Source: Methanoculleus caldifontis (lineage in GTDB: Archaea; Halobacteriota; Methanomicrobia; Methanomicrobiales; Methanoculleaceae). From it: DNA of 64,000 nt. Location of the stretch: contig NZ_WBKO01000002.1 in NCBI RefSeq assembly GCF_032842345.1, forward strand, positions 144,208 to 208,207, written 5' to 3'. Position numbers and translations under genes: made by a program. This document shows, in pieces, positions 1 through 64,000 of this stretch (its first letter is position 1; the number at the start of each line of letters is the position of its first letter). The notes below the pieces were generated by a model that was given only the letters and a program-made list of their open reading frames with translations, made no database searches and was not told where the DNA came from.

Positions 1-324
1 ACCGGCACCCTCCTCGGAGGCTGGCGGGTCATCGACAAGATGGCGAACAAGATCACGAGGATCCGGCCCTACCAGGGCTTCGCCGCGTCGACATCTGCAG
101 GGAGCGTCCTGTCGCTGATGAACGTCTTCGGCGTCCCCGTCTCGACGACCCATGCGACGACCGGCTCGATCATGGGCGTCGGCGCAACGCGTGGCTACTC
201 GGCGGTCAAGTGGGGCGTGGTCCGCGAGATCCTCATCGCCTGGTTCCTGACGATCCCGGCGGCGGCGATTGTTGCCGGCGCGTGTGTCATTCTCGCCCGG
301 TCTCTGGTGAGCGGGGTCTTCTGA
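1..324 (+). CDS. Inorganic phosphate transporter (PiT family), C-terminal part
   Basis: The gene enters from the left edge, so only the last 107 codons are visible. The peptide has the C-terminal half-repeat of PiT-family permeases: a GFAAS..GSVLSLMNVFGVPVSTTHATTGSIMGVG stretch with the VS(T)TH signature, then a final hydrophobic segment (about the last 25 residues). These permeases import phosphate with a cation across the cytoplasmic membrane. A GC-rich hairpin follows the stop codon. The family call is firm; cation specificity cannot be read here. Confidence 0.9.
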   Translation, partial: TGTLLGGWRVIDKMANKITRIRPYQGFAASTSAGSVLSLMNVFGVPVSTTHATTGSIMGVGATRGYSAVKWGVVREILIAWFLTIPAAAIVAGACVILARSLVSGVF

Positions 325-340
325 GCGGGAACGGGACGGC

Positions 341-360
341 GGCCGGGAGCGATCCCGGCC
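341..360 (+). terminator. GNRA-capped hairpin after the phosphate permease
   Basis: A perfect 8-bp stem (GGCCGGGA / TCCCGGCC) closes a GCGA tetraloop 17 nt after the permease stop. There is no clear T-run behind it, so it may be a transcript-stabilising 3' hairpin rather than an archaeal U-rich terminator. Confidence 0.4.
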
Positions 361-496
361 CGCTATGGCAGGTCCAACGCGAACCGCCCTGACGGCAGCA
401 AAGGGTCCGTTAAGGACTTCAGCCATTCGAGATTCTTTATCTCCAGAATGGTCGCACCCACCCGATGCCTTGACGTGCCGACGGAAGAGTTAAGTC

Positions 497-507
497 AATT
501 ATATACC
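497..507 (+). promoter_or_regulatory. TATA-like box in front of the mini-CRISPR
   Basis: AATTATATACC stands in an AT-rich patch. About 25 nt downstream, the usual archaeal TATA-to-start distance, lies the first degenerate repeat (from 527). The mini-array can therefore be an independent transcription unit whose RNA would begin at or just before repeat 1. Confidence 0.5.
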
Positions 508-526
508 CGGACGATGAATATTAGCA

Positions 527-610
527 ATGTTCCCCATCATATGGGGATAAACCGATATCATACAACAAAGTCGTCTTCGATCTTTCAAGTTCCCCATCAT
601 GTGGGGATGA
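527..610 (+). CRISPR. Degenerate two-repeat mini-array: candidate crRNA-resembling regulatory RNA
   Basis: Two repeat-like units, 527-554 and 587-610, lie 60 nt apart and flank exactly 32 nt (555-586), the spacer length of the main array. Repeat 1 keeps GTTCCCCAT and GGGGATAAACCG but has a 3-nt CAT hairpin loop instead of four bases. Repeat 2 keeps the hairpin but has lost the terminal AACCG. Cas6e-type cleavage would give an RNA from 547 (handle ATAAACCG) to about 606, close to a canonical I-E crRNA. The spacer partly matches the casA promoter beside an AAG PAM (3571-3605). Structure and match are seen; a regulatory role like the CreR or CreA class of crRNA-like RNAs is inferred. Confidence 0.75.
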
Positions 611-724
611 TCTGCGCTGGCAGGGGAGATTCATCCTCCTCCTGACCGGTACAATCCGGGTATCCCTTCCAGGTCGGCTTCTATGGGTGAAAAGGGGCTC
701 TGCGGACGTTTCTTCAAACCGGCA

Positions 725-732
725 GATTTATC
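725..732 (+). promoter_or_regulatory. cas3: Probable cas3 TATA-like box
   Basis: GATTTATC lies about 35 nt before the cas3 ATG, which would give a short 5' UTR. It is the only AT-rich element between the mini-array and cas3, suggesting that cas3 is transcribed separately from the Cascade operon. Confidence 0.35.
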
Positions 733-763
733 CTCGCCGGCCCTGACTTGAAAACTTATTGCT

Positions 764-3475
764 ATGGCTTCTTCCAGAACCGAAGATATCCACCGCTACT
801 GGGGCAAGTATGCCACAAACGATGGCCTTGTATGGCACCTGCTCCCCTATCACTGCCTGGATGTCGCAGCGGTCGGTAATGAACTGCTCAGGAGAGATGA
901 CCAGGTATTCCAGAAGACCGTCGGGGCGGTTCCTCTCCGTGATGAGTATGTCTGTTCGCTCATTCTATTCTTCCTTGCCGTTCACGACGTCGGGAAATTC
1001 TCCGAACGGTTCCAGGGCCTCAACACTGCACTCCAGTCCGGTCTTCAGGGTAGCGCCTGTCATATGCCATACAGTCATCACCATAGCACGATGGGCATGC
1101 TCGTCTTCATGCGGGAGATCTGGCCACAGATGCTGGATGAACATCGGCTTAGGGCAGATCGCGATGAGGATCCATTCGATCTGGAGGATCTCTTCCTTCC
1201 CTGGATACGGGCGGTGACTGGGCATCACGGGAAGCCCGTCACTGACAGCGGCACACTCTCTGACCTCTTCAGCCCGGCAGACCGGGAGGCAGCATGCGGG
1301 TTCGCACGGGCCTGCTCCGATCTGTTTCTTTCAGAGACTCCAGAAGAGCCGATCCGGTATTCAACCGAGTTGCACGAGGCTTTCACCCGAATATCCTGGC
1401 TGATCGCCGGGTTGGCTGTTTTAAGCGACTGGATAGGATCGGACTCCAATATATTCGAGTATCGCCGGGATCCGATGCCTCTTGACGAGTACTGGCAGCA
1501 CTATGCCGTACCACGGGCGAAAGAGGCGGTTGCCAGGGCGGGCGTCCTGCCATCCCTCGTGGCTCCCTTTCTGGGGATAGCATCTTTCCTTCCGGAAGGT
1601 GCAGTTCCTACACCTCTGCAGGAAGCCGCCGCGGACTGTGAACTGGCAGAGGGGCCCTGCCTCTTTATCATTGAGGATGTCACCGGGAGCGGAAAGACCG
1701 AGGCCGCACTTGCACTGACACATCGCCTCATGGAGCGCGGATCTGCCGAAGGCGTCTTCATGGCGTTGCCGACGATGGCTACCGCGAATGGCATGTACAG
1801 GCGATTCACGGAGAAGTACCGGCAATTTTTCGTTGATGGGGAACATCCCTCGCTACTCCTCTCCCACAGTGCAAGGAACCTCTCCAACCTCTGGCGCCAG
1901 TCTATCGGCCCGCAAACCGACAAGGTTGCCTCCCCTCCCGGGGAAGAAGCGGGATCGGTCGAATGTGCTGCCTGGCTTTCAGACAACCGCAAGAAATCTC
2001 TCCTCGCTGATATCGGCGTCGGCACTATAGATCAGGCACTCATGGCCGTGATGCCGCTCCACCACCAGTCGCTCCGCCTGCTCGGTCTCGCCCGGCATGT
2101 ACTGGTTGTGGATGAGGTGCATGCCTACGACGAGTATATGAACACCCTCCTTGAACGGCTATTGCAGTTCCACGCCGCTTTTGGCGGCAGTGCTATCCTG
2201 CTCTCGGCGACGCTTCCGATCAGACTCCGGGAGCGATTCGTCGCCGCTTACCGCTCAGGTCTTCAGATGCCGGCAACGCCGACACAGGAGGCCGCCTTTC
2301 CCCTGATGACAATGACATCCTCACAGGGCGTAGACGAAAGACAGGTACAGGCGAATACTCTTTCCCAGAAGACCGTTGTGGTTGAACTCACCGATAGTGA
2401 GACTGATGTAGAGGCCTATCTTGAGCGTGCTCTTCGGGATGGGCATTGCGCCTGCTGGATACGGAATACCGTTATCGATGCGGTCGAGACGTACGAGCGC
2501 CTCGCCGCACGCTGGGGAGACGAGCACGTCAAGCTCTTTCATGCCCGATTCACTACTGGCGATCGCCAGAGGATTGAGGATGATGTGCTGGCATGGTTCG
2601 GGAAGCAGAGCACAGATGCCAGCCGCAGAGGGAAGATTCTGGTAGCAACACAGGTCGTTGAACAGTCGCTGGATATTGACTTCGATGCGATGGCTACGGA
2701 TCTTGCGCCCATCGACCTGATCATCCAGCGGGCCGGGAGACTCCACCGGCACAGGGAGAGGAGAAGCGGAACTCCTGAAACGCCCGCCCTGCTCGTCCTC
2801 TCTCCCCCTCCAGTTGAGAATCCGGAAAGAGACTGGTTTACGAGCGTGTTCCCCCGAGCAGGGAGGGTATACGAGAAACACGGGCAACTCTGGCTCACCG
2901 CCCGTCTGCTTGCCGCCCGGAAACTGATTGTGATGCCTGATGACGCCCGGTCGCTGATCGAAGGTGTCTTTGGAGACGCGGTGCAGGCATCCGTTCCTGA
3001 AGCCCTCAAAGTCTGGGAGGTACAGGCAGATGGAAAAGACCGGGGACATGCGGCGCTGGCACAGATCAACGCACTGCGGCCACAGACAGGGTATGCGGAC
3101 CTGCACGGCCAGTGGGAGGATGACAGCCGGACGCCTACCCGACTTGGGGAGGCGAGTGTCACCGTCGTGCTGGCCTGTGGCGACCGGGCCGGACTTCGGC
3201 CGTGGAATGGTGCAGAGGGAGCCACCTGGGAAGGGAGTCTGGTCTCGGTGAGGGAGTCTCTGATAGCAGGCCCCATCCACTATTCGGTGGATGAAGAGCG
3301 TGAGATCGCGCGTGTAAAGCCGCTCCTGCCCGGCAGGGGGGAGGGAAGCATCCTCATTCCCCTGACCCATGTTGCAGGCGGGACATGGGAGGGGCGCGCA
3401 CGGAATCGGAAGGACAAAGAGGTGATCGTCACCTACGATTCAAAGATCGGCCTGCAAATTCGGGATGGGCGATGA
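764..3475 (+). CDS. cas3: CRISPR-associated helicase-nuclease Cas3 (type I-E)
   Basis: The 903-residue product has the full Cas3 order. The N-terminal HD nuclease shows H30, H74-D75 (AVHDVGK), a histidine cluster at 105-107 and H154-H155. The SF2 helicase follows, with Walker A VTGSGKT (306-312), DEVH box (450-453), SAT motif (481-483) and a QRAGRLHRH motif VI near 655. Cas3 is recruited by target-bound Cascade and unwinds and degrades the non-target strand. Length and motifs are intact, so the nuclease should be active. It is separated from casA by 213 nt containing the Cascade promoter, so the two units can be regulated independently. Confidence 0.97.
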   Translation: MASSRTEDIHRYWGKYATNDGLVWHLLPYHCLDVAAVGNELLRRDDQVFQKTVGAVPLRDEYVCSLILFFLAVHDVGKFSERFQGLNTALQSGLQGSACHMPYSHHHSTMGMLVFMREIWPQMLDEHRLRADRDEDPFDLEDLFLPWIRAVTGHHGKPVTDSGTLSDLFSPADREAACGFARACSDLFLSETPEEPIRYSTELHEAFTRISWLIAGLAVLSDWIGSDSNIFEYRRDPMPLDEYWQHYAVPRAKEAVARAGVLPSLVAPFLGIASFLPEGAVPTPLQEAAADCELAEGPCLFIIEDVTGSGKTEAALALTHRLMERGSAEGVFMALPTMATANGMYRRFTEKYRQFFVDGEHPSLLLSHSARNLSNLWRQSIGPQTDKVASPPGEEAGSVECAAWLSDNRKKSLLADIGVGTIDQALMAVMPLHHQSLRLLGLARHVLVVDEVHAYDEYMNTLLERLLQFHAAFGGSAILLSATLPIRLRERFVAAYRSGLQMPATPTQEAAFPLMTMTSSQGVDERQVQANTLSQKTVVVELTDSETDVEAYLERALRDGHCACWIRNTVIDAVETYERLAARWGDEHVKLFHARFTTGDRQRIEDDVLAWFGKQSTDASRRGKILVATQVVEQSLDIDFDAMATDLAPIDLIIQRAGRLHRHRERRSGTPETPALLVLSPPPVENPERDWFTSVFPRAGRVYEKHGQLWLTARLLAARKLIVMPDDARSLIEGVFGDAVQASVPEALKVWEVQADGKDRGHAALAQINALRPQTGYADLHGQWEDDSRTPTRLGEASVTVVLACGDRAGLRPWNGAEGATWEGSLVSVRESLIAGPIHYSVDEEREIARVKPLLPGRGEGSILIPLTHVAGGTWEGRARNRKDKEVIVTYDSKIGLQIRDGR

Positions 3476-3570
3476 TAATAACCCCTCAGATATCTCTTAT
3501 TTTTGATTTAGCCCCCATATCCTTCCAGAGAGCCTTAAGGGCCTTTCAGAGCGACCCGATCGGAAGGTAT

Positions 3571-3605
3571 AAGATATCTTATAATAAGTATTCCCGTGAG
3601 CGTTG
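3571..3605 (+). promoter_or_regulatory. casA: casA core promoter carrying a PAM-flanked match to the mini-array spacer
   Basis: AAG (3571-3573) is followed by a sequence matching the mini-array spacer at positions 1-5, 7-8, 10-11 and 13-14. Mismatches are at 6, 9 and 12, and the match ends at 14. AAG is the consensus PAM of type I-E, and positions 6 and 12 are among the flipped-out bases of Cascade-bound crRNA. The match sits in a perfect 16-bp palindrome (3568-3583) and on the only TATA-like sequence (TTATAATAAG, 3579-3588) before casA. Cascade bound here would cover the TATA box and the likely start near 3607. Partial pairing of this kind should allow binding without cleavage; that is inference. 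Confidence 0.7.
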
Positions 3606-3688
3606 TCGTACCGTTCCAATCCTGTCATACGTGAGAGTACCTCCCGGTTGATTGGTGCAGAGTGGTCAGGCAATGCAGGTGAACAGAC

Positions 3689-5323
3689 ATGGTCAATCTC
3701 ATCGATGATCCATGGATACCCGTCGTGCGAAGGGACGGTACACGGGAGAGGGTCGCCCCCTGGGAGATTACCGGAGGGACCGAGCCCGTGATCCGGCTGG
3801 ATGCGCCCCGGCCGGACTTCAACGGGGCGCTTATCCAGCTCCTTATCGGCCTTACGCAGATGGCAATTCCCCCTGGTGACAACCGGGACTGGAGACGGCG
3901 GTTCAAGACGCCGCCACCTCCGGGTGAGTTAAAAGAAGCGTTTACGCCGTACTCCCACGCTTTCAATTTTGACGGTGATGGCCCGCGGTTTATGCAGGAC
4001 TATGATCTCAACGAGGGTGTAGAGAGCTCCATAGACCGACTGTTGATGGAGATGCCCGGAGAGCAGACGCTGAAGTTGAATACCGATCATTTCCTGAAGC
4101 GCGGGACAGTCAACCGGATCTGCCGGGACTGCTGTGCAATGGCTCTCTTTACGCTCCAGACAAATGCTCCGTCCGGCGGCCGGGGGCACCGAACATCGCT
4201 CCGGGGCGGAGGGCCGCTGACCACGCTGGTCACAGGCACAACCCTGTGGGAGACCGTCTGGCTGAATGTTCTTTCCCGGGATCAGTTCGAGATTCTCGGT
4301 AATGTCGCCAGAACTGCCGACCCCGACCGGTTCCCCTGGATGGGGCCGACCCGCACCAGCTCCCGGAACGAGACAACATCTCCGATCGATGTGCATCCGG
4401 CGCAGGTCTTCTTCTCCATGCCCCGCAGAATCCGGATCGACTTTGATCGTCCGGAGTCAGGGAACTGCGATATCTGCGGTTGCGGATCGGACCACCTTGT
4501 CTCACAATACTCCACAAAGGATAGCGGAGTGAACTACAAGGGGGGCTGGAAACACCCGCTTACGCCGTATTACCAGCCAAAGAACGCCGAAGAACCTCTA
4601 CCGAAGCATGGGCAGGCAGACGGAATATCGTACAGAAACTGGCTCGGGCTTGTGCAGAATGATCCTGAGAGCCGTACGCAGCCTGCGCTGGGGGTCCAGG
4701 TCTTCCGGAACGAAAGGCAACGCTTTCTGACCGATCATCTGGGCGGCTCGGCGCCGCTCTGGGCGTTTGGGTTCAAGACGGACAACATGAAGGTGGTCTG
4801 CTGGAACGAGAGCACGATGCCGCTGATCCATGTCGACGAGGCGGTCCGTGAACGATACGAAAGTGTTGTGACGGCCCTGATCAAGACTGCTGATCTCGTC
4901 GCTGGCAGCACCCGCAGTTGTATCCGGAAAGCACTCTTTGGAGACCGCAAAGATGCGGGCGGGAACATCCCCGAGGTCGATTCCCGGTTCTGGCAGGAGA
5001 CGGAGAGCGAGTTTTACGCCGTGCTGGAGGCATTACGGGAGGCAATGGAGAGAGGTGAGGATACAACCTCCCTGAAACTACAGTGGCTTTCGAGCCTCTC
5101 TCGTGAGGCCGAGGCACTCTTCGATGTCTACTCGCAGGCCGACCTTATCGGTGTCGCGAATCCGCGAAGGATTGCCCTGTCCCGGCGCATGCTCAGGAAC
5201 TACACCTCGCAGAGGAACAAGAAGATCCGTGATGCGCTCGATCTCCCCAAAGACCCTGAAGACGGCGATGCAAAGCCCGGGAGAACCCGAAAGCGCTCCG
5301 TAAGTCAAGGTGAACACCCATGA
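3689..5323 (+). CDS. casA: Cascade large subunit Cse1/CasA (Cas8e)
   Basis: This 544-residue protein begins with the Cse1 motif NLIDDPWIPV and has the family's usual length. It recognises the PAM and recruits Cas3. Two cysteine pairs, C145/C148 and C260/C263, correspond in position to the zinc site of the E. coli protein. The start has a GGTG ribosome-binding element 10 nt upstream. It heads an operon in which most genes overlap or nearly touch (casB overlaps by ATGA). The promoter upstream carries the mini-array target. Confidence 0.96.
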   Translation: MVNLIDDPWIPVVRRDGTRERVAPWEITGGTEPVIRLDAPRPDFNGALIQLLIGLTQMAIPPGDNRDWRRRFKTPPPPGELKEAFTPYSHAFNFDGDGPRFMQDYDLNEGVESSIDRLLMEMPGEQTLKLNTDHFLKRGTVNRICRDCCAMALFTLQTNAPSGGRGHRTSLRGGGPLTTLVTGTTLWETVWLNVLSRDQFEILGNVARTADPDRFPWMGPTRTSSRNETTSPIDVHPAQVFFSMPRRIRIDFDRPESGNCDICGCGSDHLVSQYSTKDSGVNYKGGWKHPLTPYYQPKNAEEPLPKHGQADGISYRNWLGLVQNDPESRTQPALGVQVFRNERQRFLTDHLGGSAPLWAFGFKTDNMKVVCWNESTMPLIHVDEAVRERYESVVTALIKTADLVAGSTRSCIRKALFGDRKDAGGNIPEVDSRFWQETESEFYAVLEALREAMERGEDTTSLKLQWLSSLSREAEALFDVYSQADLIGVANPRRIALSRRMLRNYTSQRNKKIRDALDLPKDPEDGDAKPGRTRKRSVSQGEHP

Positions 5324-5826
5324 AACAGACGCAATATATCTCGTTTATGAACAACCCGGACGCCAGGTCGGTTCTGATCGAATGGTGGGCGAGTCTGGAT
5401 CACGCCCGTGGGGATCGGGCGGCGCTCAGGCGTTGCAGGAGCAGCCAGGAGGTGGCATTTGTCCCGGCGTTCCACCGGTTGCGCCGGAATCTCTCTGCGA
5501 TTGCCCCCGTAGATGCTGAAAAACTTGCAGTGGTGGCCGGGATCCTTTCGCATGTGAAGGAGAACGACTACGCGCTCCGGTTCGCCCAGCAGATGGCGAC
5601 ATCGAAGAACGGCAGTGACCGTGCCCGGGTGAGCGGGCTGCGCTTCAGGCGGCTGCTCAAGATCGAAGACCACGACGACCTGTATGGTGCGGTAGTCCGG
5701 ACCATCCGGCTTCTCGATGGCTCGCTGAACATTGCGAGCCTCGCGGATGGGATCTACTGGTGGAATGAGAGGACGAAGAACAACTGGGCGTTTGACTACT
5801 ATGACAAAGCCCCGAATGAAGCCTAA
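5320..5826 (+). CDS. casB: Cascade small subunit Cse2/CasB (Cas11e)
   Basis: The 168-residue, basic, mainly helical protein starts in an ATGA overlap with casA and occupies the conserved second position. Cse2 forms the belly dimer of Cascade and stabilises the R-loop. Motifs such as FVPAFHRLRRNL and SGLRFRRLLK near its C-terminal half agree with the family. Sequence similarity in this family is low, so position and length contribute to the call. Confidence 0.93.
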   Translation: MKQTQYISFMNNPDARSVLIEWWASLDHARGDRAALRRCRSSQEVAFVPAFHRLRRNLSAIAPVDAEKLAVVAGILSHVKENDYALRFAQQMATSKNGSDRARVSGLRFRRLLKIEDHDDLYGAVVRTIRLLDGSLNIASLADGIYWWNERTKNNWAFDYYDKAPNEA

Positions 5827-5847
5827 CTATCGATTGGAGGAGTTAAC

Positions 5848-6951
5848 ATGAGCGAATTTGTTCAATTACACGTGCTTGTATCGTACCCGCCGTCAAACCT
5901 GAACCGTGACGATCTCGGCAGGCCAAAGACTGCCGTCATGGGCGGCGCCCAGCGCCTGCGAGTCTCATCGCAGAGCCTGAAGCGGGCCTGGAGGACGTCG
6001 GATATCTTTGCCAGTACGCTTGCAGGGCACCTCGGCGTCAGGACAAAGGAGATGGGGACACTGGTTTATCGGTCCCTGACATCGGGCGTCAGCCTTGCAG
6101 AGATCCTCCGGGGGGCGAACGATGCACCTGCAACATTCCAGCCTGTCACCGAGGAGAAGGGCCGGAAGTGGGCATCCGAGATCGCCGGTATATTTGGAAA
6201 GCTGAAATCGGGCGAGAATGCCCTTGAGATCGAACAGCTTGCTCATTTCAGTCCCGAGGAGATCGCCGCTATTGACGCGCTGATCTTAAAACTGGCAGCC
6301 AGCGGAAAGGATCCTGACGAAGACGACAGAAAACTTCTAATGAAGCGGCACACCGCGGCAGATATCGCCATGTTTGGCCGGATGCTGGCGGCATCCCCGA
6401 TCTACAACACGGAGGCAGCGGTGCAGGTCTCTCATGCGGTCACCGTACACCCGGTCGCAGTCGAGGATGACTACTTCACGGCGGTCGATGATCTCAACCG
6501 GGGCGATGAGGGTATGGGCGCCGGGCACCTCGGTGAGACGGAGTTCGCATCCGGACTCTTTTACCTCTACGTCTGTGTCAACCGCGATCTGCTGCGTGAG
6601 AACCTGGGTGGCGACGAAGCCCTTACGGGAGCTGCTCTCCGTGCCCTCGTCGAAGCGGCGGCAAAGGTTGCACCGACCGGCAAACAGAACAGTTTTGCAT
6701 CCCGGGCGTATGCATCGTACCTGCTTGCGGAGAAGGGATGCCAGCAGCCCCGCTCGCTCTCGGTTGCATACTTAAAGCCGTTGCAGGACGCTGACCTGCT
6801 TGGCAGTGCAATCAACGCGTTGAAGGACACCCGGAACAAGATGGATGCGGTGTACGGGAACTGCAGCGACAGCTGGTGCGATATGAACGCGCATGCCGGA
6901 GAAGGGGCGCTGCAAGAGGTCCTGGATTTTGTGGCTGGTCACCATGCCTGA
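5848..6951 (+). CDS. casC: Cascade backbone subunit Cas7e (Cse4/CasC)
   Basis: The 367-residue protein has the diagnostic N-terminus (VQLHVLVSYPPSNLNRDD) followed by RLRVSSQSLKRAWR. Six copies form the crRNA-binding backbone of Cascade and produce the periodic flipped-out bases that matter for judging the mini-array target. A strong GGAGG element precedes ATG 5848. The last 8 nt overlap casD. Confidence 0.96.
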   Translation: MSEFVQLHVLVSYPPSNLNRDDLGRPKTAVMGGAQRLRVSSQSLKRAWRTSDIFASTLAGHLGVRTKEMGTLVYRSLTSGVSLAEILRGANDAPATFQPVTEEKGRKWASEIAGIFGKLKSGENALEIEQLAHFSPEEIAAIDALILKLAASGKDPDEDDRKLLMKRHTAADIAMFGRMLAASPIYNTEAAVQVSHAVTVHPVAVEDDYFTAVDDLNRGDEGMGAGHLGETEFASGLFYLYVCVNRDLLRENLGGDEALTGAALRALVEAAAKVAPTGKQNSFASRAYASYLLAEKGCQQPRSLSVAYLKPLQDADLLGSAINALKDTRNKMDAVYGNCSDSWCDMNAHAGEGALQEVLDFVAGHHA

Positions 6952-7690
6952 GTTCCTCGTCTTTCGCCTGTATGGCATGATGGCATCGTGGGGAGATATC
7001 GCGTTCGGGGAGTTCCGTCCGACCGCGGACCACCCATCCCGGTCCGCAGTCCTCGGGCTGCTTGCCGCGGCGCTCGGGATACGCCGTGACGAGGAGGAGC
7101 GGCTTTCCGCGCTCTCGAACGCTTACCGGATAGCGATCCGGGTGGATGCACCCGGAGTGCTGTTGCGGGACTATCATACGTCTCAGGTTCCTCCTGCAGG
7201 GAGAGGGCGAAAGAAGCACTCGTTTGCCACCCGGAGAGAGGAACTGGCGATGCCCCGCGAGGAGCTCTCGACAGTGCTTTCCACCCGTGATTATCAGTGT
7301 GATGCCGTATCGACGGTCTGTATCTGGCAGGGGTCCGATTCGGCCCCGTACTCGTTGAAGGATCTGGCGGCAGCCCTGAATAGTCCCGTGTTTGTCCTGT
7401 ATCTCGGCAGGAAGTCCTGCCCGCCTGCTCTCCCGGTACATGCACAGGTCGCTGCCGGCGAGAACCTTGCGGCCGTGCTCTCGTCGGTGCGGTTCCCCGA
7501 CAGCGATCTGCTCCGGGGTCTGCTTTGCGACGGGGATCTGCGGGTCTTCTGGGAAGGGGATCAGGATGTCGGTATCCCGGCGATCCACACGACCCTGCGG
7601 TACGACAATCCGTTGAGCCGGAAACGGTGGCAGTTCGGGAGCAGGGCCGAGCATTATGGTGTTTTACGGAGCAGGTCGCCATGTTCCTGA
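6944..7690 (+). CDS. casD: Cascade subunit Cas5e (CasD)
   Basis: The start at 6944 gives MPEFLVFRLYGMMASWGDIAFGE, the typical Cas5e opening, followed by HPSRSAVLGLLAAALGI; upstream in-frame codons lie inside casC and lack these features. The product is 248 residues. Cas5e caps the crRNA 5' handle in Cascade and contacts Cse1. It overlaps casC by 8 nt and casE by 10 nt, indicating translational coupling. Confidence 0.95.
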   Translation: MPEFLVFRLYGMMASWGDIAFGEFRPTADHPSRSAVLGLLAAALGIRRDEEERLSALSNAYRIAIRVDAPGVLLRDYHTSQVPPAGRGRKKHSFATRREELAMPREELSTVLSTRDYQCDAVSTVCIWQGSDSAPYSLKDLAAALNSPVFVLYLGRKSCPPALPVHAQVAAGENLAAVLSSVRFPDSDLLRGLLCDGDLRVFWEGDQDVGIPAIHTTLRYDNPLSRKRWQFGSRAEHYGVLRSRSPCS

Positions 7691-8367
7691 GCAGGATGCG
7701 GCTCCGGCCGGGTGCAGCCGGGAACCGTGAGTTCTGGCAGATGGTGGGAAGTGAGTACCAGGCGCATCATATGGTCTGGGACCTCTTCACCGACGGCCCC
7801 GACCGGGAGCGGGACTTTCTCTACCGGGTTGAGGAGAACGAAGGGATGCCCACGATCTACTCCGTCTGCGAGCGTGAACCGGTGAACCGGGGCGGAATGT
7901 GGACGATCGAGACGAAACTCTACGATCCGGCCCTTCGGACAGGGCAGCAGCTTGCGTTCGTACTCCGTGCGAATCCTGTCCGGACGAAGTGCGACGAGAA
8001 GGGGAAGCACCACCGCCACGATGTGGTGATGGAGGCGAAGACCCGGTTGAAGCAGCAGGGCAGGCCTCGCGAGGAGTGGCCGCCGGAGCCGGAGATTGTC
8101 CAGCAGGCAGGGTTTGCGTGGCTTGCGATGAAGGGCGAGGCGAACGGCTTTTCGGTAGCGGAAGGAGATGTCCGTGCGGACGGCTATATCCAGCGGCGGT
8201 TCCGGAAGCGCAAGGGACGCCACGAGATCAGCATCAGCACACTCGATTATACGGGCATCCTCACGGTTGCCGACCCGGAGAGGTTCAAGGCAGCCCTGTA
8301 CAACGGGATAGGGCCTGCGAAAGGGTTTGGCTGCGGGATGATGATGGTGCGGCCGGCAGTGCGGTAG
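7681..8367 (+). CDS. casE: crRNA-processing endoribonuclease Cas6e (CasE)
   Basis: Starting at ATG 7681, the 228-residue protein opens MFLSRMRLRPG and has YQAHHMVWDLF, where H29 aligns with the catalytic histidine of Cas6e. The C-terminus has the glycine-rich loop GIGPAKGFGCG typical of repeat-associated mysterious proteins. It cuts repeat RNA at the 3' base of the hairpin and stays bound to it. It should also recognise the mini-array hairpins, which keep the CCCCAU stem. Confidence 0.95.
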   Translation: MFLSRMRLRPGAAGNREFWQMVGSEYQAHHMVWDLFTDGPDRERDFLYRVEENEGMPTIYSVCEREPVNRGGMWTIETKLYDPALRTGQQLAFVLRANPVRTKCDEKGKHHRHDVVMEAKTRLKQQGRPREEWPPEPEIVQQAGFAWLAMKGEANGFSVAEGDVRADGYIQRRFRKRKGRHEISISTLDYTGILTVADPERFKAALYNGIGPAKGFGCGMMMVRPAVR

Positions 8368-8377
8368 GGGAGGAGAT

Positions 8378-9629
<1,252 letters not shown>

Positions 9630-9737
9630 GGCAGATGATGGTTATAGGCGGTTCCCTGATCCCTCACGGCGCTCTTTGTATCCTGTGCCCGGTTAGGTGG
9701 AAGTAACCTTCCACTGTTCTGGAATAAAAAGGGATGA
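9630..9737 (+). promoter_or_regulatory. CRISPR leader
   Basis: The 108 nt between cas2 and the first repeat is taken as the leader because the opposite end of the array has the decayed terminal repeat and the repeat is in the E. coli orientation. It contains a 7-bp inverted repeat, GTGGAAG-TAAC-CTTCCAC (9697-9714), and an AT-rich GGAATAAAAAGGG just before repeat 1. The inverted repeat could be a docking site for an integration host factor substitute or part of the promoter; that is inference. Confidence 0.7.
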
Positions 9738-12450
9738 GCGTTCCCCATGTACGTGGGGATGAACCGCAACAGGAAGGGGAGACTGCCAAGGGTACTAAGC
9801 GTTCCCCATGTACGTGGGGATGAACCGGTGAACGTGACCGCTGGCTCGCTGGTCTCGTAGCGTTCCCCATGTACGTGGGGATGAACCGCGCGCCAACGCC
9901 TTCGCGAGCCTCGCGCCCCTGCGTTCCCCATGTACGTGGGGATGAACCGGGGTGGATCGAGCGCAACGCCGCGACGCTGGAGCGTTCCCCATGTACGTGG
10001 GGATGAACCGAGCGTATCCTCGCCCGGACCCCGGTCGGTAACGCGTTCCCCATGTACGTGGGGATGAACCGATCATCGACGCCGGGTGGGGCTCGGCGGG
10101 ATAGCGTTCCCCATGTACGTGGGGATGAACCGGTCATCATCGTGTTCGGGTCGGTGCGTCCGTCGCGTTCCCCATGTACGTGGGGATGAACCGTTCCCTG
10201 CCCCGGTGCCGAGGTTCGTGACCCGGCGTTCCCCATGTACGTGGGGATGAACCGTTGGCCTCACTCACGGAGGGTATGGAGGAGAAGCGTTCCCCATGTA
10301 CGTGGGGATGAACCGCAGGCGTCGACGCGCCCGACCTCATCGAGCATGCGTTCCCCATGTACGTGGGGATGAACCGGGTTAAAATGCCATGTGTGGCATG
10401 TGTGGTATGCGTTCCCCATGTACGTGGGGATGAACCGACATCGCAGTCGGTCCACCCGATGGGAAATCCGCGTTCCCCATGTACGTGGGGATGAACCGGC
10501 AAACGGCTGCTCCCGGGAACAGGTCATAGAGCGTTCCCCATGTACGTGGGGATGAACCGATCGTCGCCCGCGTCAACGGGGCGAACCAGGGGCGTTCCCC
10601 ATGTACGTGGGGATGAACCGCCAGTCGTAGGCCCCGCCGGTGACGGGAGAGAGCGTTCCCCATGTACGTGGGGATGAACCGAGTGTCGACGCGCTACTTC
10701 AGCGGATGTTGCGGCGTTCCCCATGTACGTGGGGATGAACCGATTGACGGGCGGAGGGGATACTGATGGTGCTCGCGTTCCCCATGTACGTGGGGATGAA
10801 CCGAGGGAGTCCAAACAATTCCCGCCTCCGGAGATGCGTTCCCCATGTACGTGGGGATGAACCGAGGAGAGCCAGCGGCATGTGAGGGTGCAGCACGCGT
10901 TCCCCATGTACGTGGGGATGAACCGGTGTTAATGATGGGTTGCACGACAATTACCAGGCGTTCCCCATGTACGTGGGGATGAACCGGCCCCGACGGCGTT
11001 CCACCGGCTCGCCTCATCGCGTTCCCCATGTACGTGGGGATGAACCGAGAGTATCGACTGGACCGGCAAGCGGCTTGTCGCGTTCCCCATGTACGTGGGG
11101 ATGAACCGGACGGCGCTGCGTGAATATACTTGCAGGTAATGCGTTCCCCATGTACGTGGGGATGAACCGTCTTGAGGGTCATCGCCGCCCCTCCCGGATC
11201 CGCGTTCCCCATGTACGTGGGGATGAACCGGATCTTCTGGCTCACGCGATCCTGCAGAGATAGCGTTCCCCATGTACGTGGGGATGAACCGCGCGAGGCT
11301 TTACGGGGAGAAAATCATTTTTCGCGTTCCCCATGTACGTGGGGATGAACCGCGATGACGAGTTTTTCGTCCTCTGCGAGAATCGCGTTCCCCATGTACG
11401 TGGGGATGAACCGGGACCGGTGACGAGGAGCGGGCAGGAGACCGTGCGTTCCCCATGTACGTGGGGATGAACCGACGATGAAATAGCCAATCGCCGCAAT
11501 AGTGACGCGTTCCCCATGTACGTGGGGATGAACCGGGCGCTATCGGGCTCGGCTCCCACCTCGTCATGCGTTCCCCATGTACGTGGGGATGAACCGGAGC
11601 ATACGGGCGGCTGGGGCGGCAAGCCGCCGCGTTCCCCATGTACGTGGGGATGAACCGGCGCTTATTCGTCCGCTATCGCGTTTTTGAATGCGTTCCCCAT
11701 GTACGTGGGGATGAACCGGCGGCAGCAAAAATCAACGGCATGTGGCGCGTGCGTTCCCCATGTACGTGGGGATGAACCGTATCGCAGGCTCGCCGAGGAC
11801 CGCGCGGAAGTGCGTTCCCCATGTACGTGGGGATGAACCGGACACGGACATCGCCAACCCGGAGGGCTACGGGCGTTCCCCATGTACGTGGGGATGAACC
11901 GGACACGGACATCGCCAACCCGGAGGGCTACGGGCGTTCCCCATGTACGTGGGGATGAACCGGCTTTGATCTCCGCCGTCATCGAGGCGTCGGCGTGTTC
12001 CCCATGTACGTGGGGATGAACCGTACGGCCGGTGTGGCGCGGTTGGTTCGTGGCTGCGTTCCCCATGTACGTGGGGATGAACCGCACTCGTCTGAATTCC
12101 TCGGCACGACCGGCACGCGTTCCCCATGTACGTGGGGATGAACCGTCTCCGCTCTCCTGTAGCCGAGCACGATACCGGCGTTCCCCATGTACGTGGGGAT
12201 GAACCGATAGAGACCCTTGGTGTCGCCGGTATTGCCGGGCGTTCCCCATGTACGTGGGGATGAACCGGTGTAAACAATGGCAGCAGCAAAAATCAACGGG
12301 CGTTCCCCATGTACGTGGGGATGAACCGAACCCGGAGTTCAGGGCGCTTGTAGACCAGATGCGTTCCCCATGTACGTGGGGATGAACCGAACGAGTTCGC
12401 AACAGAGCTCACCAAGCGGCTGCGTTCCCCATGCACATGGGGACAAACCG
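9738..12450 (+). CRISPR. Type I-E CRISPR array, 45 repeats and 44 spacers
   Basis: Repeats of 29 nt begin GCGTTCCCC and end GGGGATGAACCG; CCCCAT and GTGGGG form the hairpin with loop GTAC. The period is exactly 61 nt throughout, giving 32-nt spacers. Repeat 38 (11995) has C2 changed to T, and the last repeat (12422-12450) has four substitutions, marking the trailer end. Spacers 35 and 36 (11841-11872 and 11902-11933) are identical. Spacers 33 (11719-11750) and 42 (12268-12299) share about 20 nt with one mismatch. The reverse strand gives spurious ORFs rich in VHPHVHGER and SSPRTWGT, which are translated repeats. Confidence 0.99.
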
Positions 12451-12563
12451 GCAGGCTCACACACCGCACAGTATTCCGCCGGCCCTTCGCTACCCCCGGA
12501 GCGTCGAACACTCTTCTCCGGCCTGCCCCCTCTCAAACCCGGAAAGGCACACCATAACCCCTT

Positions 12564-13136
12564 CTACCTGAGAACACCCCGCCGCTTCAGCTCGAAGAAA
12601 CACCGGGCGCATGCGGCGGCATCGTTGCCGGCGTCGTGGGCGCCGGGATACGCCGACCCGAAGAGCGCCCGGTGCAGTTCCGTCAGCGTCGGCCACTTCA
12701 GCCCTCCCGGCCGCCGGATCCCGCAGAACTTGACGGATGCCTCCATGGTGCAGATCGAAGATATGCCGGAGAGCGGGTTTATTACCCCGCTTCTCGCGCA
12801 CTCGGCGGCGACCACCCCTCCGTCGAACGTCATATTATGTGCCACGACGGCACTGCTCTGTATCGCATCCAGCCTGAACGCGTCGAGCACAGCCCGGAGG
12901 GGGACACCCGACCGCATCGCCGCTCTGGTGGTGATGCCGTGGACCCTCACGGCTTCCGGCGGGATCGTGAACCCCTCCGGACGGATGATGAAACATTCCC
13001 GCCGGGCGATGTTCCCGCTCTCCTCGCAGAGGAGCCACGCGATCTGGACCAGCCGCGGCCAGGCCCGCGTGTCGTCTCCCGGCGCGTTCCTGTACAGAGG
13101 GAGCCCGGCGGTCTCCGTATCGAAGAAGAGGTGCAT
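12564..13136 (-). CDS. DnaQ-like 3'-5' exonuclease (DEDDh family)
   Basis: The core opens LFFDTETAGLP (exonuclease motif I, DxE), has VAHNMTFDGGVV (motif II Asp) and HDAGNDAAA (motif III H-x4-D), so all four DEDDh acidic residues and the histidine are present. ATG 13136 is chosen because motif I follows within eight residues, as is usual; an upstream ATG at 13193 would add 19 low-complexity residues. The gene is convergent with the CRISPR array and ends 114 nt from its last repeat. DnaQ-type exonucleases trim prespacers in several type I-E systems, so a role in adaptation is possible, but general DNA metabolism is equally open. Confidence 0.85.
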   Translation of the reverse strand: MHLFFDTETAGLPLYRNAPGDDTRAWPRLVQIAWLLCEESGNIARRECFIIRPEGFTIPPEAVRVHGITTRAAMRSGVPLRAVLDAFRLDAIQSSAVVAHNMTFDGGVVAAECARSGVINPLSGISSICTMEASVKFCGIRRPGGLKWPTLTELHRALFGSAYPGAHDAGNDAAACARCFFELKRRGVLR

Positions 13137-13274
13137 CCCCACGACCCGATCGGGAGATGCACCTCCCCCGGACTGCTCTCGTTCCCGACGCATCCTCTCC
13201 TTCTCCTCACAGAAAAAGGCTGCGAGTCAGAGGATAAGGGTTCGCATTCGCTACGGACGCATCGGGCAGGCCAG

Positions 13275-13928
13275 TTATTCCCCGGCGTTCAATGCCCGGT
13301 AATACCGGCAGAGATCCGCGACGAGGCACTGCTCGTGCTTTGGGTTCTGCGCCGTGCAGACGGCCCGCCCGTGGCGGATCAGGAGGTAGTTGATGTCCCG
13401 CCAGGCCTCCTCGGGGAAGAGCGCCACGAGGTCGCGCTCGATGATATCGGGGTTGGTGCTGTTCGTGAAGCCTATCCGTTTAGAGACCCGGCGGACGTGG
13501 GTGTCGACCGCGATCCCGACGTTGATCCCGAACGCGTGGGAGAGGACGATGTTTGCGGTCTTCCTCCCGACGCCGGGGAGCGTCCGGAGCTCCTCCATCG
13601 TCTGCGGGACCTCGCCTCCGAACTCGGCGACGAGTCTTCGCGCCGTCCCGACGATGTAGCGGGCCTTCGCGTGGTGGAACCCGATGCTGTGGATGATCGG
13701 CTCCACCTCCTCCGGCTCCGCGCGGGCAAGCACCTCCGGCGTCGGGTACCGGGAGAAGAGCGCGTCGTGGACGGCGTTGACGGCGCGGTCGGTCGTCTGC
13801 GCGGAGAGGATGGTCTGGATCAGCGCCTCGTAGGGGTTTGCAAAATCGATAAAATGGCGTCTCTCCCCGACGACGGGGTAGTGCTCAAGGAGCCGGCGAT
13901 AGACCTCGCAGGCGGTCTCGCGGTTCAT
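13275..13928 (-). CDS. nth: Endonuclease III (base-excision DNA glycosylase/AP lyase)
   Basis: The product has the helix-hairpin-helix LPGVGRKTANIVLSHAFG, the catalytic lysine and aspartate region (SAQTTDRAVNAVH and VDTHVRRVSKRIGF), and a C-terminal cysteine cluster (AVCTAQNPKHEQCLVADLC) for a [4Fe-4S] cluster. It removes oxidised pyrimidines. The start is ATG 13928 (MNRETACEVYRRLLEHYP): the longer reading frame would run through a tRNA gene. Only 5 nt separate this ATG from the tRNA, leaving no room for a ribosome-binding site outside it. Confidence 0.95.
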   Translation of the reverse strand: MNRETACEVYRRLLEHYPVVGERRHFIDFANPYEALIQTILSAQTTDRAVNAVHDALFSRYPTPEVLARAEPEEVEPIIHSIGFHHAKARYIVGTARRLVAEFGGEVPQTMEELRTLPGVGRKTANIVLSHAFGINVGIAVDTHVRRVSKRIGFTNSTNPDIIERDLVALFPEEAWRDINYLLIRHGRAVCTAQNPKHEQCLVADLCRYYRALNAGE

Positions 13929-13933
13929 GCTGA

Positions 13934-14008
13934 TGGGGCAGGGCAGATTCGAACTGCCGTCAAAGCGTCCCAAACGCTCTAGGATGGACCAGGCTACCCT
14001 ACTGCCCC
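13934..14008 (-). tRNA. tRNA-Pro (anticodon TGG)
   Basis: The reverse strand folds as a tRNA. The 7-bp acceptor pairs GGGGCAG with CTGCCCC, the anticodon stem GAGCG/CGCTT has the loop TTTGGGA, the T arm is GGCAG-TTCGAAT-CTGCC, and the discriminator is A. The anticodon TGG reads CCA proline codons. The 3' CCA is not encoded. nth begins 5 nt after the 3' end. Confidence 0.93.
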
Positions 14009-14062
14009 CGTACCACCATACATTGGTGAGGGAGGCAAAAATAGTTACCGATAGGAGGATAC

Positions 14063-14767
14063 TCAGGCCGTCAGGGGGGTAAACGACTCCTCGCTCACGA
14101 CGGTGCCGGTGCAGGCGCCTTCGACGATCGCCCGGTAGAGGTTCTCCGGGTCACGGCCGTCAAGCACCAGAAGGGGGATCCCGGACCGCTCGATGACCTT
14201 TCCCGCCACGATGTCGAGGACTATGTTGGCACCCGCGTCCAGCCGGCTCCGGGTGATGATATCGAGGAGCTCCTGCGGGGTGAGGTGCTCATATCTCACC
14301 GCATCGACGTCCTTCTTCGGATCTGCGCTGTAGATGCCGTCGATAGACGTGGCATTGATGAGGAGATCGGCGCCGATGCTCTCCGCGAGGACCGCCGAGA
14401 CCGCGTCGGTCGTCTGCGCGGGGGTGATGCCGCCCATCACAACGATCTTGCCGGTCTCCGCGAACTCCCGTGCCTCCGTATAGTTCTCCGCAACGCGTGG
14501 ATAGGCCGCATCCTCGAGTCCGGCGATGAGGAGACGCGCGTTTAACCGGGTCACCAGGATGCCGAGTTCGTCCGCCGTCGCCTCGCCGGCACCGAGACCG
14601 CGGGCGACCTGGATGTACCGGCGCGCCTCTCCGCCGCCGCCGACCACGACGAAAATCCTGCATTTTTCGGCAATCTTTTTCAAAACAGAGACGTACCGGC
14701 TTATATTATTCGATTCGAGCGAAGGGACCAGAACCGAGCCGCCCAGGGATATTACAATCTTCTTCAT
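14063..14767 (-). CDS. pyrH: Uridylate kinase (archaeal UMP kinase)
   Basis: The 234-residue protein has the amino-acid-kinase fold start MKKIVISLGGSVLVP, the glycine-rich VVVGGGGEARRY, and INATSIDGIYSADPKK. It phosphorylates UMP to UDP in pyrimidine nucleotide synthesis. It is divergent from a small zinc-ribbon gene 41 nt away, and both would use the short AT-rich region between them. Several other pyrimidine genes (pyrC, pyrE, carA, carB) occur elsewhere in the window as separate units. Confidence 0.95.
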   Translation of the reverse strand: MKKIVISLGGSVLVPSLESNNISRYVSVLKKIAEKCRIFVVVGGGGEARRYIQVARGLGAGEATADELGILVTRLNARLLIAGLEDAAYPRVAENYTEAREFAETGKIVVMGGITPAQTTDAVSAVLAESIGADLLINATSIDGIYSADPKKDVDAVRYEHLTPQELLDIITRSRLDAGANIVLDIVAGKVIERSGIPLLVLDGRDPENLYRAIVEGACTGTVVSEESFTPLTA

Positions 14768-14808
14768 TCCACCCTATTATTATCCCCAAGATCACTCATA
14801 TACCTGTT

Positions 14809-14964
14809 GTGAAGAGGCTCCACTGCCCGATATGCAACTCTACGGAGGTCTATCCGATCGCCGGGGGTTATATCGGCTGTATCTACCGGTGCAAGCGTTG
14901 CGGGTATCGCGGAGCGCTGGTCGTCGAGTACAATGACGAAGACGAAGGGCGGGACGGGCGGTAG
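14809..14964 (+). CDS. Small zinc-ribbon protein, 51 residues
   Basis: A GTG-initiated frame encodes a 51-residue protein with two zinc knuckles, CPIC near residues 6-9 and CKRC near 28-31, in the spacing of a classical zinc ribbon, and an acidic tail EYNDEDEGRDGR. No function is known to me. It has its own divergent promoter space beside pyrH, and no obvious ribosome-binding site, so it may be translated leaderless. The coherent CxxC pairs and codon pattern support a real gene although it is short. Confidence 0.7.
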   Translation: MKRLHCPICNSTEVYPIAGGYIGCIYRCKRCGYRGALVVEYNDEDEGRDGR

Positions 14965-15023
14965 CCCGGTCCCCTGCGCCAGGGATAAATACCATGCTCC
15001 CTCCATCCTCACGCGGTGGCCAT

Positions 15024-16037
15024 ATGCACGAGGCGCGACTCTATCAGAAACTTGAAGAGAAGACCGTCCACTGCTCGCTCTGCGCCCACCGGTGCACCAT
15101 CCGGGAGGGGCGGCAGGGGGTCTGCGGCGTTCGCATCAACCGCGGCGGCACGCTCTACGCCGCAACCTTCGGAAAGATCATCGCCGAAGCGGTCGATCCC
15201 ATCGAGAAGAAGCCGCTCTTCCACTTCCTGCCCGGGACGCTCTCATACTCGCTCGGGACAATCGGGTGCAACTTCCACTGCGAGCACTGCCAGAACTGGC
15301 ACATCTCCCAGCAGACGCTGGAGATGCGATCGCTCCGCGACCTCCCCCCCGAGGAGGGGGTGGCACGGGCGCTTGAGAGCGGTTCCGCGAGCATCGCCTG
15401 GACCTACAACGAGCCCACCATCTGGCACGAGTACCCGCTCGCGATGGGGACGCTCGCGCGCGAGAGGGGGCTTGGGACCGTCTACGTCACCAACGGTTAC
15501 ATCACCGAAGAAGGGCTCCGCGAGATCGCCTCGATGCTCAACGCCTTCCGCGTCGATATCAAGTCTTTCTCGGAGACCTTCTACCGGAAGGTCTGCGGAG
15601 CGAAGCTGCAGCCGATCCTCGACGCGACGGCGCTCGCAAAGGAGCTCGGACTGCACGTCGAGACGGTCACGCTGGTCATACCGGGACAGAACGACTCGAT
15701 GGACGAGATGGAGTCGCTCATCCGCTGGGTGCTCGATAACCTCGGCCCCGACACCCCGATGCACTTCACCCGGTTCCATCCCGACTACAGGATGCGGGAC
15801 GCAAGACCGACCGAGATCAGGGCGCTTGAGAAGATCTACGAGCGTGCGCGCGACCTGGGGGTCCATTATCCATACCTCGGCAACGTCGGAAGCCACCCGT
15901 ACGAGAACACCTACTGCCCTGCCTGCGGCAGCCCCGTCATAGAACGGTCGGGCTACGCCATCCGGATGCGGGGGCTCGACGACCATACCTGCACGGAATG
16001 CGGCGGGCGGATCGAGTATGTCTCGCAGATCGACTGA
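15024..16037 (+). CDS. Radical SAM protein of the AmmeMemoRadiSam type (AmrS-like)
   Basis: The 337-residue protein has the radical SAM cluster motif CNFHCEHC, preceded by CSLCAHRC and GVCGVR, and ends with a zinc-ribbon pair (CPACG and CTECGG). This layout is that of pyruvate-formate-lyase-activating-like proteins in the AmmeMemoRadiSam family, whose substrate is unknown. ATG 15024 has GGTGG eight nt upstream; the in-frame ATG at 14994 lacks this. Its stop overlaps the next gene by 20 nt, suggesting cotranscription. Confidence 0.88.
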   Translation: MHEARLYQKLEEKTVHCSLCAHRCTIREGRQGVCGVRINRGGTLYAATFGKIIAEAVDPIEKKPLFHFLPGTLSYSLGTIGCNFHCEHCQNWHISQQTLEMRSLRDLPPEEGVARALESGSASIAWTYNEPTIWHEYPLAMGTLARERGLGTVYVTNGYITEEGLREIASMLNAFRVDIKSFSETFYRKVCGAKLQPILDATALAKELGLHVETVTLVIPGQNDSMDEMESLIRWVLDNLGPDTPMHFTRFHPDYRMRDARPTEIRALEKIYERARDLGVHYPYLGNVGSHPYENTYCPACGSPVIERSGYAIRMRGLDDHTCTECGGRIEYVSQID

Positions 16038-16515
16038 CCGCGACGCCCGGAGGTTCCTGACCGACAGGATGCTCGGCACGCTCACCCGCTACCTCCGGTT
16101 CATGGGCTACGACACGATGAGCGCAAACAGCCTCACCCCCGGCAGCGCCCGTGAGGACACGCTCCTCCTTGAGATCGCCGCAGAAGACGACCGGGTCCTC
16201 CTGACCCGGGACCGCGAACTCGCCCGGCGGGGCGGTGCGCAGGCCGTCTACATAGCGTCCGAGACGGTCACGGACCAGATCCGGCAGATCGCCGGCCTCG
16301 GCCTGATCGAGCCGGGGATCCGGATGAGCCGCTGCTCGCTCTGCAACACGCGCCTCCGGCCCGCAACCGCCCGGGAGGTCCGGGAGGCTCCCTACGCCCC
16401 GCGTGAGACCCGGGGACGGGGATTCTCGTGGTGCCCCGTCTGCCGGAAGCTCTACTGGATGGGTTCGCACAGCGACCGCCTGGAGAAGTGCCTCAAAGAG
16501 TCCTTATCCCCCTGA
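16018..16515 (+). CDS. Mut7-C family RNase-like protein
   Basis: This 165-residue protein matches the Mut7-C architecture: an N-terminal PIN-like domain (FLTDRMLGTLTRYLRFMGYDT, LLTRDRELARR) with conserved acidic residues and a C-terminal zinc ribbon (CSLCNTRL and CPVCRKLYW). Proteins of this family are predicted RNases in RNA decay or processing. It overlaps the radical SAM gene upstream by 20 nt. The exact substrate is not known. Confidence 0.87.
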   Translation: MSRRSTDRDARRFLTDRMLGTLTRYLRFMGYDTMSANSLTPGSAREDTLLLEIAAEDDRVLLTRDRELARRGGAQAVYIASETVTDQIRQIAGLGLIEPGIRMSRCSLCNTRLRPATAREVREAPYAPRETRGRGFSWCPVCRKLYWMGSHSDRLEKCLKESLSP

Positions 16516-16763
16516 GCGAGACCTATTCTTCCGGTTTTACGGAGACGCCCGTTTTCCGGAGATTTCCGAAGAACCCCGGAAAGACATATCTATGTTCAAC
16601 GGGTATGATGCCCGCTGATCTTCGGTCAGCCGGTCTGATGTTTTGTCGTCCTCAATACCGGATATCCGGTCCGGGAGGAGATGCGGCCGCGGCCGACCGG
16701 GCTCCTTCGAGCCGGCCTCCGCCTGAAGGGACGACATCCGGGCAGATTATGCCGAGGGAGTTT

Positions 16764-17918
16764 ATGGAACACTTAAAGATAGCATTTTTCTGCTGGGAGT
16801 CGCTCTACGCGGAACGGGTCGGCGGACTCGCAAATGCGGCGACCAATCTCGCCGAGACACTGGCGCAGCACCATGAAGTTCATTTCTTTACGCGGGGGGA
16901 GGAGAGGGACGCCGAGATCAACGGTGTCCGGTATCATTACTGCCGGCCGGCGGGAGAGGATATCGTCCGGTACTGCTCCGATATGAGCCTGAGAATGATC
17001 GAACGATTCGACGAGTTCGATACACCGTCGTTCGACCTCCTGCACTTCCACGACTGGCACGTGGTCGACGCGCTCCACCGGCTCAGGGAGCGGGAGACCA
17101 TCTTTACCTACCACTCGACGGAGTTCGGGAGAAACGGGAATGCCACGAGCAGCAGATGGCCGTTCCCGGAGATATCGGGAATCGAACGCTACGGCGGCTC
17201 GATCGCAAAACGCGTGACGGCGGTCTCCTCGACCCTTCGCCGGGAGGCCATGGACCTCTACAAGATCCCCGACTGGAAGATCGACGCCGTCCCGAACGGT
17301 ATCGTGCCCGCCCACTATCAGGCAGAGGTCGATCCGGAGGAAGTGAAACGGCGCTACGGGTTTGACCCGGACTCGCCGCTCATCCTCTTTATCGGGAGGC
17401 TTGCCTGGCAGAAAGGGCCGGATATGCTTGTAGACGCGGTTCCAAATCTCCTCCGGGAGCATGCGGAGAGCGAGGTCGCCTTCATCGGCGACGGACAGAT
17501 GCGCCGGAGTCTTGAGACCAGGGCCAGATCGCTTCCGGTCCGTTTCCTCGGGCGGCTGACCGATACCGACTACGTGACCCTCCTCAACGCAAGCGATGTC
17601 GTCGCCATACCGAGCAGAAACGAGCCGTTCGGCCTCGTACTTCTTGAGGCCTGGAGCGCCGGCCGATGCGTCGTCGCTTCCGACGTCGGCGGGCTATCCG
17701 AGAATATCGACCATGGGTCCGACGGGGTCAAGGTGCAGCCGCACCCGGACTCGATCGCCAGAGGGCTCTCCCTCGTAGCGGACTGCCCCGGAACAGCGCA
17801 TTCCATGGGGCAGAAGGGGCTATCCAAAGTGAAGAAGTCTTTTGGGTGGAGCCGCGTCGCAGAGCGGATGGAGGACTCCTACCGGAAGACCACGGAGCAG
17901 GATACGCTTCTCTGCTGA
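16764..17918 (+). CDS. Family 4 glycosyltransferase
   Basis: The 384-residue GT-B enzyme has the N-terminal acceptor domain (FFCWESLYAERVGGLANAATNLAETLA), FIGRLAWQKGPDMLVDA at the domain junction, and EPFGLVLLEAWSAG, the E-x7-E nucleotide-sugar motif. ATG 16764 is preceded by GAGGGAG at good spacing; an ATG five codons earlier and a long in-frame extension have no such support. It resembles glycogen/starch synthase-like GT4 enzymes, but donor and acceptor cannot be told. About 250 nt of apparently non-coding DNA precede it. Confidence 0.88.
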   Translation: MEHLKIAFFCWESLYAERVGGLANAATNLAETLAQHHEVHFFTRGEERDAEINGVRYHYCRPAGEDIVRYCSDMSLRMIERFDEFDTPSFDLLHFHDWHVVDALHRLRERETIFTYHSTEFGRNGNATSSRWPFPEISGIERYGGSIAKRVTAVSSTLRREAMDLYKIPDWKIDAVPNGIVPAHYQAEVDPEEVKRRYGFDPDSPLILFIGRLAWQKGPDMLVDAVPNLLREHAESEVAFIGDGQMRRSLETRARSLPVRFLGRLTDTDYVTLLNASDVVAIPSRNEPFGLVLLEAWSAGRCVVASDVGGLSENIDHGSDGVKVQPHPDSIARGLSLVADCPGTAHSMGQKGLSKVKKSFGWSRVAERMEDSYRKTTEQDTLLC

Positions 17919-17921
17919 TGC

Positions 17922-19022
17922 TCACGGCAGCATGACGGCTGCAAGATGCTCCATCAGGCGGAACGGGTCTGAAGTGACGACGGGCGTCCCCGCATAGAGC
18001 TCCATCCCCCCGATATCCGAGGTCCGGGAGTGGAGGTCGCCCCGGTCCACCACCCACCCGATATAGTAGCCCTCGCCGCAGAGCGGCGGCATGTACACCG
18101 CCGCGTTGTAACTCTGCACCCCCATGTTCCGGTAACACTCAAGCACCTTCGCGAGTGCAGGCGCGAGGTCGTGCGGCGTTCTCGCGATGATCACGACCTC
18201 GTGCTCCTTTCGCGGGGTGAGATGCGCCATTATCTGCGCGTTCCGGTGGACGAGCCCGAGCCCGATGGCGGTATGGGCCCGGAAGAGATCGTCGTAGTAC
18301 TCGCTCCCGTAACGGCACCGGTACTCCTCCCTGGCCGTCTCGAGCCGCTCCGGGGCGGTATACATGCGGTGGGTGAGCAGGACCTGCGCATGGTTGTGGA
18401 CGATGCTCGCCCCTGCGCGCCAGAGGAAGTTCCAGATGAGGAAGGGGTGGACCGCCGCCGGATTCGCGCGATTGGCCTCCTGGCACCACCGGACGGCCAC
18501 GCTGATCATATCGGCAACCTCCGGCTCTGCGACGATGTATGGGTTGTTCTCCCGCGCGATGATGACGGCATGGAGGTAATCGTACTTGGCGATGTTGCTT
18601 GCCGTAACCCAGTGATCGCCCTCGATCCTCCCGAACGTGTCGGCGGGGGTCTCTTCGAGGGGGTTTGCGAACGGCCCCTCGCTCGCCATCGCCTGCAGGT
18701 CGCGCGTCTCCTCGGCCCGCGGGGTCAGCACCGGGCGGCGTGCCCTGACCGAGTTGAAGAGCGTGCTCTCGCCGGTCTGGTTGTTGGTCACCCTGACGAT
18801 CTGCTGCGCCTCGATATCGCCGTACTTCTCCCGCACCCACTCCCGCATTGCGTCGGGGAAGACCAGGTGCCCGGGCTCGACATACCAGGAGTAGATCCGG
18901 GAGACGAGTTCCTCCATCTCCGGGCCGAGTTCCTGCACGATGCCCGGGAGCCTGGTGATATCAAGTTGAACCTGAACCATAGGGTCCCCGTATACCCGGG
19001 TCGGATCGATAAAGATTCCCAT
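17922..19022 (-). CDS. HIT-superfamily nucleotidyltransferase, GalT-like
   Basis: The protein has a SIVHNHAQVLL motif, the H-x-H-x-Q active site of galactose-1-phosphate uridylyltransferase-like HIT proteins, and a second HIT-like half with AHLTPRKEHEVVIIAR. It should transfer a nucleotidyl group to a sugar phosphate or phosphate. The start at 19022 is preferred because a TATA-like AAAATATATT lies about 50 nt upstream on this strand; a start at 18980 is possible. It is convergent with the glycosyltransferase (3 nt apart), so a shared carbohydrate role is conceivable but unproved. Confidence 0.8.
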   Translation of the reverse strand: MGIFIDPTRVYGDPMVQVQLDITRLPGIVQELGPEMEELVSRIYSWYVEPGHLVFPDAMREWVREKYGDIEAQQIVRVTNNQTGESTLFNSVRARRPVLTPRAEETRDLQAMASEGPFANPLEETPADTFGRIEGDHWVTASNIAKYDYLHAVIIARENNPYIVAEPEVADMISVAVRWCQEANRANPAAVHPFLIWNFLWRAGASIVHNHAQVLLTHRMYTAPERLETAREEYRCRYGSEYYDDLFRAHTAIGLGLVHRNAQIMAHLTPRKEHEVVIIARTPHDLAPALAKVLECYRNMGVQSYNAAVYMPPLCGEGYYIGWVVDRGDLHSRTSDIGGMELYAGTPVVTSDPFRLMEHLAAVMLP

Positions 19023-19160
19023 CGGCCGGCCCGTCGGTTCTGGCCGTGCCGCGCGGTCTCGCTCGAAATGAAAAATATATTGCCCTCCGATAAGAGATAT
19101 ACTGTAAATTCGCAGGATTCCATTCGGGGACTCCGGCACGCACTCTCTGGATTGGAGAAT

Positions 19161-22100
19161 ATGGGGCTCTTTGACAGATTTCGACCGAACGTCGAGGGAT
19201 TACGGCAGTCCGGGGATTATCCCGGCCTGATCGGGCTCCTTGCCGGCGACGACCCGGGTAGCCGTGCAGATGCAGCGCAGGCTCTCAACGCCCTCGGCGT
19301 CTCCGCCATCCCCGATATCTTCGAAGCCCTCAAGAGTGCCGGTCCCGGCCCACGGGCACGGATGACGGAGGCCCTTGCGTCGGTCGGCATCCCTTCCATA
19401 CCTCTCTTCCTCGCCCTGATCCTCCGGGCGGACCCGGCCCTGCAGAGCTCGCTCTCCCGGGCAATAGCGGGAGCAGGCGACGAGGTCTTCGATGCCCTGC
19501 TGCCGGCCCTGCACCACGAGCAGCCCGCTATCCGGCGTGCTGCGGTGATCGCCCTCCGCGAGACCGGCCGGAAAGCCGTGCCGCACCTCGTCCGGGTCTT
19601 TCGTGACGGCAACCAGCCCGTCCGGAGAGAGGCGGCGAACGCGCTCGCGGGGCTGCGGTGGGCGCCCGAGGACCTTCAGGAGAAGATACTGTTTTACTTC
19701 CTCCTCGAAGACTGGGGAGAGCTTGCGAAACTCCAGGGAGCGGCCGTCCCCACGCTCCAGAAGGCCCTCGGCAACAGCGACCGCAGGATCCGGTGCGAGT
19801 CGGCGCGGACGCTTGGAAAGATCCGCGACGGCCGGGCCATCCCGGCGCTCGTCAGGCTGGTGAAGGACCCCGATGCGGAGGTTCGCGTATGCGCCGCCGA
19901 GGCGCTCGGGCAGATGGGCGACGACCGGGCGAAACCCGCGCTGGTCGAGGGCCTCAACGACCCCGATCACCGGGTGAGGATGGAGGCGGCATGGGCGCTT
20001 GACCGGCTGGGCTGGGTGCCGCAGAGCGACCTGCAGAGGGCCGAGCACCTGATCGCGGGTGAGCAGTGGAACAAACTCATCCGGCTGGGGAGGCCGGCGA
20101 TCCCGCCGCTCATCAGGGCCCTGGAGGTGGAGTACTCGGGCGTCCGCACCGGTGCAAACGAAGCCCTGCGGCAGCTGGGACAGCCTGCACTCGATGCCCT
20201 GAGCGTCGAAGCCACGTGCAAGAACGCCGCGCGGCAGCAGCGTGCACGGGCCGCTCTCGAATACATCCGGCGGCGGCAGGAGGAGGCATCCCTGAAGCAG
20301 CCCGCGCCGGCTGACACCTCCCGGTACGAAACGGAGCTCAAGGAAGGGCTCGACACCCAGAAGCGGTTCGAGAAGCAGTTCGGACGGCCGACCTATCTCA
20401 CGAAAGAACGGGTCGGGAAGCCTTCGCCGCAGAAGGGGGGAGAGCCGGTTCCGGAAAACGCGGAGGAGCCGCCGGTACAGCAGGCAGCAAGCAAGCCCGG
20501 GAAACCCGGAAACCTCCAGGATCTCATCAAGGAGAGCCGGCAGGCGGAAGCGGCGTGGGCACAGGTCAAGGCCCGGCTGAAGACGGAGGTCTCCTCAACC
20601 GCCGTCGAGCCCGTCGCGCTCGACCAGCTCATCCCGCTTGAGTTCGAAGAGGCGATCGCCGGTAACGACGAGTCTGCTGCCGTTGAGGCGCCCGTTCGCC
20701 GGGAGCCGGGAGGAGGTCTTGAGGTGGAGGACCTCGAGATCCCCGAACTCCCCCGGACGACCCCGGAGCCCGTGGTGGAACCCCCGAAGAAGACGTCGCT
20801 CGAGCAGTATCTCGAAGCGCTCCGGAGCAGCGACGAGACCGTCAGGGCAGCGGCGGTCGTTGCATTGCAGGGCATGGGGAAGGAAGCGATCGGCTACCTC
20901 ATCGGCGCGCTCAGGGACCCTCACCACGCCGTCCGGATCGCCGCCGCCGAGGCCCTCGGCGAGATCGGGGACCCGGATGCCGTCGAACCGCTGGTTCTCC
21001 TCTTTAGGGACGCTCGGGAGGACGTGCGGATTGCCGCCGCCGCTGCGCTCGGGCGTATCGGCGATCGCCGCTCGATCCCTGCGCTCATCCGCCTCTTCGG
21101 TGACAGTTACCACGGCGTCCGGGTCGCTGCGGCGGATGCCGTCGTGATCTTCGGCCGCGACGCACTGGGGCTGCTTGAGGAGGCACAGAACGATCCGGTG
21201 CCGGTCGTCCGGGTGACGGCAGCAAGAGCGATAGGGCTCATCGGCGCAACCGAATCGATCCCGGCCCTTATCGAGCACCTGGGAGACCCGGCGCCGGAGG
21301 TCCGCTGGAGCGTTGCCCGGGCTCTCGCCGAGTTCGGCCCCCAGGCGGTCGACCCGCTCTTCCTGGTCTTAAGGAAAGGAACGAAAGAGATGCGCCTCGC
21401 GGCGATCGATGCTCTCTGGGAGATGCCGGGGGACCGGGCCGGCAAAGCGCTGCGGTACGCTCTTGACGACAGCGACGAGGATGTCCGGGCAAAAGCCGCC
21501 GCCGCTCTCAGGAAGCGGGAGGTGGTGGACGTCTGGCGGAGGGCGCTCGGCAGCCAGGTCCAGGACGGGGAATTGGCCGGGAGAAAGAAGAAATCCGTCC
21601 AGCAGGAGGATAAGAAAGCGTTCGAGCAGTCCGGCCGGCAGGAGATCGACGCGCTCGTTGCGGCACTCAAAGATAAGGACTGGAATACGCAACTAGGTGC
21701 CGCCACGCGCCTGATCATGATGGGGCGGCCCGCTGTGGACGGCCTCATCCGTGCCCTCAGGGACGAGGATCCCGAGATCCAGACGGCTGCCGCCAGTCTC
21801 CTTGGAGAGATGCGCGAGACCGCCGTCGAACCGCTCATGACCGCCCTGAACGACACGGACCGGTTCGTCCGGTTCGTTGCCGCCCGCAACCTGGGTAAGA
21901 TCGGGAACAGGCGGGCCATCGAGGCCCTGATCGGCTCCCTGCACCGGGAACCCGACCGTGAAGTCCGGGCGGCCGTGGCGGAGGCGCTGGGCTACATGGG
22001 GAGCAGGCAGGCGATAGAACCGCTGGTCCTCGCGCTGCAGGACCGGAGCGAGGAGGTCCAGATCGCCGCGGCGAGGTCGCTTGGCTACATCAGGGACAGC

Positions 22101-22646
22101 CGTGCCATTGAGCCGCTGCTCCAGGCGCTCACCGACGTTGACGACAGGGTCAGGCACGCGGCGCTCGAGGCCCTGAAAGATCCCGGCGGCACGGCGCGCG
22201 ACTACCTGGTCGACGCACTCCGTTCCCGCGAGGAGAAGGTCCGCAAGGGAGTTGCCGAGACGCTTGAAGCAGGCGGCTGGGAGCCCGAGACCCGCGAAGA
22301 AGAGGCGCTCTATCTCATGGCCCGCGACCGGTGGGCGGGGGTGGAGCAGCTCGGTGCCGATGCACTCCCGCTCCTCGTAGAGGCACTCTCCGACCGGTCG
22401 ATCGAGATGCGGACGAATGTCGTCAGGACCATTGCCCGGATCGGGGGAGAGGATGCTGTCGCTCCCCTCATCCGGATGCTCCGTGACAACGCTCTCGCGG
22501 TCCGGATGCGGGCCGAACGGGGGCTGATCGAGATCGGCAACCCTGCCCTCCCCGCACTCGCCCAGGCCCTCGACGGGGCAGAACAGGAAGGCCGCCCGGG
22601 CCTGCAGCGGGTTATCGATGCGATCCGCGCCAGAAACTCGTCCTGA
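19161..22646 (+). CDS. Large HEAT-repeat protein, 1161 residues
   Basis: Start ATG 19161 is preceded by GGAGAAT. The protein is almost wholly PBS-lyase HEAT-like repeats of about 31 residues, each with the pattern A..AL..IGD..A...L, in at least two blocks (about 1-370 and 550-1160). A charged linker rich in proline, glutamate and glutamine separates them. Such solenoids act as protein-binding scaffolds. No catalytic domain or membrane segment is visible. The strong internal repetition makes function hard to infer; its divergent neighbour is the HIT transferase. Confidence 0.85.
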   Translation: MGLFDRFRPNVEGLRQSGDYPGLIGLLAGDDPGSRADAAQALNALGVSAIPDIFEALKSAGPGPRARMTEALASVGIPSIPLFLALILRADPALQSSLSRAIAGAGDEVFDALLPALHHEQPAIRRAAVIALRETGRKAVPHLVRVFRDGNQPVRREAANALAGLRWAPEDLQEKILFYFLLEDWGELAKLQGAAVPTLQKALGNSDRRIRCESARTLGKIRDGRAIPALVRLVKDPDAEVRVCAAEALGQMGDDRAKPALVEGLNDPDHRVRMEAAWALDRLGWVPQSDLQRAEHLIAGEQWNKLIRLGRPAIPPLIRALEVEYSGVRTGANEALRQLGQPALDALSVEATCKNAARQQRARAALEYIRRRQEEASLKQPAPADTSRYETELKEGLDTQKRFEKQFGRPTYLTKERVGKPSPQKGGEPVPENAEEPPVQQAASKPGKPGNLQDLIKESRQAEAAWAQVKARLKTEVSSTAVEPVALDQLIPLEFEEAIAGNDESAAVEAPVRREPGGGLEVEDLEIPELPRTTPEPVVEPPKKTSLEQYLEALRSSDETVRAAAVVALQGMGKEAIGYLIGALRDPHHAVRIAAAEALGEIGDPDAVEPLVLLFRDAREDVRIAAAAALGRIGDRRSIPALIRLFGDSYHGVRVAAADAVVIFGRDALGLLEEAQNDPVPVVRVTAARAIGLIGATESIPALIEHLGDPAPEVRWSVARALAEFGPQAVDPLFLVLRKGTKEMRLAAIDALWEMPGDRAGKALRYALDDSDEDVRAKAAAALRKREVVDVWRRALGSQVQDGELAGRKKKSVQQEDKKAFEQSGRQEIDALVAALKDKDWNTQLGAATRLIMMGRPAVDGLIRALRDEDPEIQTAAASLLGEMRETAVEPLMTALNDTDRFVRFVAARNLGKIGNRRAIEALIGSLHREPDREVRAAVAEALGYMGSRQAIEPLVLALQDRSEEVQIAAARSLGYIRDSRAIEPLLQALTDVDDRVRHAALEALKDPGGTARDYLVDALRSREEKVRKGVAETLEAGGWEPETREEEALYLMARDRWAGVEQLGADALPLLVEALSDRSIEMRTNVVRTIARIGGEDAVAPLIRMLRDNALAVRMRAERGLIEIGNPALPALAQALDGAEQEGRPGLQRVIDAIRARNSS

Positions 22647-22654
22647 GCGGGATC

Positions 22655-23323
22655 TCAAGGCGTCCGCGCGGCTGTCTGCCAGTAATCGTACTCGTGGTGC
22701 CAGCGGTCCTTATTCGCCAGGACCAGGCCCTGCATCCGCTCGCGCATCGCGGCGTGGAGTTGCTCCTGCTCCGGGTAGGTCTCCTTACGCTCGATAGCGC
22801 CCGCGAGTCTCCTGCCGAGCTGGTAGGCCTTCCCCTCGGCAGGAACGATCGTCTCCGGGTCCCCACCGAGGACCACGCCGAGACCGCCCACGGTGTTCGC
22901 GCCCAGTGTCTGGAGGACTCTGTTGAGATACGCCACGATCTCGTCGGCCCCCGACCCGCCCGCCGTCGCGACGGCGCACCCGTACTTCCCGGTGAAGAGC
23001 TGGCAGTGGATGGCGTCCGCCATCCGGTCGAGGAGGGTCTTTGTCTGGGCGGTGACCGAGTCGATGTAGTTCGGGGAGCCGAGCACGATCCCGTCGCTTG
23101 CAAGCATCTTCCGGTAGAGTCCGGCAAAGTCGTCGTCTCTGACGCACTCCCCCCGCTCGCAGCAGACCAGGCACCCGTTACAGTACTCGATCCGGAGCTT
23201 GCAGAGATCCACGAGTTCCACATCGGCCCCGGCACTCGCGGCGCCGTCGAGGACGGCCCGGACAAGCCGGAGCGTCTGGCTCCGCGATCCGCGGGGACTT
23301 CCGTTGATACCGAGTATCTTCAT
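22655..23323 (-). CDS. Flavodoxin-fold NAD(P)H-dependent FMN reductase-like protein
   Basis: The 222-residue protein begins MKILGINGSPRGSRSQTLRLV, the FMN phosphate-binding loop of the flavodoxin-like reductases, and has the cysteine motif YCNGCLVCCERGECV, similar to archaeal iron-sulfur flavoproteins. It probably binds FMN and perhaps an Fe-S cluster, and transfers electrons in oxidative-stress or redox metabolism. Its 3' end lies 9 nt from the convergent HEAT gene. Confidence 0.85.
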   Translation of the reverse strand: MKILGINGSPRGSRSQTLRLVRAVLDGAASAGADVELVDLCKLRIEYCNGCLVCCERGECVRDDDFAGLYRKMLASDGIVLGSPNYIDSVTAQTKTLLDRMADAIHCQLFTGKYGCAVATAGGSGADEIVAYLNRVLQTLGANTVGGLGVVLGGDPETIVPAEGKAYQLGRRLAGAIERKETYPEQEQLHAAMRERMQGLVLANKDRWHHEYDYWQTAARTP

Positions 23324-23377
23324 CTTCTTCCTCGCATCTACGTTATCCTGCCAATTTCGATCTGCTAACCCATAGCC

Positions 23378-23827
23378 TTAGGGGATGTCACGTGTAACGG
23401 CGATCTCGGCATGATACTGCCGGTCGCAATCGCCGGGGAGCGGATCGATGGTGAACATCTTCGCCTCGCCCGGAGGGAATCGCGGGACGAAGATTGTTTC
23501 AGTCGACCGGATCATGCCGTTCTCGTCATCGATGAGCATGAACCGGATGGCGACGTTTCTCCCGGGAGCCGTGCCGGTGTTGGTCACTCTCCCGGTCACG
23601 ACCCAATAACAGGACCCGTCCGCGCGGAAACGCCTCTCCGATGCGGTGATGGTGGCCGAGAACGACGGTTGCGGCCCGTCGGGGGTGTAGACGGCATGAA
23701 CAGCCGGCGTCTCTTCCGGTGTCGGTGTCGGTACTTCAGGCCCTCCGGACGTCTCCGTGCAGCCGGTTACGAAGACAGCGCCGGCGAGGCAGGCGAAGAG
23801 CAGAAGGCCCATACAGGCCTTTCTCAA
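23378..23827 (-). CDS. Predicted lipoprotein with FxLYD-like domain
   Basis: A TTG start at 23827 is chosen because GGAGGTG stands 6 nt before it and it gives a clean signal peptide (RKACMGLLLFACLAGAVF) and lipobox VTGC with C23; the in-frame ATG six codons earlier overlaps that ribosome-binding site. A Pro/Thr/Glu linker (about 30-45) precedes a beta-rich domain with the pattern W-V-V-TGRVTNTGTAPGRNVAI. It is presumably anchored outside the membrane. No specific function is recognised. Confidence 0.72.
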   Translation of the reverse strand: MRKACMGLLLFACLAGAVFVTGCTETSGGPEVPTPTPEETPAVHAVYTPDGPQPSFSATITASERRFRADGSCYWVVTGRVTNTGTAPGRNVAIRFMLIDDENGMIRSTETIFVPRFPPGEAKMFTIDPLPGDCDRQYHAEIAVTRDIP

Positions 23828-24010
23828 GAGAGGCACCTCCTGCATGAAGGTTCATCGACCCGGGGGCTATATAACAGATCCGAAAGCGTATCCGGGCCGA
23901 AAACGGCATCCCGGCACCGGCGGGATGACCGGGACTCTCCCCGTGCAGAGACAGGGATAGATTTACATCTTCTCCGGCGAAGGAGGCTGGCCGGGATCGG
24001 AGGAATGGTG

Positions 24011-24508
24011 ATGAGCGGAGATGTAGCAGAGGCAGCCGAGACCGTAAAGGTCTGCAACGCCGTGACGCGAGAGATGGAAGAGGTTGAGAGGGTTGTCAAA
24101 CCCGACGAAGAATGGCAGCGGCAATTGACGCCCGAGCAGTTCGCGGTTGCCCGGAAGGAGGGCACGGAGCCGGCCTTCACCGGGAAGTACTGGGACTGCA
24201 AGAAGGAGGGGCTGTACGTCTGCGTCTGCTGCGGCAACCACCTCTTCTCCTCGAAGACAAAGTTCGAGTCGGGAACGGGCTGGCCGAGTTTCTGGAAGCC
24301 GGTCTCGGACCTGAATATAAAGACCGACCTCGACACCCGGTTCTTCATGTCCCGGACCGAGGTGCTCTGCAGGCGGTGCGACGCCCACCTGGGCCACGTC
24401 TTCGACGACGGGCCGCCGCCGACCTATCAGCGCTACTGCATGAACTCGGCGGCGCTCCGGTTCGTGCCGCGGGAGGATCTGGCCCGCGGCCGGGCACCGA
24501 AAGGATGA
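24011..24508 (+). CDS. msrB: Peptide-methionine (R)-S-oxide reductase
   Basis: The 165-residue protein has the MsrB fold signatures GTGWPSFW, LGHVFDDGPPPT and RYCMNSAALRF, with the catalytic cysteine in the last, and zinc-binding CVCC and CRRC pairs. It repairs methionine-R-sulfoxide in proteins. ATG 24011 is selected because GGAGG lies 7 nt upstream; the ATG at 24005 is too close. It stands alone, divergent from the lipoprotein gene, which fits an oxidative-stress gene in a strict anaerobe. Confidence 0.96.
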   Translation: MSGDVAEAAETVKVCNAVTREMEEVERVVKPDEEWQRQLTPEQFAVARKEGTEPAFTGKYWDCKKEGLYVCVCCGNHLFSSKTKFESGTGWPSFWKPVSDLNIKTDLDTRFFMSRTEVLCRRCDAHLGHVFDDGPPPTYQRYCMNSAALRFVPREDLARGRAPKG

Positions 24509-24536
24509 GGATCCTGACCGCCCTACCGTGAGGCGG

Positions 24537-25637
24537 TCATGCCGATCTGCCGAGGAGCCAGACCGGACTCTCCGTCCCGATGGTCGCCTGGAGGTAGGCA
24601 CGGGCCGGGTCCAGGTCCTCCGGAACCTCGAAGAAGAGGTATCCCGCCACGGACTCTCCCCGGCCGAGAGCGACCCTGGAGTACGATGCTCCCTTGTTGG
24701 TCGGTCCGGGTGACGCGAGGGGGCGATAGGTCCCGGCATCGTAGTGGAGGATGAAAGTGCTCTCCGCCGGGGTCTGGATACGGGTGTTGATGCCGTTTCC
24801 TCTATGGCCGAGGTGTGTCGCACGGACGGTGACCAGGAGGTAGGTCTTCCCGGACTCTGCGGTGTATTGCACCGGTTTCGTGCCGCTGGTCTGGAACGTG
24901 CGCGACCGGGTCAGCGGGCCGACGATCAGCGAGGCGGAGTTCTCCTTCCGGGCATCGTCGTAGCAGAACCGCTCGCCGGACTGCAGGGCGTCGGGGAAGA
25001 GGGGCGCAGGCTCCTCGTCGAGGCTCGCCAGGACAGGGAGAGCGTCCGGACCATCTGTGGGGAGGTGTCTGCAGTCCTGCAGGGCTTCAGAGAGGTGTGC
25101 GGTCCCGGTGGCCAGGCGGCCCAGCGCATCGTCCGTCACGTTCCGGTCGGCGGGGATGCCCCCGCCAAGCAGGGCGCCGGCTGCGGCGAACTCATCGAGC
25201 GCCGCGATGAAGTGCGAGCGCGCAGGCTCGCTCCCGGGGGATACCTCGAGGGCGGCGGCCCCGGCGTAGAGGCTCGCTGTAAGAGCCTGGAGATCGGCTG
25301 CCCGCTCCTGAAGCGCCGCGTCGTCCCGGGTGTGCAGGGCATGCACCTGCTCTACCGAGAGTTCCAGGAGCGGGACGCTGGCCCCGGCTATGAGCAGTTC
25401 GAGCCTCTCTTCATCGCTCATCGGTTCGGCAAGGAGAGCCGTAGCGCTCTCCGGGAACGCTCCCAGGCTGAGGACGTCTCCGGGCTCGCCGCCCTCCCCG
25501 GCTGCCTGAAAGGGAAGGAGCGTCGCGCATACCACCGGGTAGAGGAGCAGAACGGATGCAAACAGCCCGATACAGGCGATTGCCGCGAGCACTGCAACAC
25601 GGGGTTCCCTCGGCGTCACAGGTAAAATATCACGCAT
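24537..25637 (-). CDS. Membrane-anchored extracytoplasmic protein, DUF4352-like C-terminus (paralogue 1)
   Basis: One N-terminal hydrophobic segment (about residues 14-42) precedes an external part: a helical middle (about 60-225) and a beta-rich C-terminal domain with TYLLVTVRATHLGHRGNGI and SPVWLLGRSA. The C-terminal domain closely parallels that of the next gene, and both share the middle-region layout, so the two are tandem duplicates. The C-terminal domain resembles DUF4352-type immunoglobulin-like domains. No enzymatic motif is visible. Confidence 0.7.
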   Translation of the reverse strand: MRDILPVTPREPRVAVLAAIACIGLFASVLLLYPVVCATLLPFQAAGEGGEPGDVLSLGAFPESATALLAEPMSDEERLELLIAGASVPLLELSVEQVHALHTRDDAALQERAADLQALTASLYAGAAALEVSPGSEPARSHFIAALDEFAAAGALLGGGIPADRNVTDDALGRLATGTAHLSEALQDCRHLPTDGPDALPVLASLDEEPAPLFPDALQSGERFCYDDARKENSASLIVGPLTRSRTFQTSGTKPVQYTAESGKTYLLVTVRATHLGHRGNGINTRIQTPAESTFILHYDAGTYRPLASPGPTNKGASYSRVALGRGESVAGYLFFEVPEDLDPARAYLQATIGTESPVWLLGRSA

Positions 25638-25671
25638 GAAAGAGATATTGGTTGCGCTGGCTCCGACCCCG

Positions 25672-26841
25672 TCAGAGCGTCCTGCCGAGCGCCCAGACCG
25701 GCGACCCGCTGCTGCCGAGGTTCACCCGGACAAAACACTCGTCGATCGGGATCGCTGCCGGAACGTCAAAGACGATGTATCCCGTCTTCGATTCATACCG
25801 GCCCAGCGTTGCCGCGGCATATGGCTCCCCAAGCGACGTCCCGCTCGCCAGCTTTACCGGGGCATAGGCCGTGCCCCGGTAATACAGAGTAAACTCACGG
25901 ATATCCGGTGACCGTATGGTATAGATCCTGTTCTCCCCTTTATGGCCGAGGTTCGTGGCCCTCACCTTGACGAGCAGGAAGATCCTTCCGGCCTCCGCCG
26001 TGACCGCCTCTCCGCTCTTATCGAGGAAATGATACATACCGGTGCCCCGTACCGACTCCAGCATCAGAGAGATGTCGTTTGCGCGGTACCGGTCCTCGTA
26101 GTTGTAGCGCTGGAAGAGCACCAGTTCGTCTCCTGAGGCGGAGGGGCGTGGCAGGGAGAGGTTGACCGCCACGATCTCCCCGGGTGCCTCAAACTCGCGA
26201 GACTCCAGGTGCTCAGACGCGTCGCGGAGATAATTCGATCCCTGCCGGTTCGCGTCGAGGGCGGCATCCACCATCGTCCTGTTGAGGGGCGTGGTTCCCT
26301 GCAGCGCCTCCGCGGCCGCCACGTAGGACGTGAGGGCAAGGGTGAAGGACTCGCTCAGGTCGCCCGCATCGTCCGAGACCCGAAGCGCTCCTGCTCTCTT
26401 GAGGAGACCTGTCGCAGATGCCCGGAGCGCCGCGGCACTCTCCCGCGCCGGTTTCTCGTCCCAGGCGTAGAGCGCGTAGGCGTTCTGCACGGAGAGAAGC
26501 ATGAGCGATACGCTGTTCTCGCTCACCAGCCGGACCAGTTCGTCGTCGTCGTACTCCGGGGCGGGCGGCGTGGTGTTCTCATCCTGCCCGGCGGACTCGT
26601 TCCCGCCGGGAACGGCAGGTCCGTCCGCCGGTACCGTGCCGGGAGTGGCGCTCAGGGGATGGCCGCTCCCGATCCGCTCCTCAACCCCGGCGAGGACTGA
26701 AGAGAGGTTCCGGACAACAACCGGCTGCGGGTGTGCGGGATCGGCCGGAACCGAACCGGCGGCGGTCGGAGACGGGCTGAAGAGGAAACTCGTAAAGACC
26801 AGAAGGGCCAGTATCATCGCAACGGCGTCCGAAAGGTCCAC
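25672..26841 (-). CDS. Membrane-anchored extracytoplasmic protein, DUF4352-like C-terminus (paralogue 2)
   Basis: An N-terminal hydrophobic segment (about residues 8-28) is followed by a Pro/Gly-rich linker, a helical region and the same C-terminal domain as the previous gene (RIFLLVKVRATNLGHKGENRI, GSPVWALGRTL). The two genes are 34 nt apart on the same strand and probably form an operon. Divergence is substantial in the helical part, so the duplication is not recent. Function unknown; a surface sensory or structural role is speculation. Confidence 0.7.
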   Translation of the reverse strand: MDLSDAVAMILALLVFTSFLFSPSPTAAGSVPADPAHPQPVVVRNLSSVLAGVEERIGSGHPLSATPGTVPADGPAVPGGNESAGQDENTTPPAPEYDDDELVRLVSENSVSLMLLSVQNAYALYAWDEKPARESAAALRASATGLLKRAGALRVSDDAGDLSESFTLALTSYVAAAEALQGTTPLNRTMVDAALDANRQGSNYLRDASEHLESREFEAPGEIVAVNLSLPRPSASGDELVLFQRYNYEDRYRANDISLMLESVRGTGMYHFLDKSGEAVTAEAGRIFLLVKVRATNLGHKGENRIYTIRSPDIREFTLYYRGTAYAPVKLASGTSLGEPYAAATLGRYESKTGYIVFDVPAAIPIDECFVRVNLGSSGSPVWALGRTL

Positions 26842-26954
26842 AGTATCATAGATCTCCCCCTCTCACGGCAAAAATCTTACCCGCGAGACGTCCTGGCCGC
26901 CTGCCGGACCGGCGGCACGAACCGTTATCCTCCGGCGGTGCCAACCTCTGGGGC

Positions 26955-27578
26955 GTGACCGATCACGCATCCATCTGGGACGACGATTACCGGAGGCGGG
27001 GGGACCTCTGGGGGGGCGCGCCGGCGCCGCTTCCCGATCTCCCGGCAGGTGCCGCCGTCCTCGAGGTCGGCTGCGGGAACGGTAAGACCCTCGCTGCCCT
27101 TGCCCGGTTGTCGGGGAGCGTGACCGCGGTCGATATCTCTCCCCGCGCCGTTGCCCTCGCCCGGCGGCACCCGGGTACGGCGGGAGCCGGCTTTACCGTC
27201 GGCGACGCCCGGTGCCTGCCGTTCCGCGACGGGGCGTTCGATGCGGTCATCCTCGTCCACGTCGTCGGCCACCTGCCCGGACCGGGCCGGAGGTCCGCGG
27301 CGGCCGAGGTCTGCCGGGTGCTCCGGCCGGGGGGCACGGCATTCTTCCGCGACTTCTCCGTCGAGGATATGCGTGCCGGCAAGGGTGCCGAGACGGAGCA
27401 GCAGACCTTCCGGAGAGGGGACGGCATCATCACCCACTACTTCACCGAAGCCGAGGCCGCGGAACTCTTCACACCGCTCGCACCGGTCCTGGTCCGGACG
27501 CACCGCTGGCAGATGCGGGTCCGGGGCAGGGATCTCCCCCGGGCCGAGATCGAGGCGGTGTTCAGGAAGATGAGATAG
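26955..27578 (+). CDS. Class I SAM-dependent methyltransferase
   Basis: The GTG-started 207-residue protein has motif I VLEVGCGNGKT, an acidic end of strand 2 (VTAVDISPRAVALAR), motif II-like FDAVILVHVVGHL and VLRPGGTAFFRDF. It is a small Methyltransf_11-type enzyme of unknown substrate. A TGA-terminated T-run (CCTTTTTTACG near 27735) downstream may end its transcript. Confidence 0.82.
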   Translation: MTDHASIWDDDYRRRGDLWGGAPAPLPDLPAGAAVLEVGCGNGKTLAALARLSGSVTAVDISPRAVALARRHPGTAGAGFTVGDARCLPFRDGAFDAVILVHVVGHLPGPGRRSAAAEVCRVLRPGGTAFFRDFSVEDMRAGKGAETEQQTFRRGDGIITHYFTEAEAAELFTPLAPVLVRTHRWQMRVRGRDLPRAEIEAVFRKMR

Positions 27579-27886
27579 AAGGGCTTTTCACGCAGCGGAT
27601 CTTCGGCGGGGGCGGTTCATGTCTAACGAACCACGCCGCGCATGGACCCCCGAAGCCCTGCGGGCCCGCGACGCCGCGAACCCCGGTATCTCCCTCCCTC
27701 CGCCCCTGCCGGAGCCGGAACCGGGGCGGACATACCTTTTTTACGCATCCTGACTGAGATATAGGTACCAGGTTCTGCGGATCCGGAATATGCTCCGGCC
27801 GAGACGGCCCGTCTCCGGGTTCCCCCGTGCAGTATGGTCAACCTTTTTTGGCAACCGGACAAAACTACAGGAGAGGAAGAGAGGTC
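27579..27886. other. Intergenic region between the methyltransferase and hypC
   Basis: These 308 nt hold a T6 run near 27736-27742 that could terminate the methyltransferase transcript, a TATA-like GAGATATAGG (27756-27765), a small hairpin GAGAC-GGCCC-GTCTC, and a GGAGAG element before hypC. A 44-codon frame at 27619-27753 exists but shows no recognisable protein features. Confidence 0.4.
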
Positions 27887-28114
27887 ATGTGTATTGCAAT
27901 GCCCGCTGAGGTGCTGGAGATAAAGGAAGGCAACATCGGCGTCGTCGACTTCGGCGACCTGCAGCAGGAGGTCAGGCTCGACCTCGTGGACGTGAAGATC
28001 GGCGAGTTCGTGCTCGTCCACGTCGGGTTTGCCATCCAGCGTCTCAGCAGAGAGGAGGGGCTTGAGACCCGCGAGATCTTCAGGCAGGTCCACGCCGCGA
28101 TGATGGAGGAGTGA
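27887..28114 (+). CDS. hypC: [NiFe]-hydrogenase maturation chaperone HypC
   Basis: The start at 27887 gives MCIAMPAEVLEI, with the essential Cys2 of HypC/HypG; an upstream in-frame codon would mask it. The 75-residue protein carries the Fe(CN)2CO group with HypD and delivers it to the hydrogenase large subunit. It is followed by hypA and hypE with overlapping starts. The likely clients include the hydrogenase at 39-41 kb. Confidence 0.96.
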   Translation: MCIAMPAEVLEIKEGNIGVVDFGDLQQEVRLDLVDVKIGEFVLVHVGFAIQRLSREEGLETREIFRQVHAAMMEE

Positions 28115-28455
28115 TGCACGAGTACAGCATCGCCTACGACATCTACACGACCGCCCGCCGGGCGGCGCTGGAGAACAACGCAAAAGAGGTCAAGTGCGTC
28201 TCGGTAGATGTCGGGAAGATGGCGATGGTGAATCCCGAGCAGGTGGAGTTCCTCTTCAATATCATCATCGAGGACGACCCGCTCTTTCGAGAGGCCCGGC
28301 TCTCGTGCCGGGACATCGAGACGCGGACCCGGTGTTCCTGCGGCTACGAGGGCGACGAGCGGTTCGTCTGCCCGCAGTGCGGGAAACTCCCGGAGATCGT
28401 CTCGGGTATGGAGATCGTCGTTACCAACATCGAGATAGAAACGGACGAAGAATGA
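28114..28455 (+). CDS. hypA: Hydrogenase nickel-insertion protein HypA
   Basis: ATG 28114 overlaps the hypC stop (TGATG) and gives MHEYSIA with the N-terminal His2 used in nickel binding. Two CxxC pairs, CSCG and CPQCG, form the structural zinc site. The 113-residue protein delivers nickel to the large subunit. A GTG three bases earlier would not leave His at position 2. Confidence 0.96.
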   Translation: MHEYSIAYDIYTTARRAALENNAKEVKCVSVDVGKMAMVNPEQVEFLFNIIIEDDPLFREARLSCRDIETRTRCSCGYEGDERFVCPQCGKLPEIVSGMEIVVTNIEIETDEE

Positions 28456-29447
28456 AAGTCAATCTCATGCACGGCGCCGGCGGCGAAGTGATGGGCGAGC
28501 TCCTTCGCGTCATCACCAACCTCGAGCACAACAACGCCGGCGGGATAGGCCTTGAGTCGCTGGACGACGGCGCGGTCATCCCCTTAAACGGCCAGAACAT
28601 CGTATTCACGACCGACAACCACGTCGTCTCCCCGATCTTCTTCCCCGGCGGGGACATCGGGCGCATCGCCGTCTGCGGGACCATCAACGACCTTGCCATG
28701 ATGGGAGGACGCCCGATCGCCCTTTCGTGCGGCATGGTCATCCCCGAGGGCTTCGAGGTCGCGGACCTCGAGCGGATCGTCGCATCGATGGATGCGGCCC
28801 TCGGCGAGTGCGGGGCGAACCTCGTCACCGGGGACACCAAGGTCCTCGAGCGGGGCGCGCTCGACACCATCGTCATCAACACCGCCGGCATCGGCGTCGC
28901 CGACCGGGTGGTGCGGGACAACGGCCTTCATGCCGGCGATAGGATCATCGTCAGCGGCACCATCGGCGACCACGGCATCGCGATCATGGCCCACCGCGAG
29001 GGGTTCGATTTCGGCGGGCAGATCCACTCCGACGTCGCCCCTCTCTGGACGCTCGTCGAGAAGGCGCTCGCGGCCGGGGAGATCCACGCCATGAAAGACC
29101 CGACGAGGGGCGGGTTTGCGAACGCCATCAACGAGATGGCGAGGAAGAGCAGGGTGGGCGTCGTCATCGAGGAGGAGGCGCTCCCCCTCCGGACGAGCGT
29201 CAGAAGCGCCGCCGGTATGCTCGGCATCGACCCTCTCGAGGTGGCGAACGAGGGCAAGGTCGTCATGGGGGTCGCGCCCGGCGATGCTGACGCCGTCCTT
29301 GCGGCGCTCCGCTCCCACCCCTACGGGCGGGACGCGGCGATCGTCGGTACGGTCGTCGAGGGCTCCAGCGTGATCATGCGGACCGCCATCGGCGGAGAAC
29401 GGTTTATCGAGCCGCCGGTCGGCGACCCGGTCCCGCGTGTCTGCTAG
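28452..29447 (+). CDS. hypE: Hydrogenase maturation protein HypE
   Basis: The 331-residue product starts MKVNLMHGAGGEVMGELL in an ATGA overlap with hypA and belongs to the PurM/AIR synthase-like family (DPTRGGFANAINEMA, GIGVADRVV). It ends in PRVC; the C-terminal cysteine is the site that is carbamoylated by HypF and dehydrated to thiocyanate for the Fe(CN) ligands. hypB, hypD and hypF are not in this window. Confidence 0.96.
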   Translation: MKVNLMHGAGGEVMGELLRVITNLEHNNAGGIGLESLDDGAVIPLNGQNIVFTTDNHVVSPIFFPGGDIGRIAVCGTINDLAMMGGRPIALSCGMVIPEGFEVADLERIVASMDAALGECGANLVTGDTKVLERGALDTIVINTAGIGVADRVVRDNGLHAGDRIIVSGTIGDHGIAIMAHREGFDFGGQIHSDVAPLWTLVEKALAAGEIHAMKDPTRGGFANAINEMARKSRVGVVIEEEALPLRTSVRSAAGMLGIDPLEVANEGKVVMGVAPGDADAVLAALRSHPYGRDAAIVGTVVEGSSVIMRTAIGGERFIEPPVGDPVPRVC

Positions 29448-29517
29448 AAGGCAACCGCACCTCTTTTCCCGTGCCGACCCACGCCTGCCATATACGATGA
29501 CGCTGTAATGTGGTCGT

Positions 29518-29967
29518 ATGGAGAGGCATGAGATGGTGATGGAGGAGCCGGGAATCGAGGTGCGCCTCGTAGGCGTCTGGGACGTGGAGACGATTGCCGG
29601 CCTCTATCGGGCGGGGGGCTGGTGGGACGAGAAATGGGACCCTGCCGGCCTTGCGGCCCTCATAGCGGGGAGCTTCGCCTTCGCCGTTGCTATCGACTCT
29701 GCGACCGGGAGAGCGGTCGGGATGGGCAGGGTGATCTCGGACGGGGTCTCGGACGGCTACGTCCAGGACCTCGTCGTCCTTCCCGACTACCGGGGCCGGG
29801 GGACCGGAACGATGATATTATCTACGCTGCTCGAGCACTGTAAATCAGAAGGTGTCACCTGGGTCGCCCTCGTCGCCGAACCCGGGACCGAGGAGTTCTA
29901 TACCGCACTCGGGTTCCGCAGGATGGAGGGGCACGTACCCATGCGGTGGTATCCACAAGACTGGTGA
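29518..29967 (+). CDS. GNAT-family N-acetyltransferase
   Basis: The 149-residue protein has GNAT motif A, VQDLVVLPDYRGRGTGTMIL, with the acetyl-CoA pyrophosphate loop, and the C-terminal FYTALGFRRMEG. Substrate unknown. Initiation could also be at the in-frame ATG codons at 29533 or 29539. It lies 3 nt before the DUF2156 gene and is probably cotranscribed with it and pyrC. Confidence 0.87.
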   Translation: MERHEMVMEEPGIEVRLVGVWDVETIAGLYRAGGWWDEKWDPAGLAALIAGSFAFAVAIDSATGRAVGMGRVISDGVSDGYVQDLVVLPDYRGRGTGTMILSTLLEHCKSEGVTWVALVAEPGTEEFYTALGFRRMEGHVPMRWYPQDW

Positions 29968-29970
29968 GGC

Positions 29971-30885
29971 ATGCTGAGATTCTCCGATTTCAAACCCGTG
30001 AGCCTGGACGATCGCGACCTCTTTTCGCGGCACTACCGGCAGTACCCCCAGGTGCATAGCGACAACACGTTTGCGAACATGGTCTGCTGGAACCACTACG
30101 CAGACTACCGTTTCGCCGATGTGGGAGATTCGATCGTCCTCTCGAGCACCATCGACGGCGTGACGACGTTCCGCATGCCGATCGGGCCGAGGGATCCGGA
30201 CCTGCTCCACGACGTCATCGAGATCGCGGTGAGGGAAGGCGGCGAGTCCCCGCTGCTGGTGCTCGATCCGATAAGCGAGGGATGGATCCGGGAGCTCTAC
30301 CCTGACCTGCCCCTGCACGCAGACCGGGGCTTCTTCGATTACATCTACCGGACGGAGGACCTCGCGGAGCTCCCCGGAAAGAACTACGCCACTATCCGGC
30401 GCCAGGTCAACCGGTTCGAACGGGAGCATACGTATACGGTCGAAGCGATCACGGAAGAGAACATCAACGAGGTCTGGGAGTTTCTGGTCGTCTGGTGCGA
30501 ATGGCGGGACTGCGACTCCGAACCCATCCTTGCGTACGAGAAAGATGCCATTCTTTTTGCGGTGAACAACTTCTTTGCCGTCGGCCTTGAAGGATTTATC
30601 ATCAGGATCGGCTCCACGATCGGAGCGATATCGATCGTCGGGCCGGTCAACCAGGAGATGGCGGTCGTTCACTTCGAAAAAGCGCTTCCCGAGACTTACA
30701 AGGATATCTACAAGGTGATCACGACCGGGACGGCGGCCGCGCTCCGTGACCGCTACCGCTACGTCAACCGGGAGTGCGATATGGGCGTGCCCGGCCTGCG
30801 CGAATCAAAGACGCGTTACCGCCCCGCCTATATGGTCGAGGTCCATCATGCGACCCGTAGCGACCTGGAGGTATGCTGCCGATGA
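29971..30885 (+). CDS. DUF2156 (phosphatidylglycerol lysyltransferase-like) protein
   Basis: The 304-residue protein matches DUF2156, a double-GNAT-like fold related to the catalytic domain of MprF-type aminoacyl transferases: FSDFKPVSLDDRDLFSRHY at the start, YRQV-type NYATIRRQVNRFER, and YVNRECDMGVPGLRESKTRYRP. Its substrate in archaea is not known. It sits between a GNAT gene and pyrC, overlapping the latter by ATGA. Confidence 0.82.
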   Translation: MLRFSDFKPVSLDDRDLFSRHYRQYPQVHSDNTFANMVCWNHYADYRFADVGDSIVLSSTIDGVTTFRMPIGPRDPDLLHDVIEIAVREGGESPLLVLDPISEGWIRELYPDLPLHADRGFFDYIYRTEDLAELPGKNYATIRRQVNRFEREHTYTVEAITEENINEVWEFLVVWCEWRDCDSEPILAYEKDAILFAVNNFFAVGLEGFIIRIGSTIGAISIVGPVNQEMAVVHFEKALPETYKDIYKVITTGTAAALRDRYRYVNRECDMGVPGLRESKTRYRPAYMVEVHHATRSDLEVCCR

Positions 30886-32144
30886 CCGCCGACTTGGTGC
30901 TCCGGAACGTGGCGCTCCCGACAGGCCGGCGCGCCGATGTCGTTGTCGCCGGGGGGATCGTCCGGCATGTCGGGGCCGCGGTGCGTGCCGAGGAGACGAT
31001 CGACTGCAGCAGGTATACCTGCCTTCCCGGGGCGGTCGATATGCACGTCCACATGCGGGGGGGAGTCCAGGCAGAGAAGGAGGACTGGCGGACGGGGACG
31101 ATGAGCGCGGTTGCCGGCGGGGTGACGGTCGTCGTCGACCAGCCGAACACCGTCCCTCCCATAACCACCCCCGAACTCCTCCGGGCGCGCATCCGGGACG
31201 CGGAGGAGCACGCGGTCTGCGGGTTCGCAGTGAACGCGGGGGTATCTCCGGAAGCCGACCTTGCAGGAATGCGGGAAGCCGGGGCGATGGCCTTCGGTGA
31301 GACCTTCGCCGCCCCGTCGAGTTACGGGGAAGGGCTCGACCCGGAGACCCTCAGAGGGCTGCTTGCCCGTATTCATGCCTTCGGGGGGCTCGCCACGGTC
31401 CATGCCGAGGAGGTCTCCGGCCCGGCGCCGGCAACGCTCGCCGACCACGACCGCGCCCGCCCCGGCGCCGGGGAAGCCCGCGCGGTGCAGGCGGTGCTGG
31501 GCCTCGCGCCGGCCGGAATGAGGCTCCACTTCTGCCACCTGAGCACCGCCGCCTCGGTCCGGGCCGCGCGCGGCACAGTGGAGGTGACGCCGCACCATCT
31601 CTTCCTCTCGCACGGGATGTTCGAGGAGAGCGATACCCGGGCCCGGATGAACCCGCCGCTCCGTGATGAGGAGACCCGGCGCGACCTGTGGTCCTGCTGG
31701 GACGCGATCGACGTCGTCGCCTCGGACCACGCGCCGCACACGCGTCCAGAGAAGGCGTTGCCGTTCGAGACCGCCCCCTCCGGCATCCCCGGCGTCGAGA
31801 CGATGGTGCCGCTCCTGATGGCTGCGGTGCGCCGGAGGCGGATCACCCTCGCCTCGGTGATCGAGAAGACCTCCTGGAAGCCTGCCGCCATCCTCGGCAT
31901 CCCGCGCGCGGGTTTCGAGCCGGGCGACCGGGCGGACTATGCTCTCTACCCTGATGCGGTCACCCGCATCGATGCCGCGGCCCTCCACGCAAAGTGCGGC
32001 TGGTCGCCGTTCGACGGGCTCGATGCGGTCTTCCCGGAAGCGGTGATCGTGGGCGGGGAGCGTGCCTACGCCTCCGGCGACCATCTCGCGGTGCATCCGG
32101 CGTGGTACCCCGGGCAAGGATTTTTATCCTCGGAAAATAAATAA
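30882..32144 (+). CDS. pyrC: Dihydroorotase
   Basis: The start at ATG 30882 overlaps the upstream stop as ATGA. The amidohydrolase has the metal motif DMHVHMR, HAEEVSG, HFCHLST and the SDHAPHT segment with the catalytic aspartate. It cyclises carbamoyl aspartate to dihydroorotate in pyrimidine synthesis, together with the carAB, pyrE and pyrH products elsewhere here. Its last codons run into the AT-rich promoter of the next unit. Confidence 0.94.
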   Translation: MTADLVLRNVALPTGRRADVVVAGGIVRHVGAAVRAEETIDCSRYTCLPGAVDMHVHMRGGVQAEKEDWRTGTMSAVAGGVTVVVDQPNTVPPITTPELLRARIRDAEEHAVCGFAVNAGVSPEADLAGMREAGAMAFGETFAAPSSYGEGLDPETLRGLLARIHAFGGLATVHAEEVSGPAPATLADHDRARPGAGEARAVQAVLGLAPAGMRLHFCHLSTAASVRAARGTVEVTPHHLFLSHGMFEESDTRARMNPPLRDEETRRDLWSCWDAIDVVASDHAPHTRPEKALPFETAPSGIPGVETMVPLLMAAVRRRRITLASVIEKTSWKPAAILGIPRAGFEPGDRADYALYPDAVTRIDAAALHAKCGWSPFDGLDAVFPEAVIVGGERAYASGDHLAVHPAWYPGQGFLSSENK

Positions 32145-32150
32145 TATAAG
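32131..32150 (+). promoter_or_regulatory. TATA-rich promoter at the end of pyrC
   Basis: CGGAAAATAAATAATATAAG overlaps the pyrC stop. Its AT content is far above the surroundings. A transcript starting about 25 nt downstream would begin near 32168, at the edge of the structured region that follows. Confidence 0.5.
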
Positions 32151-32164
32151 GCCGATATAGCGCA

Positions 32165-32330
32165 CCTTATAGGTCCCCGGGTGATCACCCGGCGAGACGC
32201 CTGATATGAGCCATGGGACAACCCAGGTGCGCGACAGGCACGCCTGGCATATAGGGTACGATCGGGTGAGGATCGGCACAAGCCGCCTGTGATCATCGTT
32301 CGTTAGTGCCGGGCGACACTCTCATTTCAG
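32165..32330 (+). ncRNA. Candidate structured non-coding RNA or long 5' leader of the DUF167 gene
   Basis: There is no protein reading frame, but several strong stems: the 16-bp palindrome CCGGGTGATCACCCGG (32177-32192), CCAGG..GCG against CGCCTGG (32223-32247), and GGCAC/GTGCC enclosing a 26-nt segment (32275-32310). TCCC and GGGA flank the first palindrome and are followed by ACA (32218-32220). An archaeal H/ACA-type guide RNA is one possible reading; a cis-acting leader for the gene at 32343 is another. I could not establish a family. Confidence 0.35.
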
Positions 32331-32342
32331 AAGGCTTTTCTC

Positions 32343-32657
32343 ATGGAACCATATGCCGACGCCGTCATCGAGACCAATAAAGGCGTCACCATAGCGCTCG
32401 ACGTTACGGCAGGTGCAAAGCGGTCTCTGTTTCCTGCAGGCTACAATGAGTGGCGCAAGAGTATCCGCTGCCAGGTATCGGCCCCTGCTGTCGGCGGGAA
32501 GGCAAACCGTGCTATCACGGACCTCGTCGCAGAGAGGCTCCAGGTGCCCCGTTCAGGTGTGACGATCATCGCGGGGCATACGTCCTCCTCAAAGACCGTG
32601 GCGATCGCCGATCTGTCGCGATCCGTGGTTCTGGCGCTCCTCTCCACCGTCGGCTGA
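32343..32657 (+). CDS. DUF167 (YggU-family) protein
   Basis: The 104-residue protein has the DUF167 signature: V-x-PGAKR-type DVTAGAKRSLFPAGYNEWRKSIRCQVSAPAVGGKANRAI and a C-terminal VTIIAGHTSSSKTVAI. These small alpha/beta proteins are widespread and uncharacterised. It is downstream of the structured region and upstream of a 250-nt AT-rich gap. Confidence 0.88.
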   Translation: MEPYADAVIETNKGVTIALDVTAGAKRSLFPAGYNEWRKSIRCQVSAPAVGGKANRAITDLVAERLQVPRSGVTIIAGHTSSSKTVAIADLSRSVVLALLSTVG

Positions 32658-32825
32658 AGGGTCGGGGGCGGATAGGATGTAGCGGGCCCTGCAGGGGTCG
32701 GACGTAATAATCTCTAAATTATAGAGCAAGAAAAATCAAATTACGATGCACAACGCGCTTGTTTTTGTATTTTACTTTTGAAAAACCTTATGTTCCGAGT
32801 GCCATCTGATTTAAGTAATTTCACC

Positions 32826-32838
32826 CTAGATATATAAT
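32826..32838 (+). promoter_or_regulatory. dnaG: Probable dnaG promoter (TATA-like)
   Basis: CTAGATATATAAT lies about 75 nt before the dnaG ATG, in a strongly AT-rich stretch (32700-32840) between the DUF167 gene and dnaG. Confidence 0.45.
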
Positions 32839-32908
32839 TGACCCTATGCCCGCGCACGCGAAGTCTGCAGGCATACGGCCGTTACAGTTACTCAGGGGGC
32901 AAGACTCC

Positions 32909-34111
32909 ATGTATTCACCGGAAACCACCAAATACCTCATCCATCTTACTCTGCAGATCGAGGGGGTGGTCGACAAACCCGACGTCGTGGGCGCCATCTT
33001 CGGCCAGACAGAGGGTCTGCTCGGCGAAGACCTCGACCTGCGCGATTTACAGAGGACCGGGCGTGTCGGCAGGATCGACGTCCAGATAACCACGAAACGA
33101 GGGGAGACAAAGGGCGAGATCCTGATATCGTCCTCGCTCGACCGGGCGGAGACCGCGCTTCTCGCATCGTCGCTTGAGACGATCGACAGGGTAGGGCCAT
33201 GCACGGCGCACGTGAAGGTCGACCGGATCGAGGATATCCGGGTGACCAAACGACGCCGGATCGTCGAGCGTGCCAAAGAACTCCTTCTCGAGGACTTCGA
33301 CGAGGGCGCGATAAACAGCGACGACCTTCTCGACGAGGTCCGGGAAGTCATCAGGATCGAGAAACTGGAGTACCTCGGCGATGAGAGGGTGCATGCCGGC
33401 CCGAACGTCACGGCCTCCGACGCCATCATCCTCGTCGAGGGCCGGGCCGACGTGATCAACCTCCTGCGCTACGGGATCAAGAACGCGGTTGCGGTCGAGG
33501 GGACCAGCATTCCCCGCATCATCATCGAACTCTGCTCGCAGAAGACCGCGACGACCCTGCTCGACGGAGACCGGGGTGGGGAGCTGATCCTCCGCGAGCT
33601 CCTTCAGGTCGCCGAGATCGATTTCGTGGCCTACAGCCCGCGGGGAAAAAGCGTTGAGGAGATGAGCCGCAAGGAGATCGTCAAGGCGCTCCGGAACAAA
33701 GTGCCGGTAGAGGTACTCACTGACCAGATCCCCGATGAGGGGGCGGCGGAGCGGTCGCCCCCATCGGCCTGCCCTGCCCCCGAAGAACAGCCGCCAGAGC
33801 AGCAGAAGGGGCGGGAGGAGAACCGGAAGCCTCCCACGACGATCGGCGAGCACATGGCCGACGTCAGGGACAGGAAGATCGCGCGATTCCTCTCTCCGGA
33901 CTACACCGTCCTCCTCGAATCGAACGCTGCCGATGTCGAAGGCGCACTCCAGAACCTGAACGGCGGTGTCGAGGGGATCGTCGTCGACGGCACCATCGAC
34001 CAGAGGCTTCTCGATCAGATCGGGGGAAAAGAGATTGAGTTTGTGGCCGCACGGGACTTTAAGGGGATTATAAAGCGTCCGCTGTCCGTCAGGCTCATGA
34101 AGATCGGATAA
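32909..34111 (+). CDS. dnaG: Archaeal DnaG primase-like protein
   Basis: The 400-residue protein starts MYSPETTKYLIHLTLQIEGVVDKPDVVGAIFGQTEGL, the typical archaeal DnaG opening; the upstream in-frame ATG (32846) lies at the likely transcription start. A central TOPRIM domain has the glutamate motif VEGRADVINLL and the DxD motif LLDGDRGGELI. Archaeal DnaG is associated with the RNA exosome and can synthesise primers. A charged Pro/Gln linker precedes a conserved C-terminal domain. Confidence 0.95.
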   Translation: MYSPETTKYLIHLTLQIEGVVDKPDVVGAIFGQTEGLLGEDLDLRDLQRTGRVGRIDVQITTKRGETKGEILISSSLDRAETALLASSLETIDRVGPCTAHVKVDRIEDIRVTKRRRIVERAKELLLEDFDEGAINSDDLLDEVREVIRIEKLEYLGDERVHAGPNVTASDAIILVEGRADVINLLRYGIKNAVAVEGTSIPRIIIELCSQKTATTLLDGDRGGELILRELLQVAEIDFVAYSPRGKSVEEMSRKEIVKALRNKVPVEVLTDQIPDEGAAERSPPSACPAPEEQPPEQQKGREENRKPPTTIGEHMADVRDRKIARFLSPDYTVLLESNAADVEGALQNLNGGVEGIVVDGTIDQRLLDQIGGKEIEFVAARDFKGIIKRPLSVRLMKIG

Positions 34112-34174
34112 CCGTTATTGACGGTGCAAATTTATATATATTTATATTCACTATTTTTATCTCTGGGAGAGAAT

Positions 34175-34459
34175 ATGCACAAGGAAGAGTTAATAGCCTT
34201 ACATGGGATTCTCACAGAGATCAAGGACTTTTTTGAGCTGACCCATCCGGAGTTGAAGTTCTCGCAGTACTATGCGTTGAAGATAGACCCGTCTCAGGTG
34301 CATAAAAGTAAGATGGAACATAAGTATGCGATATTCGTGCTCGGGACGGAACTTGCGAACGCCATGAAGGACGTGGAGTTCTCGTCCTCCGGAAGGATCT
34401 CTGCGCGGATGAAGGAACTTGCAGAGAAGACGCTCAAAGAGATAGAATACCAGCAGTGA
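34175..34459 (+). CDS. UPF0058 family protein
   Basis: The 94-residue protein MHKEELIALHGILTEIKDFFE.. with YYALKIDPSQVHKSKMEHKYAIFVLG matches UPF0058, a small helical archaeal family of unknown function. ATG 34175 has GGGAGAGA upstream and follows a very strong AT-rich promoter (TTTATATATATTTATATTC, 34131-34149), which suggests high expression. Confidence 0.9.
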   Translation: MHKEELIALHGILTEIKDFFELTHPELKFSQYYALKIDPSQVHKSKMEHKYAIFVLGTELANAMKDVEFSSSGRISARMKELAEKTLKEIEYQQ

Positions 34460-34487
34460 GAAGGCCTGGCGTTACGTATTGCCGGCG

Positions 34488-34517
34488 GGCGGGAGCAGGC
34501 CTGCCGGTGCTCCCGCC
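34488..34517. terminator. Bidirectional hairpin between convergent genes
   Basis: A perfect 10-bp stem (GGCGGGAGCA / TGCTCCCGCC) with a 10-nt loop lies between the stop codons of the UPF0058 gene and the convergent ATP-grasp gene. It has no T-run, so it may protect mRNA 3' ends. Confidence 0.4.
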
Positions 34518-34528
34518 GCTTCCTCTCC

Positions 34529-35323
34529 TCAGGCTCGCATCCCGCGCTCGTGCTCGATGAGGTAAGCCGCGAGCAGTTTCGGGATCGGTGCCGCCATGCA
34601 GTGCCAGTTCGGCGTCCCGTTCACTTCGAGGACCGTGTAGCCCTCAGCGTCCCGGAGGAGATCGACGCCGCAGTAATCGATCCCGATCGCAGATGCCGAC
34701 GCCTCGGCGATGGCACGCATCTCTTCGTCGATCGTGACCGGCATGCCGATCCCGCCCTGGTGGATGTTGTGCATCAGGCTATCGGAGACCCGGGTTATCG
34801 CACCGACGGCCTCCCCGCCGAGGACGAAGACGCGGAAGTCCCGGTCGTTCTTGACGTACTCCTGCAGATACCAGGGGCCCGGCCCGAGTTCGGCTGGTTC
34901 GGTCACGAGCCTGATGCCGTTCCCGTCATACCCGTAGAGCGGCTTGTAGACGACCTTCCCGTGCCGTGAGAGGAAGTCGTTGGCCTGTGTCTCCGAGCGC
35001 AGGTAAGCCGTCCGGGGCGTCCGCACCCCGTTCTGAATCAGGAGCGCCGACGTCATCACCTTGGACGCGCAGGTGACGATGCTTTCTGGTGTGTTGATCA
35101 CCTGATTATCGAGCGCGAGCACGCTCAGGGTCTCGAACTGGTGCCCGTCCTGCCGGATCCCGCAGACCCAGATGAGTTCGTTCTCAAGCCCGGAGTCAAG
35201 AGGGTCGATTGCACCGAGGTCAAGAACCCCGTACTGAGCGCCGGCTCTCTCCAGCTCCTGTATAACGGCGCCGGTCGAATTGTCGTCCGGCGTATCGGTC
35301 GGTTTTGGTACGATACGGATCAT
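34529..35323 (-). CDS. RimK-family alpha-L-glutamate ligase (MptN-like)
   Basis: The 264-residue ATP-grasp enzyme has TPESIVTCASKVMTSALLIQNGVRTPRT, VVYKPLYGYDGNGI and VLEVNGTPNWHCM. Relatives in methanogens add glutamate to tetrahydromethanopterin or cap the F420 side chain. Sequence alone does not separate these; adjacency to a hydrogenase protease only gives a methanogenesis context. ATG 35323 with GTGAGG upstream is preferred over a TTG six codons earlier. Confidence 0.78.
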   Translation of the reverse strand: MIRIVPKPTDTPDDNSTGAVIQELERAGAQYGVLDLGAIDPLDSGLENELIWVCGIRQDGHQFETLSVLALDNQVINTPESIVTCASKVMTSALLIQNGVRTPRTAYLRSETQANDFLSRHGKVVYKPLYGYDGNGIRLVTEPAELGPGPWYLQEYVKNDRDFRVFVLGGEAVGAITRVSDSLMHNIHQGGIGMPVTIDEEMRAIAEASASAIGIDYCGVDLLRDAEGYTVLEVNGTPNWHCMAAPIPKLLAAYLIEHERGMRA

Positions 35324-35420
35324 GCGCCTCACGTCCCGCAAGCGGGCTAACGAATAGTTGCCCCCGTCGGGGGCATCTCAGTACTCTTTTGTACCTTGCC
35401 GGATATAATTCGTGGGGAAG

Positions 35421-35912
35421 ATGACCATACAGAAGAACTGCATCTGCGTCATCGGGTGCGGGAATCCCCTCATGGGAAACGACGGAGCGGGGATCGCGGT
35501 GATGCACCTCCTTGACGGGAGATATCCCGGTGTCGACACGGTCGACGGCGGCACCGGGGGGTTTGGCCTGATCCCGCTGATGGAGGGTTACGAGAAGGTG
35601 CTGATCGTCGATGCGATGACGGGCGTCGGTGACCGTATCGGCGAGGTCGTCGTCTTCGAAGCGCCGCCGTCGACAAAAGTCCCTGTATGTGCTCTCCACG
35701 ACATAGGCGTCGGGGAGGTCGTGACGATAGCCCGCGAACTCGGGTATGTCGGGGAGGTCGTGACCGTCGGGATCGAGGTCGGGGAGATCCAGGCGTTCAG
35801 CCGGGAGATGGACCCGGCGGTCGAGGAAGGGGTCCGGGTTGCCGGTCGGGAGGTCGTCAGGATCCTCCGGAGATGGTCTGATAAGGCCTGCGGTGCTCCC
35901 ATGGATGCGTAG
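35421..35912 (+). CDS. Hydrogenase maturation endopeptidase (HycI/HyaD/FrhD-type)
   Basis: The 163-residue protein has the family motifs VIGCGNPLMGNDGAGIAV (nickel-binding Asp), DGGTGGFGLIPLM, VLIVDAM and the C-terminal histidine region ALHDIGVGEVV. Such proteases remove the C-terminal peptide of the [NiFe] large subunit after nickel insertion. The candidate substrate at 40058 has a 15-residue tail after DPCISCATH. ATG 35421 is favoured over the GTG at 35412. Confidence 0.9.
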   Translation: MTIQKNCICVIGCGNPLMGNDGAGIAVMHLLDGRYPGVDTVDGGTGGFGLIPLMEGYEKVLIVDAMTGVGDRIGEVVVFEAPPSTKVPVCALHDIGVGEVVTIARELGYVGEVVTVGIEVGEIQAFSREMDPAVEEGVRVAGREVVRILRRWSDKACGAPMDA

Positions 35913-35949
35913 ATCGGGCGCACGAGGGTCTGTGCATCTGCTCGATATC

Positions 35950-35968
35950 CAAAAGTATAAATAACAAT
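35950..35968 (+). promoter_or_regulatory. Promoter of the PATAN-like/roadblock/MinD operon
   Basis: AAAAGTATAAATAACAATG is a clear TATA-type element about 45 nt before the next ATG. Confidence 0.5.
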
Positions 35969-36002
35969 GTTTATGTTATAGCACTGAGCTGAAGTTGTCT
36001 GT

Positions 36003-36623
36003 ATGCAGTTGCCACGAGGTCGGTTCCATCGCCTTCTTAAATCCACGACATCCCGTGTCCTGATAGAAGAGATGGGCTCAACGCGGTTCACCGGGATCTG
36101 CACGATCGTCCTTGGCAACGAGAGTGTCATCCTGGTGCTGAACGAGGGTCTGGTGGTGCTCGCCGAATACGGGGGCATGAAAGGGCGGCACGCACTGGAC
36201 GCGGCGTTAGAGGACGGAGGGAGCGAAGCGGCGGCAGAACTGAACATCCTGACAACCGAGCAGGTACAGCTCGCTCTGGAGTTCAACAAGCTGTTCGCAA
36301 CCGCCGAAACAGGAAAAGAGAAGAGATCCTCGCCGGCAAGGGCTGCATCAGGGGGAACGAAACCGTCGGCAGGGCCGAGAGGGGCCGGTGCGGCATTCGT
36401 GCCGAAGCGCCGCCCGGAACCGCCCGCCGAGAGGCAGGGGATCCCCATGCCGGGCGTGAAACCCGCGCAGGCACCCGAACCCGGGAACGACGAGATCGAC
36501 ACGCTCGTCCAGAACATGGAGAGTATGGACGTTGACCAGCTCGTCAACGATTTCAGGGTGAACTGCAAGGATATTCTCCGGAGGATTCACCTCGACCATC
36601 TGATTCAGGATCAAGACACGTGA
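36003..36623 (+). CDS. PATAN/DUF2226-like protein, first gene of a roadblock-MinD module
   Basis: The N-terminal half (about residues 1-100) has the pattern FTG..TIVLGNESVILVLNEGLVVLAEYGGMKGRHAL, which resembles PATAN/DUF4388 or DUF2226 domains. A Pro/Ala/Arg-rich linker (about 105-155) leads to a short C-terminal helical segment. I cannot assign a function. It is followed at 22 nt by a membrane-anchored roadblock protein and then a MinD ATPase. A similar N-terminal domain is fused to a roadblock domain in the gene at 41788, linking this operon with the hydrogenase cluster. Confidence 0.65.
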   Translation: MQLPRGRFHRLLKSTTSRVLIEEMGSTRFTGICTIVLGNESVILVLNEGLVVLAEYGGMKGRHALDAALEDGGSEAAAELNILTTEQVQLALEFNKLFATAETGKEKRSSPARAASGGTKPSAGPRGAGAAFVPKRRPEPPAERQGIPMPGVKPAQAPEPGNDEIDTLVQNMESMDVDQLVNDFRVNCKDILRRIHLDHLIQDQDT

Positions 36624-36645
36624 ATTAACAGGAGATGATACCCGA

Positions 36646-37167
36646 ATGGACTCGACAACCATATTTCTCGTGGTCATCATGGCGGTGGTGATAGCCGGTT
36701 TTGCCGGTATCCTGTACTTCTTTCGAAAGATCGAGCAGGCACTCGCCGCAGAACGGCAGAGTTGCTCTCCGGGCGTTACAGCGACTCAGGGAGGATCGGG
36801 CGGTGCGGCACAGCCGCTCCAGCGTCCCGTCCCCTCTCTCGACGAGATCGACCCCAAAAAGATCGGGAGTCTGGAGGAATATCTGGGGGCGATCGGACAG
36901 AAGTACGGTCTTGCATCATTCACCCTTGCGACTGCCGACGGTCTCCTCATCGGTTCGACAAAGGCCGGGGCACAGGGTGAGGCCGCGCAGTACAGTTATC
37001 TCTATACCCAGGGAAGGCTGCACGACGAGACCGGAGCGGAACTCCTCGGTATTCCTTACCGTGGGGAGACGGTGATCGGGATCGCCCGCCCGTCGGAGCA
37101 TCTCTCTGCCGATCTGATGAGCGCACTCGAACAGGATACCCAGGATGCCCTGCGGCACTGGGTCTAG
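36646..37167 (+). CDS. Membrane-anchored roadblock/LC7-like protein
   Basis: The 173-residue protein has one N-terminal transmembrane helix (about residues 5-26, IFLVVIMAVVIAGFAGILYFF), a linker, and a C-terminal roadblock/LC7-like domain (about 70-170) with YGLASFTLATADGLLIGSTKAG and GETVIGIARPSEHLSADL. Roadblock proteins dimerise and regulate small GTPases or serve as scaffolds. The start has AGGAGATGAT before it. With the adjacent MinD it suggests a membrane-localised complex. Confidence 0.75.
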   Translation: MDSTTIFLVVIMAVVIAGFAGILYFFRKIEQALAAERQSCSPGVTATQGGSGGAAQPLQRPVPSLDEIDPKKIGSLEEYLGAIGQKYGLASFTLATADGLLIGSTKAGAQGEAAQYSYLYTQGRLHDETGAELLGIPYRGETVIGIARPSEHLSADLMSALEQDTQDALRHWV

Positions 37168-37205
37168 GCCGGGAAGCGCGGAAATTTAAAAGAACGAGTG
37201 GTTCC

Positions 37206-38000
37206 ATGGTAAAAGTATACACAATTGCATCCGGTAAGGGCGGTACCGGCAAAACGACGGTCACAGCTAATCTGGGATCGATGCTGGCCCAGTACGGGAA
37301 GAGAACATGCATCCTGGACGCCGACGTCGGGATGGCGAACCTCGGCCTCATTCTGGGGCTTGAGAACCTGCCGGTGACCCTGCACGAGGTTCTGGCAGGC
37401 AAGGCACGCGTCAGGGACGCCATCTACGACGGACCCTTCGGCGTGAAGGTGGTCCCGTGCGGTTTGTCCCTCCAGGGCTTTCAGCAGTCGAACCCGGATC
37501 GGCTCAAAGACATCATGACCGATCTGGTGAGCGAGTTCGATATCCTGCTTCTCGATGCTCCTGCGGGGATCAGCAGGGACGGCGTCATCCCGCTCACTAT
37601 CGCTGACGGGGTCATCCTTGTCGTAAACCCCGAGATCTCCTCGATCGTCGACTCCTTGAAGACAAAGATCCTGACCGAGACCGTCGGCGGGCATGTCGAA
37701 GGGGCGATCATCAACCGGGTTGCCGGTAGTGGGGATGAGTTCAACAACGCACAGATGGAGAAACTGCTCGGGGTCAGGGTGATCGGGATCATACCCGAAG
37801 ATCCCAATATCCGGCGTGCATCGGCGAGCAGGCAGCCGATCGTGGTGAAGTACCCGGCATCCGGGGCATCCCGCGCCTTTAAACGCATCTCTGCCGATGT
37901 CGCCGGCATCGAGTACGTCGAGGAGGAGCTACCCGGGCCGCGGGAAGGGTTTATCGACCGGCTGGCCCGCACTCTCTTCCGGGCGAAGCGAGAGGCCTGA
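37206..38000 (+). CDS. MinD/ParA-family ATPase
   Basis: The 264-residue ATPase has the deviant Walker A KGGTGKTT with lysines at 11 and 16, ILDADVGMANLGL, and LLLDAPAGISRD. The C-terminal segment GFIDRLARTLFRAKR can form an amphipathic helix like the membrane-targeting sequence of MinD. It probably cycles on and off the membrane with ATP. In this context it may position the upstream roadblock proteins or the hydrogenase encoded downstream; that is inference. Confidence 0.9.
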   Translation: MVKVYTIASGKGGTGKTTVTANLGSMLAQYGKRTCILDADVGMANLGLILGLENLPVTLHEVLAGKARVRDAIYDGPFGVKVVPCGLSLQGFQQSNPDRLKDIMTDLVSEFDILLLDAPAGISRDGVIPLTIADGVILVVNPEISSIVDSLKTKILTETVGGHVEGAIINRVAGSGDEFNNAQMEKLLGVRVIGIIPEDPNIRRASASRQPIVVKYPASGASRAFKRISADVAGIEYVEEELPGPREGFIDRLARTLFRAKREA

Positions 38001-38328
38001 GCGCCGTCTGCCGTACTCACTCGCGCCCTTCTCTTTTCAGCCGGTGCATCTCCGATACCTGAGGAGATCGCCCCGCGATCCTCAAAACCGCTGCTCCCTG
38101 CAGGTCCTGGAATCCCGTTCCTCATGGCCCCCGGTCCCTCTCTGCCGCAGGCGGCAGACACCCGCGGGATCGTATAACTGCTCCAATAAGGGCGAATTGC
38201 CCGATCGGCTTACAAAAAACACTGGAATCGCGTATTCTAACCGGAAACGAAATTCACCGCAGAGAACAAATGATATATAATTATGTTTTAATAGCAGGAA
38301 GTGGTAATCACATTTCAGAGGCTCATAA
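38001..38328. other. Intergenic region with the hydrogenase-operon promoter
   Basis: The first part carries a T-rich CCTTCTCTTTTC (38028-38039) that may end the minD transcript. The last 70 nt are AT-rich and include the TATA-like ATGATATATAATTATG (38269-38284), about 45-60 nt before the ferredoxin ATG. No gene is seen. Confidence 0.55.
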
Positions 38329-38571
38329 ATGGATATACGTGTGGATACGGACGCGTGCGTCGGGTGCGGTCTCTGTATCAAAGACTGTCCGATGCACGTG
38401 TACGAACTCCAGAACAATGTGAGTGTTCCGGTCAGGCCGAATAACTGTATGGGGTGCCTGTCCTGTCACGAGATCTGCCCGGCCCAGGCCCTCGAGCACC
38501 GCGGCATCTACTCTGCCAAGAGGCACTACATCGACATCAAGGTCTGCGAGATGCTCAGGAAGGTGATCTGA
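38329..38571 (+). CDS. 2[4Fe-4S] ferredoxin of the hydrogenase cluster
   Basis: The 80-residue protein carries two classical cluster motifs: C10-C13-C16-C20P and C40-C43-C46-C50P. It is the first gene of the hydrogenase operon and overlaps the next start (TGATG-type). It likely passes electrons to or from the hydrogenase small subunit. A C-terminal tail (about 55-80) rich in basic residues is atypical of free ferredoxins and may be a docking element. Confidence 0.88.
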   Translation: MDIRVDTDACVGCGLCIKDCPMHVYELQNNVSVPVRPNNCMGCLSCHEICPAQALEHRGIYSAKRHYIDIKVCEMLRKVI

Positions 38572-39134
38572 TGAGCGCGGGCTACATCGACGAACTGCAC
38601 GAGGCCTTCCATTCCGATCTCGTCTACCGTTCAGAGGATATTCCGCTCGAATGCTCGCCGAAGCCGAAAGAGATGGAGCAGACGCTCCACGGCGTGATGA
38701 AACTCAACGGCCTCGTGATCAGATCGCTTGAAGAGATCTCAGGGAGGGGAGCAAACGCGGTCACCTACCGGGCCGGGAAGAAGTTCGGCCATGAGGTTGC
38801 CAAGTACTTCCAGAAGCGCGAGGACGTGGAGGGAGCGCTCCACGAGCTCTCCGACCTCCTGCGCGGCCAGTACTCCTTCGAGGTCTGGAAGCCCGAGGAT
38901 AAGGAGACATTCATCATCGAAGAGAACGGAGAGACCTTCATCTACCTCGTCTTCCACGACTGCATCGTCCGCCAGACGTTGCGGCGCAACGGCCTCGACC
39001 AGGGCGGCCCACTCTGCCAGACCCTTTTCGGCTACGTCGTCGGTGCGATCGAGGAGATCACCGGCCGTAAAGCCAAACTGGAGATCGTCCACACCGGCCC
39101 GAACGCCTGCTTAAAGAAACTGGTTCTGAAATGA
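38571..39134 (+). CDS. 4VR-domain protein in the hydrogenase operon
   Basis: The 187-residue protein resembles 4-vinyl reductase (4VR) domain proteins: a helical GANAVTYRAGKKFGHEVAKYF start of the domain, FIYLVFHDCIVRQTLRRNG, and C-terminal ITGRKAKLEIVHTGPNACLKKLVLK with conserved cysteines. Such domains bind small hydrophobic ligands and occur in regulatory proteins. Its location between ferredoxin and hydrogenase subunit genes suggests a sensor or assembly role. The function is not known. Confidence 0.75.
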   Translation: MSAGYIDELHEAFHSDLVYRSEDIPLECSPKPKEMEQTLHGVMKLNGLVIRSLEEISGRGANAVTYRAGKKFGHEVAKYFQKREDVEGALHELSDLLRGQYSFEVWKPEDKETFIIEENGETFIYLVFHDCIVRQTLRRNGLDQGGPLCQTLFGYVVGAIEEITGRKAKLEIVHTGPNACLKKLVLK

Positions 39135-39143
39135 GGCGACAGA

Positions 39144-40061
39144 ATGAAGATTGCTATTGAAGAACTGGCAGGGTGTTCGGGGTGCACGATCGCGGTGCTC
39201 GATCTCCACGAGATGCTCCTTGATGTCGTCAAGGAGGCGGAGATTGTCTACTCGCCGGTGATCATGGACGTAAAAGAGCCGCCTGAGGGCATCGATATCG
39301 CGTTCGTGACCGGCGCCGTCCGGAACGAGGAGAACCGGGAGCGCCTCGAGAAGCTCCGGAGGCGGGCAAAGACGCTCGTCGCGCTCGGGACCTGCGCATG
39401 CTACGGGGGGATATCCGGCCTCTCGATGCTGAGTTCAAACGAGGATCTCTTCTCCTGCGTATACAGAGAAGTGGAGACGGCAAAACCCGACGGCGTTATC
39501 CCGACGGACGTGCCGCCGTTCCTCTACCGGGCGTTTGCGGTGGGGGATCTCGTCAAGATAGACTACTACGTCACGGGCTGCCCCCCGAAAGAGGTGTTCG
39601 TCAAGAAGATCATTCCGGCGATGGTCGCAGGGGATAAGCTTGAGCTCTCGCGCAAATCCGTCTGCTCCGAGTGCGACAGGACCATGGGCCCCGTCGAGAA
39701 CTGGACGCTCAAACGGCGGCACGAGGGGGTTCCCGACCGCGAGCACTGCCTGCTCGGGCAGGGCTACCTCTGTCTTGGGAGCGTCACGTTCGGGAGGTGC
39801 GCGGCCGCCTGCCCGAAGAACAACATCCCGTGCCACGGGTGCAACGGCCCGTCGCTCGATATCCTCCGCGAGCCCTGCCGGGACATCTACGGCATGATGG
39901 TGCGGAGGATCTCGGACCTCACGGACAAGCCGCAGAAAGAGGTGGAGAAGGAACTCTACGACGTCGCACACACGATGTACGCCTTCACCATCGGGAGCCT
40001 GATCATGGAGGACAAAGAGACCTCAAAGATCAGAGACCTCGTCAAGGAGAGGAGCAGATGA
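39144..40061 (+). CDS. [NiFe]-hydrogenase small subunit (group 3, MvhG/FrhG-like)
   Basis: The 305-residue subunit starts IAIEELAGCSGCTIAVLD with the proximal-cluster cysteines C11 and C14, then GTCACYGG and TGCPPKE. A C-terminal cysteine-rich part (CSEC, CLGSVTFGRCAAACPKNNIPCHGC) suits additional [4Fe-4S] clusters. It relays electrons from the active site. Like other group 3 subunits it lacks a Tat signal, indicating a cytoplasmic enzyme. Confidence 0.9.
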   Translation: MKIAIEELAGCSGCTIAVLDLHEMLLDVVKEAEIVYSPVIMDVKEPPEGIDIAFVTGAVRNEENRERLEKLRRRAKTLVALGTCACYGGISGLSMLSSNEDLFSCVYREVETAKPDGVIPTDVPPFLYRAFAVGDLVKIDYYVTGCPPKEVFVKKIIPAMVAGDKLELSRKSVCSECDRTMGPVENWTLKRRHEGVPDREHCLLGQGYLCLGSVTFGRCAAACPKNNIPCHGCNGPSLDILREPCRDIYGMMVRRISDLTDKPQKEVEKELYDVAHTMYAFTIGSLIMEDKETSKIRDLVKERSR

Positions 40062-41425
40062 AGGAGATCACGATCAGTCCGGTGACCCGGATAGAAGGCC
40101 ATGCGGGCATCAGGATCTATCTCGACGATAAGGGTGCGGTCGACTCGGCCCACTTCCAGGTCGTTGAACTGAGAGGATTTGAGAAATTCCTCGTGGGAGC
40201 GGCGGTCGAGGAGGCACCCCGGATCACGCCCCGGATCTGCGGGATATGCCCCTCGGCGCACCATCTCGCGGCGGCGAAGGCGACCGACCGGATCTTCGGG
40301 GTCGAACCGCCCGCGACCGGGAAGAAACTCCGCGAGCTCCTCAACATCGGCCAGTTCGTCCACTCCCATGCCCTCCACTTCTTCATGCTCGCGGCCCCCG
40401 ACTTCATCCTGGGCCACGACGCGCCGGCGGAGAGCAGGAACGTCATCGGGCTTGCCCGCAACTCGCCCGAGATCGCAAAGAAAGCGATCGCGGTCCGGAA
40501 ATTCGGCCAGCGTCTGACGGAAGCGGTCGGCGGCAAACCCATTCACCCGGCAAACGCGTTGCCGGGAGGAATGTCCGCCCCGCTCACCGAAGGCAAGAGG
40601 GCCGAACTCGCTGTTATGGCGGAGGAAGCGCTCGGTATCGCCCGTGAAGGGTGGGAGATCGCGCGCAACCTTCTCGACGGGGTCGACACGGAGGTCGGAG
40701 CCGTCAGGACCGGGTTCCTTGGTATGGCCAACCAGGGGGTTTACTCTACCTACGACGGATCGGTCGCGATGCTCGGCGCCGACGGGGGAAGAGCCGGTTC
40801 GTTCTCGGACGCCGACTACACGAAGTTCATCGAGGAGTACTCGGAGGACTGGTCCTACCTGAAGTTCGCCCGGTTCAAAGGCGGGGACTACTACCGGGTC
40901 GGCCCGCTCGCCCGGCTCAACATCGTGGAGAGGATGGGGACGGAGCACGCGGATGCCGCGCTCACCGAGTACCGCGAACGGTTCGGCACCGTCGCCCAGG
41001 CCCCGCTTGCCTACCACCTGGCACGCTACATCGAGTTCATCGCCTCGTGCGAGCGGGCGGCGGACCTGCTCTCGGACCCCGGCATCACCGGCTCCGATAT
41101 CCGGGCCCGGGTGGGAAAGGTCGTGAACCGGCGGGGCGTCGGTATCATCGAGGCTCCCCGGGGGACCCTTATCCACGATTATACCGTCAACGAGGCCGGC
41201 ATCATCGAGCGGTGCAACCTCATCGTCGCGACCTGCCAGAACAACTACGCCATCGACCGGGGCGTCGAGGATATGGCACGCCGGGTGGTGGAGAACGGAG
41301 CGTTGACCGAAGGAGCGGCAAACCGTATCGAGATGATCGTCAGGGCATACGACCCCTGCATCTCGTGCGCAACTCACGCGATCGGACGGATGCCTCTCCG
41401 GATTGAGTGCGTCAGAAGAACCTGA
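40058..41425 (+). CDS. [NiFe]-hydrogenase large subunit (group 3)
   Basis: The 455-residue catalytic subunit has both nickel motifs, RICGIC (C61, C64) and DPCISCATH (C434, C437), plus the N-terminal SPVTRIEGHAG. Fifteen residues follow the final histidine, the expected tail for the maturation protease encoded 4 kb upstream. It overlaps the small subunit by ATGA. The exact subgroup (F420-reducing or heterodisulfide-reductase-linked) is uncertain: no frhB-like or mvhD-like gene adjoins it here. Confidence 0.92.
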   Translation: MKEITISPVTRIEGHAGIRIYLDDKGAVDSAHFQVVELRGFEKFLVGAAVEEAPRITPRICGICPSAHHLAAAKATDRIFGVEPPATGKKLRELLNIGQFVHSHALHFFMLAAPDFILGHDAPAESRNVIGLARNSPEIAKKAIAVRKFGQRLTEAVGGKPIHPANALPGGMSAPLTEGKRAELAVMAEEALGIAREGWEIARNLLDGVDTEVGAVRTGFLGMANQGVYSTYDGSVAMLGADGGRAGSFSDADYTKFIEEYSEDWSYLKFARFKGGDYYRVGPLARLNIVERMGTEHADAALTEYRERFGTVAQAPLAYHLARYIEFIASCERAADLLSDPGITGSDIRARVGKVVNRRGVGIIEAPRGTLIHDYTVNEAGIIERCNLIVATCQNNYAIDRGVEDMARRVVENGALTEGAANRIEMIVRAYDPCISCATHAIGRMPLRIECVRRT

Positions 41426-41435
41426 GGTTGGAGTT

Positions 41436-41783
41436 ATGTTAAAACAGATTCTCGGAGAATTCCTGAAACTTGATGGAGTCACCGCCGCAGTCGTGGCGGG
41501 ACGGGACGGCTTTGTGATCGAGAGCGTCGTTGCCGGGGACGTGGATGTCGAGGCTCTCGGCGCCATGGCCTCCACCGGCATGGGTACGTCTGAGGCGATG
41601 AGCAACGAGCTCGGGAAAGGCGAGATGTACCAGATGCTCGTCGAGCTCGAGAACGGGCCCATCCTGCTCTCTCCGCTCTCGGAGGACGAACTGATCGCCA
41701 TCGTGGCGAACGCGAACGTCAACGTCGGGCGGATCCGGTACGAACTGAAGAAGAACAGGGACCGGATAACCGCTGCTCTGTGA
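41436..41783 (+). CDS. Roadblock/LC7-domain protein
   Basis: The 115-residue protein is a single roadblock/LC7 domain: LDGVTAAVVAGRDGFVIESVVAGDVDVEALGAMAS..GMGTSEAMSNELGKGE and LLSPLSEDELIAIVANANVNVGRIRYEL. It begins 10 nt after the large subunit with GGAG before the ATG, so it belongs to the hydrogenase operon. It may form a dimer scaffold or regulate a partner NTPase such as the MinD homologue. Confidence 0.88.
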   Translation: MLKQILGEFLKLDGVTAAVVAGRDGFVIESVVAGDVDVEALGAMASTGMGTSEAMSNELGKGEMYQMLVELENGPILLSPLSEDELIAIVANANVNVGRIRYELKKNRDRITAAL

Positions 41784-41787
41784 GACG

Positions 41788-42453
41788 ATGCTGCCCGACG
41801 GTATCTCACTGGGACGACTCCAGGGGCCTCTCTCGGCCCTTGCCTCCATCAGCCCTCATTTCACGGGAGCCGTGCGCATCGACGGCCCCGGAGGGACCGG
41901 TTTTGTCCTTGCCCGGGATGGGAGCCCGTATGCAGCCGCATTCGAGAGCAACGGCGGAGACCTGCTGCTCAGCGGAGACGAGGCTCACAGGCATCTCTTC
42001 GACCGGCCGTCGCTTGACTACGAGCTCATCGCGTACACCGCCGAGGAGACCGGGGCGGCCCGCGAGGTATCCCGTGAGATGGGGTGTCTGATCGGCGGGA
42101 ACGGCACGGCGGCAGGCGCCGCTTCGATGAGCGCGGAGCGCCTCGAACAGGTCGCACGGCAGCCGGGCGTCGTTGCCGTCTCGGTCTTTCACGAAGGGTT
42201 CGCCCTCCAGTCACTGGGATCCGCCGACTTCGAGCAGGTGGCCGCGGTCGCGGAGGACCTGCTCCGTGCCGGCACCCGTATCACCGGAGATATGGAGATG
42301 GGGAGCCTCGCGCAGATGATCCTCGAGACCCCGGCAGGGAAACTGATCATCGCACCCTACGGCGACCTCGCCCTCTGCGTACTCGCGAAGCCCGATGCCA
42401 ACCTCGGCCTGATCCGCCTCTCGATGCGGAGCATGCAGGGCGGCCCCCTCTGA
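41788..42453 (+). CDS. PATAN-like domain fused to a roadblock domain
   Basis: The 221-residue protein has an N-terminal domain (about 1-80) with HFTGAVRIDGPGGTGFVLARDGSPYAAAF, similar in pattern to the gene at 36003. A C-terminal roadblock/LC7 domain (about 112-220) has GVVAVSVFHEGFALQSLG and GKLIIAPYGDLALCVLAKPDANLGLIRL. It is the last gene of the hydrogenase operon. The fusion joins, in one protein, two domain types that are separate genes in the module at 36003-37167. Confidence 0.72.
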   Translation: MLPDGISLGRLQGPLSALASISPHFTGAVRIDGPGGTGFVLARDGSPYAAAFESNGGDLLLSGDEAHRHLFDRPSLDYELIAYTAEETGAAREVSREMGCLIGGNGTAAGAASMSAERLEQVARQPGVVAVSVFHEGFALQSLGSADFEQVAAVAEDLLRAGTRITGDMEMGSLAQMILETPAGKLIIAPYGDLALCVLAKPDANLGLIRLSMRSMQGGPL

Positions 42454-42649
42454 AGGGAAGAGCCGGCCGTTCTCGCGAGCCTCGATCCTCTCCGGCTACA
42501 GGCCCCGGACTCCGCTCTCCCACCCACACATTAATCTCTTTCAGGCATGGAGAAGGCTCCATGCAAACCTCCACCATACCGGAACTCCGGCCGACGGTAT
42601 CCCCTCCCGGAGAGGCGATCTGGCCGTCCCGCTCAGGGGTGGTCCCCGG

Positions 42650-43588
42650 ATGAGATATTACCCCGTCCGGTCCGGGTACCCCCCGTATGCCGCGGTGAAC
42701 CGGGCGATCGAGGCGGCTTTTGCCGAGCACGGGAGAGGAAACGTCCAGATGCCGCAGAAAGTCTACGTGACGTTTGTCGAGACGGGGGACTTCCGGACGA
42801 TGCCTGCCCACATCCCGGCGCTCGGAATCGCCGGGGTGAAGATCGTCAACGTCCACCCGCGCAACCGGGCACGGGGCCTCCCCACTGTCATGGCGCTCAC
42901 GGTGATCATCGATGCGGAGACGGGCATGCCGGAGGCGATCGTCAACGCCACCGAACTTACGGCGATGCGGACCGGGGCGGCGGGCGCCGTCGCGGCGAGG
43001 CACCTCTCGCCCCGACAGTCCGTCACCCTCGGTGTCGTCGGGACCGGACGGCAGGCGGAGGCGCTCGTGGAGGCGACGGCTGCGGAACTCGCGATCGAGG
43101 AGATCCTGGTCTGGAGCAGGACCGAGAAGAGTGCCGGGGCATTTGCAGCCCGGTATGCAGACTATAACGCCCGGGTTGTCCCGCTCGAGCGTGCGTGCGA
43201 CTGCGACGTGCTGCTCACGACGACGCCGTCGACAGAACCGCTCGTGATGGCGGACTGGGTCCGCGAAGGGACGCATATCAACGCCATCGGCGCCGATGCC
43301 CCCGGCAAGCAGGAGCTCGAACCCGAACTCCTGCTGAAAGCGGAGGTCTTCGTCGACGACCACGACCAGGCGGTCCACTCGGGCGAGGTGAACGTCCCGA
43401 TCAGCACCGGCCTCTACGATCCCGCCCGGATCGCGGGAACCCTCGGTGAGGTCGTCATCGGGAGGAAGGGACGGTCGTCGCCTGACGCCGTCACGATCTT
43501 CGACTCGACCGGGCTTGCTATACAGGACCTCGCCATCGCCGCCCTCGTCATGCGGGAGGAGGAAGGGTACGAACTTCCGTTCCCGTGA
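42650..43588 (+). CDS. Ornithine cyclodeaminase/alanine dehydrogenase-family enzyme
   Basis: The 312-residue NAD-binding enzyme has the mu-crystallin/OCD features AGVKIVNVHPRNRARGLPTVMALTVIIDAETG, TAMRTGAAGAVAARHL, and the Rossmann loop LGVVGTGRQAEALVEA. Archaeal members are often alanine dehydrogenases or related imine reductases. The substrate cannot be determined. A 30-codon frame (42561-42653) ends in the overlap ATGA with its start and might be a leader peptide. Confidence 0.87.
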   Translation: MRYYPVRSGYPPYAAVNRAIEAAFAEHGRGNVQMPQKVYVTFVETGDFRTMPAHIPALGIAGVKIVNVHPRNRARGLPTVMALTVIIDAETGMPEAIVNATELTAMRTGAAGAVAARHLSPRQSVTLGVVGTGRQAEALVEATAAELAIEEILVWSRTEKSAGAFAARYADYNARVVPLERACDCDVLLTTTPSTEPLVMADWVREGTHINAIGADAPGKQELEPELLLKAEVFVDDHDQAVHSGEVNVPISTGLYDPARIAGTLGEVVIGRKGRSSPDAVTIFDSTGLAIQDLAIAALVMREEEGYELPFP

Positions 43589-43700
43589 TAGGCTGCCGCG
43601 ACCCTGACCGGGAATTCAACGAGATACCCTCACCGGCCCTCAAAAAGAGATCAGGGGAGAGGTGGGGCCGGCACCCCTCCTCCCCGGAGAGTGGTGGCGA

Positions 43701-45170
43701 TTATTCGTCTTTCTGCGGCTGCGCGAAGGCTTTCCAGACCTTCTCCCGGTAGACCGGGCCGCTGTTGTAGGTGCAGAACGGGATCGCGCGGCCGTCGGGA
43801 GTCGCGTAATGGATGCAACACCTCTGCACCCGCGAGAGATCGTAGTTGTACCGGTCCATGAAGTGCATCGTACCGATGAAGAGGGCGTTCCAGTGGAACT
43901 CACGCAGCGCCTCGAAGTTCTGCGCAATCAGCGTCTTCCCGATCAGTTTCATGAACTCCCCGGTATTCGTCTGCTCCGCGGTCCGCGTGGAGGTGTAGAG
44001 GTCCTTGACTCCTTCGACGAGCGTCACGTACTTGTTGAGCGACCCGCCCTTGGTGAGCTTCGCCTCCATCTTCTCGATCGACTCGAAGAAAGCTTCGACG
44101 TTCACCATCTTGTTGACCGGGACCAGCCCCTCCTCGGTGACGAAGACATAGGTCGCCGCACCGCAGTGCTGGTGCGTGGTGAACGTGATCTGGGGTTTGC
44201 CCGTGTACGCCTCGACGAGTTCCGATATCGGGACGACGCAGGGCACGGGGTAGAAGTACTCTTTCCGGATCACACCGTCCGTCTGCTCCTCGATGCGCTC
44301 CGCAAGCTCCGGAATGGTGATCCGTTCTCTTTTGACATCGTCCTCGCTCGCAGCCCCCGTGAACGCCACCGGCTGGAAATTGACGCCCCTGATTGCCTTT
44401 ATGTGATCTGCGGCGTACCGGATGATGGCGCCCACCTCGTGATCGTTCCTGCCCTTGATCACCGTGGGCACCAGCACCATCCCCATGCCGAGCCTTTCGC
44501 AGTTCTCTATAGCCTGCCGGTCGCTCGCGAGTTTCGGGTTGGTCTCTTTGGTCACGCCGTCGAAGTGCAGGTAGACGGTGGAGAGCCCCGCCTCCTTGAG
44601 CTGCATGGCATAGTCGGGCTCGCGGGCGATCCTGATCCCGTTGGTCGCGACCTGGACCTGCGACATTCCGAGCTCTTTCGCTTTTCTGATGAGTTCGGGG
44701 AGATCGTCGCGCATCGTCGGTTCGCCGCCGGAGAACTGGACGGCAGGCGTCGGCACGGGCTTTTCCTCGCGCAACATGCGCAGCATCTCGACGATCTGGT
44801 CAAACGTCGGCTCGTAAACGAAACCGCATGCCCGGGCGTTTGCAAAACAGAAGTCGCAGTTGAGGTTGCAGCGGTTCGTCAGGTCGATATTCGCGAGCAG
44901 CGTCGTTGACTTGTGGTTCTGACAGATACCGCAGTCGTTTGGGCACCCTGCCGGGGATGAGGCCTTCTGCGGGTTTGCTATTCCCCCTCCTACGCGCTCG
45001 TAGGCATCGAACCTCCGGTACATCTCTGCGTCGGACCAGTAGAGGCCCCGGTACGCGCCGTGTTCAGGGCAGGTGCGGACCAGCCAGACCTTCCCCTCTT
45101 CTTCGACGACATCGGCGTCGAGCACGCGACCGCATGTTGGACAGAGGCTCTGTGTCTTCTTTATCAGCAT
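43701..45170 (-). CDS. tes: Tetraether lipid synthase-type radical SAM protein
   Basis: The 489-residue protein matches the Tes family: N-terminal CPTC and CPEHG, a CPNDCGIC cluster (C76, C80, C83), the radical SAM motif C101-x3-C105-x2-C108, QFSGGEPTMRDDLPELI, and the C-terminal CCIHYATPDGRAIPFCTYN. Tes joins two archaeol chains tail-to-tail to form biphytanyl tetraethers. The divergent neighbour carS makes CDP-archaeol, the activated diether, which strengthens the call. Confidence 0.87.
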   Translation of the reverse strand: MLIKKTQSLCPTCGRVLDADVVEEEGKVWLVRTCPEHGAYRGLYWSDAEMYRRFDAYERVGGGIANPQKASSPAGCPNDCGICQNHKSTTLLANIDLTNRCNLNCDFCFANARACGFVYEPTFDQIVEMLRMLREEKPVPTPAVQFSGGEPTMRDDLPELIRKAKELGMSQVQVATNGIRIAREPDYAMQLKEAGLSTVYLHFDGVTKETNPKLASDRQAIENCERLGMGMVLVPTVIKGRNDHEVGAIIRYAADHIKAIRGVNFQPVAFTGAASEDDVKRERITIPELAERIEEQTDGVIRKEYFYPVPCVVPISELVEAYTGKPQITFTTHQHCGAATYVFVTEEGLVPVNKMVNVEAFFESIEKMEAKLTKGGSLNKYVTLVEGVKDLYTSTRTAEQTNTGEFMKLIGKTLIAQNFEALREFHWNALFIGTMHFMDRYNYDLSRVQRCCIHYATPDGRAIPFCTYNSGPVYREKVWKAFAQPQKDE

Positions 45171-45246
45171 TCTCTCACCGTGCCCATCTAACTCCTATCT
45201 CATATTTCGACACGTTAATCTTTATATTTACTGATTGTACTGAGTA
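45171..45246. promoter_or_regulatory. Shared promoter region of tes and carS
   Basis: A 76-nt spacer holds CTTTATATTTACTG (45219-45232) and AT-rich flanks between two divergent lipid genes. The TATA-like box is well placed for carS; the opposite strand has weaker candidates. Confidence 0.5.
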
Positions 45247-45810
45247 TTGACGCTTATCGATACAGACATCAGTTACTGGCTCCTCGCCGGGCTCGCGGCG
45301 CTGTGGATCATGGTCCCTGCATACCTGCCGAACTCGGCGGCCGCGGTCTTCGGTGGCGGGACACCCATCGACTTCGGGAAGGCGCTCGGTGACGGGAGGC
45401 GGATCTTCGGTAACGGCAAGACGTACCGGGGGTTCTTCGGCGGCGTACTCTGCGGGATACTGATAGGTCTCGTCGAGATCTGGGCCAGGTCCGCATTCGG
45501 CCTGACTTTCCTCCCGGAGCAGACACTCCTCTCCGTCACGCTGCTTGCGGCGGGTGCGCTCCTCGGCGATCTGGCCAAGAGTTTCCTGAAACGGAGGCTG
45601 GGTAAGGAGCGGGGCGAATCCTGGTTCCTTGCCGATCAGTACGACCTGGTAGTCGGTTCTTTCGTGCTCATCCTTCTGATCTACCCCCAGTGGTTGTTTG
45701 AGAATATTACCTTACCCGTTGCGGTCTGGATCGTCGTCATGACACCCCTCCTTCACCGGGTGGTGAATATTATCGGCTATTACATCGGAGTTAAAGAGGT
45801 ACCATGGTAA
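45247..45810 (+). CDS. carS: CDP-archaeol synthase
   Basis: The 187-residue protein has about five hydrophobic segments, DFGKALGDGRRIFGNGKTYRGFFGG (the CarS signature), and GDLAKSFLKRRLGKERG. It transfers CTP onto 2,3-di-O-geranylgeranylglyceryl phosphate in the membrane. TTG at 45247 is the only suitable start, since no ATG occurs before the conserved N-terminus. It overlaps pyrE by 7 nt. Confidence 0.92.
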   Translation: MTLIDTDISYWLLAGLAALWIMVPAYLPNSAAAVFGGGTPIDFGKALGDGRRIFGNGKTYRGFFGGVLCGILIGLVEIWARSAFGLTFLPEQTLLSVTLLAAGALLGDLAKSFLKRRLGKERGESWFLADQYDLVVGSFVLILLIYPQWLFENITLPVAVWIVVMTPLLHRVVNIIGYYIGVKEVPW

Positions 45811-46316
45811 ACCCAATCGCGGAACTGTTACTTGAGAGCGGGGCTATCGAGTTCGGGGACTTCGTCCTCGCATCGGGAGCCCGGAGTTCCTACTACATCG
45901 ACATCAAGGCCGCAACAACGAACCCCACGATCCTTGCGGCAATCGGAAAGGCCATCGCCGAAGGCCGGGAATTTGACATGGTGGCCGGAGTGGCCGTCGG
46001 TGCCGTCCCGATCGCCGTCGCCGTCTCGTTTGCGAGCGGCCGGCCCTACGCGATCATCCGGAAGGCGGAGAAGGATCACGGCAAAGCCGGGACGATCATC
46101 GGCGATGTGAAGGATAAGCGTGTGCTGCTGGTCGAGGACGTGACCACATCGGGGGGAAGCGCCCTCTACGGCCTTGCAGCGCTGCGTGCTGCAGGCGCGC
46201 AGGTCGACCGTGTTGTGACCGTCGTCGACCGGGAAGCCGGCGCAGGTGAGGCGCTTGCAGAAAAAGGCGCATCCCTTAGTGCGCTTGTTCGGGTCAGCGA
46301 GCTGCTGGACGGATAA
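45804..46316 (+). CDS. pyrE: Orotate phosphoribosyltransferase
   Basis: The 170-residue enzyme has the PRPP-binding motif VLLVEDVTTSGGS and N-terminal DFVLASGARSSYYIDIK. It converts orotate and PRPP to OMP. It follows carS with a short overlap and precedes purD at 25 nt, so the three may be one transcript. Confidence 0.95.
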   Translation: MVNPIAELLLESGAIEFGDFVLASGARSSYYIDIKAATTNPTILAAIGKAIAEGREFDMVAGVAVGAVPIAVAVSFASGRPYAIIRKAEKDHGKAGTIIGDVKDKRVLLVEDVTTSGGSALYGLAALRAAGAQVDRVVTVVDREAGAGEALAEKGASLSALVRVSELLDG

Positions 46317-46341
46317 ACCTTTTTTAAGAGCAGGCTAATAG

Positions 46342-47634
46342 ATGGATATGAAAGTACTCGTTGTAGGCGGTGGTGGCAGGGAGCATGCGATCACCAGGGC
46401 ACTATCCTGCAACAGCGGCGTGAGAATATTTTCTGTCATGGCACGCAAGAACCCGGGGATCGCCCGGCTCGCGGAGCGGGTGCTTCTCGAGAAAGAGACC
46501 AATATTGCAAAGATAGAGCAGTTCGCCGTCGAGAATGGGCTTGATGCCGCAGTCATCGGGCCGGAGACCCCCCTTGAAGCCGGTATCGTCGACCGCCTCG
46601 AAGCGGCCGGAATACCCTCTCTCGGACCGACCCGTGCGGCGGCCCGGCTGGAGACGGACAAGGCGTTCTGCCGGCGGTTGATGGAGCGGCACGGGATCGC
46701 GGGGTGCCCGGAATACCGGGTCTTCCATGATCCGGAAGAGGCACGTGAGTTCATCGAGGCCTATGACGGGGACCTCGCCGTCAAGCCCATCGGCCTGACC
46801 GGCGGGAAGGGCGTGCGGATCATGGGCGAGCACGTCGATGCGGCAGGAGCAGTCGAGTATGCCCGCGAGATCGGGGGAGACGTCGTGCTGGAGGAGCGGC
46901 TCATCGGGGAGGAGTTCACTCTCCAGGCGTTCGTCGATGGCAAGCACCTGGTGCCGATGCCGCTCGTGCAGGACCACAAACGCGCATACGAGGGGGACGT
47001 GGGACCGAATACCGGCGGGATGGGATCATACTCCATGCCGGATCACATGTTCCCGTTCGTCACCCGCTCCGACTACGATAAGGCGCTCCGGATCATGGAG
47101 GATACCGTCGCGGCCATGCAGAGGGAGGGAACGCCGTACCGGGGGATCCTCTATGGCCAGTTCATGAACACCCGCGACGGTCCGAGAGTCATCGAGTTCA
47201 ACGCCCGTTTCGGGGATCCCGAGGCGATGAACGTCCTCTCGCTCCTGGAATCGGATCTCTCCGAGATCGTCGGTCACGTCGCGGAGGGGAGCCTCTCGCC
47301 GTCGCACGTCCGGTTCGCCCGTAAGGCGACGGTCTGCAAATACCTCGTTCCCGAAGGTTACCCCGATGCTCCGGCAGTCGGGGAGCCCCTCGCCCTCGGC
47401 GACTACGGCGACGCCCTGCTCTACTATGCAAGCGTCGAGGAGCGGGACGGGACGCTCTACACTCAGACGTCGCGGACGCTCGCGTTCGTCGGAATGGGTG
47501 AGACGCTTGAGGAGGCCGAGGCGATCGCCGAGACGGCTGCATCCTCGGTCCGGGGACGCACCTTCCACCGCAGAGATATCGGCACCAGGGCGGTCCTCGA
47601 GAAGAGGTGCCGGCACATGAAGGAGATTGCATGA
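46342..47634 (+). CDS. purD: Phosphoribosylamine-glycine ligase (GAR synthetase)
   Basis: The 430-residue ATP-grasp enzyme has [25 protein letters not shown], and [18 protein letters not shown]. It performs the second step of purine synthesis. Another start at the second methionine (46348) is possible. argF overlaps its end by ATGA. Confidence 0.95.
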
Positions 47635-48557
47635 AGAAGGATTTTCTCTCGATCGCCGATATCGACGAGTACGAACTTGAGAGCATTGTTGCCGACGCGA
47701 TACGTCTTAAGCGGCTGAAGTCCGCAGGAGCCGCGCACGAGTATCTCAGGGGAAAGAGTCTTGCGATGATCTTCGAGAAGGCGTCCACCCGCACCCGGGT
47801 CTCGTTCGAGGTGGGGATGACCGACCTCGGCGGCCATGCACTCTTCTTGAACCCCCAGGATATGCAGCTCGGCCGGGGCGAGGAGATCCGGGACACGGCA
47901 CGAGTGCTTGCCCGCTACGTCGACGCGGTGATGATCCGTGCCTACCAGCATGCTGCCGTCGAGGAGTTCGCCCGTTATTCGACTGTTCCGGTCATCAACG
48001 GTCTCTCGGACCGGTTGCACCCCTGCCAGGTGCTCTCCGACATCATGACCTTAAGCGAGCGGTTCGGCGACCTCCACGACCTGAAACTCGCCTGGGTCGG
48101 GGACGGCAACAACGTCTGTAACTCGTGGCTCCTCTCCTCAGCCCTGACCGGGATGGAGGTCGTGGTCGCAAGCCCCCCGTGCTACCAGCCAAAAGAAGCG
48201 ATCGTCGCCCGGGCACAGGCGGCAGGCGGCAGGGTCAGCGTCACTACGGACCCGGAAGAAGCAGTCAGGGATGCGGACGTACTCTATACCGATATCTGGG
48301 TCTCGATGGGCGACGAGCAGCAGCGTGCCGAGCGCCTGCGAGGCCTCAAAGGCTACACGATAGACTCTCATCTCCTCGCAAAGGCGCCGTCCGACGCTCT
48401 CGTGATGCACTGCCTCCCCGCCCACCGGGGGGAGGAGATCACCGACGAAGTGATCGAGGGACCGCAGAGCATCGTCTGGGACCAGGCCGAGAACCGGCTT
48501 CATGCACAGAAGGCGCTGCTCGTGCGGCTGATCGCCGGAGATATGCCGGCTGAGTGA
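47631..48557 (+). CDS. argF: Ornithine carbamoyltransferase
   Basis: The 308-residue enzyme has the carbamoyl phosphate motif [22 protein letters not shown], and [11 protein letters not shown]. It makes citrulline for arginine synthesis; argG lies 3 kb downstream and carAB further on. The start overlaps purD by ATGA and gives [15 protein letters not shown], while an earlier in-frame ATG is not conserved in character. Confidence 0.96.
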
Positions 48558-48563
48558 CGCGAG

Positions 48564-48694
48564 AGAGCCCTCTACTTTTTCCGCGAAGAACTTCCGTCAA
48601 CAGGCGGGACACGTTCCCGGTATCGAATGTGAGGAGCGTGTCTCCGGACCCGGACTGCGCGCCGGGACCTCGAGAACGGTAAAAAGAGGGCTCT
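48564..48694 (+). other. Long-range inverted repeat after argF
   Basis: AGAGCCCTCT (48564-48573) is answered by AGAGGGCTCT (48685-48694), each bordered by T- or A-rich bases (CTACTTTTT and GGTAAAAAG). This may be two facing terminators or a remnant of an inserted element. Nothing coding is seen between them. Confidence 0.35.
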
Positions 48695-48755
48695 GTTGAA
48701 ATGCTTCATACCCTCTAGAGAACGTCCGGTTACCACGAGATGGTGGTGATGTGAC

Positions 48756-48920
48756 CTCACGCGAAGCCGCGAAGGCGCGAAACCTGAACGGGTACTTGAC
48801 AGCCTCCTTCGCGTTCTTCGAAGCCTGAGGGCTTCTCATGCTCGCTTTGCTCGCACTTCGCACCTGAGAGTGCTCGAGCTCCGGCCCTTTGGCCCATCGT
48901 ACTTCGCGGCTTCGCGTGAG
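48756..48920. repeat. Mosaic repeat element A with 19-bp terminal inverted repeats
   Basis: The 165-nt element begins CTCACGCGAAGCCGCGAAG and ends with its exact reverse complement. Inside are two modules also found in element B near 56.6 kb: 48816-48854 (39 nt, one mismatch, reverse orientation) and 48879-48899 (21 nt, one mismatch). Short frames across it are artefacts of the repeat. It may be a non-autonomous mobile or MITE-like element. Confidence 0.7.
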
Positions 48921-48995
48921 TCGAGTGGTATGGAGAATTCTACAGACGATTCGATCTCAGGGAGAGGGATTCAACAAAGCCAAAAAAAAGAGGAT

Positions 48996-49229
48996 TTATT
49001 CCGCGATGAACTCTTTTAACTGCTCAAAGAGGTAGTTCTGCACCTCTTCGACGACCTCTCTTCTGCCGCGAAACGCGATCAGTTCCCGCGAGTCCCCGTC
49101 CATGTTCGCAAACGACAGCTTCTGCTGCCTCCGGACCACCTCCACGTCGTACTTCTCGACGACGTCATAGATCATCTTCCGCGGTACGCCCGGAGGAACG
49201 AGCAGATCGAACAACTCTTCTTCAGCCAT
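48996..49229 (-). CDS. Small conserved-type protein downstream of marker 14
   Basis: The 77-residue protein (AEEELFDLLVPPGVPRKMIYDVVEKYDVEVVRRQQKLSFANMDGDSRELIAFRGRREVV..) is acidic at both ends and has an alternating alpha/beta pattern. I do not recognise a named family. It follows the marker 14 gene by 12 nt on the same strand and is probably cotranscribed, so a methanogenesis-linked role is likely but unproved. Confidence 0.7.
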   Translation of the reverse strand: MAEEELFDLLVPPGVPRKMIYDVVEKYDVEVVRRQQKLSFANMDGDSRELIAFRGRREVVEEVQNYLFEQLKEFIAE

Positions 49230-49241
49230 TGTTTACCAATC

Positions 49242-50738
49242 CTACTTCCCTATTTTGATCCGGCGGGACATAATACATGGCCCTCCCCGCACCCCGCCGA
49301 GCGGGCTCTTGGGCTTCCCGAGCGAGTTCATGCACCGTCCCATCAGTGCCGCACCCCGCGCAAGGCCGTCGTCCACGAAGACGAGATGATCGTTCGGGTT
49401 GTCGTAGAGGTTCCGCTCGGTGATGCCCGCGAGGATGTACTCGGGCTTCCTCCCCGATATCGCCGCCCGCCCGGTGAACCCGATCGACGAATTCGGCGGG
49501 ACCATCCCCCGCTCGACGGCGACGTCGATGAGCCTGAGCGCCATCCTCGCGCAGACCCGGTCGACGACCTCGGTCAGGACGCCCATGCCGTGCTTCTCGT
49601 GGATCTCGTGCCCGATCTTCTCAAGCGCAGGCATCTCGCTCCCGTCGACGCCGCAATCGCACCCGATGAGGGCGACACCCGATTTTTCGGCAACGTCGGC
49701 GCAGACCGGGACCCGGCCGAACCTCGTCCGGTCGGGAGGGACGATCCGGATATCGATGTGCTCGTGGCACCGGTCGACGTATTCCTCGACGACGGAGCGC
49801 TTCCGCCCCCCGAACGCGCCCTTGATGCTCTGGTCGCCGAAAAGGTCGAGGGCCGTCCCCGTCCGGTTCTTGACGAGCCCGGTTCCCCGGACGATCGAGT
49901 CGGGGATGGCGCCCGCAAGCCCGCAGAAGTTTCCGGTCGTCTGGGCGAACGGATTCGGTTCGTCCGGAGCGACGTCGCTCGTGATCCGGCCGTCGAGTGT
50001 CGTCCCGAAGTCGATGGAGATGCAGGGGTTCCGGAAGTCGACCGGCGTCCACTTGGCACCCTCCTTGATGCCCGCCATCGCGAGCTCGCCTTCCATCTCG
50101 TTTGCCACCATCTCGACGCCGGTACAGCCGACCGGCGGCACGACGCCGGCCACCGCGCCGACGAAGACCAGACGGTCGGCAAACGAGAACTGCCGGAGCT
50201 TCGGGGTGAGGTTCTCGATCGACATCGGCGGCGTCATCTTCCGCGGGGGAACCCCGGCCTCGAGACAGCCGTTCGCAAGCGCGATGATGAAGTCACCGAC
50301 CTGGTCGGGGGAGTCCATCGCTGCCACGACGCCGGTGCTCCTGACGACGAAGTCGAGATCGTCCTTGATGCTCAGGTGGGCCTCGTCGTGGCACTGGATC
50401 AGGGTGTCGCGGACAAGCTCCGTGACCGACTCCCGCGTCAGCTCCGTGCCGTCGAGGGTTGCCCCGAAGATCGCCTCGCCGGGTTTCGGGGGCCGGACGT
50501 CGCGGCTCATGGTCACGGTCTTGTTGATGACGTAGGACCTGCCCGTCTCGAGGTTCGTGCCGGTCAGGATACACTTCGTCGTCGTATTGCCCATCTCAAC
50601 AGATGCCACGATAAAATAGGGCTTCACCCGGTACTCGGGAACGCCCGCACCCGCTCCGTGAGAGATCGACGGCGGAGGCGGACTTTCGACGATGTGCGGT
50701 GTAGGTTTGAAGAAGCGCTCCAAAAAACGGGCACACAT
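49242..50738 (-). CDS. Methanogenesis marker protein 14
   Basis: The 498-residue protein has the family's features: FIVASVEMGNTTTKCILTGTNLETGRSY (an ASKHA-like phosphate loop), CISIDFGTTLDGRITSDVAP, and C-terminal FVDDGLARGAALMGRCMNSLG. It belongs to the set conserved in methyl-coenzyme M reductase-bearing archaea, with unknown biochemical role. A TATA-like AAGATATAAAC on this strand lies about 30 nt before the start. Confidence 0.92.
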   Translation of the reverse strand: MCARFLERFFKPTPHIVESPPPPSISHGAGAGVPEYRVKPYFIVASVEMGNTTTKCILTGTNLETGRSYVINKTVTMSRDVRPPKPGEAIFGATLDGTELTRESVTELVRDTLIQCHDEAHLSIKDDLDFVVRSTGVVAAMDSPDQVGDFIIALANGCLEAGVPPRKMTPPMSIENLTPKLRQFSFADRLVFVGAVAGVVPPVGCTGVEMVANEMEGELAMAGIKEGAKWTPVDFRNPCISIDFGTTLDGRITSDVAPDEPNPFAQTTGNFCGLAGAIPDSIVRGTGLVKNRTGTALDLFGDQSIKGAFGGRKRSVVEEYVDRCHEHIDIRIVPPDRTRFGRVPVCADVAEKSGVALIGCDCGVDGSEMPALEKIGHEIHEKHGMGVLTEVVDRVCARMALRLIDVAVERGMVPPNSSIGFTGRAAISGRKPEYILAGITERNLYDNPNDHLVFVDDGLARGAALMGRCMNSLGKPKSPLGGVRGGPCIMSRRIKIGK

Positions 50739-51077
50739 AGTAGTCTTTTCCCTGTCTCCCAGTTTATATCTTTCTATCGCCGCACACGGGGCTGGAATAC
50801 GTAGAGAGGAACGCTCATCGCCGGGCTCGATCGCCTCGACCGGGCGGCCGAAGGGCGGCGGGATGGAAGGGTTTCACCGATTCAGGTGGTGTTCACCGGC
50901 TGGAGGCCTGATGCATACGGGAGCCCCAATCTCCAGGCAGTGCTCCGGAGGCGCCTCACCGGCCGGTATCGCCGGCCCCGACAGAGCGCTTATATACGCT
51001 CAGGACGGATAACCACAGTGCCGGGCGGACTATGGCGCTCCCGTGCGTCCGTTCCGCCAGCAGAAGAGGTGAACCGA
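50739..51077. other. Intergenic region with two divergent promoters
   Basis: The left end contains the marker 14 TATA-like box (50762-50775, minus strand); the right end contains GCTTATATACGC (50989-51000) for the PNPOx-type gene, with GAGGTGA as its ribosome-binding site. About 200 nt between show no coding or repeat signal. Confidence 0.5.
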
Positions 51078-51482
51078 ATGGTTGCGCTTTCAGGCGAAAT
51101 TAAAGAAGTATTTACCAGAACAAAAGTCATGCCGATGGCAACTGCCTCAAAGGACGGCGTTCCGAACGTGGCGCCGATGGCATCGATCCAGCTCGTCGGC
51201 GACGATACCGTCTGGATCATGGACAATTACATGGTAAAGACCCTCGAGAACCTCCAGGAGAACCCTGTCACGGCCCTCTACTTCTACGACCAGGACACAA
51301 AGCGCTGCTTCCAGGTGAAGGGTTCGACGGAGATTAAGACGTCCGGGCCCGATTACGAGAAGTTCCGCGACCAGGTGCGAACGAAAGGCCACCAATATCC
51401 GGCAAAATCGCTCATCGTCATCAAGATCACCGACATCTTCGAATGCACGCCGGGAAAAGAAGCCGGAAAGAAGGTGCTGTAA
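51078..51482 (+). CDS. Pyridoxamine 5'-phosphate oxidase-like flavin-binding protein
   Basis: The 134-residue split-barrel protein has MPMATASKDGVPNVAPMASIQLVGDDTVWIMDNYMVKTLENLQENP, a typical FMN/F420-binding PNPOx pattern. ATG 51078 with GAGGTGA upstream is much better than longer frames. It ends 8 nt from the convergent argG. The cofactor could be FMN or F420; the reaction is unknown. Confidence 0.87.
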   Translation: MVALSGEIKEVFTRTKVMPMATASKDGVPNVAPMASIQLVGDDTVWIMDNYMVKTLENLQENPVTALYFYDQDTKRCFQVKGSTEIKTSGPDYEKFRDQVRTKGHQYPAKSLIVIKITDIFECTPGKEAGKKVL

Positions 51483-51490
51483 GCACCTCC

Positions 51491-52675
51491 TCACTTTTTG
51501 AGATTCTTGAGCAGGCGCGCCTGTATCCCGAAGTAGTTCGAGAACCCGACGGCGTGGTTCTGGTCGATCGTCGTCGAGTCGAAGGAGACGAGGTCGTCGG
51601 AGTAGATAGCAAGATCCGAGCTCCGGCCGAGCACCCTGACGCTGCCCTTGTAGAGGCCCACGTCCACGGTCCCGGTGACCCGCTCCTGCGTCTTGTCGAT
51701 GAACGCATTCAGCGCGTAGAAGAGCGGTTCGTGCACGAGTCCCATGTAGGCGAGCTCGGACCACTTATCGTCGACGATCTGCTTGAACTGGAGTTCCGAA
51801 CGTGTCAGGACGAGGTGTTCGAGGTCCTTGTGCGCCGCAAGCAGGACGGTCGCGGCCGGGTGCTCGTAGATCTCACGGGCCTTCAGGCCGAGGATCCGGT
51901 CCTCGACCATGTCGTTGCGGCCGACACCGTTTCGTCCTGCGATCCTGTTCAGCTCCCGGATCAGGTCAAGGCCCGCCATTCTCTTCCCGTTGAGGGCGAC
52001 GGGGACGCCCTGCTCGAACTCGATCCGGATCTCTTCCATCGCATCAGGGGCGTCCTTCGGCGAGACCGTCCAGGCGTAGATATCCTCGGGCGGGTGGAAG
52101 GCGGGGTCTTCGAGTTTGCCGCCCTCGATGCTCCGGCTCCAGCAGTTCTCGTCGACGCTGTAGGGCTTGTCTTTGGCCACGCTCACGGGGACGTTGTGCT
52201 CCTGGGCATAGCAGATCTCCCACTCGCGGGTCAGGTTCATCTCCCGCATCGGTGCGATGATGTCGTATCCGCCGGACCTGAAGATGAAGTCGAACCGGAG
52301 CTGGTCGTTTCCTTTCCCGGTGCACCCGTGCGCGATCTTCGAGGCACCTTCCGCCTCTGCGATCTTTACGATCTCCTCGGCGATCAGGGGACGGGCAAGC
52401 GCCGTACCCATCGGGTAGCCTTCGTACGAACCGTTCGCTTTGATCGAGGGGAAGAGGCATTCCGCCACGAACCTCTCTTTCGCATCGATGGTGTAGTGGT
52501 TGTCTGCAAGCAACCGGCCCTTCTCCGTTGCCCGGGCGATCTCCTCCTCGGGCTGGCCCACGTCGACTGCGACGGTGACGACCTCGTCAAACCCGTAGTG
52601 CTCGCGCAGGAGGGGGATACAGACGGAGGTGTCGAGACCTCCCGAAAACGCTAGGACGACTTTTCCCTTTACCAT
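51491..52675 (-). CDS. argG: Argininosuccinate synthase
   Basis: The 394-residue enzyme has the N-type PP-loop [29 protein letters not shown] and [14 protein letters not shown]. It condenses citrulline and aspartate with ATP. It stands alone on the minus strand. Confidence 0.97.
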
Positions 52676-52968
52676 GGTACTGATCTCCGCATTCCTGATT
52701 CCTGTCTTATAGCGACAGTCTGGAGTAATCTACAATGGTATGACCTCTCACCCAATAAAAGAAATGGTATGGAAAGGCGCACCGGCAGGAGCCGCGACTC
52801 ATTCTCGCAATTCTCACGCGTTGGACATCGGGGGCGTCGATCCGGGGGGAGGGTACGGGCACCTCTCCGCGCGGCCGGGAGACCAGGGGCCGGGCAATGA
52901 GACCATGAGGAAAATGGGCATTATACGGAGTATAATCGCAAAAATGCCCATGAATCAAGGGATAGAGA

Positions 52969-53038
52969 GCAAAGTGGCGCCCCATCCCAAAAAGCCCGGC
53001 AAAGTGGCGGAAAAATCAAAATTCCTGCATAAAGTGGC
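52969..53038 (+). promoter_or_regulatory. proV: Three 10-bp boxes spaced exactly 30 bp upstream of proV
   Basis: GCAAAGTGGC starts at 52969 and 52999, and ATAAAGTGGC at 53029: three direct repeats at a 30-bp interval, roughly three helix turns, so all would face the same side of the DNA. They end about 16 nt before the TATA-like box. This layout suits cooperative binding by a regulator, perhaps osmoresponsive. Nothing identifies the protein. Confidence 0.5.
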
Positions 53039-53051
53039 AATTTTTGAAAAC

Positions 53052-53066
53052 CCGAAATTATAAAAC
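53052..53066 (+). promoter_or_regulatory. proV: proV promoter (TATA-like box)
   Basis: CGAAATTATAAAACA, next to the three boxes and about 50 nt before proV, is the most TATA-like sequence in the 438-nt gap after argG. Confidence 0.5.
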
Positions 53067-53113
53067 AGATTGAATCGAAATCGTGAAGCTGGAGGGATTC
53101 CATCATTTTTGAG

Positions 53114-54343
53114 ATGTCACCAATAGACGATACAACCCCGATCCGACCGATCGTCAGTCTGAAGGGTCTGACGAAGGTCTTCGGATCGGAGACCGAGAAG
53201 GTGCTCGAACTCCATCGGTCCGGCCGGTCCAGAGAGGAGATCTACGAGGAGACCGGTGCGACGCTGGCGCTCAGCAACATATCCCTCGATATCATGCCCG
53301 GAGAGGTATTCGTCCTGATGGGGCTCTCCGGGAGCGGCAAATCGACGCTTTTACGGTGTGTCAACCGGCTCATCGAACCCACGGAGGGCGAGATACGGAT
53401 CGACGGCGAAGATATCGTCGCGATGAGCCGGGATGAGTTGCGGGGGACCCGGCGGCGCAGGCTGGGCATGATATTCCAGAACTTCGCGCTCCTCCCTCAC
53501 CGGACGGTCCTCGAGAACGTCGCCTTCGGGCTTGAGATTCAGGGCGTTACGGGAGACGAGCGCTCCCGGAAAGCCGAAGAGATGCTCCAGCTGGTAGGGC
53601 TCGGCGGCTATGGGGCGAGCATGCCCGCCGAGCTCTCCGGCGGCATGAAGCAGCGGGTCGGGCTTGCCCGGGCGCTCACGAGCGACCCGGATATCCTCCT
53701 GATGGACGAAGCCTTCAGCGCCCTCGATCCCCTGATCCGCAGGGAGATGCAGGACGAACTGCTTGACCTCCAGCAGCGGCTGGCAAAGACGATCATCTTC
53801 GTCACCCATGACCTCGACGAGGCCCTGAAACTCGGCGACCGCATCGCCCTGATGAAGAGCGGCGCCATCGTGCAGGTCGGCACGCCTGAGGAGATCCTGA
53901 CGAACCCCGAGAACGCCTACGTCGAGAAGTTCGTCGCCGACGTTGACTTAACAAGGGTGCTCTCGGCAAGCGACGTGATGCGCCGCCCCGAACCGGTCGC
54001 CCAATGCACCGCGGGGCCGAGAGTGGCCCTGCACCTCATGGAGGAGCACGATATCACGCGGATATTCGTCGTCACCCGCCAGCGCCTGCTCCGGGGGCTG
54101 GTGACACTCGACGACGCGGCCGGAGCCGTCAGGACAGGAAGACAGATGGGGGATATCCTCATCGCCGATGTCCCCGTCGTGGCCCCCGACGCATCGCTGG
54201 CGGACATCATCTCGCTGATCGTCGAGAGCCCCTATCCCGTGGCGGTGGCGGACGAGACCGGCAGGCTCAGGGGCGTCATATCGCGCGGTGCCATCCTCGC
54301 CGCCCTGGCGCGGAAAGAGGAGGTGAACCATGCAACCGCCTAA
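53114..54343 (+). CDS. proV: Glycine betaine/proline-type ABC transporter ATPase with CBS pair
   Basis: The 409-residue ATPase has Walker [10 protein letters not shown], signature LSGGMKQR, Walker [13 protein letters not shown], and an N-terminal [20 protein letters not shown] segment typical of ProV/OpuAA. Residues from about 285 to 405 form two CBS domains, which sense ionic strength in related transporters. It powers uptake of compatible solutes. It overlaps proW by 14 nt. Confidence 0.94.
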
Positions 54344-55172
54344 ACTTCCCGTGGGTGAGGCCGCCGAGGCGCTGGTCGACTGGATCGATACCTACTTCGG
54401 CTGGCTGCTCGATTGGGTCAGCGAAGGGCTGGGGTTCCTCGTGGGCGGGTTTGAGGATCTCCTTCTCCTCATGCCCGCGCCCGTCCTGATCCTCCTCGCG
54501 GGCGTCCTGGTCTGGCTCGTCACCCGGCGCGACCTACGGCTCGCAGGGCTCACCGTCCTCGGCCTGCTCCTCATCTGGAACCTCAACCTCTGGAGCCTCG
54601 CCATGCTCACCCTGGCGCTCGTCATCGTCTCGACGGTCCTCGCGCTCGTGATATCGCTCCCGCTCGGGATCGCGGCTGCAGGGAGCGAGCCGCTAAACGC
54701 AGTTCTCAGGCCGGTCCTTGACTTCATGCAGACGATGCCCTCGTTCGTCTACCTCATCCCGGCGGTGATCTTCTTCGGCCTGGGGAGCGTGCCGGGCATC
54801 ATCGCGACGGTCGTCTTTGCGATGCCCCCGGCGCTGCGCCTCACGAACCTCGGCATCCGGCAGGTACCCCGCGAGTTGATTGAGGTTGCGGACGCCTTCG
54901 GCTCCACGCCCCGCCAGAAACTCCTCAAAGTACAGCTCCCGGTCGCCCTCCCCACCATCATGGCAGGGGTGAACCAGTGCATCATGCTCGCCCTCTCGAT
55001 GACCGTCATCGCATCGATGATCGGGGCGGGGGGGCTCGGGTACCGGGTGCTTGTGGGTATCCAGCGGGTGGATATCGGGATGGGGTTTGAGGCGGGGCTT
55101 GCCATCGTGATCCTCGCGATCATCCTGGACCGGATCACCCAGAACCTTGTGCCGCGGTATGAGGGCCGGTGA
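54330..55172 (+). CDS. proW: Glycine betaine/proline-type ABC transporter permease
   Basis: The 280-residue integral membrane protein has the ProW pattern: an N-terminal helical region ([19 protein letters not shown]), several membrane helices, and the EAA loop [35 protein letters not shown]. It forms the channel with ProV. The substrate-binding protein gene follows after 406 nt instead of directly. Confidence 0.94.
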
Positions 55173-55578
55173 ACCCTGCCGGTCCCTGCCCGGGGTGCAT
55201 TAACCCGGCTGTCCGCCCTGCATACTCCGTTGCCCGGCCGGGATGCTCGCGATTGGCGGATCGGCGCTCTCATCGAGGTGCCATCGGAGGCCGCCGGCAG
55301 CATCTCCTTTGAAATCGAGATTTAATAATGCTCCGTCCGCAAAACAGAACCCGTAAAACCTAAATAAGGTTGGGACCCCATGTTTGTGCGGTCAATATCT
55401 GGCCTTTTTGCCTGGGGTGCAAACACGCCAGGAGTGGCGCATACCGCCACCTCTGCTCGATGCCCGGATCTCGGCGTATGGCCGTTCCGGACATGTTGTG
55501 AGAGCCCGGAACCCCACATAGCCGGACTCTGAATGCAATCTGTCGCTTTAGAGCGGCAAAAATCCACGAGATGAAGAT
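55173..55578. other. proX: Non-coding gap between proW and proX
   Basis: This 406-nt gap separates the permease from the binding-protein gene. It contains an AT-rich stretch (55317-55330) and the hairpin at 55434-55450, but no coding sequence. The gap suggests proX has a separate promoter or a long regulated leader. Confidence 0.4.
55434..55450 (+). promoter_or_regulatory. proX: GTGGCG inverted repeat upstream of proX
   Basis: GTGGCG-CATAC-CGCCAC is a 6-bp inverted repeat. Its GTGGC core also appears in the three boxes before proV, so it may bind the same regulator as a dimer. Confidence 0.35.
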
Positions 55579-56454
55579 ATGGTTCAAAAGACCGGAAGCA
55601 TGCTCGCACTGACGGGTGTCGTCCTGGTGCTCTGCCTCTTCTCCGCCGGTTGCACCGGCACACAGGCGACCGAGCCCAGAAAGGAGATCAGCATCGGCTA
55701 CGTCACCTGGGACTGTGCGATTGCCAGTACCAACGTAATGAAACAGGTCTTTGAAGAGAAAGGCTACGATGTCCGTCTGGTCGCGGTCGACGCAGGCCCC
55801 CTCTTCCAGGCGCTTGCCCGCGGAGACGTCGACTTCACGACGACCGGGTGGCTCCCGCACACCCATGAGCACTACTGGGAGCAGTACGGCGACCGGATCG
55901 ATTACGTCAACGAGAACATCCCCGGGGCCGCCCGTATCGGGCTTGTCGTCCCGACCTACGTGACGATCGACTCGATCGAAGAGTTGGACGGTGTCAAAGA
56001 TCGGTTCGGCGGCAGGATCGTCGGTATCGAGCCCGGCGCGGGCATCATGACCCGGACCGAGCAGGCCATCGAAGAGTATGGTCTCGACTACAACCTGGTC
56101 GCGAGCAGCAGCGCCGGCATGGCCGCCGAACTGCGCACTTCTATCAACGATGAGAAGTGGATCGTGGTGACGGGCTGGTCGCCGCACTGGAAGTTCGGAC
56201 GGTACGACCTCAAGTTCCTCGACGATCCGAAGGGCGTCTACGGCGGGGCCGAGGATGTCGTGACTCTCGCACGGCAGGGCCTCGCGACCGACGATCCGGA
56301 AGCCTACGGCATTCTGAGCCGGTTCGAATGGACGGGCGAGGATATCGCCTCGGTCATGACCGATATCGAGGGCGGCATGCCTGAAGAAGAGGCCGCGAAG
56401 AAATGGGTCGCTGCCAACCCCGACAAGGTCAACACCTGGCTTGGGGAAGCATAA
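55579..56454 (+). CDS. proX: Glycine betaine/proline-type substrate-binding lipoprotein
   Basis: The 291-residue protein has a signal peptide and lipobox FSAGC (C25), then an OpuAC-type domain with ISIGYVTWDCAIASTNVMKQVFEEKGYDV and FTTTGWLPHTHEHYWEQYG, including aromatic residues that box quaternary ammonium ligands. It captures the osmolyte outside the cell and delivers it to ProW. Confidence 0.93.
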   Translation: MVQKTGSMLALTGVVLVLCLFSAGCTGTQATEPRKEISIGYVTWDCAIASTNVMKQVFEEKGYDVRLVAVDAGPLFQALARGDVDFTTTGWLPHTHEHYWEQYGDRIDYVNENIPGAARIGLVVPTYVTIDSIEELDGVKDRFGGRIVGIEPGAGIMTRTEQAIEEYGLDYNLVASSSAGMAAELRTSINDEKWIVVTGWSPHWKFGRYDLKFLDDPKGVYGGAEDVVTLARQGLATDDPEAYGILSRFEWTGEDIASVMTDIEGGMPEEEAAKKWVAANPDKVNTWLGEA

Positions 56455-56580
56455 CCCCTCTCTTTTTTCGACTCTAAACGCTCTGCGAATCCTCCCGGCC
56501 TGCTCTCCGTTGACGACGACGGAAACGGGTGACATGGCCTCTGACATATGATCAAATACAACGCCGGGGCCCCATGTAGC

Positions 56581-56796
56581 CTCACGCGAAGAGCGCGAAG
56601 CCGCGAAGAACGACCTCCCCGATGGGGAGGGAGTTGGAGCACCGGAGGTGCGACTTGCGAGCAAAGCGAGCATGAGAAGCCATCAGGCTTCGAAGGACGA
56701 TGGGCCGAAGGGCCGGAGTTTGAGCACCGTCAAGGTGCGAAGGGGAGTTGCAGCATTTCTCTACCGAACTTCGCGTTCTTCGCGCCTTCGCGTGAG
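56581..56796. repeat. Mosaic repeat element B
   Basis: It starts CTCACGCGAAGAGCGCGAAG and ends CTTCGCGCCTTCGCGTGAG, imperfect inverted termini of the same type as element A. It shares with A a 39-nt module (56657-56695) and a 21-nt module (56698-56718), but in exchanged order. Several frames across it are not genes. It is non-coding and probably a non-autonomous mobile element. Confidence 0.7.
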
Positions 56797-56823
56797 GCTG
56801 TGTCGCTATTCGCACTCGTTAAC

Positions 56824-56899
56824 TCACGAGAAGGCGCGAAAAACGACAGCATTTTGAGCCGGAGTTCGAGAAGACCGGAGGTCTTCGAAGTGCAAGCGA
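56824..56899. repeat. Partial copy of the mosaic repeat
   Basis: After element B a shorter stretch begins CTCACGAGAAGGCGCGAA and contains GAGCCGGAGTTCGAGAAG and GGAGGTCTTCGAAG, resembling pieces of the same repeat family. It has decayed and lacks a matching terminus. Confidence 0.45.
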
Positions 56900-56948
56900 A
56901 AGCAGATGGCAACACTGGAAGAAAAAGAGAGGGCGATAAGATCCCGGA

Positions 56949-59900
56949 TCACACCAGCCCGTGGTAGTGGCCGAGCGGCTCGAGGGTGATCTCCTCGCGC
57001 TTGATGGCGTCGATCGCCATCGCCGCTGCCCGCGCCGCCTGGAGCGTGGTGATGTAGGGGATGCCGTAGTCGACGGCGGCCCGCATGATCTGGATATGGT
57101 CCTGCCGGGATGCCTTGTCCGCCGGGGTGTTGATGATCAGCCGGATTCCCCCGGAGCGCATGATATCGATGACGTTCGGGGAGCCTTCCTGGACCTTCCG
57201 CACGAGGTTCGCCTCGATGCCGTTCTGGGTGAGGAAGTCGACCGTCCCGCTCGTGCCGTAGAGGGAGAGGCCGAGTTCCCGGAGTTTTCGTGCAATCGGG
57301 AGGATCTCCTCCTTCTGCTCGTCCGTCACCGAGATGAAGACGTTCCCCGTCGTCGGCAGGGTGTTGTCCGCGGCGGTGCTCGCCTTGTAGTAGGCACGGC
57401 CGAAGTCGTAGTCGATCCCCATCACTTCGCCGGTGCTCTTCATCTCGGGTCCGAGGACGGTGTCGACGCCGGGGAGCTTGTTGAAGGGGAGGAGCACTTC
57501 CTTCACCGCGACATGCTCGATCTCGGGCTCGGCGATATCCATATCGGCGAGTTTCTTGCCGACCATCACCTTCGCCGCGATCTTCGCGAGCGCGATCCCG
57601 GTCGCCTTCGCGACGAACGGCACGGTCCGGCTCGCACGCGGGTTCGCTTCGAGCACGTAGACGACGTCGTTCTGGACGGCGTACTGGATGTTGATCAGCC
57701 CGACGACCCCGAGACCGAGGGCGATCTTCTTCGTGTAGTCGCGCACCCGCGCGACAACCGAGGGCGAGAGGGACTGCGGCGGGATGACGCAGGCCGAGTC
57801 GCCGGAGTGGACGCCGGCCCACTCGATATGCTCCATGATCCCGCCGATCAGGACGTCCGTTCCGTCGCAGACCGCGTCGACGTCGATCTCGACGGCGCCC
57901 TGGAGGAAGGAGTCGATCAGCACCGGGTGCTTCTTGCTCACCCGGACGGCCTCCTTGATGTAACTCTCGAGCTCGGCGTCGTCGTGGACGAGTTCCATCG
58001 CCCGCCCGCCGAGGACGTAGGACGGCCGGACCAGCACCGGGTAGCCGATCGCCCGGGCCATCTTCCTAGCCTCGTCCTCTGAGTATGCGGAGGAGTTTGC
58101 CGGGCTCGGGATCCCGAGCCGGGTGAGGAGCTGGCTGAACCGGTCGCGGTCTTCCGCCACGTCCATGGCGTCGGGCGACGTGCCGAGGATCTTCGTCGCA
58201 AGACCGACGCGTTTGATCTCCGCCTCCAGCGGCACGGCCAGGTTCACCGAGTTCTGCCCGCCGAACTGGACCATGACGCCGTAGTAGCCGTCCTTCTTGA
58301 GGATGTTCATGACGTCCTCAAGCTGCATCGGCTCAAAGAAGAGCCGGTCGGATGTATCGGCGTCGGTCGAGACCGTTTCGGGGTTGTTGTTGACGATGTG
58401 GACTTCGACCCCCTCTTCCTCGCGGAGCGCCATCACCGCGTGGACGGTGCAGTAATCGAACTCGATCCCCTGCCCGATCCGGATCGGCCCCGAACCGAGG
58501 ATCAGGACTTTCTTCGCATCGTTCCGGGTGAGCTCGCATCCCTCTTCCCAGGTGGAGTAGAAGTACGGCGTGGTTGCCGGGAACTCCGCGGCGCAGGTGT
58601 CCACCATCTTGTAGGTCGGCCTCCCTGCAAGGGCCTCGATCTCGTCGGTCGTCTTCCCCGTCAGCGCCAGCAGATCCTCGTCTGAGAACCCGCACCGCTT
58701 GGCGGCCTTGATGTCCTCAGGCCCGCAGGCGGTCTGGAGCTTCCGTTCCAGGTCGACGACGTTCTTGATCTTCTCAAGGAAGAAGGGCGTGATCGCCGTG
58801 AGACCGGCAACCTCCTCGACCGTGAACCCCTCCCTGAAGGCGTCAAAGAGACATCCGAACCGCTCGTCCGTCGGAGCGGTGAGGATCATCCGGATCTCGC
58901 TCGGGCTCGTGTGCCGCTGCATATCGTTGTCGAGCGACCGGAGCGCCTTCTTGAACGCCTCCTCGACCGTCCGCCCGATGGCCATCACTTCACCCGTGCT
59001 CTTCATCGCCGTGGTGAGCGTCCGGTCTGCGGACTTGAACTTGTCAAACGGCCACCGCGGCACCTTCACCACCACGTAATCGACGGCAGGTTCGAACGAC
59101 GCCGGAGTGACACCGGTCACGGTGTTCGTGATCTCGTCGAGCCGAAGGCCGATCGCGATCTTTGCCGCGACCCGCGCGATCGGGTAGCCGGTCGCCTTGG
59201 ACGCGAGTGCCGAGGACCGGGATACCCGGGGGTTCACCTCGATGATCCGGTAGTCGCCGTCCTTGTAGGCGAACTGGACGTTGCACCCGCCCTGGACGTC
59301 GAGCGCCCGGATGATCCTGATTGCAGCCGTCCGGAGCGTCTGGAACTCGTCGTCCCGCAGGGTGAGGATGGGTGCGACGACGACGCTCTCGCCGGTGTGG
59401 ATGCCCATCGGGTCCACGTTCTCCATGCCGCAGACGATGATGCAGGTATCGGCCGCATCCCGCATCACCTCGAACTCGATCTCCTTCCACCCGGCGACGC
59501 TCTCCTCTACGAGGACCTGGTGGATACGGGAGCGGGCAAGACCGATCTCAAGGATCCGCCGCATCTCCTCAGCCGTGTGCGCCACGCCGCCGCCCGAACC
59601 GCCGAGGGTGTACGCCGGCCTGATGATCGCCGGGAGGCCGACCTGCCGGATCGCCTCGTCGATCTGGTTCATGTTCTCGAGGATCATGCTCCGGGGAACG
59701 GGTTCGCCGATGGCGTTCATCAGGTCGCGGAACTGTTCGCGATCCTCGCCGCGATAGATCGCCTCGAGCGGGGTCCCGAGGATCTCGACGCCCTCGAGCG
59801 CGCCCATCTCCGCGAGTTCCGCGGTCATGTTCAGGCCGGTCTGGCCGCCCATGCCGCTCAGGATCCCGTCCGGCTTCTCCTTCTGGATGATCTTTGCTAT

Positions 59901-60119
59901 GATCTCGGCCTTCAGAGGCTCGATATAGATGACATCGGCCGTGTCGGGGTCGGTCTGGATCGTCGCCGGGTTCGAGTTGACGAGGACGACCTCGACACCC
60001 TCCTCACGGAGCGCCCGGCAGGCCTGCGACCCTGAGAAGTCGAACTCGGCCGCCTGTCCGATCTGGATGGGCCCGGAGCCGATGATAAGGACTTTCTTGA
60101 TGTAAGATTTCTTCGGCAT
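56949..60119 (-). CDS. carB: Carbamoyl-phosphate synthase, large subunit
   Basis: The 1056-residue protein is a full-length CarB: two ATP-grasp halves (KKVLIIGSGPIQIGQAAEFDFSG near the start and KKVLILGSGPIRIGQGIEFDY in the middle) and a C-terminal MGS-like allosteric domain (about 930-1056, TVDFLTQNGIEANLV). It makes carbamoyl phosphate for pyrimidine and arginine synthesis. It begins 2 nt after carA ends, so they are one operon. Confidence 0.98.
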   Translation of the reverse strand: MPKKSYIKKVLIIGSGPIQIGQAAEFDFSGSQACRALREEGVEVVLVNSNPATIQTDPDTADVIYIEPLKAEIIAKIIQKEKPDGILSGMGGQTGLNMTAELAEMGALEGVEILGTPLEAIYRGEDREQFRDLMNAIGEPVPRSMILENMNQIDEAIRQVGLPAIIRPAYTLGGSGGGVAHTAEEMRRILEIGLARSRIHQVLVEESVAGWKEIEFEVMRDAADTCIIVCGMENVDPMGIHTGESVVVAPILTLRDDEFQTLRTAAIRIIRALDVQGGCNVQFAYKDGDYRIIEVNPRVSRSSALASKATGYPIARVAAKIAIGLRLDEITNTVTGVTPASFEPAVDYVVVKVPRWPFDKFKSADRTLTTAMKSTGEVMAIGRTVEEAFKKALRSLDNDMQRHTSPSEIRMILTAPTDERFGCLFDAFREGFTVEEVAGLTAITPFFLEKIKNVVDLERKLQTACGPEDIKAAKRCGFSDEDLLALTGKTTDEIEALAGRPTYKMVDTCAAEFPATTPYFYSTWEEGCELTRNDAKKVLILGSGPIRIGQGIEFDYCTVHAVMALREEEGVEVHIVNNNPETVSTDADTSDRLFFEPMQLEDVMNILKKDGYYGVMVQFGGQNSVNLAVPLEAEIKRVGLATKILGTSPDAMDVAEDRDRFSQLLTRLGIPSPANSSAYSEDEARKMARAIGYPVLVRPSYVLGGRAMELVHDDAELESYIKEAVRVSKKHPVLIDSFLQGAVEIDVDAVCDGTDVLIGGIMEHIEWAGVHSGDSACVIPPQSLSPSVVARVRDYTKKIALGLGVVGLINIQYAVQNDVVYVLEANPRASRTVPFVAKATGIALAKIAAKVMVGKKLADMDIAEPEIEHVAVKEVLLPFNKLPGVDTVLGPEMKSTGEVMGIDYDFGRAYYKASTAADNTLPTTGNVFISVTDEQKEEILPIARKLRELGLSLYGTSGTVDFLTQNGIEANLVRKVQEGSPNVIDIMRSGGIRLIINTPADKASRQDHIQIMRAAVDYGIPYITTLQAARAAAMAIDAIKREEITLEPLGHYHGLV

Positions 60120-60121
60120 TC

Positions 60122-61174
60122 TTAGATCCCCCCATAGATTCGATCAAAGAAGTGCATCTCCGTATCCCGGGGCCCGCCGTGCGCCTCCGGGTGGAACTGG
60201 ACGCAGGTGATGTTGAGATCGCTGTTCTCGAATCCCTCGACCGTGCCGTCGTTCACGTTCCGGTAGGAGACGGTGCATCCCTCCGGCAGGGTCTCCTCGT
60301 CCACCGCAAAACCGTGGTTCTGCGTCGTGATGTAGATGCTCCCGTCCTTGTAGCGGACCGGCTGGTTCGTCCCCCGGTGACCGAACTTCATCTTGTAGGT
60401 CTCGGCACCGAGCGCGAGTGCGGCCACCTGGATGCCCATGCAGATGCCGATGACCGGCAACTCTCCGGCCAGGTCCCGGACGCACCGGATGGCGCTTGTC
60501 GCCCGCCGGGGGTCGCCTGGGCCGTTGGTGATGAAGAGCGCGTCGGGCTCCGCCGCCATCACGTCGTCCGGCGTGGCGGTGTGCGGGAAGACGTGGAGAT
60601 CGGCGCCGCGGTGGCTGAGGCTAGAGAGGATGTGCCTTTTCACGCCGAGATCGATGACGGCGATCCGCTTGCCGGGGCCGCTGATCCGGTAGGGCTCCCG
60701 GCAGGAGACGCTCCCGATGAGGTCGACGTCGCTGATCGGGGGAACTGCCCGGGCGCGCCGAACCGCTTCCTCCCCGTCGTCGCTCCCGACGATGAGCGAA
60801 GCCCGGAGCGTGCCGACTGTCCGGGTCTTTATCGTCAGGCTGCGGGTATCGACGCCGGATATGCCGGAGAGGCCGTTCTCTTCAAAAAACTTTGCAACCG
60901 AGGGTTGCGTTGTGGGCGTGCCGGAGACCTCACGCACGACACAGCCCCGCGCGTGAACCTTCGGGCTCTCAAAATTCTGGTGATCGACACCGTAGTTCCC
61001 GATGAGGGGATAGGTAAACATCAAAAGTTGTCCGGCATAACTGGGGTCAGTCAATGCCTCCATGTAACCGGTCATCTGCGTCGTGAAGACGAGTTCACCG
61101 GAACATATCCCCTCAACGCCAAAACCATTCCCTATAACAAATGTTCCGTCTTCAAGACCCAGAACCGCCTTCAT
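60122..61174 (-). CDS. carA: Carbamoyl-phosphate synthase, small subunit
   Basis: The 350-residue glutaminase has an N-terminal CarA domain and a class I amidotransferase domain with the nucleophile C245 in GICMGIQ and FHPEAHGG. It supplies ammonia from glutamine to CarB. It is the first gene of the carAB operon. Confidence 0.97.
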   Translation of the reverse strand: MKAVLGLEDGTFVIGNGFGVEGICSGELVFTTQMTGYMEALTDPSYAGQLLMFTYPLIGNYGVDHQNFESPKVHARGCVVREVSGTPTTQPSVAKFFEENGLSGISGVDTRSLTIKTRTVGTLRASLIVGSDDGEEAVRRARAVPPISDVDLIGSVSCREPYRISGPGKRIAVIDLGVKRHILSSLSHRGADLHVFPHTATPDDVMAAEPDALFITNGPGDPRRATSAIRCVRDLAGELPVIGICMGIQVAALALGAETYKMKFGHRGTNQPVRYKDGSIYITTQNHGFAVDEETLPEGCTVSYRNVNDGTVEGFENSDLNITCVQFHPEAHGGPRDTEMHFFDRIYGGI

Positions 61175-61319
61175 GAATTACCATATCATGTGGATCAGAT
61201 TCCTTATTAACGGTAGTGACGGATCGAACAGCCTTCCCGGGACCCCTGCGGGAAACCGGAACCTGCGGGGCTCCGTCAACCCGAAACATTGAAGTCGATC
61301 GAACGACAGGGAGCGCACG

Positions 61320-62201
61320 ATGACCGAAAGCGCGACAGAAAACACCCGGTCGATCGAGACGCCCGAAGGGACGTTTACTATCAGGCTCGTCTCCGAGAAC
61401 TTAGGAGGCATCTACCCGGGCATGATACGGTACACCGTCGAGGTCCTCCGCGACACGGAGACGGTCTACACCTATGCTATCAATTCCTACGAGGTGCCGC
61501 CGGGCTCCCTCTTCGATACCCGTGAGGTGGCGGAGATCGTCTTCTCCCGGCTCACGCACGACGTAGCGTCCCGTCCCCACACCTACACGCGTCCCCGTCT
61601 TTTCACCCGCCCGCTGCCGGGCGGCAGCACCACCGCCGTCGTCATCCTGCAGGGGAGCCCGCGCCGGTTCGGGAACTCCGCGAAGATTGCATCGTGGTGC
61701 GACGACGAGGCTGCCCGGGCCGGCATCTCTTCACGGGTCTTCTACCTGCAGGAGATGGATATCAAAACGTGTATCGGCTGCTATACCTGCTACGACTACG
61801 GCTACTGCCCGATAGACGACGATATGCCCGGGATCATCCGGGCTCTCGAGGCCGCCTCGATCATTGTCGTCTGCACCCCCGTCTACACCGGCACCGTCCC
61901 GGCAGGCCTGAAAGCAGTGATAGACCGCTGCCAGTGGCTCCATGCCCGGGAGAAGGTGCTGGGGAGGGAGGTGCACGCGAAGGGACTGCTCGTCGCGGTC
62001 GCCGGACGGCGGGGGGACGAGCCGTTCGTCTGCGTAACCCGCGTGGTCGGGATGTTCATGGAGAATCTCGGCATCCGCCCGGCCGAACCGGTACTGATCG
62101 GCGACCTCGACCGGGTGCGGGACGTCGGGAGCATTGAAGGGCTTGAGGACAGCGTCCGGACGGCGTTGCGCGCCCAGATTGAGGGGCGGGAAGAAAGCTA
62201 A
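61320..62201 (+). CDS. Flavodoxin-fold FMN reductase/iron-sulfur flavoprotein with N-terminal extension
   Basis: The first about 100 residues are a separate beta-rich region (TFTIRLVSENLGGIYPGMIRYTVEVLRD). The rest is flavodoxin-like with VVILQGSPRRFGNSAKIASW and CIGCYTCYDYGYCPIDDDM, a cysteine pattern like iron-sulfur flavoproteins. It probably carries FMN. The extension is unusual for the family and may form a partner or sensor domain. The gene is 145 nt from divergent carA. Confidence 0.83.
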   Translation: MTESATENTRSIETPEGTFTIRLVSENLGGIYPGMIRYTVEVLRDTETVYTYAINSYEVPPGSLFDTREVAEIVFSRLTHDVASRPHTYTRPRLFTRPLPGGSTTAVVILQGSPRRFGNSAKIASWCDDEAARAGISSRVFYLQEMDIKTCIGCYTCYDYGYCPIDDDMPGIIRALEAASIIVVCTPVYTGTVPAGLKAVIDRCQWLHAREKVLGREVHAKGLLVAVAGRRGDEPFVCVTRVVGMFMENLGIRPAEPVLIGDLDRVRDVGSIEGLEDSVRTALRAQIEGREES

Positions 62202-62230
62202 TATATCATTCGTTCCCCCACCGATGATGC

Positions 62231-62575
62231 ATGGCAGAAGTGACTGTTGAGATTGTCGGCCTTGAGGAGTCCGAGTGCGGCCCGTTCCCCTGCGACGAGA
62301 CGCGATCCTGCGGCCTTGAGACCTGTTACCCGTCAAATAATCTGATGGACGCTATCAGCGCCCTGCGCGACGAGCTGCTCGATGCATACGGCGATAAGGT
62401 CGAGGTGAAGACGACGCTGATCGACCGCGAGATGCCCGACTACGTCAGGGAGATCGTCGAGGAGCGCCATCCCCCGATCCCGATCATCCTTGTGAACGGG
62501 AGACTGACATCGATCGGGAGGGTCTCGCTCGGCCTGATAAAAGAAGAGATTGATTATGCCCTGGAAGAGTCTTAG
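62231..62575 (+). CDS. Thioredoxin-fold-like small protein
   Basis: The 114-residue protein has an N-terminal cysteine-rich part (ESECGPFPCDETRSCGLETC) and a C-terminal thioredoxin-like half with IPIILVNGRLTSIGRVSLGLI including a cis-proline-like PPIPI. This suggests a redox or metal-binding protein. It follows the flavoprotein by 29 nt and may act with it. It overlaps the convergent carbonic anhydrase gene by 4 nt. Confidence 0.68.
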   Translation: MAEVTVEIVGLEESECGPFPCDETRSCGLETCYPSNNLMDAISALRDELLDAYGDKVEVKTTLIDREMPDYVREIVEERHPPIPIILVNGRLTSIGRVSLGLIKEEIDYALEES

Positions 62576-63153
62576 AACACTTTCTTCAGTTCTCCGGTCG
62601 CAAGGTCGAAGTACAGGCCGTGAAGCCGGACCCATCCCTCTTTTTCCGCAGCCCTGACCGGCGGGTAGGTGCGGAGGTGCTCGAGCTGCAGGCCGACGTT
62701 CTCGACCTCGATGAGCCTCCGCCGGATCTTCTCTTCCTCGGAGTTTTGCGGCACCGGTATCCGGCACTCAACGCGACGTTTCGCCTCCTTGGCGTTGTTG
62801 AGCCAGAGCGGAATGTATGCGTCGTCGCTCTCGCGGTCGAGCCCCTTTATGGCGCCGCAGTCCGAGTGCCCGCAGATGACGATATCCCCGACTTTGAGAT
62901 GATTGACAGCATACTCGAGCACGGTCGCGAAGTTCCAGTCGTGAACCGGGACGATGTTGCCGATGTTTCGCTGCACGAAGATCTCACCGGCCTTAGAGCC
63001 GGTAATGCGTTCGGGATCTACCCGTGAGTCTGAACACCCGATCCAGAGGACTTTCGGCTTCTGGCTTGATGCGAGCGGGCCGTAATGCTCAGGATCTTTT
63101 GCAAAGTCTTCCTCCCGGAAGCGCTTGTTACCCTCAAGAATCTTATCGATCAT
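62572..63153 (-). CDS. Beta-class carbonic anhydrase
   Basis: The 193-residue enzyme has the zinc ligands C40, H96 and C99 with the D42-R44 dyad (CSDSRVD and GHSDCGA). It interconverts CO2 and bicarbonate, useful for CO2-dependent methanogenesis and carbamoyl phosphate synthesis. It has its own strong upstream promoter. Confidence 0.95.
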   Translation of the reverse strand: MIDKILEGNKRFREEDFAKDPEHYGPLASSQKPKVLWIGCSDSRVDPERITGSKAGEIFVQRNIGNIVPVHDWNFATVLEYAVNHLKVGDIVICGHSDCGAIKGLDRESDDAYIPLWLNNAKEAKRRVECRIPVPQNSEEEKIRRRLIEVENVGLQLEHLRTYPPVRAAEKEGWVRLHGLYFDLATGELKKVF

Positions 63154-63226
63154 CCGTATACTCCGTAAGACGATATGGGCGACCGTGTCTGACGGGCGCG
63201 CCTGAAGAGGGGGTTATGCCCGGAGG

Positions 63227-63242
63227 TTTAAAAATATATATA
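63227..63242 (-). promoter_or_regulatory. Carbonic anhydrase gene promoter
   Basis: TATATATATTTTTAAA on the minus strand is a strong TATA element, about 75-90 nt before the start codon. Confidence 0.55.
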
Positions 63243-63554
63243 CCTTGAGTTTCAGGCAGGCCAGACCGCGCCGGAGCAGGAAGAAAGAACGCCATTCTGC
63301 CCCTGAAAGATGTCCGGAGCGCCGGAGTAACCCCGGACACGGACGTCGGGATCCGGGGTGCGAGGTACCGGGTGCGCCAGGGGAAGATTCAAATTAACTT
63401 AACCTCCTCGAAGTGTTAAGAACAATACATTCTGCCGGAGGGCGCGGTCCCGGCGGGGAGTATGCGCTCTCCAGAAGTGTTAGGAGATCCTTCAGAATCG
63501 CCCTGTGCGGCCGGTTCGGCGGCGGTTCGCAGCCCGGGCCGCCTCCATGCCCGG

Positions 63555-63567
63555 CCAAAAAAAGAGG
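63555..63567 (-). terminator. ilvD: U-rich terminator of ilvD
   Basis: Directly after the ilvD stop, the minus strand reads CCTCTTTTTTTGG, a seven-T run typical of archaeal intrinsic termination. Confidence 0.55.
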
Positions 63568-64000
63568 TTATCTCTGGACGGCGCCGAGGTTCGCCTGCTC
63601 GACGGTCTGCGCGTAGCGGGCGAGCACTCCGGTGAGGCGGCGGGCTGGCGGCTTCCATGCCTTCCGCCGCTCCTCGAGGGTTGCCGCATCGACGACGAGG
63701 TCGAGGCTTTTTGCGTAGAGGTCGATCGCGATCTCGTCGCCGTCCTCCACGAGGGCGATCGGCCCGCCGACCGCGGCCTCGGGGGCGACATGCCCGATGC
63801 ACGGGCCGCGGGTGCCGCCCGAGAAGCGCCCGTCGGTCACCAGGGCGACCCGGGAGTAGCCGAGTCCCATCAGCGCCGAGGTCGGCGAGAGCATCTCCGG
63901 CATCCCCGGCCCTCCCCGCGGCCCCTCGTAGCGGATCACGACGACGTCGCCCTCCGCGATCTTCCGGTGGAGGATCGCCTCCATCGCAGCCGTTTCGCCG
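63568..64000 (-). CDS. ilvD: Dihydroxy-acid dehydratase, C-terminal part
   Basis: The gene is cut by the window edge; 143 codons and the stop are visible. The peptide has IlvD signatures [42 protein letters not shown] and [17 protein letters not shown]. The enzyme makes 2-oxo acids in branched-chain amino acid synthesis and uses an Fe-S cluster. Confidence 0.95.

Follow-up and report, generated by a model that had tools for sequence, protein, structure and literature searches.

A degenerate mini-CRISPR upstream of cas3 in Methanoculleus caldifontis as a probable CreR-type autorepressor of Cascade

The type I-E locus and its mini-array

The window, i.e., the whole 64,000-nt stretch of Methanoculleus caldifontis DNA analysed here (NZ_WBKO01000002.1:144208-208207), carries a complete type I-E CRISPR-Cas locus, the features of which are collected in Table 1. 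All of its cas genes are open, and casA-E, cas1e and cas2e, the gene for Cas6e included, score above the cut-off of the subtype I-E NCBIfam models. Directly 5′ of cas3 is a BRE/TATA-like element (AAACCGGCAGATTTATCC, ~716-733) that is conserved in relatives, which suggests that cas3 has a promoter of its own, outside the regulatory loop proposed below. Further upstream, beside a partial gene for a phosphate or sulfate permease, is the mini-array with which this report is concerned.

Table 1. Features of the M. caldifontis locus (window positions) and mini-arrays of further loci (positions relative to casA)
Feature	Position	Strand	Remarks
Putative TATA box of the creR-like gene (TTATATAC)	499-506	+	From sequence; predicted start near 525-530, at the first repeat
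Mini-array, two degenerate repeats and one spacer	527-614	+	Upstream of cas3 in a complete type I-E locus
Degenerate repeat R1 (ATGTTCCCCATCATATGGGGATAAACCG)	527-554	+	28 nt; hairpin of 7 bp, like that of the main-array repeat
Predicted crRNA 5′ handle, final 8 nt of R1 (ATAAACCG)	547-554	+	
Predicted mature crRNA-like RNA (handle, spacer, 3′ hairpin)	547-606	+	60 nt; 5′ handle AUAAACCG
Spacer (guide)	555-586	+	32 nt; seed pairs with the casA promoter
Degenerate repeat R2	587-614	+	Hairpin retained
Decayed 8 nt 3′ of the predicted Cas6e cut in R2 (ATGATCTG)	607-614	+	Likewise decayed in three relatives
cas3 (HD nuclease-helicase), intact	764-3475	+	NCBIfam Cas3 models (core and HD domains)
Putative casA promoter core	3561-3575	+	BRE-like CGGAAGG 3561-3567; TATA box TATAAGAT 3568-3575
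Candidate PAM (AAG), within the TATA box	3571-3573	+	At the target in 4 of 4 genomes
Protospacer-like target of the mini-array spacer	3574-3605	+	From the end of the TATA box; extends beyond the predicted start site of casA
casA/cas8e, first gene of the Cascade operon	3689-5323	+	TIGR02547; starts 115 bp after the target start
casB (cse2), casC (cas7e), casD (cas5e), casE (cas6e)	5320-8367	+	NCBIfam matches above cut-off
cas1e, cas2e	8378-9629	+	NCBIfam matches above cut-off
Main CRISPR array (GCGTTCCCCATGTACGTGGGGATGAACCG)	9738-12450	+	~45 repeats of 29 nt; 61-nt period; last repeat variant
L121 (bacterium nzgw234) mini-array and target	-252/-171	-	Seed 10/10, AAG
L128 (Ectothiorhodospira mobilis) mini-array and target	-180/-107	-	Seed 9/10, AAG
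L136 (Ectothiorhodospira mobilis) mini-array and target	-179/-108	-	Seed 10/10, AAG
L127 mini-array and target	-223/-149	-	Seed 9/10, ATG
G214 (Methanospirillum MAG; L069, = L119) mini-array	-3062 to -3150	-	Upstream of cas3

The hairpins of both mini-array repeats have the same 7 bp as the main-array repeat, with a loop one base shorter, and the handle in R1 is intact (its main-array counterpart is ATGAACCG). In one of the relatives considered below (G021), a stem pair of R1 has changed on both sides, from C-G to T-A, and this compensation argues that the hairpin is kept as an RNA structure. An A/T-rich, TATA-like block stands about 25 bp 5′ of R1, at the same distance in all four genomes that carry the element. 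Since this is the normal archaeal spacing from TATA box to start site, a creR-like transcript is expected to begin near R1. Cas6e in type I-E systems cleaves at the base of the hairpin, and on this basis the 60-nt RNA of Table 1 is predicted. Judged from the pattern of decay, degeneration of the repeats has spared the promoter and the parts needed for processing (the 5′ handle and the Cas6e hairpin), and it is the dispensable 8 nt that have decayed.

The mini-array differs from an ordinary immune CRISPR array in that its repeats are degenerate and its spacer seed has been kept against the cell's own promoter. In IMG/VR, the first 21 nt of the spacer had no exact match, although this is a weak test, and the region matched no Rfam family apart from a chance match to mir-484.

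Some features of the main array may be recorded here. Two neighboring spacers (11841-11872 and 11902-11933) are identical, the repeat-spacer unit having been duplicated. The spacers near 11719 and 12268 overlap in a common stretch, GCAGCAAAAATCAACGG, and therefore probably stem from one source region. Across the array, the minus strand has long open frames (9341-12402; repeating HPHVHGER and SSPRTWGT peptides), which were discarded as spurious translations of the CRISPR repeats.

Pairing of the guide with the casA promoter

The initial annotation had proposed that the mini-array spacer matches the casA promoter behind a PAM, and the match is as it described. The spacer (ATATCATACAACAAAGTCG... 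against AAG-ATATCTTATAATAAGTATT... in the promoter) is identical to its target at positions 1-5, 7-8, 10-11, and 13-14 and is mismatched at 6, 9, and 12; the pairing ends after position 14, similarity beyond it being at chance level. AAG lies directly before the target (3571-3573) and is a candidate for the PAM of M. caldifontis Cascade, this role being carried over from other I-E systems. The target also covers the likely TATA box of casA, as had been claimed: in all four genomes, AAG is part of an invariant TATAAG, and the purine-rich BRE is retained as well. Because AAG sits inside the TATA box, its conservation by itself does not prove its use as a PAM.

The match was scored over positions 1-5 and 7-11 (ten in all) at sites next to AAG, on both strands of the 213-bp gap between cas3 and casA. 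When the spacer was dinucleotide-shuffled, 9 of the 20,000 trials reached a seed score of 9/10. The 44 canonical array spacers of the window all stayed below it, the best of them scoring 8. Among 1,327 canonical-repeat-preceded spacers from 40 loci, just one scored above 8/10 against the region upstream of its own casA, and that one was the mini-array spacer of a relative (G026) itself. The motif AAG-ATATC-N-TA-N-AA-N-AA occurs without mismatch once in the 2.6-Mb genome, at the casA promoter, and in each of the four genomes the respective target is unique. The cas3 promoter and the mini-array's own promoter were considered as second targets and rejected, with best seed scores of only 4-6/10.

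Two observations on neighboring sequences may be added. The sole other near-match in the genome, AAGATATCTTATAAGAG (G000:C3:151362-151378; L107), has one mismatch and is unlikely to matter, since it falls within a reading frame of the opposite strand. In the leader 5′ of casA, CAATGCAGGTGAA (3668-3680) is invariant in the four genomes although the surrounding leader is not; it is partly a Shine-Dalgarno-like AGGTGA, and its CAATGC part is without explanation.

How the pairing has fared in evolution can be read from a small set of genomes. A CasA relative is present in 6 of 35 genomes of the genus. Four belong to the present CasA lineage, i.e., M. caldifontis, G026 (88%), G029 (87%), and G021 (82%), and the other two are distant (44%). 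The comparative evidence thus comes from these four genomes alone, and at least two are MAGs. In all four, the mini-array is found at the same place, at -3134 to -3188 from casA, with the target at -114 to -116 and AAG before it. BLAST with the mini-array DNA clearly found the copy in G026 alone; those in G029 and G021 were missed and were recovered by positional and pattern searches. We also ran an unbiased scan over 40 Methanomicrobiales I-E loci, in which each site following a hairpin and a handle-like 8-mer was compared with all PAM-preceded sites within 420 bp of casA. Of the hits, only those in the four orthologous Methanoculleus loci combined AAG with a repeat-like hairpin at a common position. 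A search of 232 genomes of the order for the mini-array pattern returned 4, exactly those with this CasA lineage; the absence elsewhere holds only as far as the pattern does, since it was written from these four.

The guide and target sequences (lower case for mismatches) are ATATCaTAcAAcAA / ATATCtTAtAAtAA in M. caldifontis, GTATCgTACAAtGAA / GTATCcTACAAaGAA in G026, GTATCgTACAATGA / GTATCaTACAATGA in G029, and ACATTgTACaAaGAATGgTTC / ACATTtTACcAtGAATGaTTC in G021. The seed score is 10/10 in G026 and G029 and 9/10 in the other two. Guide and target have been substituted together at positions 1 (A/G), 2 (T/C), 5 (C/T), and 13 (A/G). Uncompensated changes are absent from positions 1-5, 7-8, 11, 13, and 14; there is one on the target side at position 9 (M. 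caldifontis) and one at position 10 (G021). Across the four genomes, 38 of 40 seed cells are paired, as against 1 of 8 at the flipped-out positions 6 and 12 (Fisher 3.7e-6). Pairing reaches positions 13-14 in every genome and extends further in G021; over positions 18-32, 20 of 60 cells are matched. The flanking noncoding DNA is 55-71% identical among the four.

Compensating changes in relatives had been named in advance as the decisive observation, and they are present. Nor has any of the four carriers, among the 232 genomes, kept the mini-array and lost the seed match. Comparison of these sequences thus indicates that the pairing of guide and promoter is maintained by selection. The Cascade pairing register becomes readable from evolution, since guide and promoter change together only where Cascade reads the bases.

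Known systems and rival readings

Elements of this kind have already been published. CreR are cas-regulating RNAs made from mini-CRISPRs and partly complementary to cas promoters, reported for types I-B, I-E, and V-A (PMC13131331, PMC12737573); their source is Liu et al. (2023, Cell Host Microbe 31:1481), as cited in PMC12948488 and PMC12737573. The Methanoculleus case is a well-supported further instance. It shares with CreR a two-repeat mini-CRISPR beside the cas genes, a limited, PAM-adjacent complementarity to a cas promoter with pairing under selection, an intact effector and Cas6, and autorepression by the effector complex as the proposed outcome. A full-text search, beyond the reach of which the primary CreR paper lay, returned no paper on Methanoculleus together with type I-E CRISPR.

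CreA, the guide of the CreTA modules of haloarchaeal type I-B systems, likewise has two degenerate repeats, and its spacer pairs with a promoter through bases 1-5 and 7-11 (PMC8501985, PMC9458426). Experimental mapping has shown that these positions suffice to repress, that 6 and 12 are free, and that each of the ten seed bases is required in type I-B (PMC8501985). The register is the same here, with positions 6 and 12 free, and the PAM again falls within a core promoter element (the BRE for CreA, the TATA box here). The differences are that the target here is the cas operon and not a toxin, that the system is type I-E, and that pairing extends to positions 13-14. In Haloarcula (type I-B), spacers of 30 bp or less lost interference, and those of 21-24 bp still repressed (PMC10989794). 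The anti-CRISPR RNAs known as Racr are also ectopic repeat-like elements that engage Cas proteins (PMC10651486), but they are virus-encoded solitary repeats that mimic array repeats, whereas the present element is chromosomal and has two repeats and a conserved target. Its orthologous chromosomal place by cas3 in four genomes argues against a viral or mobile origin of the Racr type.

Several other histories could leave a spacer that matches a cas promoter. The spacer might have been acquired from the promoter, the array then decaying to escape autoimmunity and now being without function, as the degenerate repeats and the confinement of the match to the first 14 positions would allow. However, the handle, the hairpin, and the promoter were spared from decay, and the seed match is actively kept: in simulations of independent drift from a matched ancestor, at least 38 matches with at least three variable seed positions arose with p ~0.001 or less at every rate tried. 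We consider such a remnant very unlikely. We think it just as unlikely that the common motif (RYATYNTAYAANRA-like) is the operator of some protein repressor that binds in both places. Two similar sites changing together would be expected in that case too, the co-variation following the protein. But the copy in the mini-array directly follows an intact crRNA handle, with no base in between; it has no AAG and is set between two Cas6e-type hairpins, and its free positions 6 and 12 are those of Cascade R-loops.

The identical pairing register of CreA guides also raises the question of an addiction module of the CreTA kind, in which the interval between target and casA would encode a small toxin, RNA or peptide, silenced by the guide. 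The leader does carry an 11-codon reading frame that overlaps the casA start, but this frame lacks a separate start signal, and conservation of its sequence goes no further than casA requires. The target promoter leads straight into casA with the Shine-Dalgarno-like AGGTGA, and neither a toxin gene nor an Rfam RNA is found in 3476-3688, which makes a silenced toxin most improbable. Finally, that a decayed CRISPR remnant resembles an A/T-rich promoter by accident has a negligible chance of being right: although A/T-rich spacers match such promoters more easily and one genome taken alone offers only 11 matched bases, accident is contradicted by the shuffles, by the 1,326 other array spacers, none of which exceeds 8/10, and by the recurrence of the match, with co-substitutions, at the same position in four genomes.

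The proposed loop and further candidates

CRISPR effectors can attack their own host, so how cells cap the level of the effector is a practical question. We prefer the view that the mini-array encodes a CreR, a crRNA-like RNA through which the Cascade operon is autorepressed, and put its probability at a little under nine in ten. The initial annotation had read the element as a CreR/CreA-type autoregulator, and the four-genome co-variation at positions 1, 2, 5, and 13 supports this; a thermostat of self-restraint is very probable because relatives keep the match through paired mutations.

The loop would operate as follows. The mini-array would be transcribed from its own promoter directly upstream of R1, and Cas6e would cut both hairpins to yield a guide of ~60 nt whose 5′ handle is intact. 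Once loaded with it, Cascade would recognize AAG in the casA TATA box and form a short R-loop, held together by pairing at spacer positions 1-5, 7-8, 10-11, and 13-14. With ~11-13 paired bases, far below the need for cleavage, the R-loop would be too short for cutting by Cas3. The R-loop would reach from the TATA box beyond the expected start site, so that the bound Cascade could block both TBP/TFB access and initiation. Cascade would thereby repress its own operon (casA-E and probably cas1-2), the upstream cas3 not being targeted. Expression would rise whenever Cascade left the promoter, be it drawn away by additional ordinary crRNA or lost to anti-CRISPR proteins.

Since the promoters of cas3 and the mini-array have no comparable target, the action of the loop should be confined to the Cascade operon. 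The mini-array should itself escape targeting, since CCG and not AAG stands before the copy in the spacer. Repression in M. caldifontis could be weak, because position 9 is mismatched and the type I-B CreA needed all ten seed bases (PMC8501985). The exact 14-base circuit is now defined for testing, and the findings suggest RNA-guided self-control of CRISPR in methanogens of the Methanoculleus group.

Further CreR candidates come from a simple scan for a handle, hairpin, seed, and PAM near casA. When it was extended to named GTDB I-E loci, four bacterial loci emerged (L121, L128, L136, and L127; Table 1) in which a mini-array in the cas3-casA gap faces a PAM-flanked site about 75 nt away, with position 6 mismatched as in Methanoculleus. 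The target there may double as the promoter region of the mini-array itself. A fifth candidate, in a Methanospirillum MAG (G214), has a spacer that matches its casA promoter at 14 of the 15 read positions (1-5, 7-11, and 13-17) next to ATG. No other copy was found in that genus; in a relative (G212), the contig breaks before the place. The bacterial loci and the Methanospirillum MAG are likely independent I-E examples. Together the five support the CreR kind, and their arrangement varies.

The bacterial elements lie on the opposite strand close to their target, whereas the Methanoculleus mini-array shares the strand of its target, from which it is separated by 3 kb, and is located upstream of cas3 behind a putative promoter of its own. 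It is possible, and we suggest it only tentatively, that the archaeal I-E CreR is wired differently from the bacterial cases found here: with its own promoter 3 kb from the target, it would repress neither itself nor cas3 and so provide a constant input, the level of Cascade alone following the balance of crRNA and free Cascade. On the same tentative reading, such elements would have arisen independently in bacteria and in archaea, in the latter once in Methanoculleus and once, on the opposite strand, in Methanospirillum. The mini-array of the Methanospirillum MAG adjoins a gene for a DEDDh-type exonuclease, and its orientation is opposite to that in Methanoculleus.

What the first reader, a model, noticed from the sequence alone, without database searches (positions are those of the whole stretch)
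12564..13136. DEDDh exonuclease gene next to the CRISPR array: possible prespacer-trimming partner
Some type I-E systems have a DnaQ domain fused to Cas2, and host DEDDh exonucleases can trim prespacer 3' ends before integration. Here Cas2 has no such fusion, but a complete stand-alone DEDDh exonuclease lies 114 nt beyond the last repeat. Proximity may be coincidental, as nth follows on the same strand and suggests a DNA-repair neighbourhood.
Basis: partly seen in the sequence, partly recalled or inferred. Interest (0 to 1): 0.6.

Follow-up and report, generated by a model that had tools for sequence, protein, structure and literature searches.

The report
CRISPR-linked DEDDh exonuclease in Methanoculleus
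A small DNA-trimming enzyme gene beside a CRISPR array in a methane-producing archaeon recurs in most type I-E CRISPR loci of its order, so it is probably a helper of that immune system and not a chance neighbour.

Summary
An intact DEDDh (DnaQ/RNase_T, PF00929) exonuclease gene lies 114 nt beyond the last, degenerate repeat of a type I-E array.

The link to CRISPR is not an accident of the nth neighbourhood. In the order, 21 of 29 type I-E loci with enough flank carry this family: 12 beyond the array, 9 directly upstream of cas3 (one of them decayed). No other non-cas family recurs in more than 4. In Methanoculleus it is the only PF00929 exonuclease of the genome. nth stays beside pyrH with or without it. 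Two genomes keep a piece of it beside nth without Cas1e, and that piece is truncated.

Trimming of prespacer 3' ends is the likeliest role, but nothing here shows it. Five fully visible I-E loci of the order lack the gene beside them, and 17 I-E genomes outside the order have none near their Cas1e, so I-E does not need it. Array spacing does not differ.

PADLOC already holds a CRISPR-associated 'DEDDh' model that this protein matches: a new member of a known kind, with unusually strong linkage evidence.

The parts
   Evidence: AlphaFold2 model of the 190 aa version, mean pLDDT 96.9
9740..12451 (+). type I-E CRISPR array, 45 repeats, strict 61 nt period; leader side next to cas2 (inferred), degenerate terminal repeat on the exonuclease side
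12424..12451 (+). degenerate terminal repeat, 114 nt beyond the 3' end of the exonuclease gene
764..3475 (+). cas3 (type I-E)
   Evidence: cas3_core 234 bits; PRK09694 533 bits, under its cut-off of 569
3689..5323 (+). cse1/casA
   Evidence: TIGR02547
5320..5826 (+). cse2/casB
   Evidence: TIGR02548
5848..6951 (+). cas7/casC
   Evidence: TIGR01869
6893..7690 (+). cas5/casD
   Evidence: TIGR01868
7525..8367 (+). cas6e/casE (mechanical ORF; the true start probably lies further in, as the match covers residues 53-277)
   Evidence: PF08798, TIGR01907
8378..9289 (+). cas1e
   Evidence: TIGR03638 380 bits
9270..9629 (+). cas2e, 119 aa, no exonuclease fusion
   Evidence: TIGR01873
13275..13928 (-). 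nth, endonuclease III: flanking host gene, not part of the module
14063..14767 (-). pyrH, archaeal UMP kinase: flanking host gene

Best explanation
[quoted passage not shown] It encodes a soluble DEDDh 3'-to-5' DNA exonuclease that most likely works in trans with Cas1-Cas2, trimming the 3' overhangs of captured prespacers (including delayed removal of the PAM-side end) before integration. This would be the job done by the DnaQ/DEDDh domain fused to Cas2 in some bacterial I-E systems, or by Cas4 in other types. Shown here: intact exonuclease fold (predicted) and catalytic residues, purifying selection, recurrence inside I-E loci of the order, and decay in the three genomes of the genus that keep the gene without array and Cas1e. 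Inferred: that the substrate is prespacer DNA and that it acts with Cas1-Cas2.
For: Recurrence: 21 of 29 I-E loci of the order with enough flank hold the family; no other non-cas, non-antisense family is in more than 4. 9 of the 21 lie directly upstream of cas3 on its strand, about 60-90 nt away (G214 about 350; G126 decayed); 12 lie beyond the array. Genome level: 26 of 37 Cas1e genomes have it against 37 of 195 others (Fisher p 2e-9, not corrected for kinship). Pairwise distances follow Cas proteins (Mantel r 0.61-0.86, 18-20 loci) better than taxonomic family (r 0.42). G122, of another family, carries a closely similar module including the gene. Genes in the genus without array are truncated (G003, G032) or frame-shifted near the end (G030). 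In Methanoculleus every PF00929 match is this gene (10 of 35 genomes); in 17 of the 21 loci's genomes the linked gene is the only one. Best structural matches by Z: S. thermophilus DGCC 7710 DnaQ domain 8h2f/8h18, Z 21.6, rmsd 2.0, 166 aligned, tied with Pol III epsilon at 21.3.
Against: No experiment. Five fully visible I-E loci of the order lack it in the locus (G063, G154, G196, G197, G213). None of 17 Cas1e genomes outside the order has a family member at 1e-12, and 12 of them have no PF00929 protein at all, yet the arrays seen there look normal. Spacing is 61 nt with or without it. No trade-off with Cas4: over cut-off in 8 of 21 exo-linked, 7 of 16 other Cas1e genomes of the order and 10 of 17 outside; the window's own genome has a Cas4. 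Four genomes keep an intact gene beside only one to a few I-E repeats without an I-E locus there (G046, G047, G080, G213). The structural match to the Cas2-type DnaQ domain is tied with housekeeping exonucleases.
Confidence: 0.55

Rival explanations
1. Interference helper: the exonuclease digests single-stranded DNA made by Cas3 during target destruction, and feeds adaptation only indirectly.
For: In 9 of 21 loci it is directly upstream of cas3 on the same strand; Foldseek's top rows are the ssDNA exonucleases ExoI and RNase T.
Against: In the other 12 loci it is beyond the array, far from cas3; none of the 18 I-E loci seen outside the order has it.
Confidence: 0.2
2. Passenger with its own antiviral or nucleic-acid role that is carried along with mobile I-E modules and has no biochemical contact with them.
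For: Intact copies persist in G046, G047, G080 and G213 beside only one to a few repeats; the family is common and unlinked elsewhere (none of the genome-contig loci outside Methanoculleus, 55 of 58, shows I-E cas genes or an I-E array).
Against: No other passenger recurs in more than 4 of 29 loci; two distinct positions within the locus; loss or decay with the array in 3 genomes.
Confidence: 0.17
3. RNA role: 3' trimming of crRNA or of array transcripts, as DEDDh enzymes such as RNase T and 3'hExo act on RNA.
For: RNase T and 3'hExo are among the structural neighbours; the gene is convergent with the array in 11 of the 21 loci.
Against: Type I-E crRNAs are known to keep their 3' hairpin (recalled); the RNA of the 149 nt downstream of the window gene shows no unusual folding (z 0.39).
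Confidence: 0.05
4. Ordinary DNA-repair gene of an nth neighbourhood; closeness to CRISPR is coincidental.
For: In the window and in 5 other Methanoculleus genomes it lies beside nth.
Against: 24 of 30 nth loci fetched have no such gene alongside; the 4 intact copies beside nth all have an I-E array on the other side; in G025, G012 and G033 and in the loci of other genera nth was not seen beside it.
Confidence: 0.03

Closest known systems
Cas2-DnaQ/DEDDh fusion of type I-E (S. thermophilus DGCC 7710; Megasphaera trimmer-integrase, PMC10284694)
   Same: Type I-E, DEDDh exonuclease with the same fold (Z 21.6 to 8h2f/8h18; that these entries are the Cas2 domain is inferred from strain and residue numbering, and PMC8616872, passages read, says the fusion exists in S. 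thermophilus)
   Different: Separate gene, not fused; only 19% identity over the structural alignment; tied in Z with Pol III epsilon and DinG; no Cas2-fusion entry among 23 sequence matches at E up to 1
Stand-alone CRISPR-associated 'DEDDh' ancillary proteins (PADLOC PDLC01247; [quoted passage not shown]
   Same: Matches the model at 1.9e-24 over residues 3-180; sits in a CRISPR-Cas locus
   Different: Here studied in one subtype of one archaeal order, at two recurrent positions, and the only PF00929 enzyme of the genus
E. coli DnaQ (Pol III epsilon) and ExoT (RNase T), host trimmers of prespacers
   Same: Same superfamily and fold; in vitro trimming of Cas1-Cas2-bound DNA reported (PMC9699676, passages)
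   Different: Those are housekeeping genes and not essential for prespacer 3' ends in vivo (PMC9699676, passages); this one is locus-linked
Cas4
   Same: Would fill the same processing step
   Different: Unrelated nuclease fold (recalled); presence of Cas4 in the genome does not anticorrelate with the gene

Membership tests
DEDDh (DnaQ/RNase_T, PF00929) exonuclease | profile match over the full domain | tested here: met
   35.4 bits, cut-off 24, profile 2-164 of 164
DEDDh (DnaQ/RNase_T, PF00929) exonuclease | five catalytic residues D-E-D-H-D | tested here: met
   D6, E8, D105, H167, D172 invariant in 30 sequences
DEDDh (DnaQ/RNase_T, PF00929) exonuclease | 3'-5' exonuclease activity | not testable with these tools
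   needs biochemistry
CRISPR-associated DEDDh (PADLOC) | match to the family model | tested here: met
   PDLC01247, 1.9e-24
CRISPR-associated DEDDh (PADLOC) | location in CRISPR-Cas loci beyond chance | tested here: met
   21 of 29 I-E loci of the order; 0 of 17 Cas1e genomes outside the order
Cas2-DEDDh fusion (trimmer-integrase) | exonuclease domain in one chain with Cas2 | tested here: not met
   cas2 ends at 9629, 119 aa; exonuclease is a separate gene on the other strand
Cas2-DEDDh fusion (trimmer-integrase) | trims Cas1-Cas2-bound prespacers | not testable with these tools
   needs biochemistry
nth-linked DNA repair gene | stays intact beside nth when CRISPR is absent | tested here: not met
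   G003 and G032 keep it beside nth without array or Cas1e, but truncated; 24 of 30 nth loci have none

The most novel reading that the evidence does not exclude
In Methanomicrobiales the I-E locus has a dedicated ninth gene: an in-trans DEDDh trimmer that docks on Cas1-Cas2 and sets 3' ends and insertion orientation. It would be a Cas4-like function met by a separate exonuclease subfamily that travels with the locus, either as the gene before cas3 or as the gene closing the old end of the array.
Probability: 0.42. Interest if true: 0.7.

Novelty: new member of a known kind. Interest (0 to 1): 0.52.

Why it matters
Which enzymes make prespacer 3' ends in the Cas4-less type I-E system of E. coli was still called 'yet to be determined' in 2022 (PMC9699676, passages), as E. 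coli has at least 13 3'-5' nucleases that may stand in for one another. Methanoculleus offers a simpler setting: one PF00929 exonuclease per genome, genetically tied to the I-E locus, with natural relatives that lost both. A clear yes or no on in-trans trimming could be had there.

Tried and rejected
Independent recruitments: the first tree (125 rows) needed 8 changes of the linked label, and I took this for several separate captures. With repeat remnants scored and long branches dropped (79 rows) only 3 changes were needed, and one clade of all linked and remnant copies was not rejected (p-AU 0.68). I no longer claim independent origins.

Spacer length as a footprint of trimming: the 61 nt period dominates in both groups; uninformative.

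Substitute for Cas4: no pattern.

Hairpin or terminator downstream of the window gene: no unusual RNA fold. A repeat-like sequence lies within about 200 nt 3' of the gene in most array-side copies; in G093 it is only a two-mismatch match, no better than the background of 129 such matches in 1.39 Mb, so G093 counts as undetermined.

Sequence kinship to the Cas2-fused exonucleases: no Cas2-fusion entry among 23 PDB sequence matches at E up to 1; the fold is shared but tied with others.

Literature: searches (openly licensed papers only; listings read) showed nothing on this link in Methanomicrobiales; Drabavicius 2018 is not held.

Rows left out: of 37 Cas1e genomes in the order, 8 (G014, G021, G092, G094, G116, G150, G199, G212) were left out of the 29 because contigs end at the locus. 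Among the 29, three negatives (G163, G153, G171) are visible on one side only. Two positives (G177, G112) rest on two contigs: for G112 the contig ends carry the same sequence; for G177 a contig starting with a cas3 fragment holds the gene. One second copy in the linked clade (G167, contig C7) is unlinked and looks incomplete.

Full report
WHAT IS THERE. The order is therefore Methanomicrobiales (established taxonomy, recalled). On the plus strand run cas3, cse1, cse2, cas7, cas5, cas6e, cas1e, cas2e and then an array of 45 repeats with a strict 61 nt period. The last repeat is degenerate, which marks the old end. 114 nt beyond it, on the minus strand, ends a DEDDh exonuclease gene. Catalytic residues are intact, the AlphaFold2 model of the 190 aa version has mean pLDDT 96.9, and dN/dS is 0.19-0.23 over all 6 pairs of the four nearest genes.

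NTH OR CRISPR. Of 35 Methanoculleus genomes, 11 have the family, 6 a true Cas1e, 34 an nth-family match. Of 30 nth loci fetched, 6 have the exonuclease alongside. The four intact ones (G000, G026, G028, G029) have an I-E array on the other side. The other two (G003, G032) have no Cas1e over cut-off and no array; their gene is cut after about residue 122, loses the third exonuclease motif, and runs into a DUF1016-like frame. In G025, G012 and G033 the gene lies beside an I-E array with no nth nearby. So the gene follows the array. G012, G028 and G033 have no Cas1e at 1e-30, but their contigs end in or soon after the array.

ORDER-WIDE SURVEY. In 232 genomes of the order, 37 have Cas1e at 1e-30 and 63 the exonuclease at 1e-20, 26 both; Fisher p 2e-9, not corrected for kinship. 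I fetched the Cas1e loci. Of 37, 8 end at contig edges. Of the other 29, 21 hold the exonuclease: in 11 it lies beyond the array and points towards it, in 1 (G115) beyond the array on the cas strand, and in 9 it is the gene directly upstream of cas3 on its strand. One of these nine, G126, is decayed. As a control I clustered all open frames of the 29 loci: the eight cas families recur in 25 to 29 loci, the exonuclease in 21, and the other recurrent clusters are frames antisense to cas genes or to the exonuclease (judged by position) or occur in at most 4 loci, such as the amrS-like neighbour. Five loci with both sides in view lack it beside the locus: G063, G154, G196, G197, G213.

REMNANTS AND DECAY. 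Four genomes without I-E genes at that place keep an intact gene with exact I-E repeats within about 300 nt: G046 and G047 with one repeat each, G080 with degenerate repeats and one exact, G213 with two. G093 is undetermined, and G014 ends at the contig edge. Apart from these and G112, near-repeat matches beside unlinked copies all carry two mismatches, at about background density. The gene in G030, which has no repeat nearby, is frame-shifted near its end.

DESCENT. Exonuclease distances follow those of Cas proteins (Mantel r 0.61 for Cas2 to 0.86 for Cas6e; 18-20 loci; 0.42 for taxonomic family). G122, of family f5, has a module close to that of G014/G025 of family f1 (Cas1 98%, exonuclease 84-85%), so the module seems to have moved with the gene. 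The linked and remnant copies may form one clade (p-AU 0.68); I do not claim repeated recruitment.

LIMITS. Outside the order the picture reverses. Of 392 genomes drawn from the phylum, 34 have Cas1e, 17 of them outside the order. In none of 18 I-E loci of these 17 was the gene seen, although some array ends were out of view. None of the 17 genomes has the family at 1e-12; 5 have some PF00929 protein, none near Cas1e, and 12 have none. Of 58 relatives found in genome contigs, three are Methanoculleus; none of the other 55 showed I-E cas genes or an I-E array nearby. So neither does I-E require this enzyme, nor does the wider family belong to CRISPR. Spacer length uniformity and Cas4 presence do not separate loci with and without it.

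MECHANISM. DEDDh domains fused to Cas2 trim prespacer 3' ends and remove the PAM in the Megasphaera system, and its authors expect unfused host exonucleases to do likewise in trans (PMC10284694, passages read). In E. coli, DnaQ and ExoT trim in vitro but are not essential in vivo (PMC9699676, passages). The present enzyme has the right fold: its best solved match is the S. thermophilus DGCC 7710 DnaQ domain (Z 21.6, rmsd 2.0, 166 aligned), in a tie with Pol III epsilon and DinG. In Methanoculleus it is the only PF00929 exonuclease. From this I infer in-trans trimming of prespacers as the likeliest job, with help to Cas3 as the main rival. Neither step is shown.

COMPARISON WITH THE KNOWN. The protein matches the PADLOC model 'DEDDh', labelled CAS-associated, and stand-alone DEDDh proteins are described as widespread ancillary components (PMC10284694, passages). 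The kind is known. What is added is the survey: one subtype, one order, two positions, majority presence, and decay with the array. The 2025 classification paper (PMC12669027, term search of the main text) has no occurrence of DEDDh, DnaQ or exonuclease.

Noticed in passing
window 11841 and 11902; 11719 and 12268: Two adjacent spacers of the array are identical, and two others share GCAGCAAAAATCAACGG, so they may stem from one target region.
   Followed up: no
L232 (G046) about 9510; L233 (G047) about 10099: A single exact I-E repeat stands 69-77 nt downstream of an intact exonuclease gene, in the gene's own orientation, in genomes without Cas1e at 1e-30. In the convergent array-side copies the repeats lie in the opposite orientation.
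   Followed up: partly
L302 and L303 (G511), also L293, L295, L306: One genome holds two I-E loci with Cas1 equally close to the window's (72%) but effectors at roughly 44-65% in one and 25-51% in the other, which suggests exchange of effector modules behind one adaptation module.
   Followed up: no
window 9566-9629 (end of cas2): Cas2 of the G000/G026/G029 lineage is 119 aa with an acidic C-terminal tail; most others in the order are 94-108 aa, with longer tails in G104, G108 and G213. Possible contact site, untested.
   Followed up: no
L138 about 9890-10200; L139 about 9900-10220: In G003 and G032 the truncated exonuclease runs into a DUF1016_N (YhcG-like, name recalled) frame, as if another island gene replaced the I-E module.
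   Followed up: partly
L204 (G104) and L214 (G108), just upstream of the exonuclease gene: I-E repeats also lie 59-95 nt upstream of the exonuclease, so it sits between an array and cas3.
   Followed up: no
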